This document shows, piece after piece, positions 1 to 39,395 of a stretch of DNA of 39,395 nt (within the stretch, counting starts at the first letter, position 1; each line of letters begins with the position of its first letter). The notes under the pieces were generated by a model. The model was given only the letters and a program-made list of their open reading frames with translations, had not been told where the DNA came from and made no database searches. Source of the DNA: Sharpea azabuensis DSM 18934 (GTDB lineage Bacteria; Bacillota_I; Bacilli_A; Erysipelotrichales; Coprobacillaceae); contig NZ_JNKU01000026.1 of NCBI RefSeq assembly GCF_000702165.1, positions 1-39,395 of the forward strand, written 5' to 3'. Position numbers and translations under genes: made by a program.

Positions 1-1
1 C

Positions 2-301
<300 letters not shown>

Positions 302-339
302 ATTGGGGAATTTTAAATTACCCATTTTGAGGAAAATAA

Positions 340-1682
340 TATTGCCATTATTACTGGCGAACATCTACCGCTCCCTGAACGTTCTTTCCGAGAACAGATA
401 CCTCATTGAAAGGGAGCTCTACCGGAACAGCGCCGCTCTCTTCGAGAAGAACACGTCGGTCCTCTATTACGACTGCACTAACTTCTTTTTCGAGACTGAA
501 GAGGAGGATGGCTTCAGGATGTACGGGAAGTGCAAGGAAAACCGCCCTAACCCCATCGTACAGTATGGGCTCTTCATGGACTCGGACGGCATACCCCTGG
601 CTGACTACGTCTTTCCTGGAAACCAGAACGAGCAGAAGTCCCTGAGGGAGCTTGAGGCAAGGGTCGAGAAGGACTTCGAGGTGTCAAGGTTCATCGTCTG
701 CGCGGATGCCGGACTCAACGGATGGGAGAACAAGGTCTACAATGACCTGAAGAAGAACGGCGCCTACATCGTCACCTAGCCAATACGGAAAATGACAAAG
801 ACGATGAGAGAATGGGCCATTTCCCCTGACGGATGGGAGCTGGAGGGCTATCCGGACACTTTCAGCCTCAAGGACCTGGAAGGCAAGGAATTCATTGATA
901 TCGGCGGCGAAAAAAGAAGAATAAGGGACCTTGTCTTCTGCAAGCACAGATGGGAGAAGCGCACCAAAAAATCACAGTCATCAGGCGGCACTTACACCCT
1001 TGAGGAAAACTACATCGTCACCTACTCAAGGAAGTTCGCTGACTATCAGGACCACATCAGGGAGAAGAAGCTGGAAAGAGCCCGGAAGCTTCTCGGGAAT
1101 CCCGGAAAGCTGACGAGGACGAACCAGCGCGATCCGCGCTACTACATCACCGAAATGTCAATGACCGGTGACGGCGAGGTCGCCAGCGAGAAGCTGTACG
1201 AAATCGATGAAAAGAAAATCGCCGAAGAGAAGAAATATGACGGCTTCTATGCGGTAACGACCGACCTGGAGGACAGCGACCTGTCACTGATCATAAGATC
1301 CAACAAGCAGCGATGGGAGATCGAGGAAAGCTTCCAGATAATGAAGAGCGAGCTGAGGACGAGACCGATGTACGTCTCTAGGGAGGACTCCATTAACGGG
1401 CACCTTCTCACATGCTTCATGGCGCTCATGGTCTACCGCCTTCTCGAGAAGAAATACCTGAATGAGCAGTACACATGCGAAGAAGTGCTCAGCACGCTTC
1501 GTGACCTCAACATCACATACCTGAATGGAACGAACTACATTCCATCGTTTACCCGGACGGAGATTGTTGATGCGCTGGCCGAAACATTCGGCTTCCAGCC
1601 ATCAAGGGAGATCATTACACAGAAATATCTGAAAAAATTTCAGCGGGTCGTGAACTCCAAGAAAAGTACGAAACTGAAATGA
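340..1682 (+). pseudogene. IS1634/IS4-like DDE transposase, 5'-truncated with amber codon
   Basis: Two reading blocks in the same frame are separated only by TAG at 777-779. Together they give the C-terminal two thirds of an IS1634-type (IS4 superfamily) transposase. The DDE residues are recognisable: first Asp in YYDCTN, second Asp in CADAGL, and the Glu in RWEIEESFQIM. Relatives usually have Gln where the stop lies (IVTQSIRK-like), so a CAG to TAG change is the simplest explanation. The expected N-terminal 150 or more residues are missing. Recognisable transposase sequence begins near 345, shortly after the istB stop. Base composition here is clearly richer in G+C than the chromosome that follows. 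It is almost certainly inactive. Confidence 0.85.
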
Positions 1683-1694
1683 CACACAAAAAGA

Positions 1695-1725
1695 CGAAAA
1701 GCATTGATTATATCAATACATTTCG
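1695..1725 (+). repeat. IS200 left-end subterminal hairpin
   Basis: Two 14-base arms (1695-1708 and 1712-1725) pair with two mismatches around a 3-base loop, just upstream of tnpA. In IS200-type elements the left palindrome is a transposase recognition site and can also limit tnpA translation. Confidence 0.6.
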
Positions 1726-2213
1726 CCTTTATCAGTTTTCTAACTGTAAAACATGAGATCTTATTCACACCAAAGTATAGACGAAAAGAAATATATGGTC
1801 AATATCGAAAAGACCTAAAGGAAATCATAAAGGAACTCTGCAGGTACAAGGGAGTGGAAATGGTAGAAGGACATCTCATGCCGGACCACGTGCATCTTCT
1901 TCTTGAGATTCCTCCGAAGCTGAGCGTAAGCTCGTTCATGGGATACCTGAAGGGAAAGTCAGCGCTGATGATGTTTGACAGACATGCGAACCTGAAGTAC
2001 AAGTTTGGAAATAGACATTTCTGGTCTGAAGGATTCTATGTGTCGACAGTAGGACTGAATACAGCAACTGTGGAAAAACATATTCGAGAGCAGGAGATGC
2101 ATGACCAAATGGTGGATAAGCTGAGTGTCAAGGAGTATGGGGATCCATTTTCAAACGCAACGAAGAGAAAAAGAAGTGAAAAAGGAATAACAAAAGACAA
2201 GAAAACAAAGTAG
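1704..2213 (+). CDS. tnpA: IS200-type Y1 transposase TnpA, N-terminus probably frameshifted
   Basis: This is a HUH-type tyrosine transposase. FTPKYRRKE, the HUH motif HVHLLLEI (in GHLMPDHVHLLL) and the catalytic tyrosine region FYVSTVGLN are all present, followed by a lysine-rich tail. The enzyme cuts and joins single-stranded DNA at IS200 ends. The only in-frame start is a TTG inside the left-end hairpin. In the +1 frame, an ATG at 1679 opens a segment ending in SNCK just where relatives read NCKYHIVFTPKYRR. One extra A near 1750-1754 would therefore explain a broken N-terminus. From KHEILF onward the frame is intact, so decay is slight, but activity is doubtful. Confidence 0.75.
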   Translation: MIISIHFAFISFLTVKHEILFTPKYRRKEIYGQYRKDLKEIIKELCRYKGVEMVEGHLMPDHVHLLLEIPPKLSVSSFMGYLKGKSALMMFDRHANLKYKFGNRHFWSEGFYVSTVGLNTATVEKHIREQEMHDQMVDKLSVKEYGDPFSNATKRKRSEKGITKDKKTK

Positions 2214-2330
2214 TGAAAAAAGTAAAAAAGAATCCCTTTGAGAGATAGCGAGCGTCAAGAGCGGTAGCTTGAACGAAGTGAAAGCAAGCGCCTTTAGACG
2301 CGAGCAGGTATTACAGGCTTATAGCCGCAG

Positions 2331-2361
2331 TTAAAACCACGCCTTTTAGGCGTGGTTTTAA
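2331..2361. repeat. IS200 right-end hairpin
   Basis: A perfect 13-base inverted repeat (arms 2331-2343 and 2349-2361) surrounds a 5-base loop. It sits about 120 bases after the tnpA stop, as expected for an IS200 right end. It also falls inside the last codons of the opposing IS3 orfB frame, whose C-terminal residues are therefore IS200 sequence read through by chance. Confidence 0.75.
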
Positions 2362-3156
2362 TTGTTGTGCTTGCGCCTGGTGTTTTGCTTTGCTCTTCTC
2401 AATCCCTTCCCAGAATCGTTCTATTTTTCTGCTTGGTGCAATCGGATACTGTTCTGGTGTAACCGCAGTCAGTGCTTCCTGTCTTACCTGATTTGCAGTC
2501 TTCCCATGAAAACGTTTCTGTGGATATCTGTAGATATAGTATTCATATGTCCTGTAAATGATCTCTGCGGCTTCTTCATATGCAAACAGAACCTTGGCCA
2601 TATCCTTGATGAATCCCTGAAAGGATTCTACTGGTCCGTTATCGATACAATGGCCAACCCGTGACATGGATTTTGTCAGCCCGTCATCCTCAAGCATCTT
2701 GGAAAATACCCTGTGTGTATTGAAATCCTCTGTCGCTGTGCAGGAGCGGAGTAGTGCCTTGATTTAAGGTGATGGCCATGAAGTATGTGTCATTGACCAG
2801 TTTGGTATCGTTTCTTCTGCTGACGACAACGCCAACCGGATATCGGTCATACAAATCAAGGATCGTGCTGACGTATAATTTATCACCAGCATATTTCAGC
2901 TCGGTTATGTTGTTGCCCTATTTCAGATTCGTTGCTTTGGCATTGAAATCCCAATCCAGTACGTTATCCTTTGTTTCCTGTAAGTGGAATGACGCCGGTC
3001 AATGCGGAAATGAGATTCTATGCCATTGACGGCCATGATGCGATAGATACGTTTGCGATTATACTTCACATCACTATTATTATTGAGCGCATAGGTCATC
3101 TTCTGATAGCCAAATAAGCTGTTGTTTTCAACGGCGATGGGGAAGTATCCTTGCAT
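2362..3156 (-). pseudogene. IS3-family OrfB integrase-like transposase, broken
   Basis: The integrase core (rve) is spread over three frames. Recognisable pieces in order are RIYRIMAVNGIESHFRIDRR (3156 side), a middle block carrying DWDFNAKATNLK, then an amber codon where relatives have Trp (KWG), then NNITELKYAGDKLYVSTI, LLHSDRGFQYT, and finally SMSRVGHCIDNGPVESF. At least two frameshifts (near 2960-3000 and near 2707) and one nonsense codon interrupt it. The catalytic Asp/Asp/Glu neighbourhoods are still visible. The last residues come from the neighbouring IS200 right end. Confidence 0.8.
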
Positions 3157-3175
3157 CTTCGATGTCCACCCTGGA

Positions 3176-3400
3176 CTACCTGTTCTTTGAATTCTTTTGA
3201 GTAAGATGCATTTCTTTCCTTAGGACTGAGAGCTTCTGGCCTATTGGCTTCATAGAGACTCGCCCATTCACGTATTCTGTTGTCACCATTTTTCCTATAT
3301 CTAATTCTGATGCGATCTCAGCAGCTGATTTCTTTCCTGATAGATAATCCTGTACAGTTTTCAGTTTCTGTTCAAATGTATATTTTGCTTTTCGTCCCAT
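3176..3400 (-). pseudogene. IS3-family OrfA helix-turn-helix protein, frameshifted
   Basis: The first 37 residues (MGRKAKYTFEQKLKTVQDYL and onward through AAEIASELDIG) are a typical IS3 OrfA start with an HTH. After GK the frame changes: the next frame carries the expected DNRIREWASLYEAN and SPKERNASYSKEFKEQ. A frameshift near 3285-3290 therefore breaks the gene. Its start matches the copy at 39358 exactly over the bases available. Confidence 0.8.
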
Positions 3401-3483
3401 AATAAAACCCCCTAAAAGCAGGGCAGTACATTTTGTGTATTTGTACCGTCTACCTTTAGGGGATCATATCAAAACAACAGTCT

Positions 3484-4176
3484 TTATTTTTGTTCTTTTC
3501 TTGTCTTCTTTAAAGCATAAAGTATGATGGCGATGATTAAGACGATACCACCAATAATAAGAAATAAAGTTTTAGCGTCAAATGTTTTACCAGTCTTGCT
3601 GCTAACGACAATATTCTCAACTTTGGCATCCGTCTTTAAGATTTCATGTAAAAGATCTACAGTTACTTTATTGCCTTTAACTTCCCCAACATTGCTTTTA
3701 GCTTTGTCAGGCATATTAAAGACTAATTTCATTTCAACGCCGTTCTTTTTTAATGATTCTTCATTCATGTTGAAATTATTTAATGTCTCAGTTGTAATAT
3801 TGTTATCGGTGAGGGCGGAAGTGAAAGTCTTCATTGGAATTATCACTTGAACACGGCCATTTTTCACAATAGCCTTGATTGAGGAACTCATGGCATTGCT
3901 TGCCTCAACTCCAACATACTGCTTGCCATCATGTTTCTCTTTGATGACATGGGCAGAAACATCTTTATTGTTCTTAGTGAATTGTTTTTTTAAGTCTTGG
4001 GTAAATGTGCTTTCCTGTATGCCGCTTGTCTTTAGGGTATCCGTGCTTGCAAGCATGCGCACACTTGTTTTTACTTTGCCATTGCCTGAAACATCAAGGG
4101 TCATATTCATCTTCACACATCCTGATAATAAGAATGCAAGAAGTACAAGGGATAAGCTTTTAAGTCGTCTTTTCAT
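3484..4176 (-). CDS. LppM-like lipoprotein with C-terminal membrane anchor
   Basis: This is a predicted secreted lipoprotein of 230 residues. I chose the ATG at 4176 because GGAGG lies eight bases upstream and it puts the signal peptide at the N-terminus; longer starts are possible in frame. The signal peptide ends in lipobox LSGC, with Cys20 as the lipidated residue. The following KMNMTLDVSGNGKVKTSVRM-type stretch resembles the LppM/DUF3153 fold of other Bacillota. A second hydrophobic segment (about residues 200-222, LFLIIGGIVLIIAIILY) followed by KKTRKEQK anchors the C-terminus, leaving a soluble domain outside the cell between two membrane attachments. Substrate and role are unknown. The gene ends only 12 bases from an IS end, so its original terminator may have been lost. 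Confidence 0.75.
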   Translation of the reverse strand: MKRRLKSLSLVLLAFLLSGCVKMNMTLDVSGNGKVKTSVRMLASTDTLKTSGIQESTFTQDLKKQFTKNNKDVSAHVIKEKHDGKQYVGVEASNAMSSSIKAIVKNGRVQVIIPMKTFTSALTDNNITTETLNNFNMNEESLKKNGVEMKLVFNMPDKAKSNVGEVKGNKVTVDLLHEILKTDAKVENIVVSSKTGKTFDAKTLFLIIGGIVLIIAIILYALKKTRKEQK

Positions 4177-4250
4177 TCTCTTAACCTCCATCCACATTCT
4201 AACATAAAACCTTGATTGAAACATCTTTTTGAAAAAAATATATTTACCCC

Positions 4251-4279
4251 TTTACAAACATCTATTTATCATGTATTAT
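4251..4279 (+). promoter_or_regulatory. Promoter of tRNA-His
   Basis: A -35 TTTACA (4251-4256) and a -10 TATTAT (4274-4279) are separated by 17 bases and lie about 20 bases upstream of the tRNA. Confidence 0.7.
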
Positions 4280-4299
4280 ATCACTTGTCTTCAAGAGAT

Positions 4300-4376
4300 G
4301 GCGGATATGGTGAAGTGGTTAACACACCGGATTGTGGCTCCGGCATGCGTCGGTTCGAACCCGATTATCCGCCCCA
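4300..4376 (+). tRNA. tRNA-His (anticodon GTG)
   Basis: The cloverleaf is complete. The acceptor stem is GCGGATA/TATCCGC, with the extra G at position -1 (4300) facing C73, the hallmark of histidine tRNA. The D arm has GTG/CAC. The anticodon stem CCGGA/TCCGG holds loop TTGTGGC with anticodon GTG. The T arm is GTCGG-TTCGAAC-CCGAT. The 3' CCA is encoded (4374-4376). Confidence 0.95.
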
Positions 4377-4388
4377 TGATGAAGATAT

Positions 4389-4412
4389 GACTTGCTTAGG
4401 CAAGTCTTTTTT
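4389..4412 (+). terminator. Terminator after tRNA-His
   Basis: A 7-bp stem (GACTTGC/GCAAGTC) with a 4-base loop is followed by six T residues. Confidence 0.85.
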
Positions 4413-4496
4413 GCCTTTCATTACCAATGTATGTCATCAAAATATAATCTATATTACATAAAATAATATAAAATGAAACATAAATATATAAATATG

Positions 4497-4525
4497 TTGC
4501 ATATAAAGGTTAATTATGACATACT
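4497..4525 (+). promoter_or_regulatory. Promoter for the gene at 4546
   Basis: TTGCAT (4497-4502), a 17-base spacer and CATACT (4520-4525), with an extended -10 TG at 4517-4518. It lies 20 bases upstream of the start codon. Confidence 0.5.
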
Positions 4526-4545
4526 CTTAATATAGAGGTGATTCT

Positions 4546-4821
4546 ATGAATGCGACAAATGGAGATTATCTACATTTATATAAGCGTTATGTCGATGTGG
4601 TTACGGTCATTAAAAAGAATGGTCAGATGCTGCCACTCTATCTTGCCTGGGATGATGAAAATGGAAGAAAGCTTTATAGAATCGATAAAGTGCATCAAAT
4701 CAAGAAAGCTGTGAGTGAAGTAGGTGGTTGTGGTGTACGCTATGATGTGCGCATAGCTGGACATGAGCGCCGACTTTTCTATGAAAAGGATCGTTGGTTT
4801 ATTGAATCCCATCAACCTTGA
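4546..4821 (+). CDS. Uncharacterised 91-residue protein
   Basis: This is a small soluble protein with no signal peptide or membrane segment. The central part (LYLAWDDENGRKLYRIDKVHQIKKA) and the end (HERRLFYEKDRWFIES) look like a compact beta-rich fold. I have a vague impression that similar short proteins occur in other Bacillota, but I cannot assign a family or function. GAGGTG six bases ahead supports the start. It has its own promoter, and an extended -10 lies between it and the next gene, so the two may be transcribed separately. Confidence 0.7.
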   Translation: MNATNGDYLHLYKRYVDVVTVIKKNGQMLPLYLAWDDENGRKLYRIDKVHQIKKAVSEVGGCGVRYDVRIAGHERRLFYEKDRWFIESHQP

Positions 4822-4840
4822 TGCTTTTTTGAATGATTAA

Positions 4841-4849
4841 TGATAGAAT
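4841..4849 (+). promoter_or_regulatory. Extended -10 element upstream of 4866
   Basis: TGATAGAAT (TG plus one base plus TAGAAT) lies 16 bases upstream of the chosen start at 4866. No good -35 sits at 16-18 bases. The same nine bases recur upstream of 20386 and 33181. Confidence 0.4.
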
Positions 4850-4865
4850 GATGGTGGAGGTTTCT

Positions 4866-5264
4866 ATGATTACTGGAGCTACAATTATTTCTAATAATGT
4901 CAGTGTGAAACATATGCCTGAAGCTGGACAGGATGCACAACAGACATTGAATATCACACCAACACATGTTACGTTGACAAGATATATTTTTGATCAAAAG
5001 ATGGTTGAAAAGGGAAAAGAAGAAGCTGATCTTAATGGTCAGGCTATTCTTGATCTTATTGAGCAGTCCTTTCATAAGACATCACCCATTATTGCTTCAC
5101 TAGAAGACAATAGCTGGGAGATTATTGTCAAGGATGAAACGGGCTATCGCTGGTTCTCAGGGGCAATGGGAGAGAAGATTTCTTATCAGAATCAGGATGT
5201 CAATGAATTAATAGCGGATATGTTGCCTTTTAAGAATCTGATATTGTTTGGTTATGGCAAATAG
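4866..5264 (+). CDS. Uncharacterised 132-residue protein
   Basis: A longer in-frame start exists at 4833, but the ATG at 4866 has GGAGG five bases upstream and follows an extended -10 box, so I prefer it. The protein is soluble, mildly acidic, and without recognised motifs. The second half (WEIIVKDETGYRWFSGAMGE) suggests a beta sheet. Its stop overlaps the start of the following membrane-protein gene (5254), so the two are probably translationally coupled and may act together. No function can be given. Confidence 0.7.
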   Translation: MITGATIISNNVSVKHMPEAGQDAQQTLNITPTHVTLTRYIFDQKMVEKGKEEADLNGQAILDLIEQSFHKTSPIIASLEDNSWEIIVKDETGYRWFSGAMGEKISYQNQDVNELIADMLPFKNLILFGYGK

Positions 5265-5856
5265 AATACGCAAAGTATCAGGAAAAAAGCCTAGTGGACT
5301 ACAAGTTTTCAAAGAAGATTTTGTTATACTATTATTAAGCATCGGCTTAAGTTATCTTGTAAATACAAAATCATTAATGGCACTATCTTTTATTAATCAG
5401 CCCAACTTCATTCTTGTTGTGATGATGGCTTTAGTGCTTTTTGCCTATTCTCCTTTTATTGGAGGAATGAGATCAATTTGTTTCTATCTAGGTCTTATAG
5501 CTGGAAAACATATGCAAGCGATTATCTTAATGAACTATCAGCCTGATCAAAAGACGATTGTCGGGCTTGTGATTGGCATAGTTGTAGCTATTGGCTTATG
5601 GTATAGTAAAGGAAAAGGACAGATGAGTGAGATACTCGCAGGAGCTTCCTTGGGCTTCTTGCTTGTCTATGGCTTAAATGTTACTTTGACTCATTTAGCT
5701 ATTAGTTCGCTCTATGATCTTGTGTTGCTTGTTGTTGGGGCTATTCTTCTCTATCAGAACATGAAACAAATGGCAATGGTTGTTCTTTATGGTTTTTTGT
5801 TCTATTTTCCTTATAAAATTATGATTATCCCTGGCTTACAAATGTTTCTGGGATAG
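5254..5856 (+). CDS. Uncharacterised integral membrane protein
   Basis: The 200-residue protein has roughly six hydrophobic segments after a short basic N-terminus (MANRIRKVSGKK). Approximate membrane segments start near residues 24, 48, 72, 105, 133 and 160. The gene overlaps the upstream one by 11 bases, which sets its start. I see no transporter signature or catalytic motif; the topology would fit a small permease or an assembly factor. A shared hairpin terminator with convergent icd follows. Confidence 0.7.
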   Translation: MANRIRKVSGKKPSGLQVFKEDFVILLLSIGLSYLVNTKSLMALSFINQPNFILVVMMALVLFAYSPFIGGMRSICFYLGLIAGKHMQAIILMNYQPDQKTIVGLVIGIVVAIGLWYSKGKGQMSEILAGASLGFLLVYGLNVTLTHLAISSLYDLVLLVVGAILLYQNMKQMAMVVLYGFLFYFPYKIMIIPGLQMFLG

Positions 5857-5861
5857 AAAAA

Positions 5862-5896
5862 CGTTCCCGTATATGCATATGCGAGAACGCCTTTTT
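5862..5896. terminator. Bidirectional terminator between the 5254 gene and icd
   Basis: A long hairpin (CGTTC at 5862-5866 pairing with GAACG ending at 5889, and an inner ATATG/CATAT stem) has a T run on the plus side and an A run (T run on minus) before it, serving the two convergent genes. Confidence 0.75.
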
Positions 5897-5898
5897 GT

Positions 5899-7107
5899 TT
5901 ATAAGATTTTTTCTAATTCCTGACGAATAGCTTTTAAGAATTCTTCGGAATTGACTTGTTTGACTTCAACCCCTGTTGCTAAGGTAGAAAGGTCCTTTGT
6001 CATAATGCCACTATTTAAAGTATTGAGGCAGGCTTCTTCAAGCTTATCACCAAAACGCATTAAATCAGGCAGATTGTCTTTTTCACCACGTTTTCTTAAT
6101 GCTCCGCTCCAGGCAAAGATTGTTGCCATTGGGTTTGTCGAAGTTGCTTCGCCTTTAAGATAACGGTAGTAGTGACGTGTAACTGTGCCATGTGCAGCTT
6201 CATATTCATAATTGCCTTCAGGGGAAACAAGAACACTTGTCATCATGGCTAGAGAACCAAAGGCAGTAGAAACCATATCACTCATCACATCACCATCATA
6301 GTTCTTGCATGCCCAGATAAAACCACCCTTGGAACGAATGACTCTGGCGACAATATCATCGATAAGGGAATAGAAATATGTCAGGTGAGCAGCTTCAAAT
6401 TTCTCTTTATATTCACTGTCATAGACTTCCTGGAAGATATCTTTGAAGCGATGATCATATTTCTTGCTGATGGTATCCTTTGCGCCAAACCAGAGATCCT
6501 GTTTTTGATCAAGGGCATAATTGAAACAGCTACGGGCAAATGAACGAATAGAATCATCTTTATTATATTGACCCTGTAAGACACCAGGACCTTCAAAGTT
6601 AAAGATTTCCTGGCTTATTTCCTGCCCATCATCACCTTTGAAATTCAATGTGGCAACACCAGGACCAGGAACTCTTATTTCTGTAGATTTATAGACATCC
6701 CCATAAGCATGTCTGGCAATCGTAATTGGTTTTTCCCAGTTCTTAACAACAGGTTTGATTGGATCAATCATGATTGGTGCTCTAAAGACTGTGCCATCTA
6801 GAATAGCACGGATAGTGCCATTAGGAGATTTCCACATTTCATGTAAGTTATATTCATCCATACGCTGTGCATTAGGTGTGATTGTTGCACATTTGACTGA
6901 TACGCCATATTTCTTATTCGCATTAGCAGCATCAATGGTTACTTGGTCATTTGTTTCATCACGATGAGGTAAACCTAAATCATAATATTCACTTTTTAAA
7001 TCGACAAAAGGAAGAATGAGCTCATCTTTAATCATCTTCCATAATACTCTTGTCATTTCGTCGCCATCCATTTCTACAAGGGGCGTAGTCATCTGAATCC
7101 TAGCCAT
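5899..7107 (-). CDS. icd: NADP-dependent isocitrate dehydrogenase
   Basis: This enzyme oxidatively decarboxylates isocitrate to 2-oxoglutarate in the cytosol, making NADPH and the carbon skeleton for glutamate. At 402 residues it matches the homodimeric eukaryote-like class (IDH1-type) rather than the E. coli class. Signatures are MDGDEMTRVLWKMIKDELI at the N-terminus, the substrate-binding region KSPNGTIRAILDGTVFR, and the C-terminal YEAAHGTVTRHY and STNPMATIFAW. The start ATG has a good GGAGG. It stands alone on the minus strand, with its own promoter and a palindrome between the -35 and -10 boxes. No other TCA-cycle genes are nearby. Confidence 0.95.
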   Translation of the reverse strand: MARIQMTTPLVEMDGDEMTRVLWKMIKDELILPFVDLKSEYYDLGLPHRDETNDQVTIDAANANKKYGVSVKCATITPNAQRMDEYNLHEMWKSPNGTIRAILDGTVFRAPIMIDPIKPVVKNWEKPITIARHAYGDVYKSTEIRVPGPGVATLNFKGDDGQEISQEIFNFEGPGVLQGQYNKDDSIRSFARSCFNYALDQKQDLWFGAKDTISKKYDHRFKDIFQEVYDSEYKEKFEAAHLTYFYSLIDDIVARVIRSKGGFIWACKNYDGDVMSDMVSTAFGSLAMMTSVLVSPEGNYEYEAAHGTVTRHYYRYLKGEATSTNPMATIFAWSGALRKRGEKDNLPDLMRFGDKLEEACLNTLNSGIMTKDLSTLATGVEVKQVNSEEFLKAIRQELEKIL

Positions 7108-7134
7108 ATTAGTATCCTCCGTTTATTGATGTCA

Positions 7135-7164
7135 TTATACACAAATTGTATACAATTATGCAAG
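7135..7164 (-). promoter_or_regulatory. icd promoter with internal palindrome
   Basis: On the minus strand, TTGCAT (7164-7159) and TATAAT (7140-7135) are 18 bases apart. The spacer contains the perfect 12-base palindrome ATTGTATACAAT (7146-7157), a good candidate operator that would block polymerase when bound. Confidence 0.7.
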
Positions 7165-7220
7165 ATATTTATGGAAAAGCCAAACAATATAGAAAAACTT
7201 AGGTAAATACGGATTAAATA

Positions 7221-7249
7221 TTGAAAAAACATGATTTGTTTGATAGAGT
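7221..7249 (+). promoter_or_regulatory. Promoter of the aminotransferase gene
   Basis: TTGAAA (7221-7226), a 17-base spacer, and TAGAGT (7244-7249) with an extended TG. The 8-base palindrome GTGTACAC (7248-7255) overlaps the end of the -10 box. Confidence 0.6.
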
Positions 7250-7273
7250 GTACACAATATTAAAGGGGGTTGT

Positions 7274-8443
7274 ATGATGTTGAATGATGAATATCTTATT
7301 CATGCCTATGGTCGTCATGATGCCGCAATAGATCATGGTGATGGCGTTTATTTGTATGATACAGAAGGTAAGAAGTATTTGGATTTTTATGCAGGAATTG
7401 GGGTAAATGCGCTTGGTTATGGCTATCAAGCTTATAATGAGGCTTTGAAGAAACAGTTGGATAAAGTCTTGCATGTCTCTAACTATTTCTATACACCACC
7501 ATTACTTGAAGCAAGCGAGAAGGTTGTTAAAGCGACAAAGCTAGATCAGGTCTTTTTTACGAATTCAGGTGCAGAAGCTATTGAAGGGGCTTTAAAACTT
7601 GCCCGCAAATATTATTTCTTAAAGCATGGTCAGGCAGATAGTGAAATTATCTCTTTCCATCATTCATTCCATGGTCGTACAACAGGAGCTGTAAAATTAA
7701 CCGGCAATGCGCATTATCAGGAGGCCTTTGGCCCTTTGATGACGGGTGTAAAATATGCCAACCTGAATGATCTTGACAGTGTTAAAGCGCTTATCAATGA
7801 TCATACAGCAGCCATTATTGTAGAACCAGTTCAAGGAGAAGGTGGCGTTAATCCATGTACAAAAACATTCATGCAAGGATTAAGAGCTCTTTGTGATGAA
7901 TATGGATTATGTCTGATCCTTGATGAAGTACAATCCGGTATGGGAAGAACAGGAAGCATGATGACTTATTTCCAGTTTGATATCACGCCCGATATTGTCT
8001 GTCTTGCCAAGGCGCTTGGATGTGGTGTACCAGTTGGGGCTTTTGTCGCCAACAAGAAATATGGTGATGCATTAGTGCCAGGTGATCATGGCTCTACTTA
8101 TGGTGGTAATCCTTTTGTCTGTGCAGCTGTCTCTACAGTCTTTGATATTTATCAAAATGATCATATTGTGGAAAAAGCACATGAAGCAGGCATGTATTTA
8201 GAAACCAAGCTTAATGAGCTTGAAGAAAAGTGCAGTCATGTTGTAGGTCATCGTGGTTTAGGGCTCATGCAGGGAATCTTGTTGGATGAACCTAATAGTT
8301 CAGCCTATGTTCAAAAAGCACTTGAGGCGGGCTTGATTGTAGTATCAGCCGGGGCTGATGTTGTCAGATTGCTACCACCACTTATTATCACGCACAAACA
8401 AATTGATGAGGCAATGGGAATTCTTGAAAAGATTTTAAAATAA
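7274..8443 (+). CDS. argD: Class III aminotransferase, acetylornithine aminotransferase type
   Basis: This is a PLP enzyme of 389 residues, the normal length for ArgD/ornithine aminotransferases. The fold is complete: GKKYLDFYAGIGVNALGYGY at the N-terminus, the PLP phosphate site TNSGAEAIEGALKLAR (residues 96-111), the LILDEVQSGMGRTG block with Asp217, and the Schiff-base lysine K246 in CLAKALGCGVPVGA. ArgD moves the amino group of N-acetylornithine to 2-oxoglutarate in arginine synthesis. No other arginine gene is nearby, so a related substrate (ornithine, 4-aminobutyrate, succinylornithine) cannot be excluded. It diverges from icd, whose product 2-oxoglutarate is its amino acceptor. Two adjacent ATGs (7274, 7277) follow an AAAGGGGG site. 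Confidence 0.85.
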   Translation: MMLNDEYLIHAYGRHDAAIDHGDGVYLYDTEGKKYLDFYAGIGVNALGYGYQAYNEALKKQLDKVLHVSNYFYTPPLLEASEKVVKATKLDQVFFTNSGAEAIEGALKLARKYYFLKHGQADSEIISFHHSFHGRTTGAVKLTGNAHYQEAFGPLMTGVKYANLNDLDSVKALINDHTAAIIVEPVQGEGGVNPCTKTFMQGLRALCDEYGLCLILDEVQSGMGRTGSMMTYFQFDITPDIVCLAKALGCGVPVGAFVANKKYGDALVPGDHGSTYGGNPFVCAAVSTVFDIYQNDHIVEKAHEAGMYLETKLNELEEKCSHVVGHRGLGLMQGILLDEPNSSAYVQKALEAGLIVVSAGADVVRLLPPLIITHKQIDEAMGILEKILK

Positions 8444-8496
8444 TATGAGAAAAACATCTTCTATGAACGAATAAATATATAGGAGGTGTTTTTTCT

Positions 8497-10539
8497 ATGC
8501 ATAAATATCCCATCTATTTACAAGATGATGAGAAGAGCTGTGGTGTTTATTGCTTAAAGATGTTGTTGAAGTATTATGGAATTGATGAAGATACGACCGT
8601 CTTAAAGACAAAGACGAGGGTGGATGCAAGCGGAACGACAATCAAAGGGCTTGTCGAAACACTTAAGTCCTATAATGTTGAAACGAAGGCCTATAAAGCT
8701 TCACTAGATCAGCTTGAAGAAAATCATGTACCAATACCGGCTATTTTACATATTATTGAAGGAAAGCTAGGTCATTTTGTCGTTCTTTATGAACTTGGTG
8801 AACAATGTGTAATTGGTGATCCGGCTAAGGGACTGTTACAGGTTCCTCGCATGCAGCTAAAAGAAATGTATTCAGGCTTTGTGATTGTGATAAGGCATAT
8901 TGGTCGCTATTATGATTATCATGATGTCACTTATAAAGATTTTTTAAAACAGACTTACAAACTCTATCGTAAAGAAGTTGGCGTATTAATTCGTTATGCC
9001 CTATTTTCATCACTTCTTTCATTTGTCCTAAGCCGTATTGCTGGCATCATGATTGATGAAATGAAGGTCAAAATGCCTTTATTTCTAGGCTTTGCCCTAT
9101 TTCTTGCTTATAGTATGCTGAGTTTAATAAAAGTCTTGTTGACGAAGATGAAGAATAAGAAGACGGTGCTATTTGAACGCGCTTTGGACAAGGAAGTTGT
9201 CTATCGTTCCATTATCAATGCCTTGCATCTTCCTGAACATTTGTTGAGCAGTGATGCTGGGTTGATTCAATCCAAGCTGCTCAATCTCTACCATCTTTCA
9301 TCCTATACAGTGCGTTTCTATGAAGCATTCAGTATTGATATATTAACGATTGTCTTGCTTTTTGTGGCATTGGTGTTGCTTTCACCAATTATGGCATTGC
9401 TGGCATGTGTTAGTTTTCTTGTCATTTTCTTCTATGTTCATAGCCGCTCACGACTCCTTTTTGAACTCTACAAGACAACCTATGAGAAACATAATATTCA
9501 TATGTCGGAATTGCTTGAATTTATATCTTCAAGGCATCTCTATCGCCAGAATGCTAATGGTAAAAAGTGGGAGAAACGCTTCGAACATGCCTATGAGCAG
9601 GAAGCGAATAGTGTCGAAGATCAGGAAATGGCAAAACAAAGCTTTGTCGCTCAGCTTGAAAGCCTTCATGTCATTTTTCTAACGCTTATCCTTCTTGTGG
9701 GGTTCTACTCCTTTCATGCATCACGACTGACTCTTGGCCACCTTCTGGCGTTTTATATGCTTTATAGTTTAATGGAGACACCGATTATTGAACTTGCCAC
9801 AAGCATTGTTGAATATCGGGAGAATGTTTTACTCTTTGAGAGCTTTAAGGAGTTTGGTCTTGTCCAGAAGGATGGTCATGATGATCTCAAACAGGCTATT
9901 GCTACAATTGACTTTGATGATGTGACATATGGTTATGGCTATCATCTTGATGTATTAAAACATCTTGATTTTACGATCAATCATAATCTATTTATCATGG
10001 GGGCAAATGGTTCGGGCAAGAGTACATTGTTTTATTTACTGAAGGGACTTGATGATTGTTATAAGGGAAATATTTATCTCGATGACCAAGAGCTCAGAAC
10101 TTTACGAAAAGCTTCCCTTTATAAACATATGGCCTATTGTGCAAGAGGGGAGACACTTTTAAAGGGAAGTGTAAGAGAAAATCTTGGCAGTCATGATGAT
10201 GAGGCTATTCATGAAGTGCTTCAACTTCTTGAAAGCGAAGAGCTTTATTATCGTCTTGATCAGAATATGGATATGGATGGTCAACCTTTCTCTTCTGGCG
10301 AACAGGCGATTATTCAAATTGCCCGCTGCCTGCTTAAAGAAAGTGATGTCTGTTTATTTGATGAAGTCTTTTCTTCAATTGCCTTTTCAAAAGCGAAAAG
10401 AATCATTCATAAAATCTTTAAAGCTTATCCTGATACGCTATTTGTGATTGTAACCCATCAGCTAAATTTGATGAATAAGGGGGAAGAATATGCTATAATG
10501 GGGGATGGAAAAGTAAAGGAAATAAAGGTAAAAAGATGA
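8497..10539 (+). CDS. C39-peptidase ABC transporter (peptide exporter)
   Basis: This peptidase-containing ABC transporter of 680 residues would cleave double-glycine leader peptides and export the cargo. The N-terminal C39 domain (1-130) keeps the catalytic set: Gln9, Cys15 (DEKSCGVYCL), His93 (GHFVVLY) and Asp108 (GDPAKG). A membrane domain (about 155-440) follows, then the ATPase: Walker A GANGSGKST (502-510), Walker B LFDE (D622, E623) and H-loop His654. The signature is SSGEQ (599-603) instead of SGGQ, and the D-loop aspartate is Ala629, so the ATPase is divergent. No double-glycine leader gene is visible nearby. The stop overlaps the ybeY start by four bases, tying it to the housekeeping operon. 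GGAGGTG precedes the start. Confidence 0.85.
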   Translation: MHKYPIYLQDDEKSCGVYCLKMLLKYYGIDEDTTVLKTKTRVDASGTTIKGLVETLKSYNVETKAYKASLDQLEENHVPIPAILHIIEGKLGHFVVLYELGEQCVIGDPAKGLLQVPRMQLKEMYSGFVIVIRHIGRYYDYHDVTYKDFLKQTYKLYRKEVGVLIRYALFSSLLSFVLSRIAGIMIDEMKVKMPLFLGFALFLAYSMLSLIKVLLTKMKNKKTVLFERALDKEVVYRSIINALHLPEHLLSSDAGLIQSKLLNLYHLSSYTVRFYEAFSIDILTIVLLFVALVLLSPIMALLACVSFLVIFFYVHSRSRLLFELYKTTYEKHNIHMSELLEFISSRHLYRQNANGKKWEKRFEHAYEQEANSVEDQEMAKQSFVAQLESLHVIFLTLILLVGFYSFHASRLTLGHLLAFYMLYSLMETPIIELATSIVEYRENVLLFESFKEFGLVQKDGHDDLKQAIATIDFDDVTYGYGYHLDVLKHLDFTINHNLFIMGANGSGKSTLFYLLKGLDDCYKGNIYLDDQELRTLRKASLYKHMAYCARGETLLKGSVRENLGSHDDEAIHEVLQLLESEELYYRLDQNMDMDGQPFSSGEQAIIQIARCLLKESDVCLFDEVFSSIAFSKAKRIIHKIFKAYPDTLFVIVTHQLNLMNKGEEYAIMGDGKVKEIKVKR

Positions 10540-11000
10540 ATATTGATTTAGCTTATCAAAATGAAGTAACAGATTTTAAAGAAGATTATGAAAAGGACTT
10601 TCAGGACATTATCCAGACAACCTTAGAAGTTCTTCATATCAATGATGATATTGAAATGAGTGTTATTCTTGTTGATGACGAGAAGATTCATGAGATCAAT
10701 CGTGACTATCGTCATATTGATCGTGCAACAGATGTCATTAGCTTTGCATTAGAAGATAGTGAACAGTTCTATATGGAAGGAATGCCTAGAGAACTTGGTG
10801 ATATCTTTATCTCTGTTGACCACGCTAAAATGCAGGCAAGTGAATATGGTCATTCATTAAGAAGAGAAATGTGTTTCTTATTCTGTCATGGATGCTTACA
10901 TTTACTTGGTTATGATCATATGACTGAGGAAGAGGAAAAAGAAATGTTTCATTTACAAAAGGTCATCTTAGACAAGCTTGATATTAAAAGGGAGGGTTAG
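10536..11000 (+). CDS. ybeY: Endoribonuclease YbeY
   Basis: YbeY is a metal-dependent single-strand endoribonuclease that matures the 3' end of 16S rRNA and takes part in ribosome quality control. The diagnostic zinc motif HGCLHLLGYDH lies near residues 119-129 of 154, a normal length for the family. The ATG overlaps the transporter stop as ATGA. In many Bacillota the gene upstream is phoH; here that place is taken by the C39 transporter. ybeY, cdd, era and recO form a tightly packed conserved run. Confidence 0.95.
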   Translation: MNIDLAYQNEVTDFKEDYEKDFQDIIQTTLEVLHINDDIEMSVILVDDEKIHEINRDYRHIDRATDVISFALEDSEQFYMEGMPRELGDIFISVDHAKMQASEYGHSLRREMCFLFCHGCLHLLGYDHMTEEEEKEMFHLQKVILDKLDIKREG

Positions 11001-11001
11001 T

Positions 11002-11400
11002 ATGAAAGATTATCAATATTTAGTGGATGAAGCTTATAAAGCAGCTAAGCATGCATATATCCCTTATTCAAAGTTTCCTGTCGGTGCTTGTGTTGAGGTG
11101 CGTGATGGTCATTTGATTCATGGCTGCAATATTGAAAATGCAGCTTTTGGCTCAACCATGTGTGCGGAAAGAAATGCTGTTTATGGTGCATATTGTCAAG
11201 GTTATACCAAAGATGATATAGTGGCCTTGGCTATCGTTGGTGATGGACCAACTCTTATTTCACCATGCGGGGCATGTCGCCAGGTGCTAAGTGAACTCTT
11301 AGATCCCCATACCCCTGTTATCTTAGGCGCACGTGATCGTTATGAGATTACCAATATGGAAGAATTATTACCAAGAATGTTCTTAGAGGAGGACCTTTAA
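11002..11400 (+). CDS. cdd: Cytidine deaminase
   Basis: Cdd converts cytidine and deoxycytidine to uridine and deoxyuridine in pyrimidine salvage. The protein is 132 residues, typical of the small homotetrameric enzyme. Zinc and catalytic residues are in TMCAERNAV (Cys and the proton-shuttling Glu) and SPCGACRQVL (two Cys). The start at 11002 follows GGGAGGG and lies one base after the ybeY stop; an upstream in-frame alternative would overlap ybeY and lacks a site. Its stop TAA overlaps the era ATG by one base. Confidence 0.95.
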   Translation: MKDYQYLVDEAYKAAKHAYIPYSKFPVGACVEVRDGHLIHGCNIENAAFGSTMCAERNAVYGAYCQGYTKDDIVALAIVGDGPTLISPCGACRQVLSELLDPHTPVILGARDRYEITNMEELLPRMFLEEDL

Positions 11401-12293
11401 TGTATAAATCAGGATTTGTCAGTATTGTCGGCAGACCAAATGTAGGAAAATCAACATTGTTGAATCAGCTCTTAAAGACAAAACTCGTCATCACTTCCCC
11501 AACAGCCCAGACAACACGTAATACCGTGCAGGGCATCTTAACGGATGATGAAGCCCAGATTGTCTTTTTGGATACACCAGGTGTGCATAAGCCCCAGGAT
11601 GGCTTAGGCTCATTTATGAATGCGAATGCTTTAAATTCCATGCTGGATATGGATGCGGTTGTTTTAGTGGAACCGGTTGATGAAAGCGTTGGGAAGGGTG
11701 ATAAATTCATTCTTTCAAGACTTGAGAAAGTAGAATGCCCTGTCTTCTTAGCACTCAACAAGAGTGATCTTGCCAGCAAGGAACACTTGATGGAGAAGCT
11801 TATAGAATGGCAATCGCTCTTTGATTTTGCTGGCATTATTCCTATTTCGGCCAAGAATGGTGATAATGTGGATGAACTTGTCAAAACACTTAAGTCTGTT
11901 TTGCCAGAGGGGGAAGCCATTTATCCAAAGGACATGATTACTGATCATCCTGAACAGTTTATTCTTGCGGAATTCATTCGTGAACGTATTCTCTATTTTA
12001 CGCGTCAGGAAATTCCTCATGATGTTGCTATTGTTGTGGAATCATGGGAAGAAAATGAAAAGGAAATCTCTATTATGGCCGCGATTATTGTTGATCGTCC
12101 AAGTCAGAAGGGGATCATCATCGGTAAACAGGGCGCAATGATCAAGAAAATCAGAGAACAGGCAAGACGCCAGATGACACGTTTTGTCGGCAAGACAGTT
12201 CATCTTGAACTCTTTGTTAAGGTGGAAAAGAACTGGCGTAATAAAACAAAATATCTGAAAGAATTTGGCTATGATGAGGACGACTACAAATAG
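11400..12293 (+). CDS. era: GTPase Era
   Basis: Era is an essential GTPase that binds the 3' end of 16S rRNA during 30S assembly. At 297 residues it has the standard build: the GTPase domain with G1 GRPNVGKST (about 11-19), G3 DTPG and G4 NKSD, followed by a C-terminal KH domain with GKQGAMIKKIREQARRQM. The start overlaps the cdd stop by one base, and recO starts within its last codons, so translation of the three is coupled. Confidence 0.97.
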   Translation: MYKSGFVSIVGRPNVGKSTLLNQLLKTKLVITSPTAQTTRNTVQGILTDDEAQIVFLDTPGVHKPQDGLGSFMNANALNSMLDMDAVVLVEPVDESVGKGDKFILSRLEKVECPVFLALNKSDLASKEHLMEKLIEWQSLFDFAGIIPISAKNGDNVDELVKTLKSVLPEGEAIYPKDMITDHPEQFILAEFIRERILYFTRQEIPHDVAIVVESWEENEKEISIMAAIIVDRPSQKGIIIGKQGAMIKKIREQARRQMTRFVGKTVHLELFVKVEKNWRNKTKYLKEFGYDEDDYK

Positions 12294-13008
12294 CGAAATC
12301 ACGAAGGGCATTGTCTTGAAGACAATGCCCTATAAAGAAAATGATCAACTTGTCACCCTCTATACCTATGAATTTGGCAAGCTTACCATCAGGGCAAGAG
12401 GAAGTCGTAAGCTGACAAGCAAGAATGCTCCAGCACTAATGAGTATCACTGAGGGAGAATATGAGATTGCTCTTAAAAGTGGTCTTTCAAACCTCATCAG
12501 AGCAACGGCAATTCAGTATTATCAAAATATCAAGAAAACAATTGAAGCAGAAATCGTCGCCGATTATCTCTTAGAATATTTCTATCGTTATGAAAGTGAA
12601 AACAGTCCTTCTTTAGAACATTATCAGTTTTTAGAAGGTATTCTTGAAGCATTGGAAATAGGTTATGACTATCGCATCATCTATGCCTATATCAATTGTT
12701 TTATTATGAAAGAGAATGGGGTAGAACTGATGACGGATGGATGTGTTGTGTGTGGAAATCATCATGTTGACGGCTTTTCAATTGAAAATGGTGGATTTGT
12801 CTGTCATGAACACTATCATCTTCATGATCTCAGGTTGCCTAAAGATCAGCTTCAGGCCATTCGATATCTCTATAAGTGTCCTATTTCACGCCTTCATGAA
12901 CTTCATCTTGAAGACATTAAGCCTATTCAGAAAATCTTTGAATATTATGTTGATGAATTCTGTGGGGTCAATCTCAGGTCTAGAAAATTTGTGAAAAGCA
13001 TTCTATAA
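12271..13008 (+). CDS. recO: DNA repair protein RecO
   Basis: RecO works with RecR and RecF to load RecA on SSB-coated single strands. The protein has an N-terminal OB fold (KGIVLKTMPYKENDQLVTLYT), a helical middle, and a zinc site: CVVC in TDGCVVCGN and a second pair in FVCHEHY, where His seems to replace the last Cys. Length (245 residues) is normal. The start is uncertain between 12271 and 12274, both inside era; an upstream TTG at 12265 is less likely. No strong site is seen, which fits translational coupling. Confidence 0.92.
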   Translation: MMRTTTNSEITKGIVLKTMPYKENDQLVTLYTYEFGKLTIRARGSRKLTSKNAPALMSITEGEYEIALKSGLSNLIRATAIQYYQNIKKTIEAEIVADYLLEYFYRYESENSPSLEHYQFLEGILEALEIGYDYRIIYAYINCFIMKENGVELMTDGCVVCGNHHVDGFSIENGGFVCHEHYHLHDLRLPKDQLQAIRYLYKCPISRLHELHLEDIKPIQKIFEYYVDEFCGVNLRSRKFVKSIL

Positions 13009-13032
13009 TATACAAAAGTATGGAGGCGCCCC

Positions 13033-13911
13033 ATGAAAAGAGAAGATACAATGACCTCAGCACTCAAGACAACAGTCCATTACTCAATCTATGAACCAAC
13101 GATTGTATTACGTATTAAAGCTGTTGTTATCGTTGTGCATGATTTAGGTGAGAATAGACATAATTATGAACATTTTGCGAATGCATTAAGCCGTCAGGGC
13201 TATGTTGTTGTGGTTCCAGATCTCGTTGGACATGGTGAATCACTAGTGAACTTTGAACGTGGTTATTTTGGTGATGGTGACATCAGTCAAGCCATCATTA
13301 AGGACTACTTCAAGCTTCAGAATATCATGATTCGAAAATATCCTGATACCTTTTATTTTATGCTTGGCTCTGGTGTTGGCAGTAACATTGCCCTGCTTTA
13401 TGCAAGTAAGTATGGGGATTATTTATCTGGTTTAATGCTTCTGTCACCAATTCGTCATTTCAGCCATTTGACATTACGTAAACTGCTGACAAGAATGCAG
13501 ATCCGTTTTAAGGGCATGCATTACCATTCGAAAAATCGTCTTTTAAAGCTTCGCCCAACACATGAAAGTGGCGTTGTTGTTAAAAGACGTGATCAATTCA
13601 ATGATCATTTCACTTATGCCTCAAAGGCTCTTGAAGACATATATCAATTAGTTGAAAGAACGAATTCAGTTGAAACATTACAAAATATTCCTCATCATTT
13701 ACCAATGCTTTTTGCAGGCGGCAAGAAGGATGCAATGACACATTTCTTAGCTGATAATGAATGGCTTTGTCACTTATATCAACAAGAAGGCTTTGAAGAG
13801 ATTCGCTGTAAATCCTATATGCAAAGTGGGCATCACTTATTGTTTGATGTTGAGCGAGAAGATATCTATAAGGATTTATTAGACTATTTAAATGAACACA
13901 TTTATTATTAG
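13033..13911 (+). CDS. Alpha/beta hydrolase, lysophospholipase-like, nucleophile missing
   Basis: This 292-residue protein of the monoacylglycerol lipase/lysophospholipase type has no signal peptide. The oxyanion region VVHDLGENRHNYEHFA and the PDLVGHGES loop are normal, and the C-terminal acid and base are plausible (FAGGKKDAM, SGHHLLF). The nucleophile elbow, expected as GxSxG in about MLGHSMGS, reads LGSGVGS, so residue 114 (codon GGT at 13372) is Gly where Ser is expected. This suggests a non-hydrolytic or altered function; it could be a regulator or a gene starting to decay. GGAGG precedes the start. It lies between recO and glyQS and is probably the last gene of the ybeY operon. Confidence 0.8.
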   Translation: MKREDTMTSALKTTVHYSIYEPTIVLRIKAVVIVVHDLGENRHNYEHFANALSRQGYVVVVPDLVGHGESLVNFERGYFGDGDISQAIIKDYFKLQNIMIRKYPDTFYFMLGSGVGSNIALLYASKYGDYLSGLMLLSPIRHFSHLTLRKLLTRMQIRFKGMHYHSKNRLLKLRPTHESGVVVKRRDQFNDHFTYASKALEDIYQLVERTNSVETLQNIPHHLPMLFAGGKKDAMTHFLADNEWLCHLYQQEGFEEIRCKSYMQSGHHLLFDVEREDIYKDLLDYLNEHIYY

Positions 13912-13955
13912 TACACTCATTGTTGGTTGACAAATAACCACTATAAGTGTACATA
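13911..13955 (+). promoter_or_regulatory. Palindromic region with TTGACA upstream of glyQS
   Basis: Outer arms GTACACT (13911-13917) and AGTGTAC (13946-13952) enclose an inner TGGTT/AACCA pair around GACAAAT. The consensus -35 TTGACA lies at 13927-13932 inside it, with only a poor -10 (TACATA) 17 bases on. It could be an operator over a promoter or an RNA hairpin after the upstream gene. Confidence 0.4.
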
Positions 13956-13977
13956 TAAGATGTTTTAAAATATTATG

Positions 13978-14014
13978 AAATGACTTAGCTCAGGCTAGGT
14001 CATTTATCATTTTT
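13978..14014 (+). terminator. Hairpin terminator or attenuator before glyQS
   Basis: A 12-bp stem (13978-13989 with 13994-14005, one G-U pair), TCAG loop, then ATCATTTTT. It ends 22 bases before the glyQS start. No T-box specifier structure is visible, so it is either the terminator of the upstream operon or a leader attenuator. Confidence 0.6.
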
Positions 14015-14036
14015 ATGTTAACTTAGGAGGCTCAAG

Positions 14037-15410
14037 ATGGCATTAGATATGGAAAAACTTATCGCGCATGCGAAGAATAACGGCTTTGTCTACCAAGGTT
14101 CAGAAATCTATGATGGCTTAGCTAATACCTGGGATTATGGTCCTTTAGGTGTTGAATTGAAGAATAATATTAAGCGTGCTTGGTGGAAACGCTTTATTCA
14201 GGAATCACCATACAATGTAGGTATTGATTCAGCTATTTTCATGAATCCAAGAGTATGGGAAGCAAGTGGTCATATTGGTAATTTCAATGATCCACTTATT
14301 GATTGTAAAAAATGTGGCAAGAGACATAGAGCTGATAAGCTTATTGAAGCCTATGATCCAAATATGCATGCTGATGGTATGGAACCAGAAGAAATGATGG
14401 CCTATATTAGAGAACATAATATTGGTTGTCCTGATTGTGGTGGACATGACTTCACTGATATCAGAAAATTCGAATTAATGTTTGAAACATCTATGGGTGT
14501 TGTCAAAGATGCCAAGAGCACAGTTTACTTAAGACCAGAAACAGCCCAGGGTATTTTCGTTAACTTCAAGAATGTTGCAAGAACAACACGTAAGAAAGTC
14601 CCATTTGGTATTGGTCAGATTGGTAAGTCATTCCGTAATGAAATTACACCAGGTAACTTTATTTTCCGTACAAGAGAATTTGAACAGATGGAACTTGAGT
14701 TCTTCACAAAACCTGATACAGACTTAGAATGGTTTAGCTACTGGCGTAGTGCCTGCATGAATTTCTTAAAGGACTTAGGCTTGAAGGAAGAAAATTTACG
14801 TTTTAGAGACCATGAACAGAAAGAATTATCTTTCTATTCTAAAGCGACAACAGATATTGAATACCTTTACCCATTTGGCTGGGGCGAATTATGGGGGATT
14901 GCTGATCGTACGGATTATGACTTGAATAGACATATGGAATATTCTAAGAAGGATCTTACTTATCTTGATCCAACAACACATGAAAAATATGTCCCATATG
15001 TCATTGAACCATCAGTAGGTGCTGATCGTCTCTTCTTGTCAGTAATTGCGGATGCATATGATGAAGAAGAATTAGAAGGCGGCGATACAAGAATCGTTAT
15101 GCACTTACATCCGGCTTTAGCACCAATCAAGGTTGCCGTTTTACCTCTTACTAAGAAATTAAGTGAAAAGGCTGAAGCTATTTATGCCTCATTATCAGCT
15201 GACTTTAATACAGAATATGATGTCTCTGGCAAGATTGGTAAACGTTATCGTCGTCAGGATGAGATTGGTACACCATTATGTGTCACAGTTGACTTTGATA
15301 CATTGGAAGATGAAGCTGTTACTGTACGTGATCGTGACACAATGAAACAGGAACGTGTGAAGATTGAAGATTTAAAAGACTACATTGCTAAACGCGTTGC
15401 ATTTAAATAA
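14037..15410 (+). CDS. glyQS: Glycyl-tRNA synthetase, dimeric type
   Basis: This class II synthetase charges tRNA-Gly. It is the alpha2 (eukaryote/archaeon-like) form in one chain of 457 residues, usual in Bacillota, not the tetrameric glyQ/glyS form. Features in order: N-terminal [21 protein letters not shown] (motif 1 region), a zinc-binding insertion with CKKCGK and CPDCGG, motif 2 [21 protein letters not shown], motif 3 region [11 protein letters not shown], and the C-terminal anticodon-binding domain ([11 protein letters not shown] onward). AGGAGG precedes the start. dnaG and sigA follow closely, the same neighbourhood as in many relatives. Confidence 0.97.
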
Positions 15411-15425
15411 TAAAGGAGGGATTAT

Positions 15426-17213
15426 ATGCCCCGTATTCCACAGGCAAAAATTGATGAGATCAGACAGAGTGTTGATATCGTTGATGTCATGGGGCAGTAT
15501 CTTTCATTAACCAAAAAGGGCAGAAACTATGTCGCTATCTGTCCTTTCCATGAAGATACCCATCCCTCTCTTTCTATTTCAGAAAATAAACAAATCTATA
15601 TGTGCTTTGTCTGTCATAATGGTGGAAATGTCTTTACATTCTTACAGAATTATTTACATATAAGCTATATTGAAGCAGTCGGCAAGGTGGCTGAGATGGG
15701 TCATGTGGATATGACTGGCTATGATCTTTCTAAGCGTATTGCCCCTGTTGACAATAAGCTTAAGCCTTACTATGACATGCATGCAGAAGCACAAAAAATT
15801 TATACATACTATTTAAATACCCAAGTTGGTATTGGGGCTAAGGATTATTTACATGATCGTGGTTTTGATGAGGAAATCATCAAGACATTTGGCATTGGCT
15901 ATGCACCAGCGAAAAATATTCTCTTTGATGCCTTTACGAAACTAGGTTATGACAACATCACCATGGAGAATTCTGGCTTAGTCATTGAATCCCAACAACA
16001 TTATGATCGTTTCAGCGATCGTATTATCTTCCCATTATGGGATGAACAGGGACGTGTTGTTGGTTTCTCAGGTAGAATCTATCGGCCAAATCAAGAAGGC
16101 GCCAAGTATATGAACTCACCTGAAAGTGAGATCTTTATCAAGGGACAGACCCTTTATAACTACCATAATGCTTTGCGTGCAGTGCGGGAAGCTGGTTTTG
16201 TCTATATTAATGAAGGCTTCATGGATGTCATTGCGATGCATCGTGCCCAGCATGATAACTGTATTGCCTTAATGGGAACGGCTTTGACGAATGGACATGT
16301 GCGCATGCTCAAAAGGATGACGAAAAAGATTGTCCTTTGTTTAGATGGTGATGCAGCAGGGCAGAATGCTGCTATGAAATCATGCGATTTCTTAGTAAAA
16401 AACGGCTTTGAAGTACGTATCATTCTCTTGCCCGATGGCCATGATCCAGACGAAATATTCAAGAGTGATGGCAAGGATGGTTTAGATCGTCTCTTAAGAG
16501 ATGAATTGACACCATTTGACTTCCTGATGCTTTTTGAATCGGGTAGACTGGATCTACGTAACTATGATGATCGTTCAAAACTATTTGATCGTGGTGTTGA
16601 AGTGATTAGCCAGATGACGGATGATAAACAGATTGATGATTGTGTAACAAAGTTATCCAATCTCACCCAGTTCTCAAGAGAAATCATCCTTAATCACCTG
16701 CAGAATAAACAAATTGAGAAACCACAAGAATATGCCCCAGTTGTCAGACAAATAGAAGAAACAAGAATGCTTGTTGATAAATATATCCAGGCTGAAAGAA
16801 ACTTGCTTTTCTATATGTTGAATGATAAAGAAGTGGCCGAGCAGTATAAAGCGAAAGCCGGCTTTATGTATAATGATGTTTACCGTGTTGTGGCAAGCTA
16901 TATTGTGGATTATTATCGTAAGAATAATGTCATGGATGAAGCCAATCTGATTGACCGTATTCTTTCTGATCGTATTAGTGAACAGAAGAAGAATATTCTT
17001 GTCCAGGCAATAGTGGAAATATCCAATATCCAGTTGCCTTTGCCAGCTAGTAATCAACAAGAGGCCATTCGTGATTATATTAGGACGATTGGTGAAAATG
17101 CGATTGAATTAAAGAAGAAGCAGCTCTTGGATCAGTTCCAGCATGTTCTTGATCCTAAACAACAAGCAGCTATACTTCAAGAGATAAATGAGTTAAAGAA
17201 GGAGACTATGTAA
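15426..17213 (+). CDS. dnaG: DNA primase
   Basis: DnaG synthesises RNA primers for the replication fork. It is 595 residues long. The CHC2 zinc domain has Cys39, His42, Cys60 and Cys63. The DnaG core and TOPRIM domain carry [13 protein letters not shown] (Glu near 262) and LCLDGDAAG (Asp-x-Asp near 306). The C-terminal third is the helicase-binding region. AAAGGAGGG precedes the ATG, 15 bases after glyQS. The stop overlaps the sigA ATG by one base, giving the classic primase-sigma pair of the macromolecular synthesis operon, without rpsU here. Confidence 0.97.
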
Positions 17214-18466
17214 TGGCTAAAAAGAAAAGTGTAAAAGGCGTTACTGTTGATGATCTTAAAAACCTCATTCTAGAAGAATCAAAGGCCAATGATGGCAAGT
17301 TATCTAGTGATGATGTTGATGAGTTATTCACAAAATATGATTTAGATGAAGAGACAATTGATGAATTACAAGAATTCATTAGTGGTCATCCAAAAATTGA
17401 ACTTGTCGAAGATGATGGTCTTGATGACTTAGAAGTTGATGATGATGACATCATGAGTGGGACAAGTGACTTGGATGACTTAGAAAGCCTTGATGATCTT
17501 GATGGCTTAGGTGGCGATAGTGATGGCGATATGCCTGATTTAGACTTTGATGCCGACTTAGACATGGGTGATACCATGAATATGTTGGAGGATGCAAAGG
17601 CTGATGATGATGGTCAGTTAGGCTCAAATGTCAAGATCAGCGATCCTGTCAAGATGTATTTGAAGGAAATTGGTACAGTCGACCTCTTAACCCAGGAAGA
17701 AGAAGTTGAACTGGCAAGAAAGATTCAGGAAGGCGATGAAGAAGCGAAAAAGAAACTGGCTGCTGCCAACTTAAGATTGGTTGTATCCATCGCTAAGCGT
17801 TATGTTGGTCGTGGTATGCTTTTCTTGGACTTAATTCAGGAAGGTAATATGGGGCTTATTAAGGCTGTTGAAAAGTTCGACTATACAAAGGGCTTCAAGT
17901 TCTCAACTTATGCAACATGGTGGATCAGACAGGCCATCACAAGAGCCATTGCCGATCAGGCGAGAACAATCCGTATCCCTGTCCATATGGTTGAAACCAT
18001 CAACAAGCTTACTCGAGTACAGCGTCAGCTCATCCAGGAACTTGGCAGAGAACCAACAGCTGAAGAAATTGCTGACAAGATGGAAGGCATGACACCTGAA
18101 AAAGTCCGTGATATTCAGAAGATTTCCCTAGAACCAGTTTCCCTAGAAACACCAATTGGTGAAGAAGATGATTCTCACTTAGGGGATTTCTTGGAAGATG
18201 AAGGGGCAATGTCTCCTGATGACTATGCATCAAATGAATTACTCAAGGACGAACTTAATGAAGTGCTTCTAGAACTGACTGACCGTGAAGAGAAGGTCTT
18301 AAGATTAAGATTTGGTCTTGATGATGGTCGTACAAGAACACTTGAAGAAGTTGGTAAGGAATTCAATGTCACAAGAGAACGTATCAGACAGATTGAAGCA
18401 AAGGCTTTAAGAAAACTGAAACATCCATCACGTTCTAAACGCTTAAAGGATTTCTTAGACAAGTAA
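17213..18466 (+). CDS. sigA: Primary sigma factor SigA/RpoD
   Basis: This is the housekeeping sigma-70 factor, 417 residues. Region 1.1 (1-60) is followed by an Asp-rich low-complexity linker (about 60-125, with repeated DLDDLES/DDLDGL-type units). Region 1.2 is [14 protein letters not shown]. Region 2 is about 178-250, with the 2.4 helix [17 protein letters not shown]. Region 3 follows, and the region 4 helix-turn-helix ([28 protein letters not shown] in parts) ends at LKDFLDK. The start overlaps the dnaG stop and the stop is immediately followed by trmK, so it is co-transcribed and coupled. The long acidic linker is larger than in B. subtilis SigA. Confidence 0.97.
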
Positions 18467-19137
18467 TGAAATTACATTCCAAACGCTTGCTTGCCATAGC
18501 TAAGGCTATTGCACAGCACAAGCAGGGAATAATTTTGGCAGATATTGGCACTGATCATGCTTATCTGCCTTGTTTTCTATATGATCAAGGTGTGATTGAG
18601 AAGGCTTATGCCTGTGATGTGGCAGAGGGGCCATTAGCATCATCAAAACAGACCATTATCGCCAATCATATGGAAGGCAAGATTATTCCTCTTCTAGGCA
18701 ATGGGTTGGATCCTATTGTCAATGAAGATGTGGATATGATTTCTATTTGTGGCATGGGTGGAATGTTGATGATAGAAATCTTGGATGCCCATAACGAGAT
18801 GCATGATCATCGTTTCTTTCTTCAAGCCAATAATGGCTTAGCTGAATTACGGGCTTATTTAGCAGGGCATCATTTCTGTATTATTGATGAAGATCTTGTC
18901 GAAGATGCCCATCATATTTATGAATATATGGTTGTGGAAAAAGGAGAGATGGTTCTTGATGAAGATGATCTTCTCTTTGGTCCTATTAACCGTCAAAAGA
19001 AAACAGAACTCTTTAGAAAGAAATGGCAGTTTGAATTAAATGTGCAAAAGAAAATCATTGCCTCACTGCCAGAAGGGCATCCAAAACGTATAAATGTGCT
19101 TAAAATGATTGAAAAGATAGAGAAGGTGTTAGCGTGA
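18466..19137 (+). CDS. trmK: tRNA (adenine(22)-N(1))-methyltransferase TrmK
   Basis: TrmK is a SAM-dependent enzyme that methylates A22 of bacterial tRNAs, the YqfN family. It is 223 residues. The SAM site is ILADIGTDHAYLPCFLY (about 24-40), then VDMISICGMGGMLM in the catalytic region, and a helical C-terminal tail rich in Lys. The ATG overlaps the sigA stop by one base, and the gene ends in a GTGA overlap with the Nif3-like gene. The order sigA-trmK-nif3 is conserved in Bacillota. Confidence 0.93.
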   Translation: MKLHSKRLLAIAKAIAQHKQGIILADIGTDHAYLPCFLYDQGVIEKAYACDVAEGPLASSKQTIIANHMEGKIIPLLGNGLDPIVNEDVDMISICGMGGMLMIEILDAHNEMHDHRFFLQANNGLAELRAYLAGHHFCIIDEDLVEDAHHIYEYMVVEKGEMVLDEDDLLFGPINRQKKTELFRKKWQFELNVQKKIIASLPEGHPKRINVLKMIEKIEKVLA

Positions 19138-19877
19138 TTGTACAAGATATTATTGATATTATGGAAAGCCATTTCCCTGAACACTTACAAGAAGAATGGG
19201 ATAAAAGTGGCTTTCAGCTAGGTGATCGCAAGCAGCAAGTGACAAAAATCATGGTGGGGCTTGATGCGGACTTAAGGACATTAAATGAAGCCATTGAACA
19301 AGGCTGTAATATGCTTATTACCCATCATCCTTTCTTATTCAATAAGCTCAATCTTGACTTTGATACTTCAACAGGGCAGTTCATTCAAAAAGCCATCATG
19401 CATCATGTTGCCGTCTATTCAGTCCATACCAATCTTGATAAAGTTGCCATGAATGTCTGGCTTGCCAAAGCTACGCTCCTTGAACATATTGATGTTTGTG
19501 AAGAAGATGGTTTAGTGCGTAAAGGACAACTCCCTCAAGTCATGAATAGGAATGATTTTGTCAACCATCTCAAAAAGACATTACATGTTGATGTTGTGAA
19601 GGTTGCTGGAGTGAAAGATAATATTCAAAGCGTGGCTGTATGTGGTGGTTCAGGAAGTGATTATATTGATGCCGTTAAGAACCAGGTCGATGCCTATGTC
19701 ACTGGCGATTTAAAATATCATGCGGGCATGCAGGCATATGATGATGATTTTCTCTTGGTGGATGTCGGTCATCATGTTGAAGTGATTATGGTTGAAAAGC
19801 TTGCTTCTATTTTAAGAGAGGAAAGTAGCCTGGAAGTGGTGGAAAGCACGTCACCGGACTACTATCAGTACCTATGA
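19134..19877 (+). CDS. Nif3-like dinuclear metal centre protein
   Basis: This is a YqfO/NIF3 family member, probably a GTP cyclohydrolase I type 2-like metal protein; the true reaction is not settled for the family. The 247-residue form here lacks the extra inserted domain seen in longer relatives such as B. subtilis YqfO. Metal-binding signatures are MLITHHPFLF (His-His), YSVHTNLDK (about 100-108) and DVGHHVEVIM near the C-terminus. It starts with GTG overlapping the trmK stop by four bases. The downstream Nudix gene starts inside its stop codon. Confidence 0.92.
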   Translation: MIVQDIIDIMESHFPEHLQEEWDKSGFQLGDRKQQVTKIMVGLDADLRTLNEAIEQGCNMLITHHPFLFNKLNLDFDTSTGQFIQKAIMHHVAVYSVHTNLDKVAMNVWLAKATLLEHIDVCEEDGLVRKGQLPQVMNRNDFVNHLKKTLHVDVVKVAGVKDNIQSVAVCGGSGSDYIDAVKNQVDAYVTGDLKYHAGMQAYDDDFLLVDVGHHVEVIMVEKLASILREESSLEVVESTSPDYYQYL

Positions 19878-20326
19878 TTATCACAACGCTCGTTTATCTC
19901 AAACGCAACAACTAGACATTACTTCTTTATCGCAACAAGAAAGAAAAAGATATCAATCAAGGAAAGTGGATTGGGGTTGGTGGAAAGCTAAAAAATGGTG
20001 AATCGCCCTATGAATGTGCTGTGAGAGAAACATATGAAGAAACTGGCTATAGGATTCATAGTGCGCGTTTTGTCGGGATGGTCAGTTTTCCTGGTCTTTA
20101 TTATGGCGAAGATGAATTGATGTTTATCTATACGTCTTCTCATTTCTCTGGTGAACTTCATGAAACAAATGAAGGGGAGTTACACTGGGTGAATGATGAA
20201 GAGGTCGGAACATTACCAACATGGGAAGCTGATCATCACTATCTTTCCTGGCTTAATGATGACAAGGCTCATGAAGCTAAAGTGGTTTATCAGAATGATC
20301 ATCTTGTCAGTTATGAAGAGCACTGA
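19874..20326 (+). pseudogene. MutT-type Nudix hydrolase interrupted by one amber codon
   Basis: The frame opens with ATG at 19874, overlapping the Nif3-like stop. It reads MIITTLVYLKRNN, meets TAG at 19913-19915 (codon 14), then continues without further damage as TLLLYRNKKEKDINQGKWIG to the end. The Nudix box is perfect: GKLKNGESPYECAVRETYEETG. The family cleaves nucleoside diphosphates linked to another moiety (8-oxo-dGTP type). An internal GTG at 20021 could start a 101-residue product, but it would lose half the Nudix box and so be inactive. Either this is a very recent nonsense mutation (CAG or AAG to TAG), a sequencing error, or a read-through codon. Confidence 0.85.
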
Positions 20327-20355
20327 GCAATTTATTATGTCATTTTGAAAGACTA

Positions 20356-20364
20356 TGATAGAAT
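20356..20364 (+). promoter_or_regulatory. Extended -10 upstream of the CoA-type Nudix gene
   Basis: TGATAGAAT lies about 21 bases upstream of the chosen start; no clear -35 is seen. It would give the following gene its own transcript. Confidence 0.4.
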
Positions 20365-20385
20365 GACAAAAAGGAAGTGATGATT

Positions 20386-21006
20386 ATGCAGGATATCTTA
20401 AAAAAGTTACAAGAAGAGAGCTGTAAGCCTACTCTTGCCCATAATCATAAAGGCGCTTCAAGCATCCTCATACCTCTTATTGAAGAAAAGGGGGAGACAT
20501 ATATTCTCTATGAAGTACGTTCTCGCCATATCACCCAGCCATTAGAAGTATGTTTTCCTGGTGGCCGTTTAGAAAAACATGAGAAGCGTAAAAAAGCCGC
20601 CCTTCGTGAAACATGTGAAGAACTGCTTGTGAATGAAAAACAGGTTGAAATCATCAGTGCTCTTGATGGCCATATGAGTGTCAATGGACGTGCCATCTGG
20701 CCTTTTATTGGCATCTTGCATGACTATCACAATACTTATTCTAGAGATGAAGTTGATCATGTTTTTAAAGTCCCACTGTCTTATTTTCTTACTCATGAGC
20801 CTGAAGTGCATAAGATGGTTTATAAACCTTTTCTTGAAGATAACTTCCCTTATGAATTAGTTGGAGGAAAGGATTATCCTTTTATGACAATGAAAAGAGA
20901 CTTGCTTTTCTATCAATATGATGGGGAAGTTATCTGGGGGATTACAGCTGAAATCACTTATAAATTTATTCAGAAAATCAAACAATATAGGAAAAGTGAT
21001 GACTAA
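20386..21006 (+). CDS. Nudix hydrolase, CoA pyrophosphatase (NudL) type
   Basis: The 206-residue Nudix protein resembles coenzyme A diphosphatases. The PGG-containing Nudix box is intact (FPGGRLEKHEKRKKAALRET then CEELL). It is preceded by YEVRSRHITQPLEVC, which corresponds to the NudL-type sequence before the box, although the full LRxHxGQVSF pattern is degenerate. CoA pyrophosphatase would trim CoA or oxidised CoA to 3',5'-ADP and 4'-phosphopantetheine. I chose the ATG at 20386 because AAGGAAG is eight bases upstream; GTG 20377 and ATG 20380 are too close to the site. The stop codon lies in the loop of a terminator shared with convergent ispH. Confidence 0.8.
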   Translation: MQDILKKLQEESCKPTLAHNHKGASSILIPLIEEKGETYILYEVRSRHITQPLEVCFPGGRLEKHEKRKKAALRETCEELLVNEKQVEIISALDGHMSVNGRAIWPFIGILHDYHNTYSRDEVDHVFKVPLSYFLTHEPEVHKMVYKPFLEDNFPYELVGGKDYPFMTMKRDLLFYQYDGEVIWGITAEITYKFIQKIKQYRKSDD

Positions 21007-21021
21007 TTGCCATCACTTTTT
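20992..21021. terminator. Bidirectional terminator overlapping the NudL-type stop
   Basis: Perfect 10-bp stem (20992-21001 with 21011-21020) and 9-base loop containing the TAA of the plus-strand gene; A and T runs flank both sides, so it can also stop ispH transcripts. Confidence 0.8.
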
Positions 21022-21934
21022 AAAGTATCTTTGTATAATCAATTGTTGGTTTGATGTAGGTTGTTGGGTCATTTTCATCAAATTGTCGAATAAAGTTAAT
21101 GATCTGGTTCGTAAGACTTGTAGGTGTGGAAGCACCTGAACTGATAGCCGCATGGTGTTTGCCTTTGAGTAAGTTGACATCTAGTTCATCAATAGAACCA
21201 ATCATATAAGTCTCTTTGCCAGCCTGATCTTGACTGATTGAAGCAAGCTTCTTCGTGTTATTGGAATGAGGATCCCCGACAATAAAGACAATATCAATAT
21301 CTTCATCCATATTCTTAATAGCTTCCTGTCTGATCTTTGTCGCATTACAAATTTCTTGTTCAATTGTGACATCATCAAGAATAGTTTTGGCATATTCACA
21401 TAAGTCATAGACATCAAAGAGAGACATTGTTGTCTGGTTGGTGATGATATATTTCTTATGTGGATCAACGTCATCAAAATCTTCCTTCTTGGTAATCAGA
21501 TGAATATGTTCAGGATCAATCATCAATGCCCCTTCACTTTCAGGGTGACCTTTCTTGCCAATATAGAGTACTTCATAGCCATCCTTAAGTTCTTCTTTAA
21601 TTAAATCATGGGTCTTTATGACATCTAAACAACTTGCATCAATCACATCAAGCCCTTTAGCGAGGGCTTTTTGTGTAACTTCATCTCCAGCTCCATGAGC
21701 AGTAATGACAACAGTGCCTTCATTCACTTCATCCAAGAGTTCAAGTCTTGTTTTGGAAGCATCTTCAATTGTAATGGCCCCTAAGTCTTTGAGGGCGTTT
21801 ACGATATATTCATTATGAACTATCATCCCGAGAATATAGAGGGGTTTATGGCTTTTAGCTGCTTCTTTGGCGATATTGATTGCACGCACAACCCCTTTAC
21901 AATAACCTCTTGGTGTTATTCCTGTTACTTTCAT
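21020..21934 (-). CDS. ispH: 4-hydroxy-3-methylbut-2-enyl diphosphate reductase
   Basis: IspH (LytB) is the last enzyme of the MEP isoprenoid pathway, reducing HMBPP to IPP and DMAPP with a [4Fe-4S] cluster. The three cluster cysteines are Cys12 (RGYCKGV), Cys102 (DASCLDV) and Cys196 (EICNATKIRQEA). Substrate-binding GHPESEG and VGDPHSNNTKKL are present. At 304 residues it is the usual length. AAAGAGGT precedes the start. It is convergent with the Nudix gene and divergent from cshB, the only minus-strand gene in the 8.5-24.3 kb run. ispG is about 4 kb away, also on the minus strand. Confidence 0.95.
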   Translation of the reverse strand: MKVTGITPRGYCKGVVRAINIAKEAAKSHKPLYILGMIVHNEYIVNALKDLGAITIEDASKTRLELLDEVNEGTVVITAHGAGDEVTQKALAKGLDVIDASCLDVIKTHDLIKEELKDGYEVLYIGKKGHPESEGALMIDPEHIHLITKKEDFDDVDPHKKYIITNQTTMSLFDVYDLCEYAKTILDDVTIEQEICNATKIRQEAIKNMDEDIDIVFIVGDPHSNNTKKLASISQDQAGKETYMIGSIDELDVNLLKGKHHAAISSGASTPTSLTNQIINFIRQFDENDPTTYIKPTIDYTKIL

Positions 21935-22019
21935 GTATAAACCTCTTTTCTTTCTTTAAGCCTACCAATTCTTGAAAAGAAATGCAAGTCATAGAAAAGT
22001 ATGAATTTATCAATAAAAT

Positions 22020-22047
22020 TTGATTTTGGAAAAAAGTATGGTATAAT
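22020..22047 (+). promoter_or_regulatory. Promoter of cshB-nfo
   Basis: TTGATT (22020-22025), a 16-base spacer and consensus TATAAT (22042-22047), 28 bases upstream of the start. Confidence 0.65.
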
Positions 22048-22074
22048 CAATTGGCTTAAAAGGAGGCGAAAAGT

Positions 22075-23460
22075 ATGACTACATTTATGAATTATCATTT
22101 TCAAGAATTTGTCAATAGGACAATTGAACATATGCATTTTGACACACCAACACCTATTCAGGAAAAGGTGATTCCCCTTGTCACACATCATCGTGATATC
22201 ATGGGTATTTCCCAGACAGGTACAGGTAAGACACATGCATTCCTCTTACCTATTATGAATGAAATCGATACATCAAAAGATAGTGTCCAGGTTGTTATTG
22301 TTGCCCCAACACGTGAACTTGCGATGCAGATTTATGAGAATGCGAAAGTCTTTAAGAAATATAATGAAGCATTACGTGTTTCTCTTGTGATAGGTGGCAG
22401 TGATAAACAGAAGGCAATCGCAAAACTTAACCATCAGCCCCATGTTGTCATTGGGACACCGGGAAGAATTAAGGACCTTTCTTTAAATGAACAGGCTTTG
22501 ATCATTACAACGGCAACACGTTTCGTTATAGATGAAGCGGATATGACATTGGAATTTGGTTATTTAGAAGATCTTGATGAAGTCTTAGGCAAGATGCGTG
22601 AGGACTTGCAGATGCTTGTATTCTCCGCCACAATTCCCCAAGAACTCCAGGTCTTCTTAAGAAAATATATGAAGAATCCTGAATTGGTGCAGGTTGATGA
22701 AAAGAAAGCCTCATCAGATCATGTCAATCATTACCTCATTCCTACAAAACACAAAGATCGTTATGAAGTCTTGAGATCAATCATGAATATTATTGATCCA
22801 TATATCTGTATTATCTTCTGTAATACAAGACAGGAGGCCAGCAAGCTTACGCATCAGTTAAGAAATGATGGCGTAAAAGTTGGTGAAATTCATGGTGACT
22901 TACAGCCACGTGAAAGAAAACAGATGATGCGTCGTATTCATAATAATGAATATCAATATATCGTTGCAACAGATATTGCCGCAAGAGGTATTGATATCGA
23001 TGGTGTATCCCATGTTATCAATATGGAATTCCCAACCGAAAAAGATTTCTATATTCACCGTTCTGGCCGTTGTGGCCGTGGCAGTTATACGGGTGAATGT
23101 TTCTCCATGTATGATACAAGCAATCAGGCGATGACAGAAGCTTTAGAAAAGAAAGGTATTCACTTCTTAATGAAAGAGATCAAGAAGGGACATCTTGTTG
23201 ATGCTGGTGAACGTCAGAAACGTAAGAACAGAACACATGAACCAAGTGAACTTGAAAAAGAAGTCGCAAAGATTGTACGTAAGCCACGTAAAGTAAAACC
23301 TGGTTATAAAAAGAAGAGAAAAGCGGAAGTTGAAAAGCTTTATCGTAAAAAGAAACGTGAAATCATCCGTAATGATATCCGTCGTCAGAGAAAAGAACGT
23401 TACAAGAAAGCACAGCGTGAAAAGAGATTGGCTGAGGAGAATAATAGTTCATGGGATTAA
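22075..23460 (+). CDS. cshB: DEAD-box RNA helicase, CshB type
   Basis: This ATP-dependent RNA helicase of 461 residues acts in RNA turnover and ribosome assembly, often in cold adaptation. Motifs: Q motif TPIQEKVIP, motif I SQTGTGKT (46-53), PTRELA, motif II DEAD (153-156), motif [14 protein letters not shown], and motif [11 protein letters not shown]. The C-terminal 80 or so residues are strongly basic ([16 protein letters not shown] and onward), a likely RNA-binding tail. AGGAGGCG precedes the start. The identity as CshB/YqfR rests on position beside ispH and nfo, the same as in B. subtilis, rather than on sequence alone. Its end overlaps nfo by ten bases. Confidence 0.92.
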
Positions 23461-24332
23461 TTATTGGATCACATGTAGGAATGTCTGGCAAGCAGATGCT
23501 TGTTGGAAGCGTTAAGGAAGCTTTAAGCTACAAGGCCAATACTTTCATGTTTTATACCGGTGCACCACAAAATACAAGACGTAAGCCAATTAGTGAATTA
23601 CGTGTTGATGAAGCCAAGGCCTTAATGCAGGAAAATGGTATTGATATGGATCATGTCGTTGTTCATGCGCCTTATATCATCAATCTTGGCAATACAATTA
23701 AACCAGAAACCTATGCGTTAGCTGTTGATTTTTTAGCTCAGGAAATTGAACGCGTGGATGAAATTGGGGCGAAGATTCTTGTCCTTCATCCTGGTGCTCA
23801 TGTCAAGGGTGGCATTGAAGCAGGACTTGATTCAATAGTTAAAGGACTCAATACAGTCTTAAAAGAAGACCAGGGCTGTACAATTGCCTTAGAAACAATG
23901 GCTGGCAAGGGGACGGAATTAGGCACAGACTTTGATCAGCTCAAGTATATTATAGATCATGTCGCACTCAGTGATAAATTAGGATTATGTCTTGATACAT
24001 GTCACTTAAATGATGCGGGTTATGATATTAATGACTTTGATAGCATTCTTGATGAAGTTGATGCAAAAGTTGGTTTAGGGCGTGTAAAAGTCATTCATGT
24101 CAATGATTCGAAAAATCCTCGTGGTGCACATAAGGACCGTCATGAAAATATCGGTTATGGGACAATTGGCTTTGAAGCTCTCAACAACGTTGTTCATCAT
24201 CCAAGACTTGAGAATGTTCCAAAGATTTTAGAAACACCTTATATTGAAGATGTAGCTCCTTATGGAGAAGAGATTGACATGCTTAGAAAGCAAGTCTTTA
24301 ATCCACATCTTAAAGAAAAGATCATCAAATAA
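23451..24332 (+). CDS. nfo: Endonuclease IV
   Basis: Nfo cleaves DNA 5' of abasic sites and removes blocked 3' ends in base excision repair. The TIM-barrel protein of 293 residues carries the family zinc-site segments: GSHVGMSG at the N-terminus, [60 protein letters not shown] and ILETPY. Its ATG lies within the end of cshB. A hairpin terminator follows, ending the long plus-strand housekeeping run. Confidence 0.96.
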
Positions 24333-24336
24333 AAAG

Positions 24337-24364
24337 AAGACAAGGCTGTAATAAGTCTTGTCTT
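24337..24364 (+). terminator. Terminator after nfo
   Basis: AAGACAAG (24337-24344) pairs with CTTGTCTT (24357-24364), preceded by an A run; the T tract is short. Confidence 0.6.
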
Positions 24365-24392
24365 TATTGAATTTCTTTGTAGAACTTCTTCT

Positions 24393-24433
24393 TTTTCATT
24401 TAGTCATTTGTAGGGTAAATGACTAAATGAAAA
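24393..24433. repeat. Perfect 17-bp inverted repeat
   Basis: Arms 24393-24409 and 24417-24433 are exact complements around the 7-base loop GTAGGGT. It lies just after the nfo terminator and before the Fic relic. It is too A+T-rich and lacks the usual T tract on the plus side for certainty; it could be a second terminator, a protein-binding palindrome or an element end. Confidence 0.7.
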
Positions 24434-24644
24434 GTAAGCATTATGACATAGTGAGAAAGAGATGATGCAAGTGAGATAGTTTCATTATGATATTTTTGAA
24501 ATGCATGGGGATAAGAAATATGAGCCCTTACTCAAGCGATCAAAAAAGCTAAAAGGGTGAATGAGAAGAAGCCTATCATCAGGCTGTCACACGAGAAGTT
24601 GGGCTACTTTTTGTCATAGCTGTCTTTGTTTATGTTTTTTTAGC
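24434..24644. other. Degenerate sequence with no intact gene
   Basis: Short broken frames only. One plus-strand piece (about 24564-24677) would encode a hydrophobic stretch (FVIAVFVYVFLALIPSMIVMAG) ending in TGA. It may belong to a decayed membrane-protein gene or may be chance. Confidence 0.35.
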
Positions 24645-24921
24645 ATTAATTCCTTCGATGATCGTAATGGCCGGATGAGCCGTTTGACTTACGCATTTAT
24701 TGTTGTGTAAAGATAGGTTTGAAATACAAAAGTATGTATCGATTGAAAGAAAGAATTTAGAAAATATTGATCAATACTATGAAGCTTATCTGTATTACAA
24801 CGTGGATGGCATGAAGGATTAAATAATCCTGCACCCTTTATAAAAAACTATCTGAGAATCATTCTTCTAGCCTATCAAGAGTGTTCGAAAAAGAAAAATC
24901 CTAAACCTAGAAAGGTTTAGG
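24645..24921 (+). pseudogene. Relic of a Fic-domain protein (C-terminal part)
   Basis: Conserved Fic pieces appear in order but in different frames. The active-site loop INSFDDRNGRMSRL (24645 onward) corresponds to IHPFxDGNGRxSRL. Then come RFEIQKYVSIERK and NLENIDQYYEA, and after a frameshift GWHEGLNNPAPFIKNYLRII and LLAYQE, the typical Fic C-terminus. Intact Fic proteins transfer AMP or other groups to target proteins. Here the catalytic His is Asn, the motif Gly is Arg, and several stops and shifts are present. The N-terminal half cannot be found. Confidence 0.75.
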
Positions 24922-24923
24922 AT
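24886..24923 (-). terminator. Terminator of the 24932 minus-strand gene
   Basis: Perfect 11-bp stem (24898-24908 with 24913-24923) and AGAA loop; on the minus strand it is followed by a long T-rich tract (24886-24897). Confidence 0.8.
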
Positions 24924-24931
24924 ACATGGAT

Positions 24932-25171
24932 TTATGTGAGTAATGGTTTGAAATAAGTACACATATTATGGATGGAATCAATATTGCAGTCTGCAAGATG
25001 ACTGATATATTCCTCTAAGACACAAGTATAGTCATCGTTGACTAAGGCATAGATGTTAGAACGCAGGGCACGTAGTATCTTGATTTGGGTATGCTTATCA
25101 ACATAGATATCATGCAATTCTAAGACCTGATTGAATTCGTTTAATGAGATAGCGGTTAAATAGTTGTTCAT
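24932..25171 (-). CDS. Uncharacterised 79-residue protein
   Basis: A small soluble, mostly helical protein without recognised domain. A start at 25171 is supported by AAAGGAG about ten bases upstream, and the gene has its own hairpin terminator, so it is probably real and expressed. Four Cys residues (in NDDYTCVLEE, LADCNID and MCTYF among them) are not spaced like a zinc finger. The context is a loose region between a Fic relic and a riboswitch; I cannot suggest a function. Confidence 0.65.
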   Translation of the reverse strand: MNNYLTAISLNEFNQVLELHDIYVDKHTQIKILRALRSNIYALVNDDYTCVLEEYISHLADCNIDSIHNMCTYFKPLLT

Positions 25172-25261
25172 TTTTCATTTCTCCTTTTCTAATACTTCTA
25201 TATATTTATTCGTTTGAAAAGAAGAAATTACTCACTAAAAAATGAAAAAAATAAAATGTTA

Positions 25262-25418
25262 GTGTAGACTTACAAGGGAGGGTCAAGGTATAGTGAAAAC
25301 ACGTGAGGGAGTAGCAGCCCAAGTGGGGATGAGTCAACATAATGGTTATGTAAGCCTGGTTCATCCATAATTGCAAGACTCATGTTTAGCGCAAGCTATG
25401 CATGGGGTGAGTCTACAT
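25262..25418 (+). promoter_or_regulatory. yybP-ykoY (manganese) riboswitch
   Basis: Nine paired bases close the structure (25262-25270 with 25410-25418). Inside are the family-typical segments GGGAGTAGC (5' internal loop), GTCAACA and GCAAGACTCATG (3' internal loop). This family binds Mn2+ and turns on manganese export genes; the gene directly downstream is mntP, which agrees. An intrinsic terminator follows at once. Confidence 0.85.
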
Positions 25419-25422
25419 TCTA

Positions 25423-25456
25423 AGGTATAGCATGTGTGTGCTATATCTTTTATTTT
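25423..25456 (+). terminator. Riboswitch expression-platform terminator
   Basis: A 10-bp stem (25423-25432 with 25439-25448, one G-U pair), 6-base loop, then TTTTATTTT. The mntP ribosome-binding site (GGAGGA, 25457-25462) begins right after. Metal binding would be expected to prevent this hairpin; the antiterminator pairing is inferred, not worked out. Confidence 0.8.
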
Positions 25457-25467
25457 GGAGGAAGATC

Positions 25468-26049
25468 ATGTTTTCATTAGGTTTTATTTTCAATAGCTGT
25501 TTGACAGGTGTAGGTTTAGCGATGGACGCTTTTTCGGTAAGCCTTGCCAATGGCCTCAAGAATCCACGAATGCGCTGGTATAACCGTTTTAAGATTGCCG
25601 GTACGTTTGCCTGGTTCCAGTTTATGATGCCTATGATTGGCTGGTTTTGTGTGCATACATTAGTACGCTATTTTAAAGTTTTTGAGAAGTTCATACCTTA
25701 TATTGCCTTGATTCTATTGTTGTATATTGGGATCAATATGCTTAAAGAAGGCTTGAGTGGGGAAATGAGTGAAGATGAGGCGGAAATTGATCATTCGACT
25801 TTAATGATTCAGGGAATTGCGACTTCCATCGATGCTTTGTCTGTTGGCTTTACCATTGCTTCTTATAATGCTTTAAAGGCATTTGTAGCCTGTGTGCTGA
25901 TTGCGATTGTAACGCTTGTGATATGCTTAGTTGGCTTACGTATTGGTATTAAGTTTGGTGAGAAGCTAGCTGAAAAAGCAACAATCTTAGGTGGCTGTAT
26001 TTTAATATTTATTGGCTTAGAAATCTTTGTGACAGGTGTATTTATGTAA
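25468..26049 (+). CDS. mntP: Manganese efflux pump MntP
   Basis: MntP (YebN, DUF204) exports Mn2+ across the cytoplasmic membrane. The 193-residue protein has about six membrane segments and the two family repeats with intramembrane acidic residues: GLAMDAFSVSLANGL and GIATSIDALSVGF. The ATG at 25468 follows GGAGGA; an upstream frame extension at 25432 would lie in the terminator and is not used. Control is by the riboswitch and terminator directly ahead. Confidence 0.92.
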   Translation: MFSLGFIFNSCLTGVGLAMDAFSVSLANGLKNPRMRWYNRFKIAGTFAWFQFMMPMIGWFCVHTLVRYFKVFEKFIPYIALILLLYIGINMLKEGLSGEMSEDEAEIDHSTLMIQGIATSIDALSVGFTIASYNALKAFVACVLIAIVTLVICLVGLRIGIKFGEKLAEKATILGGCILIFIGLEIFVTGVFM

Positions 26050-26054
26050 AAAGA

Positions 26055-26084
26055 ACCATGTAGGTTATTTCCTACATGGCTTTT
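26055..26084. terminator. Terminator between mntP and ispG
   Basis: Perfect 9-bp stem CCATGTAGG/CCTACATGG (26056-26064, 26071-26079), T run on plus and T-rich on minus; shared by convergent genes. Confidence 0.8.
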
Positions 26085-27159
26085 AAGCTTTATGCTTTCT
26101 CTCTTCTACAAGTTTTAGAATTTCTTTCTTCAATTCGCTTACTAACTGATCTTCAGGAATTTTACGGATGATTTCGCCACCTTTTATAAGCAGGCCTTCA
26201 CCAACTCCACCAGCAATACCAATATCCGCATTTCTTGCCTCACCTGGGCCATTGACGGCACATCCCATGATGGCTACGGTAATATCCTCATGAACATTTG
26301 CCTGTAGCCAAGGCTCAAGTTCGTTGGCAATAGGAAGCATATTGTATTGAATACGGCCGCATGTTGGACAGCTGACAAGTGTTGGCACACCACCGAGCAA
26401 TCCTTCTTCCTTCAATAAGATTTTAGCAACCTGTATTTCTTTAACTGGGTCATCACTTAAAGAAACACGTATTGTATTACCAATACCTTCATACATCAGG
26501 GTACCCAATCCAAAGGCACTCTTAATTGTCCCACCTAATGCTGTACCAGCTTCCGTTACCCCAATATGAAGAGGATAAGGGAATGTCTTTGCAGCAAGTT
26601 CATAGGCCTTAATTGTCAGTAAGGTATTTGATGATTTAAGAGAAATGACAATATCATGGAAATCCAGGTCTTCGAGAATCTTGATATGATTCATGGCACT
26701 TTCAACCATACCTTCAGCAGTAGGCTTACCATATTTCTTCAAGATTTCTCTTTCTAATGAACCACCATTCACACCAATACGAATAGGAATATGTCTAGCT
26801 TTACAAGCTTCTACAACAGCTCTTGTATGTTCAATCGAACCAATATTACCAGGATTAATACGAATCTTATCAATACCTGATTCAATCGCTGTTAAAGCTA
26901 AACGATAATCAAAATGAATATCAGCAACCATTGGAATATGAATTTGTTTCTTGATTTCACGAATAGCTAATGCATCTTCTTGATCAAAGATTGCTACACG
27001 GATGAGTTCACAGCCTACTTCTTCAAGTTCTAATATTTGTTTTACAGTTGCTTCAACATTCTTTGTCTTTGTATTACACATTGACTGAATGACAACATGA
27101 TCATTACCACCAATTGTCAAATCACCAACATGTACAGATCTTGTTTCATTTCTTAACAT
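26083..27159 (-). CDS. ispG: 4-hydroxy-3-methylbut-2-en-1-yl diphosphate synthase
   Basis: IspG (GcpE) makes HMBPP from MEcPP, the step before IspH in the MEP pathway, using a [4Fe-4S] cluster and flavodoxin or ferredoxin. It is 358 residues, the compact bacterial two-domain form: a TIM barrel ([32 protein letters not shown]) and a C-terminal cluster domain with Cys264, Cys267, Cys300 and Glu307 ([18 protein letters not shown]). GAGGT precedes the start and a good promoter lies upstream. Confidence 0.96.
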
Positions 27160-27182
27160 ATGTAAACCTCATTTCTTTAATC

Positions 27183-27211
27183 ATTTTATCTATAATGATT
27201 AAAGAATTCAA
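27183..27211 (-). promoter_or_regulatory. ispG promoter
   Basis: On the minus strand TTGAAT (27211-27206), a 17-base spacer and TAAAAT (27188-27183), 24 bases from the start codon. Confidence 0.65.
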
Positions 27212-27234
27212 TCATATGGATCTAAAGAAAAAAA

Positions 27235-27260
27235 GCTATTATGCCAAATGACATAATAGC
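27235..27260 (-). terminator. Second terminator of rpsT
   Basis: Perfect 9-bp stem (27235-27243, 27252-27260), followed on the minus strand by seven T residues; it backs up the hairpin at 27270. Confidence 0.8.
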
Positions 27261-27269
27261 CAAAGAAAA

Positions 27270-27295
27270 AACTCTCTTGATTAGCCAAGAGAGTT
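27270..27295 (-). terminator. rpsT terminator overlapping its own stop codon
   Basis: Perfect 10-bp stem (27270-27279, 27286-27295) with a 6-base loop that contains the rpsT TAA; six T residues follow on the minus strand. The last codons of rpsT form one arm. Confidence 0.85.
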
Positions 27296-27544
27296 GATTT
27301 TTTTCTGTAATCTTGACTTCTGGTTAGAAGCATAATTCTTCTTGTGAAGACCTTTAGATACAGAAGAATCTAATTTGCTTGCGCATGAATTGTAAGCTTT
27401 GATAGCTTCTTCTTTATTACCAGCTTCAACTGCTGCTAAGACTTTTTTGATTTCAGTCTTTAATGCAGATTTAAAAGCAACATTCTTTGCATGTTTCTTA
27501 TAATCGTTTTTATATCTTTTGATCTGCTGTTTCATGTGTGCCAT
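27281..27544 (-). CDS. rpsT: 30S ribosomal protein S20
   Basis: S20 is a primary 16S rRNA-binding protein. The 87-residue, highly basic, all-helical sequence fits bS20 (AHMKQQIKRYKND, then SALKTEIKKVLAAV, ending LHKKNYASNQKSRLQKKINS). I start at the ATG at 27544 (MAHMKQ) because GAGGTGAG is spaced correctly and S20 normally starts MA; a longer start at 27553 overlaps the site. It has a strong promoter and two tandem terminators, so it is monocistronic. Confidence 0.95.
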   Translation of the reverse strand: MAHMKQQIKRYKNDYKKHAKNVAFKSALKTEIKKVLAAVEAGNKEEAIKAYNSCASKLDSSVSKGLHKKNYASNQKSRLQKKINSLG

Positions 27545-27580
27545 AGTTCTCACCTCATCCTTTCGTTCATTTGCCCACTC

Positions 27581-27609
27581 ATTCTAACAAAAAGCAATGC
27601 TAAATGCAA
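27581..27609 (-). promoter_or_regulatory. rpsT promoter
   Basis: On the minus strand TTGCAT (27609-27604), a 17-base spacer and TAGAAT (27586-27581). Confidence 0.7.
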
Positions 27610-27718
27610 TACTTTTTTTGATTGACCAATGATCGTGAAATTGAAGTTTGAAAAAATGTAATTTCTTTTGAGTAAAAAGTGAATTTCTAGCGAATACATA
27701 TATAGGAGCACTTTTCTT

Positions 27719-27748
27719 CCGCCTCCGATTTGTGGCGGGAAAGGAGGT
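27719..27748 (+). promoter_or_regulatory. 5' leader able to hide the ribosome-binding site of the 27755 ORF
   Basis: GCCTCC (27721-27726) can pair with the ribosome-binding site GGAGGT (27743-27748). Overlapping this, CCGCC (27719-27723) can pair with GGCGG (27734-27738). The two pairings exclude each other, so the leader could switch between hidden and open states. Confidence 0.5.
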
Positions 27749-27754
27749 GCTTGG

Positions 27755-27871
27755 ATGCAGGTTATCCTATGGCTCTTGAGAAGTGCAGTCGAGGCCGTCA
27801 TCAAGCTGATGGCAGAGAAGGCACTGGAGCTTGTCATCAGGCAACTCATAAAGGCTATAAAGCATGCCTGA
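27755..27871 (+). CDS. Small amphipathic peptide, 38 residues
   Basis: The ATG follows a near-perfect AAAGGAGGT with a 6-base gap. The product (MQVILWLLRSAVEAVIKLMA, then a similar second half ending IKAIKHA) has charged residues at 9, 13, 17, 21, 25, 29, 33 and 37, exactly every fourth position (R, E, K, E, E, R, K, H), with almost only hydrophobic residues between. That is an ideal amphipathic helix with slight net positive charge and no leader. The DNA is richer in G+C than its surroundings. A leader that can hide the ribosome site lies before it and a 13-bp hairpin after it. Possible identities are a type I toxin, a leaderless bacteriocin or lytic peptide, or a membrane-binding regulator. 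I do not recognise a family. Confidence 0.6.
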   Translation: MQVILWLLRSAVEAVIKLMAEKALELVIRQLIKAIKHA

Positions 27872-27882
27872 GCTAAGCCTCG

Positions 27883-28086
27883 TTAAAAGCTAGAAGGGAC
27901 AAGAGTAGCAGCTCTTGTCCCTTCGATTTGCTTGAATGCAGATCTCGCAAGCCCAATATAAGCTAAATTGTGAAGTCTGTCAATAAAATGAGTATATCTA
28001 ATCACATTTCCTGAACTGGAATAAAAATTTTCATTAACACTATAATGATGTGCATATTTTCTAACATTCTCGCAAGCATCAAGAAA
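27883..28086 (-). pseudogene. Orphan minus-strand reading frame without start codon
   Basis: A 67-codon frame lies between a TGA and a TAA, without ATG. It reads like real protein (FLDACENVRKYAHHYSVNEN, then YTHFIDRLHNLAYIGLARSA). The last residues fall in the 13-bp hairpin at 27893. It may be the 3' remnant of a lost gene terminated by that hairpin. I do not recognise the family, and chance cannot be excluded. Confidence 0.35.
27893..27924. terminator. Strong 13-bp hairpin after the peptide gene
   Basis: Perfect stem GAAGGGACAAGAG/CTCTTGTCCCTTC (27893-27905, 27912-27924) with a 6-base loop. Few T residues follow on either strand (GATTTG on plus, TAGCTTTT on minus), so it may be a terminator or a stabilising RNA structure. 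Confidence 0.65.
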
Positions 28087-28218
28087 TCAAGATGAAATGG
28101 TGATAATATGAAAATGTTTTGAATTTGAAATGAAAATGAGGCTATTTTTTAAGTAAAGTATTGATGACAATATTTTTGTGAGTTGTCGAAAAGACATGGA
28201 ATATTTGCATGTATCATG

Positions 28219-28224
28219 TATAAT
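28219..28224 (+). promoter_or_regulatory. -10 box of the glgB operon
   Basis: Consensus TATAAT 30 bases before the glgB start; the best -35 (TGGAAT, 16 bases upstream) is weak, suggesting a need for an activator. The 28087-28218 stretch holds nothing else that I can identify. Confidence 0.5.
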
Positions 28225-28253
28225 GAAGGTAAATGAAAGGAGTTACATTTTTT

Positions 28254-30398
28254 ATGTTAGATAACTTTTTAATTCAATTATTCCATGAAGGAAAATGCAT
28301 GGAAGCTTATAAGGTGTTTGGTGCACATCCTGAAGAATATAATGGGGAGAAGGGTGTGCGTTTTACTGTTTATGCACCACATGCAAGAAGCGTCCAGGTT
28401 GTTGGGGATTTCAACCTTTGGGATGGCAAGCTAGACTATATGGAGAGATATACGGATGGTGGTATTTTCACAAAATTCATTCCTAATGTCCAGGAATTCC
28501 AAGTTTATAAATATCGTATTGAAACATCATCTGGAGCACTTATAGATAAGGCTGATCCATATGCATTCTTTAGTGAAATGAGACCTGGTACAGGTAGCAA
28601 GTATTTTGATTTAGCTGGATATGAGTGGACTGATGCGAAATGGATGAAAAATCGTGATAAGAACTTCCATAAGCCACTCTCAATTTATGAAGCAAACTTA
28701 GGTAGCTGGAAGTTAAAGAAAGAATTTACCGATACAGAAGATGGCGAATTCTATTCTTATGAAGAACTTATAGATCAGATCATTCCATATGCCGTTGATC
28801 ATGGCTTTACACATCTTGAACTTATGCCATTAAATGAATTCCCATTTGATGGATCATGGGGTTATCAAGCAACTGGTTATTTCTCAGCTACAAGTCGTTA
28901 TGGACATCCAAAACAGCTGATGGCTTTTGTTGATGCAGCGCATGAAGCAGGGCTTGGTGTCATTATGGATATGGTTTTAGCGCACTTCGTTAAAGATGGT
29001 CATGGTTTACATATGTTTGATGGTGGCTGTGTTTATGAATATGATGATATTAATAGAAGATATTCTGAATGGGATTCTGTCTATTTTGATTGTGGTAAAG
29101 AAGAAGTACGTTCGTTCTTAATGTCTGCCGTTGATTTCTGGGCTGATATTTATCATGTTGATGGTTTCCGTTTTGATGCTGTCAGCAATATGCTTTATTG
29201 GAAGGGCAATAAATTCATTGGCCAGAATGATGGTGCCATTGAATTCTTAAAGCGCCTCAACAGCAATATGACAGAGAAATTCCCTGGTGTTATGATGATT
29301 GCCGAAGATTCAACAGATTTCCCATATGTCACTAAGAGTGTTGCTGATGGTGGTGTTGGCTTTGACTATAAGTGGGATATGGGCTGGATGAATGATACCT
29401 TAAGATATTTCAAAGAAGATCCAGTTTATCGTCAGTATGATCATAATTTATTAACATTCTCAATGATGTATTTCTATACTGAAAACTTTATCTTACCATT
29501 CTCACATGATGAAGTTGTTCATTCAAAAGGTACAATCCTCGATAAGATGTGGGGCAACAATGATCAGAAGTTTGCACAAGTTAAATCGCTTTATACATAT
29601 ATGTTTACACATCCAGGTAAGAAGCTTAACTTCATGGGGAATGAATTAGCTGAATATAAAGAATGGGATGAAAGAAAGGCTTTAGGCTGGAGTATCTTGA
29701 AATACCCACAGCATGATAGCTTCAATAAATTCTTTAGAGATTTAAATAAGCTTTATACAACTCATGATGCTTTCTATGATGACTATAATCCTGACTCATT
29801 TAGATGGTTAGTTGTTGATGATAATAGTCAGTCAGTATTTGCTTATGCAAGAATGAATCCAGATGGAGGATGCTTAGTCTTTGTTGGTAACTTCATTGGT
29901 AATCAGCATGAAGAATATACTGTACCTGTTCCTTTTGCTGGTAGCTATAAGGAAGTATTAAATACTGATGCAGCTGAATATACTGGCTCTAACTATGTCA
30001 ATAGTCGTGCAATTCGTTCAAAGAAGGGCAAAGTTCTCAATGAAGAAAACTATATTAAAGTTAAATTAGCACCATTAGCATCATGCGTATTTGAATATCA
30101 TGGTGAAGAAACACTTAATAGTGTACGTAAAGCAAAAGCAGAAGCTGAAGAAAAAGCAAGAAAAGAAGCTGAAGCAAAAGCTAAAAAAGAAGCTGAAGAT
30201 CAGGCAAAAGCAGAAGCTGAGGCTAAAAAAGCTGAAGAAAAGAAAACAACAGTTAAAAAAGAAGTGCAAGCCAAAACAAAAAGTGATACAGTGAAGAAGT
30301 CTACTAAGGCTGCCCCTGCAAAGAAAACCGCCACAAAAAAGGCTGCAGAAAAGGCTCCAAAAAAAGCAAGTAAGACAAAGAAAAAAACTACAAACTAA
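28254..30398 (+). CDS. glgB: 1,4-alpha-glucan branching enzyme with lysine-rich C-terminal tail
   Basis: GlgB makes alpha-1,6 branches in glycogen. The start at 28254 (MLDNFLIQLF) is chosen because the AAAGGAG site lies inside the longer frame that begins at 28233. Domains: N-terminal CBM48 (about 25-110, VRFTVYAPHARSVQVVGDFN), GH13 barrel with nucleophile Asp308 (GFRFDAV), acid/base Glu351 (IAEDST) and Asp419 (FSHDEVVHSKG), and a beta-sandwich ending near residue 615 (LASCVFEYHG). It then has an unusual tail of about 97 residues: first a Glu/Ala/Lys coiled-coil-like part (AEAEEKARKEAEAKAKKEAE), then a Lys/Ala/Pro/Thr part like histone H1 or AlgP (KKSTKAAPAKKTATKKAAEK). The rest of the enzyme is of normal length. 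First gene of glgB-glgP. Confidence 0.95.
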   Translation: MLDNFLIQLFHEGKCMEAYKVFGAHPEEYNGEKGVRFTVYAPHARSVQVVGDFNLWDGKLDYMERYTDGGIFTKFIPNVQEFQVYKYRIETSSGALIDKADPYAFFSEMRPGTGSKYFDLAGYEWTDAKWMKNRDKNFHKPLSIYEANLGSWKLKKEFTDTEDGEFYSYEELIDQIIPYAVDHGFTHLELMPLNEFPFDGSWGYQATGYFSATSRYGHPKQLMAFVDAAHEAGLGVIMDMVLAHFVKDGHGLHMFDGGCVYEYDDINRRYSEWDSVYFDCGKEEVRSFLMSAVDFWADIYHVDGFRFDAVSNMLYWKGNKFIGQNDGAIEFLKRLNSNMTEKFPGVMMIAEDSTDFPYVTKSVADGGVGFDYKWDMGWMNDTLRYFKEDPVYRQYDHNLLTFSMMYFYTENFILPFSHDEVVHSKGTILDKMWGNNDQKFAQVKSLYTYMFTHPGKKLNFMGNELAEYKEWDERKALGWSILKYPQHDSFNKFFRDLNKLYTTHDAFYDDYNPDSFRWLVVDDNSQSVFAYARMNPDGGCLVFVGNFIGNQHEEYTVPVPFAGSYKEVLNTDAAEYTGSNYVNSRAIRSKKGKVLNEENYIKVKLAPLASCVFEYHGEETLNSVRKAKAEAEEKARKEAEAKAKKEAEDQAKAEAEAKKAEEKKTTVKKEVQAKTKSDTVKKSTKAAPAKKTATKKAAEKAPKKASKTKKKTTN

Positions 30399-30422
30399 CT
30401 TAATTTGGGGGAAATTTGCTAA

Positions 30423-32822
30423 ATGTTTAAAACAAAAGAAGAATTTAAGTATGAGTTCTCTAAGCGAATCATTGAAACATATGGTCGTACTGTAGAAGAA
30501 TCTCATATTACTGAAAAGTTCATGATTCTTGAAAACATGGTTCGTGATTATGCTTCAGTCAACTGGGCTATGACTAAAATGAGTGTTCAGCAACATGAAC
30601 AAAAACAGGTTCATTATTTTTCAATGGAATTCTTAATGGGGCGTTTATTAGTCAATAACATGATGAACCTTGGAATTTATGATATTGCCAAGGAAGGTTT
30701 AGCTGACTATGGCATTAATATCCATGAACTTGAAGAACTTGAATCAGATGCTGGTTTAGGTAATGGTGGTTTAGGCCGTCTTGCAGCATGTTTTATGGAC
30801 TCACTTGCATCACTCTCTTATCCTGCTTTTGGACATACAATCCGTTATACATATGGCTTCTTTGAACAGAAGATTGAAGATGGATATCAGGTTGAAGTAC
30901 CAGATCAGTGGTTAAGACTTGGCAATGCCTGGGAAGTTCGTAAACCAAAGCATCAGTGTGATGTTAAATTCTTTGGTCATGTTGTATGGAATGGTGACAA
31001 ACAAAAATGGGAGCATGTTGATGCTGAATTAGTACGTGCTGTGCCATATGATGTCCCAATCGTTGGTGCTGATACAAAAGTTACGAATACATTAAGACTA
31101 TGGAAGTCAGAACCAGCTGATGATATCCCAAGAAATAAAGATTTCCGTCAGTATACACAGGAAGTTAATGATATCACACAGACACTTTATCCAGATGATT
31201 CAACACCAGCTGGTAAGATGTTACGTTTAAAACAGCAATACTTCTTTGTAGCTGCTGGCTTGAATTCAATTGTGCGTGCACACTTAAGAGTTTATCCAGA
31301 TTTACATAATTTTGCGGATAAGAATGTTATTCAGTTAAATGATACCCATCCAGTTCTTGTTATTCCTGAATTAATGAGAATCCTGATTGATGATTATGAA
31401 TTTGAATGGGATGAAGCATGGGATATTGTTACACATACATGTGCTTATACAAACCATACAATCTTAGCTGAAGCATTGGAAAAATGGCCAATCGAAATGA
31501 TGAAAAATCTTTTACCACGTATCTATCAGATCATCGAAGAAATTCATCGTCGTTTCATCGGTTATGTAAAGATTGCTTCTAATGGTGATGAACAATTATT
31601 GAATCGTGTCATGATCTTACGTGATGGTCAGGTCCATATGGCTAGACTGGCAATTGCTGGATCATTCTCTGTTAATGGGGTTGCCGCACTTCATACAGAT
31701 ATCTTAAAGAATCGTGAAATGCAGGATTTCGATCGCATTTTCCCAGGTAAATTCAACAACAAGACAAATGGTGTAACACATCGTCGTTGGCTTGCTTACT
31801 GTAACCCACAGTTAGCTGACTTATTACATGAAGCTATTGGGGATAGCTGGATTAAACATCCAGATGACTTAGAGAAACTTAAGAAGTTTGCTGATGATTC
31901 CATTATTCGCTCTAAGTTCCTCAATGTGAAATATCAGCGTAAAGAAGATCTTGCAAGATATATCAAGGAACATAATGGTATTGAAGTAGATGTTAATTCT
32001 ATCTTTGATATCCAGGTTAAGAGATTACATGCTTATAAACGTCAGTTATTAAATATCATGCATGTTATTTACTTATATCAGCGTATGAAGGAAGATCCAA
32101 GTTTTAGAATCTATCCACATACATATATCTTCGGGGCTAAGGCTGCACCATCATACTACTTCGCAAAGAAAGTTATTAAATTGATTAATGCTGTTGCTGA
32201 TGTTGTGAACAACGACCCTGTAACAAATCAGTACTTAAAGGTTGTTTTCATTGAAAACTATGGTGTTACAATTGCTGAACATATTATTCCTGCTGCCGAT
32301 GTCTCTGAACAGATTTCGACAGCTGGTAAAGAAGCATCAGGTACTTCAAATATGAAATTCATGATGAATGGGGCCGTTACACTAGGTACATTGGATGGTG
32401 CCAATGTTGAAATTGCTGAACGTGTTGGAGATGAAAACTGCGTCATCTTCGGTATGAAGGTTGAAGATATTAATAAATTGAAAGCTGATAATAGTTATCA
32501 TGCTTGGGATTATTACAATAATGACTTTAGAATCAAGAAGGTTGTTGATTCATTAACAGATGGCACATTTGCTTCTAGTCGTGAAGAATTTAAATTAATC
32601 TTTGATGAATTAATGAGCCATAATGATGAATATTATCTCTTAGTAGACTTCGATAGCTATGTCAAAGCACAGGAAAAGATTAATGAACTCTATAAAGATA
32701 GAGATAACTGGGCTAAGATGTGCATTATGAATATCGCTATGAGTGGTTATTTCTCAAGTGATCGTACAATCGAAGACTATGTGAAAGATATTTGGCACTT
32801 AGAAAGGGTAGCAAATAAGTAA
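30423..32822 (+). CDS. glgP: Glycogen/starch phosphorylase
   Basis: GlgP removes glucose-1-phosphate from non-reducing ends of alpha-1,4-glucan. It is 799 residues, family GT35. Signatures are YFSMEFLMGRLLVNNM, ESDAGLGNGGLGRLAACFMD, the LNDTHPVLVIPELMR block, and the PLP-binding EASGTSNMKFMMNG with Lys645 forming the Schiff base. It lies 24 bases after glgB, preceded by GGGGGA, and its stop overlaps the next ATG by one base, so the three genes form one transcript. Confidence 0.97.
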   Translation: MFKTKEEFKYEFSKRIIETYGRTVEESHITEKFMILENMVRDYASVNWAMTKMSVQQHEQKQVHYFSMEFLMGRLLVNNMMNLGIYDIAKEGLADYGINIHELEELESDAGLGNGGLGRLAACFMDSLASLSYPAFGHTIRYTYGFFEQKIEDGYQVEVPDQWLRLGNAWEVRKPKHQCDVKFFGHVVWNGDKQKWEHVDAELVRAVPYDVPIVGADTKVTNTLRLWKSEPADDIPRNKDFRQYTQEVNDITQTLYPDDSTPAGKMLRLKQQYFFVAAGLNSIVRAHLRVYPDLHNFADKNVIQLNDTHPVLVIPELMRILIDDYEFEWDEAWDIVTHTCAYTNHTILAEALEKWPIEMMKNLLPRIYQIIEEIHRRFIGYVKIASNGDEQLLNRVMILRDGQVHMARLAIAGSFSVNGVAALHTDILKNREMQDFDRIFPGKFNNKTNGVTHRRWLAYCNPQLADLLHEAIGDSWIKHPDDLEKLKKFADDSIIRSKFLNVKYQRKEDLARYIKEHNGIEVDVNSIFDIQVKRLHAYKRQLLNIMHVIYLYQRMKEDPSFRIYPHTYIFGAKAAPSYYFAKKVIKLINAVADVVNNDPVTNQYLKVVFIENYGVTIAEHIIPAADVSEQISTAGKEASGTSNMKFMMNGAVTLGTLDGANVEIAERVGDENCVIFGMKVEDINKLKADNSYHAWDYYNNDFRIKKVVDSLTDGTFASSREEFKLIFDELMSHNDEYYLLVDFDSYVKAQEKINELYKDRDNWAKMCIMNIAMSGYFSSDRTIEDYVKDIWHLERVANK

Positions 32823-33085
32823 TGGATTTTACAAATGAACCAATCACAATTGTTGATGAATCAGGTGCAGAAAAGGAAGTTAGCTTAATTTTCTCCTATA
32901 CTGATGAAGAAACAGGCCGTGAATACATGTTATTTGGTGATGATGGTGAAGATGATGTCAATGTATTTGTATTCTATCGTGATCCAGATACACCAGAAGA
33001 TGAACTTGAAGAAATTGAAACAGATGAAGAGTATGAACGTGTAACAGAAGTACTCGATGCCTTGTTGAGTAATCAAGAAGTCTAA
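32822..33085 (+). CDS. DUF1292 family protein
   Basis: A small, very acidic 87-residue protein of the DUF1292 (YrzB) family, typical of Bacillota. The core is EVSLIFSYTDEETGREYMLF, then VFVFYRDP and an acidic helical end. Its function is unknown. The ATG overlaps the glgP stop, and a terminator follows, so it closes the glgB-glgP transcript. Members usually sit in other contexts (near ruvX/alaS), so this placement is unusual. Confidence 0.85.
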   Translation: MDFTNEPITIVDESGAEKEVSLIFSYTDEETGREYMLFGDDGEDDVNVFVFYRDPDTPEDELEEIETDEEYERVTEVLDALLSNQEV

Positions 33086-33089
33086 TTGA

Positions 33090-33113
33090 AAGACCTGCCA
33101 ATGCAGGTCTTTT
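33090..33113 (+). terminator. Terminator of glgB-glgP-DUF1292
   Basis: Perfect 9-bp stem AAGACCTGC/GCAGGTCTT (33090-33098, 33103-33111) with a CAAT loop; the T run is short. Confidence 0.75.
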
Positions 33114-33125
33114 CATGCATTCAAG

Positions 33126-33153
33126 TTGTATCTCGAATAAATTATGATAGAAT
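33126..33153 (+). promoter_or_regulatory. Pullulanase promoter
   Basis: TTGTAT (33126-33131), 16 bases, TAGAAT (33148-33153) with an extended TG; 27 bases before the start codon. Confidence 0.6.
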
Positions 33154-33180
33154 AAGAAAATGTGAAAGGGGCGTTTTGTA

Positions 33181-35268
33181 ATGCAGAGACAATCAATTAG
33201 AATGTATGCCGAGGCGATTGCCTTTGATGTCGTTAAGGTCTACCTTTCTAAAGGCTACTATAATGGAATCTCACCAAAATTTTATATAAAAGATACACTC
33301 ACTACAGAACAAAAGCTGCTTCATGGTGATATGGGACAGGAAGAAAATGGCTTTAATACCTATTTGCTTCATGCCTCTGTCATCTTAGGAAGAAGTTATG
33401 TCATTTCTGATGCTTATGGACTAACTTGTTATGTTGATTTCTCACCAATTGCTCTGACTAAAGAGTTTGATGATCTCTTTTATTATGATGGAGATGATCT
33501 AGGTGCCCATTACACACCAGGAGTAACAACCTTTAAAGTCTGGTCACCACTTTCTACAGAAGTGACATTGAAAGTCTTTCGTAATGGGACAACACTCTTT
33601 TTCCCAATGAAGCGAGAAGAAAAAGGTGTCTACAGTGCTAAAGTATTTAAAGATTTAGATAACTGGAATTATCTCTATGAAATTAAGATGAATGAAGATT
33701 CAGTAGAAAGCTGTGATCCTTATGCCTATGCTTCTACCGCAAATATGGCTTCTTCAGTTGTCATTGATCTCAATAAGGTTAAACCAAAGAAATATCCTTT
33801 AAAGGCTGTTGAACATTACACTGATGCCATCATTTATGAAGTTGGCGTACGTGATTTCTCAATGGATGGCTATGGCGGATTGCGTCATAAAGGCAAGTTT
33901 CTCGCTTTTTCAGAAACAGGTAATAAAACCGTCATGGGACATTCAACAGGTGTAGATTATCTTGAAAAACTTGGTATTACACATGTCCAGTTAATGCCAA
34001 TTAATGACTTTGCGACAGTCGATGAGGATCACCCTTATGATCTCTATAACTGGGGCTATGATCCAGCTCAATACAATGTCACAGAAGGCAGTTATGTCAC
34101 TTTGCCTAATGATGGCTATCGCCGCATTCGTGAATGCCAGGAAATGATTGATAATCTTCATCGCCACCGTATGCGTGTTATTATTGATGTTGTCTATAAT
34201 CATATGCATGATGTCAATAAGAATACATTGGAAAAGACATGCCCATATTATTTCTTTAGAAGGGATGAAAATGGTAATCTTTCTAATGGCTCATGGTGTG
34301 GTAATGACTTAAATAGTAAAGGCAAGATGTGCCGTAAATATATTCTTGATACCCTTAAGCGCTGGCAAGTATTATATGGTGCAGATGGCTTTAGAATGGA
34401 TTTAATGGGGATTGTCGATATTGAAACAGTCAATATGATTCTTGCACAGGGAAAGAAGATTGACCCAAGTTTCATGCTTTATGGTGAAGGCTGGAATATG
34501 GGTACGGCTATTCCTGAGAATGAACGTACAACGATAGAAAACAACCACCAGACACCAGGAGTAGGTTTCTTTAATGATCATTTTAGAGACACTCTTCGTG
34601 GTAATAACCAGATTGAAACAAAAGGTTATGTTTCTGGGGATACATATAAGACAAATGAAGCCATTATCTGTATGGCTGATTATCAGAAATTCTACTCAAT
34701 TGAACAGAATCTTAATTATATTGAATGTCATGATAATGCGACCATGTATGATAAGATCAATGTTTCAAATGTGGAAGAAAATGATCTTTGTAAGGAAAGA
34801 CGCTGCTTGATGGGGATTGGCATGACGATATTCGCCCAGGGTATTCCTTTCTTGCATGCTGGTCAGGAATTCTTCGATACAAAGCAGGGTAATAATAACT
34901 CCTATAATGCTGGTGACATGGTGAACCAGTTAGACTGGGGTCGTCGTGATCGCTATATTGAAGTGACAAAGGATGTAGCTTTGTTTATTAAGTTAAGAAA
35001 AAACAATAAGTGCTTTAGAATGTTTGATTATGATGATATGCGTGCACATCTTGAAATCAACAATCTGAATCATCGCATGATTGAATATCATGTCTGGCAG
35101 GATGAAGGGGAGTATCGTGACTTCCGCATTTATTTCAATCCTTCTTATGACAAGATTGATGTTGAGATTGATGATGATTATAAAGTGCTCTATTGCATGG
35201 AAAATGAAAGTATTGTCAATCGTCATATGACCGTTACAGGTGTATCTATGGTGATTTGTGCAAGATAG
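33181..35268 (+). CDS. pulA: Type I pullulanase (glycogen debranching)
   Basis: This GH13 enzyme splits alpha-1,6 branches of glycogen limit dextrins. It is 695 residues. An N-terminal region and a CBM48 (about 110-185, TTFKVWSPLSTEVTLKVF) precede the barrel with the type I pullulanase signature YNWGYDP (289-295), nucleophile Asp407 (GFRMDLMG), acid/base Glu436 (YGEGWNM) and the CHDN segment. No signal peptide is present, so it is cytoplasmic and fits with GlgP in glycogen breakdown rather than extracellular starch use. It has its own promoter after the terminator. The stop is eight bases before pth. Confidence 0.95.
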   Translation: MQRQSIRMYAEAIAFDVVKVYLSKGYYNGISPKFYIKDTLTTEQKLLHGDMGQEENGFNTYLLHASVILGRSYVISDAYGLTCYVDFSPIALTKEFDDLFYYDGDDLGAHYTPGVTTFKVWSPLSTEVTLKVFRNGTTLFFPMKREEKGVYSAKVFKDLDNWNYLYEIKMNEDSVESCDPYAYASTANMASSVVIDLNKVKPKKYPLKAVEHYTDAIIYEVGVRDFSMDGYGGLRHKGKFLAFSETGNKTVMGHSTGVDYLEKLGITHVQLMPINDFATVDEDHPYDLYNWGYDPAQYNVTEGSYVTLPNDGYRRIRECQEMIDNLHRHRMRVIIDVVYNHMHDVNKNTLEKTCPYYFFRRDENGNLSNGSWCGNDLNSKGKMCRKYILDTLKRWQVLYGADGFRMDLMGIVDIETVNMILAQGKKIDPSFMLYGEGWNMGTAIPENERTTIENNHQTPGVGFFNDHFRDTLRGNNQIETKGYVSGDTYKTNEAIICMADYQKFYSIEQNLNYIECHDNATMYDKINVSNVEENDLCKERRCLMGIGMTIFAQGIPFLHAGQEFFDTKQGNNNSYNAGDMVNQLDWGRRDRYIEVTKDVALFIKLRKNNKCFRMFDYDDMRAHLEINNLNHRMIEYHVWQDEGEYRDFRIYFNPSYDKIDVEIDDDYKVLYCMENESIVNRHMTVTGVSMVICAR

Positions 35269-35276
35269 AGGATGAT

Positions 35277-35837
35277 ATGAAATTAATTATAGGATTAGGT
35301 AATCCGGGAAAGAAGTATGATCAAACAAGACATAATACTGGATTCATGGTCATGGATGCTTTAGCGAAAAAACTCAACGTATCTATTGATACAAAGAAGT
35401 TTGATGGCCTTTATACGAAATTTAAGTATCATGGTGAAGATGTCATTCTATTAAAGCCTCAGACATATATGAATGAATCAGGTCAATCTGTTAGCCAGGT
35501 GATGAAATATTTTAAGGTGGACAGTGATGATGTCATGGTTGTCTATGATGATATGGACATGCCAACAGGCAAATTGCGTATTCGCCTAAAAGGTTCAGCT
35601 GGTGGTCATAATGGCATCAAGAGTCTGATTGCCCATATGCATACGCAGGAATTCAAGCGTATCCGTGTTGGTATTGATAAGATGAAGCATTATGATACAG
35701 TGGATTGGGTCCTTGGCCATTTCTCAATACCTGAGATGCAGCTCTTATTACCTGGTATTGATAAGGCTGTGGATGCTATTATATGCTGGATTGAGACGGA
35801 CGATATCAATAAAGTCATGAATCAGTATAATGGGTGA
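35277..35837 (+). CDS. pth: Peptidyl-tRNA hydrolase
   Basis: Pth frees tRNA from peptidyl-tRNA dropped by the ribosome. The 186-residue protein has LIIGLGNPGKKYDQTRHNTG with the catalytic His, KPQTYMNESG, and VVYDDMDMPTGKLRIRLKGS followed by AGGHNGIKS. I start at the ATG at 35277 (MKLIIGLG) with AGAGGATG upstream; the longer frame from 35256 overlaps the pullulanase stop. pth-mfd is a conserved pair. Confidence 0.96.
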   Translation: MKLIIGLGNPGKKYDQTRHNTGFMVMDALAKKLNVSIDTKKFDGLYTKFKYHGEDVILLKPQTYMNESGQSVSQVMKYFKVDSDDVMVVYDDMDMPTGKLRIRLKGSAGGHNGIKSLIAHMHTQEFKRIRVGIDKMKHYDTVDWVLGHFSIPEMQLLLPGIDKAVDAIICWIETDDINKVMNQYNG

Positions 35838-35841
35838 TGAA

Positions 35842-38800
35842 ATGAAAAAAATTGTTGAGATATTAAAAAATAACCCTGCCGTTAAGACAATGCTTAAAGG
35901 CAAGGGAGAAATTGTTACGAATGAAGCTAGTGATGAGGCTTACCTCATCGCTAGTGCTTTTTTGCTTCAGCCACGTACAATGATTATTGTCAAAGAATCA
36001 CAGTATCAAGCTATGCAGCTTTATACAAGCTTGCAGAATATGATTAATGATGTGGTTTATTTTCCTAGTGATGAATCATTACGTGTTGAAGCTGTCGCAT
36101 ATTCTTATGAACTGCTTGGGGAGCGTGTGAATGCCTTAAATGCGCTTTGCGAGAATAAGCCAGTGATTGTTGTCGCACATACACATTCCATTATTCGCTA
36201 TGTCAGCTCTCCAGAAGTCTTTAAAGAAAATAAATTATCATTACATGTAGGACAAATTATTGAACCAAGCATTCTTAGAAAACAGCTTGTATCAATGGGT
36301 TATCAGGTGACACAGCGTGTTGACTCACCATTTTATATGAGTAAGCGTGGGGGTGTTATTGATGTCTATTCGATTCAATATGAATCACCCATTCGTATTG
36401 AATTCTTTGATGATGAAATTGATACCATCTCTTTCTATGACAAGGATACGCAAAGACGTAGTGAGAATGTCAAAGAAGTAGAAATATTGCCTGCTACAGA
36501 CATGCTTTACCGCGAAGAAGAAGTGGATGAGGTTGTTGAAGCAATCAAAGCCCTCAAAGCAAAAAGTCAGCTCGAAGGTGAATATAAAGAAGAACTTGAT
36601 GAGAATATTGAAATGGATATACAATCGCTATATGCCCGTGAATTTACACCACGTAGCTATCAATACCTCTCATTGTTTCGCTCAACGGGATCTTTATTAG
36701 ATTATGCGCCTAATTGCCTTCTTGTCACAGCAAGTTATGAAGGCATTAATGAACAATATAAACGTTTTGCCGAAGAATCGTTCTACTATTTCCATGAACT
36801 AGAAGAAATTGGAGAAATGTTGAAGGGGCTTAAGCTCTATCAGGATGTTGTATCTTTACTTAAGAAACATCAGATCGACTTCATCTGCTTTAAGAGTAAA
36901 GATCACCAGGTCTTATTTAATGCTCGCCCGGTGCAGATTTCCTTAGTGAATTCAAAGACATTCATTTCTCAGCTTAACGACTATCTGACCTATGATAAAG
37001 TGCTCTTGGCCTTAAGTGAAAAGCATCAGGTTGACAGCATGGTCAATATGTTTGATGAACTAGGGATGAAGTATACACTTGTCTCTGTTGATGATGCAAT
37101 CTATGAGGGCATTAACATCTGTCTTGCCAACCTGCCTGAAGGCATGGAGTTTGTTGATGAGAGAGTTGCTGTCTTTACTTCTAATGAACTTTTTAAGAGT
37201 GCCACACATAAAAAGCGTTATATTAAATATAAAAATGCCACAATTATTAAAGACTATAATGAATTAAATATTGGCGATTATGTTGTTCATGATGTGAATG
37301 GAATAGGTCAGTATATGGGCATTAAGACCCTTGAAGTGGGTGGTGTGCATAAAGACTACCTCTATATTGCCTATAAAGGTAATGATGTTCTCTATGTCCC
37401 AGTAGAAAATTTCCAGCTTATTCGCAAATATTCTGCGAAGGATGGAAAAGTTCCAAGAATCAACGAACTTAACAGCACAAAGTGGCAAAAAGAAAAAGCT
37501 CGCGTACGACAGAAAGTCGATGGCTTGGCTGATGAATTGATTGCACTTTATGCGGAAAGAATGAAGCAGCCAGGATTTGCCTTTGAACCCGACAGTGCAA
37601 TGCAGGTTGAGTTTGAAGAACAATTTGGCTATAATCTTACTCCTGACCAGCAGCGCTCGGTTGATGAAATCAAGGCGGATATGGAAAAGCCTCGACCAAT
37701 GGATCGACTTCTTTGTGGGGATGTTGGTTTTGGGAAGACGGAAGTAGCTTTACGTGCTTGTATGAAAGCAATCTTAAGTGGTAAACAGTGTGCATTCCTT
37801 TGTCCAACAACCATTCTTTCGCAACAGCACTATCATACGATGTGCAAGCGATTTGAGAATTTCCCGGTTGAAATAAGATTATTAAATCGTTTTACAACGA
37901 CAAAAGAGAAAAAAACCATTCTTAGTGATCTTAAAGAAGGCAAAGTTGATTTAATTGTTGGGACACATCGTTTGCTTTCTAAAGATGTTGTCTATAAGGA
38001 TTTAGGCTTGCTTTGCATTGATGAAGAACAGCGCTTTGGGGTTCGTCAGAAAGAGAAGATAAAGGAATATCGTAAGACAATTGATGTGCTTACCCTTACT
38101 GCTACACCAATTCCAAGAACACTACAAATGAGCTTGATGGGCGTACGTGGTCTAAGTCAGATAGAAACACCACCAATGAACAGACTGCCTGTCCAGACAT
38201 ATGTAGCTGAAATGAATCCACCATTAATAAGACAGGTCATTGAACGAGAATTAGCCCGTGGCGGTCAGGTCTTCTATCTCCATAATCGTACCGAGAATAT
38301 TATGGAAACTGCCAGCATGATTCAAAACATGTTACCAAATGCAAGAATTGGTATCGGTCATGGACAGATGAAAAAAGAAGAACTTGAAGATGTCATGAAT
38401 GACTTTGTTGAACATCAATATGATATTCTTATCTGTACAACAATTATTGAAACAGGTATTGATATTCCTAATGCCAATACCATTATTGTTGAAGATGCGG
38501 ATCGTTTTGGCTTAGCCCAGCTCTATCAGATCAAGGGGCGTGTTGGCCGTTCTGAACGCTTAGCCTATGCTTATTTATTGTATCGTAAAAACAAACAACT
38601 CAATGAAGAAGCCACAAAGCGTCTTAAAGCGATCAAAGACTTCACCCAGCTTGGCTCAGGCTATAAGATTGCCATGCGTGATTTATCCATCCGTGGGGCA
38701 GGTGATATCTTAGGTGGTGAACAGGCCGGCTTTATTGATACAGTTGGTTTCGATATGTATATGAAGATCTTACAGGATGCAATTAATGAAAAGCAGGGTA

Positions 38801-39270
38801 AGAAAGAGGAAGAAAGTGATATTGTTCCAGCCAAGAATGTCAAAGTTAATGGCTATATTCCAGAAGACTATGTGGAGAGTGATATGGAAAAACTAGAACT
38901 CTATCAAAAAGTCTATCATGCGAACAAGATGACAGAACTCAATGCAGTTGAAAAAGAACTTGTCGATCTCTATGGTAAGCTTCCTCACGAAGTAGAGAAT
39001 ATTGTTGTGAAACGCCGTTTTGAAATCCTTTGTCATAATAAGAATCTTGATGAAGTCAAGGAAGATCCTAATGGGATTACTATGCGCTTCACTCAGGAAT
39101 TCTCAGAAAAAGCGGATGGTGAAAAGCTTTTTGGTATTGCCAATAAGCTCTTTACAAAGCCAAAATTCAAATATGCCGATAAAGAAATCTCACTTTATGT
39201 CAAGAGTGCTCCTGACTATATCAATCAGGCCACATCATTCTTACAGACAGTATTGACAATGCATGCATAA
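35842..39270 (+). CDS. mfd: Transcription-repair coupling factor Mfd
   Basis: Mfd pushes stalled RNA polymerase off DNA lesions and recruits UvrA. It is 1142 residues. Order: UvrB-like N-terminal modules, the RNA polymerase-interacting CarD-like domain (about 477-560, NIGDYVVHDVNGIGQYMG), the RecG-like translocase with Walker A GDVGFGKTE (about 625) and DEEQ box (about 727), the conserved segments RTENI, TTIIETGIDIPNANT and QIKGRVGRS, and the C-terminal regulatory domain. The ATG at 35842 has GGTGATG upstream; an in-frame ATG at 35830 overlaps pth and would add four residues. An IS begins 16 bases after the stop, so downstream neighbours have been separated from it. Confidence 0.96.
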   Translation: MKKIVEILKNNPAVKTMLKGKGEIVTNEASDEAYLIASAFLLQPRTMIIVKESQYQAMQLYTSLQNMINDVVYFPSDESLRVEAVAYSYELLGERVNALNALCENKPVIVVAHTHSIIRYVSSPEVFKENKLSLHVGQIIEPSILRKQLVSMGYQVTQRVDSPFYMSKRGGVIDVYSIQYESPIRIEFFDDEIDTISFYDKDTQRRSENVKEVEILPATDMLYREEEVDEVVEAIKALKAKSQLEGEYKEELDENIEMDIQSLYAREFTPRSYQYLSLFRSTGSLLDYAPNCLLVTASYEGINEQYKRFAEESFYYFHELEEIGEMLKGLKLYQDVVSLLKKHQIDFICFKSKDHQVLFNARPVQISLVNSKTFISQLNDYLTYDKVLLALSEKHQVDSMVNMFDELGMKYTLVSVDDAIYEGINICLANLPEGMEFVDERVAVFTSNELFKSATHKKRYIKYKNATIIKDYNELNIGDYVVHDVNGIGQYMGIKTLEVGGVHKDYLYIAYKGNDVLYVPVENFQLIRKYSAKDGKVPRINELNSTKWQKEKARVRQKVDGLADELIALYAERMKQPGFAFEPDSAMQVEFEEQFGYNLTPDQQRSVDEIKADMEKPRPMDRLLCGDVGFGKTEVALRACMKAILSGKQCAFLCPTTILSQQHYHTMCKRFENFPVEIRLLNRFTTTKEKKTILSDLKEGKVDLIVGTHRLLSKDVVYKDLGLLCIDEEQRFGVRQKEKIKEYRKTIDVLTLTATPIPRTLQMSLMGVRGLSQIETPPMNRLPVQTYVAEMNPPLIRQVIERELARGGQVFYLHNRTENIMETASMIQNMLPNARIGIGHGQMKKEELEDVMNDFVEHQYDILICTTIIETGIDIPNANTIIVEDADRFGLAQLYQIKGRVGRSERLAYAYLLYRKNKQLNEEATKRLKAIKDFTQLGSGYKIAMRDLSIRGAGDILGGEQAGFIDTVGFDMYMKILQDAINEKQGKKEEESDIVPAKNVKVNGYIPEDYVESDMEKLELYQKVYHANKMTELNAVEKELVDLYGKLPHEVENIVVKRRFEILCHNKNLDEVKEDPNGITMRFTQEFSEKADGEKLFGIANKLFTKPKFKYADKEISLYVKSAPDYINQATSFLQTVLTMHA

Positions 39271-39286
39271 GAAAAGATGTCCGATT

Positions 39287-39395
39287 TGATACGATCCCCT
39301 AAAGGTAGACAGTACAAATACACAATATGTACTGCCCTGCTTTTAGGGGGTTTTATTATGGGACGAAAAGCAAAATATACATTTGAACAGAAACT
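39287..39395 (+). mobile_element. Left end of a second IS3-family copy
   Basis: From about 39287 (TGATACGATCCCCTAAAGG) to the window end the sequence matches the reverse complement of 3471-3363 with about three differences. It is the same element in opposite orientation. Whether the rest is intact cannot be seen. Confidence 0.85.
39358..39395 (+). CDS. IS3-family OrfA, first 12 codons
   Basis: ATG follows a GGGGG site. The visible residues (MGRKAKYTFEQK) are identical to the start of the broken orfA at 3400. The gene runs off the window. Confidence 0.8.
   Translation, partial: MGRKAKYTFEQK

Follow-up and report, generated by a model that had tools for sequence, protein, structure and literature searches.

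The closest described systems are par of pAD1 and Fst-Ldr, in which convergent promoters produce a toxin mRNA and a short antisense RNA that share a bidirectional hairpin, direct repeats bring antisense pairing onto the Shine-Dalgarno (SD) sequence and start codon, and a 5' hairpin hides the SD; the toxins have 33-43 aa and orthogonal paralogs occur in one cell (PMC7472228). The Fst signature consists of a TM helix, a PXXXG motif, and a W between the helix and a charged C-terminal tail (PF13955). Chromosomal type I toxins are mostly without a known trigger or purpose. Competence-regulated toxin-antitoxin control is known for a type II locus of H. influenzae, where a protein antitoxin and a toxin proposed to cleave mRNA are encoded in one operon under a CRP/Sxy promoter (PMC6957337), and competence induces putative toxin-antitoxin genes in S. 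aureus (PMC10182052). The streptococcal SigX box (cin-box) is TACGAATA, with TgCGAATA at comGA, and SigX controls late-competence genes, with bacteriocin and fratricide genes among them (PMC6001120); S. aureus SigH drives comG and comE (PMC3486894). An incomplete literature search turned up no type I locus whose promoter belongs to a competence sigma factor, and the literature searched included no competence paper for Coprobacillaceae.

A 39,395-nt stretch of the gut bacterium Sharpea azabuensis DSM 18934 (contig NZ_JNKU01000026.1), referred to as the window, was analyzed. Positions 27669-27983 contain one copy of a ~315-bp module. The most likely explanation for this module, to which we assign a probability of about two in three, is that it represents a new type I toxin-antitoxin family with a par/Fst-like layout, an unrelated toxin peptide and competence control. 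The features of the module and of two other window loci that carry the same type of promoter box are listed in Table 1.

Table 1. Features of the module and of related loci in the window
Feature	Position	Strand	Basis or remark
Competence-type (SigH/SigX-like) promoter of the peptide gene, TGAGTAA-N15-CGAATACATATA	27669..27702	+	Motif match; CGAATA at 27691-27696
Predicted toxin mRNA	27704..27924	+	Inferred from promoter and hairpin positions; fold z = -4.4
5' hairpin pairing the ribosome site	27706..27752, loop 27724-27733 (UCCGAUUUGU)	+	Folding; covariation in helices 1-2
Shine-Dalgarno sequence AAAGGAGG	27740..27747	+	AAAGG[AG]GG kept in all intact copies
Direct repeat, leader copy GCTTGGATGCAG	27749..27760	+	Spans the start codon; predicted antisense target
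38-aa peptide gene (candidate toxin)	27755..27871, stop included	+	Frame conservation
Predicted antisense (antitoxin) RNA, ~65 nt	27882..27948	-	Ends inferred; fold z = -5.3
13-bp perfect hairpin, candidate bidirectional terminator of convergent transcripts	27893..27924		Terminator-like on both strands
Direct repeat, antisense copy GATTTGCTTGAATGCAG	27925..27941 (plus-strand reading)		Matches GATTTG at 27727-27732 and 27749-27760
Antisense promoter TTGACA-17-TATATT	27955..27983	-	Sequence, 11/12 consensus; faces the peptide gene
Second competence-type box	8446..8479	+	Upstream of the C39-peptidase ABC exporter
C39-peptidase/ABC exporter (bacteriocin/pheromone type), presumed co-regulated	8497..10539	+	Pfam Peptidase_C39 4.3e-31, ABC_tran 1.7e-22
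Third competence-type box	25201..25234	-	Upstream of the 79-aa orphan gene
79-aa orphan protein, presumed co-regulated	24932..25171	-	Ortholog and box in S. porci; no family match

Direct reading of the window gave an ATG at 27755, 38 codons and a TGA at 27869-27871, in agreement with the ribosome site and frame described in an initial annotation of this DNA. The translated peptide is MQVILWLLRSAVEAVIKLMAEKALELVIRQLIKAIKHA. The annotation had also reported charged residues at every fourth position from 9 to 37, and all eight of these positions (9, 13, 17, 21, 25, 29, 33 and 37) hold a charged residue or His. The resulting periodicity of one charge per 4 residues, or ~92 degrees, was significant against shuffled sequences (p=0.0015), so that a polar stripe would wind round the peptide helix. 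By contrast, the peptide had been called amphipathic, and a classical amphipathic helix was ruled out at the canonical 100 degrees (p=0.85). The paralog peptides also showed a charge peak at 90-94 degrees, mostly without individual significance. Single-sequence AlphaFold2 prediction yielded one helix spanning residues 2-37 (pLDDT 88). The family peptides are short and cationic, with net charges of +3 to +7, and judged from composition alone the peptide would probably be membrane-active. No credible match to a known family, and no homolog of known function for the peptide, emerged from Pfam, NCBIfam, PADLOC, PHROGs, PDB and Rfam. The G+C content is 52% across 27705-27871 compared with 29-30% in the intergenic flanks, the compositional difference that had been pointed out earlier.

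Two further units are present in the genome (C77 and C46), with 72-73% nucleotide identity to the window copy (E 1.9e-30 and 7.9e-27). The one congener compared, Sharpea porci CA-Schmier-601-WT-3 (G001), contains more: two units in tandem in C9, with the same rpsT-glgB flanks as in the window; one unit plus a shortened one in C76; the C77 ortholog plus a decayed unit in C56; and, in C28, a decayed unit plus one that is split between leader and peptide by an IS607-like element. This element (L024, 390-2400) consists of a serine recombinase and TnpB, and its insertion separates the toxin gene from its promoter and leaves the antisense gene intact. The encoded peptides have 38-43 aa, with M1, W6, E13 and I16 invariant. 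Frame-destroying substitutions in related genomes had been named among the results that would speak against a gene here; instead, the frame was kept in six diverged paralogs, with a pooled pS of 0.72 and pN of 0.34, a comparison that is qualitative because several paralog pairs are saturated. As homologous units occur twice more in this genome and again in S. porci with the frame kept, we conclude that the module is beyond chance.

These codon data bear on the possibility that the mRNA and its antisense partner are a regulatory RNA pair of competence and that the peptide is incidental. As such a pair would predict, conservation of the RNA parts equals that of the frame. However, differences were least frequent at codon position 2 (0.28) and most frequent at position 3 (0.54), pN was half of pS in the diverged paralogs, and W6, E13 and I16 were invariant, and we therefore regard an incidental peptide as very improbable.

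The leader model detected no modules in 41 other genomes of the family, and no credible peptide relatives were found among 314 other genomes of the order, where the peptide matches were weak (E 0.002-0.01), partial and in some cases interrupted by stops, and were taken as chance. Plasmids, phages and viral contigs likewise yielded no relatives of the module. The leader pattern matched eight times in genome contigs; four of these matches lie outside Sharpea (in Spirochaetaceae, delta- and Alphaproteobacteria, and a Verrucomicrobiales MAG), which is about the number estimated to occur by chance.

Comparison of the insertion sites indicated turnover within Sharpea. At rpsT-glgB both species carry modules that are 74-75% identical between flanks that are 89-98% identical, which suggests that the alleles were replaced or diverged fast. 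At the position of C46, S. porci has an empty site; in the genome of the window (G000), the position of S. porci C76 contains an apparent remnant. Such gain, loss and decay of copies, together with the tandem arrangement at rpsT-glgB and the IS607-type element in the C28 copy, would suit a selfish addiction module that acts by post-segregational killing, its competence box merely aiding spread by transformation. Against this explanation, the units are chromosomal only, with no plasmid or phage relatives, and most copies keep the competence box; we consider it quite improbable. A dispersed repeat of ~325 bp (82-86% identity) was also observed at G000:C1:1522-1845, C15:45402-45726, C15:11435-11758 and C28:12285-12480, and near the S. 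porci C76 unit.

The leader hairpin of the toxin mRNA begins at the predicted mRNA start, which was placed ~7 nt past the -10 element; the 3' end was taken as the shared hairpin. The initial annotation had proposed a hideable ribosome site with CCTCC as its complement and CCGCC/GGCGG as a competing pairing. Folding supported a hidden ribosome site and revised its partner: most of the sequestration comes from GCACUUUUCU (27708 onward), which pairs with AAAGGAGGUGC, and CCTCC lies mostly inside or beside the loop. The CCGCC/GGCGG pairing closes the top of the same stem. Across the leader and terminator hairpins 97.6% of cells in the pairing comparison were paired, with 7 double-changed pairs, compared with 49-59% for slid controls; on four of the five measures only 0-1 of 500 shuffles did as well. 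Thus, both the predicted fold and covariation point to an intramolecular hairpin that conceals the SD, as in par.

An antisense transcript over 27883-28086 had been suggested as something to look for, and a near-consensus promoter was found on the minus strand at 27983-27955. A promoter of the form TTGAC[AT]-17-TA[TC]A[TC]T occupies the identical position, with a spacer of exactly 17 nt, in 8/8 units examined. The predicted antisense RNA runs through GATTTGCTTGAATGCAG and then the perfect hairpin, whose 13 bp had been correctly described. In seven copies this hairpin is 100% paired, with three double-changed pairs. The arrangement at the sequence level is that of par, with convergent promoters for a toxin mRNA and a short antisense RNA and a shared bidirectional terminator hairpin, though the U-tracts are weak overall, including the one 3' of the hairpin on the sense strand.

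The direct repeats connect the two RNAs. The repeat at the start region varies by unit, being GCCTTGGTGTG in C77, GCTTTAGAT in C9 and GCACTACATG in C76, and it matches within each unit. In the window copy there is one mismatch (GCTTGGATGCAG vs GCTTGAATGCAG). A second repeat, the loop sequence GATTTG, is clear in the window copy only. As the repeat ties the start-codon region to the 5' end of the antisense RNA, the antisense tail is predicted to fit its own mRNA best. Consistent with this, the own leader was the best partner of the antisense tail in every row of the pairing matrix, and the true assignment was the top one of 720 permutations; the margin over the C28 antisense tail was narrow for the C46 leader (0.1 kcal/mol) and the C76 leader (0.8 kcal/mol). 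This copy-specific predicted pairing, which places the antisense RNA on the ribosome-binding and start region, strengthens the earlier suggestion of a type I toxin layout.

Pairing strength also helps to judge whether the family is genuine but the window copy itself is decaying and no longer functional. Its peptide lacks 4-5 C-terminal residues of the closest paralogs because a CGA codon became TGA, its direct repeat carries the mismatch noted above, and decayed copies exist elsewhere. However, all remaining parts are intact, the window antisense tail pairs with its own leader at -27.8 kcal/mol, the strongest own pairing of all units, and the C46-type peptides are also short, ending at 40 residues. 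We consider decay of this copy highly improbable.

Two antisense-type genes without a toxin gene were also observed. One (L007, 645-745), with promoter, hairpin and repeat, lies upstream of C46, and its predicted pairing is -22.4 kcal/mol with C46 and -21.2 kcal/mol with the window leader. The other (L006, 616-660), with hairpin and repeat, lies upstream of C77. These orphan genes are possibly extra antitoxins or remnants.

The correspondence with par does not extend to the toxin. The Sharpea peptide has no detectable sequence relation to Fst and no PXXXG motif, its W is near the N-terminus, and its charges are distributed along the whole helix. No family member shows the Fst signature, and a whole-genome scan with PF13955 gave no match to the units. 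Since the layout equals that of par and the toxin fails the Fst signature, we describe the module as par-like and do not class it as Fst. The module differs from par in two further respects, a competence-type toxin promoter and no consistent U-turn loop. Scanning Sharpea for a true Fst gave nothing above the cut-off.

No sigma-70 promoter was found in the sense orientation upstream of the peptide gene. Instead, the upstream block recurs before unrelated genes, with the consensus TGAGWAA-N15-CGAATAMATATA. Searching the two Sharpea genomes for TGAGNAA-N15-CGAATAMATATA with <=2 mismatches returned 21 sites, compared with 1 for the reversed control. The box precedes a comG operon (154 aa-ComGA-ComGB-147 aa-157 aa-ComGC-ComGD), an operon whose last gene encodes DprA, a bacteriocin-like double-glycine peptide followed by RadC, and orphan genes of 79 and 173 aa; RadC and ComGC were named from sequence, without a family scan. 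The box of the window peptide gene is the same motif as those before comG, the double-glycine peptide/radC and the C39 exporter (0 mismatches) and dprA (1 mismatch). When scored with a matrix built from non-toxin-antitoxin sites, the window peptide-gene site reached 31.4 bits, and the only other window sites above 10 bits were two that belonged to the training set. The box is kept in most copies of the module and is degraded in the C77/C56 copies (24 bits). Sharpea sites scored >=22.8 bits and sites in other genomes <=19.8 bits; a family-wide role for this promoter was rejected because other genera showed no excess over the control. ComEC is present, with no box within ~1.5 kb of the match. 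The candidate sigma factor has SigH as its best NCBIfam match (E 1e-13, below the model cut-off) and is encoded in the order cysS-mrnC-rlmB-sigH-secE-nusG in both species.

At the sequence level, then, a CGAATA-type box precedes comG, dprA and radC as well as the peptide gene. The CGAATA core, and one type of box before comG, dprA, radC and bacteriocin-like genes alike, are features in common with the SigX late-competence genes of streptococci and with S. aureus SigH. The Sharpea box differs in its conserved upstream TGAGWAA and in also serving a peptide gene that has a predicted antisense RNA. The H. influenzae system is similar in that a toxin-antitoxin locus lies inside the competence regulon, and differs in the antitoxin, promoter and operon structure described above.

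Leaderless membrane-active peptides had been the other option raised in the initial annotation. Putative membership in such a regulon raises the possibility that the peptide belongs with leaderless bacteriocins or is a secreted peptide of competence resembling phenol-soluble modulins, active in fratricide, and that the antisense RNA only silences it outside competence. Like those peptides it is short, cationic, helical and without a leader, its promoter is common to the double-glycine peptide encoded with radC and to the C39 exporter, and streptococcal SigX regulons include bacteriocins (PMC6001120). However, the peptide lacks a double-glycine leader suited to the C39 exporter, the copies read have neither an exporter nor an immunity gene next to them, the peptide matches no Pfam or NCBIfam family, and copy-specific antisense RNAs together with a sequestered ribosome site are characteristic of type I toxins that act inside the cell. 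We consider this explanation less likely and favor the type I toxin-antitoxin explanation.

For the type I module we propose the following sequence of events. A competence sigma factor, presumably the SigH ortholog, would transcribe the peptide mRNA, whose 5' end would fold at once into the hairpin that conceals the ribosome site. From the other strand, a sigma-A promoter that is presumably constitutive would supply the antisense RNA of ~65 nt, which has the terminator hairpin in common with the mRNA and whose 5' tail would pair with the SD/start region and block translation. Upon competence induction the toxin mRNA may exceed the antisense RNA, allowing synthesis of a helical and probably membrane-active short peptide that could arrest or lyse all or part of the competent population. 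The competence-type promoter, which like the paralogs and the direct repeats is absent from the initial annotation, changes the likely biology of the peptide gene, as it suggests the DNA-uptake regulon as a trigger. If correct, the module would link a likely self-poison, an RNA-guarded membrane peptide, with natural transformation in Coprobacillaceae, and a non-Fst toxin under par-like RNA control would bear on whether that architecture arose repeatedly. More tentatively, and at less than even odds, each genome may encode several mutually orthogonal type I pairs of a new peptide-toxin family induced by the competence sigma factor, with which competent cells kill or arrest themselves or kin whose antisense set does not match the toxin set, coupling DNA release to uptake.

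Several minor observations concern other genes associated with the box. The peptide encoded before radC under the box (L079, 822-980, minus strand) has 52 aa, is cerein/lactobin-like (E 0.00019) and recalls competence-induced bacteriocins. Unnamed proteins of 147-159 aa are encoded within the comG and dprA operons (L177, 881-1766, minus strand; L180, 650-1578, plus strand); the first protein of the dprA operon, the one that was scanned, had no family match. Finally, one box is kept in both species (L182, 2045-2078, minus strand; S. porci C12:948-981, L118) and points antisense into the 3' part of a radical-SAM-like gene, where it possibly gives rise to a competence-induced antisense transcript.
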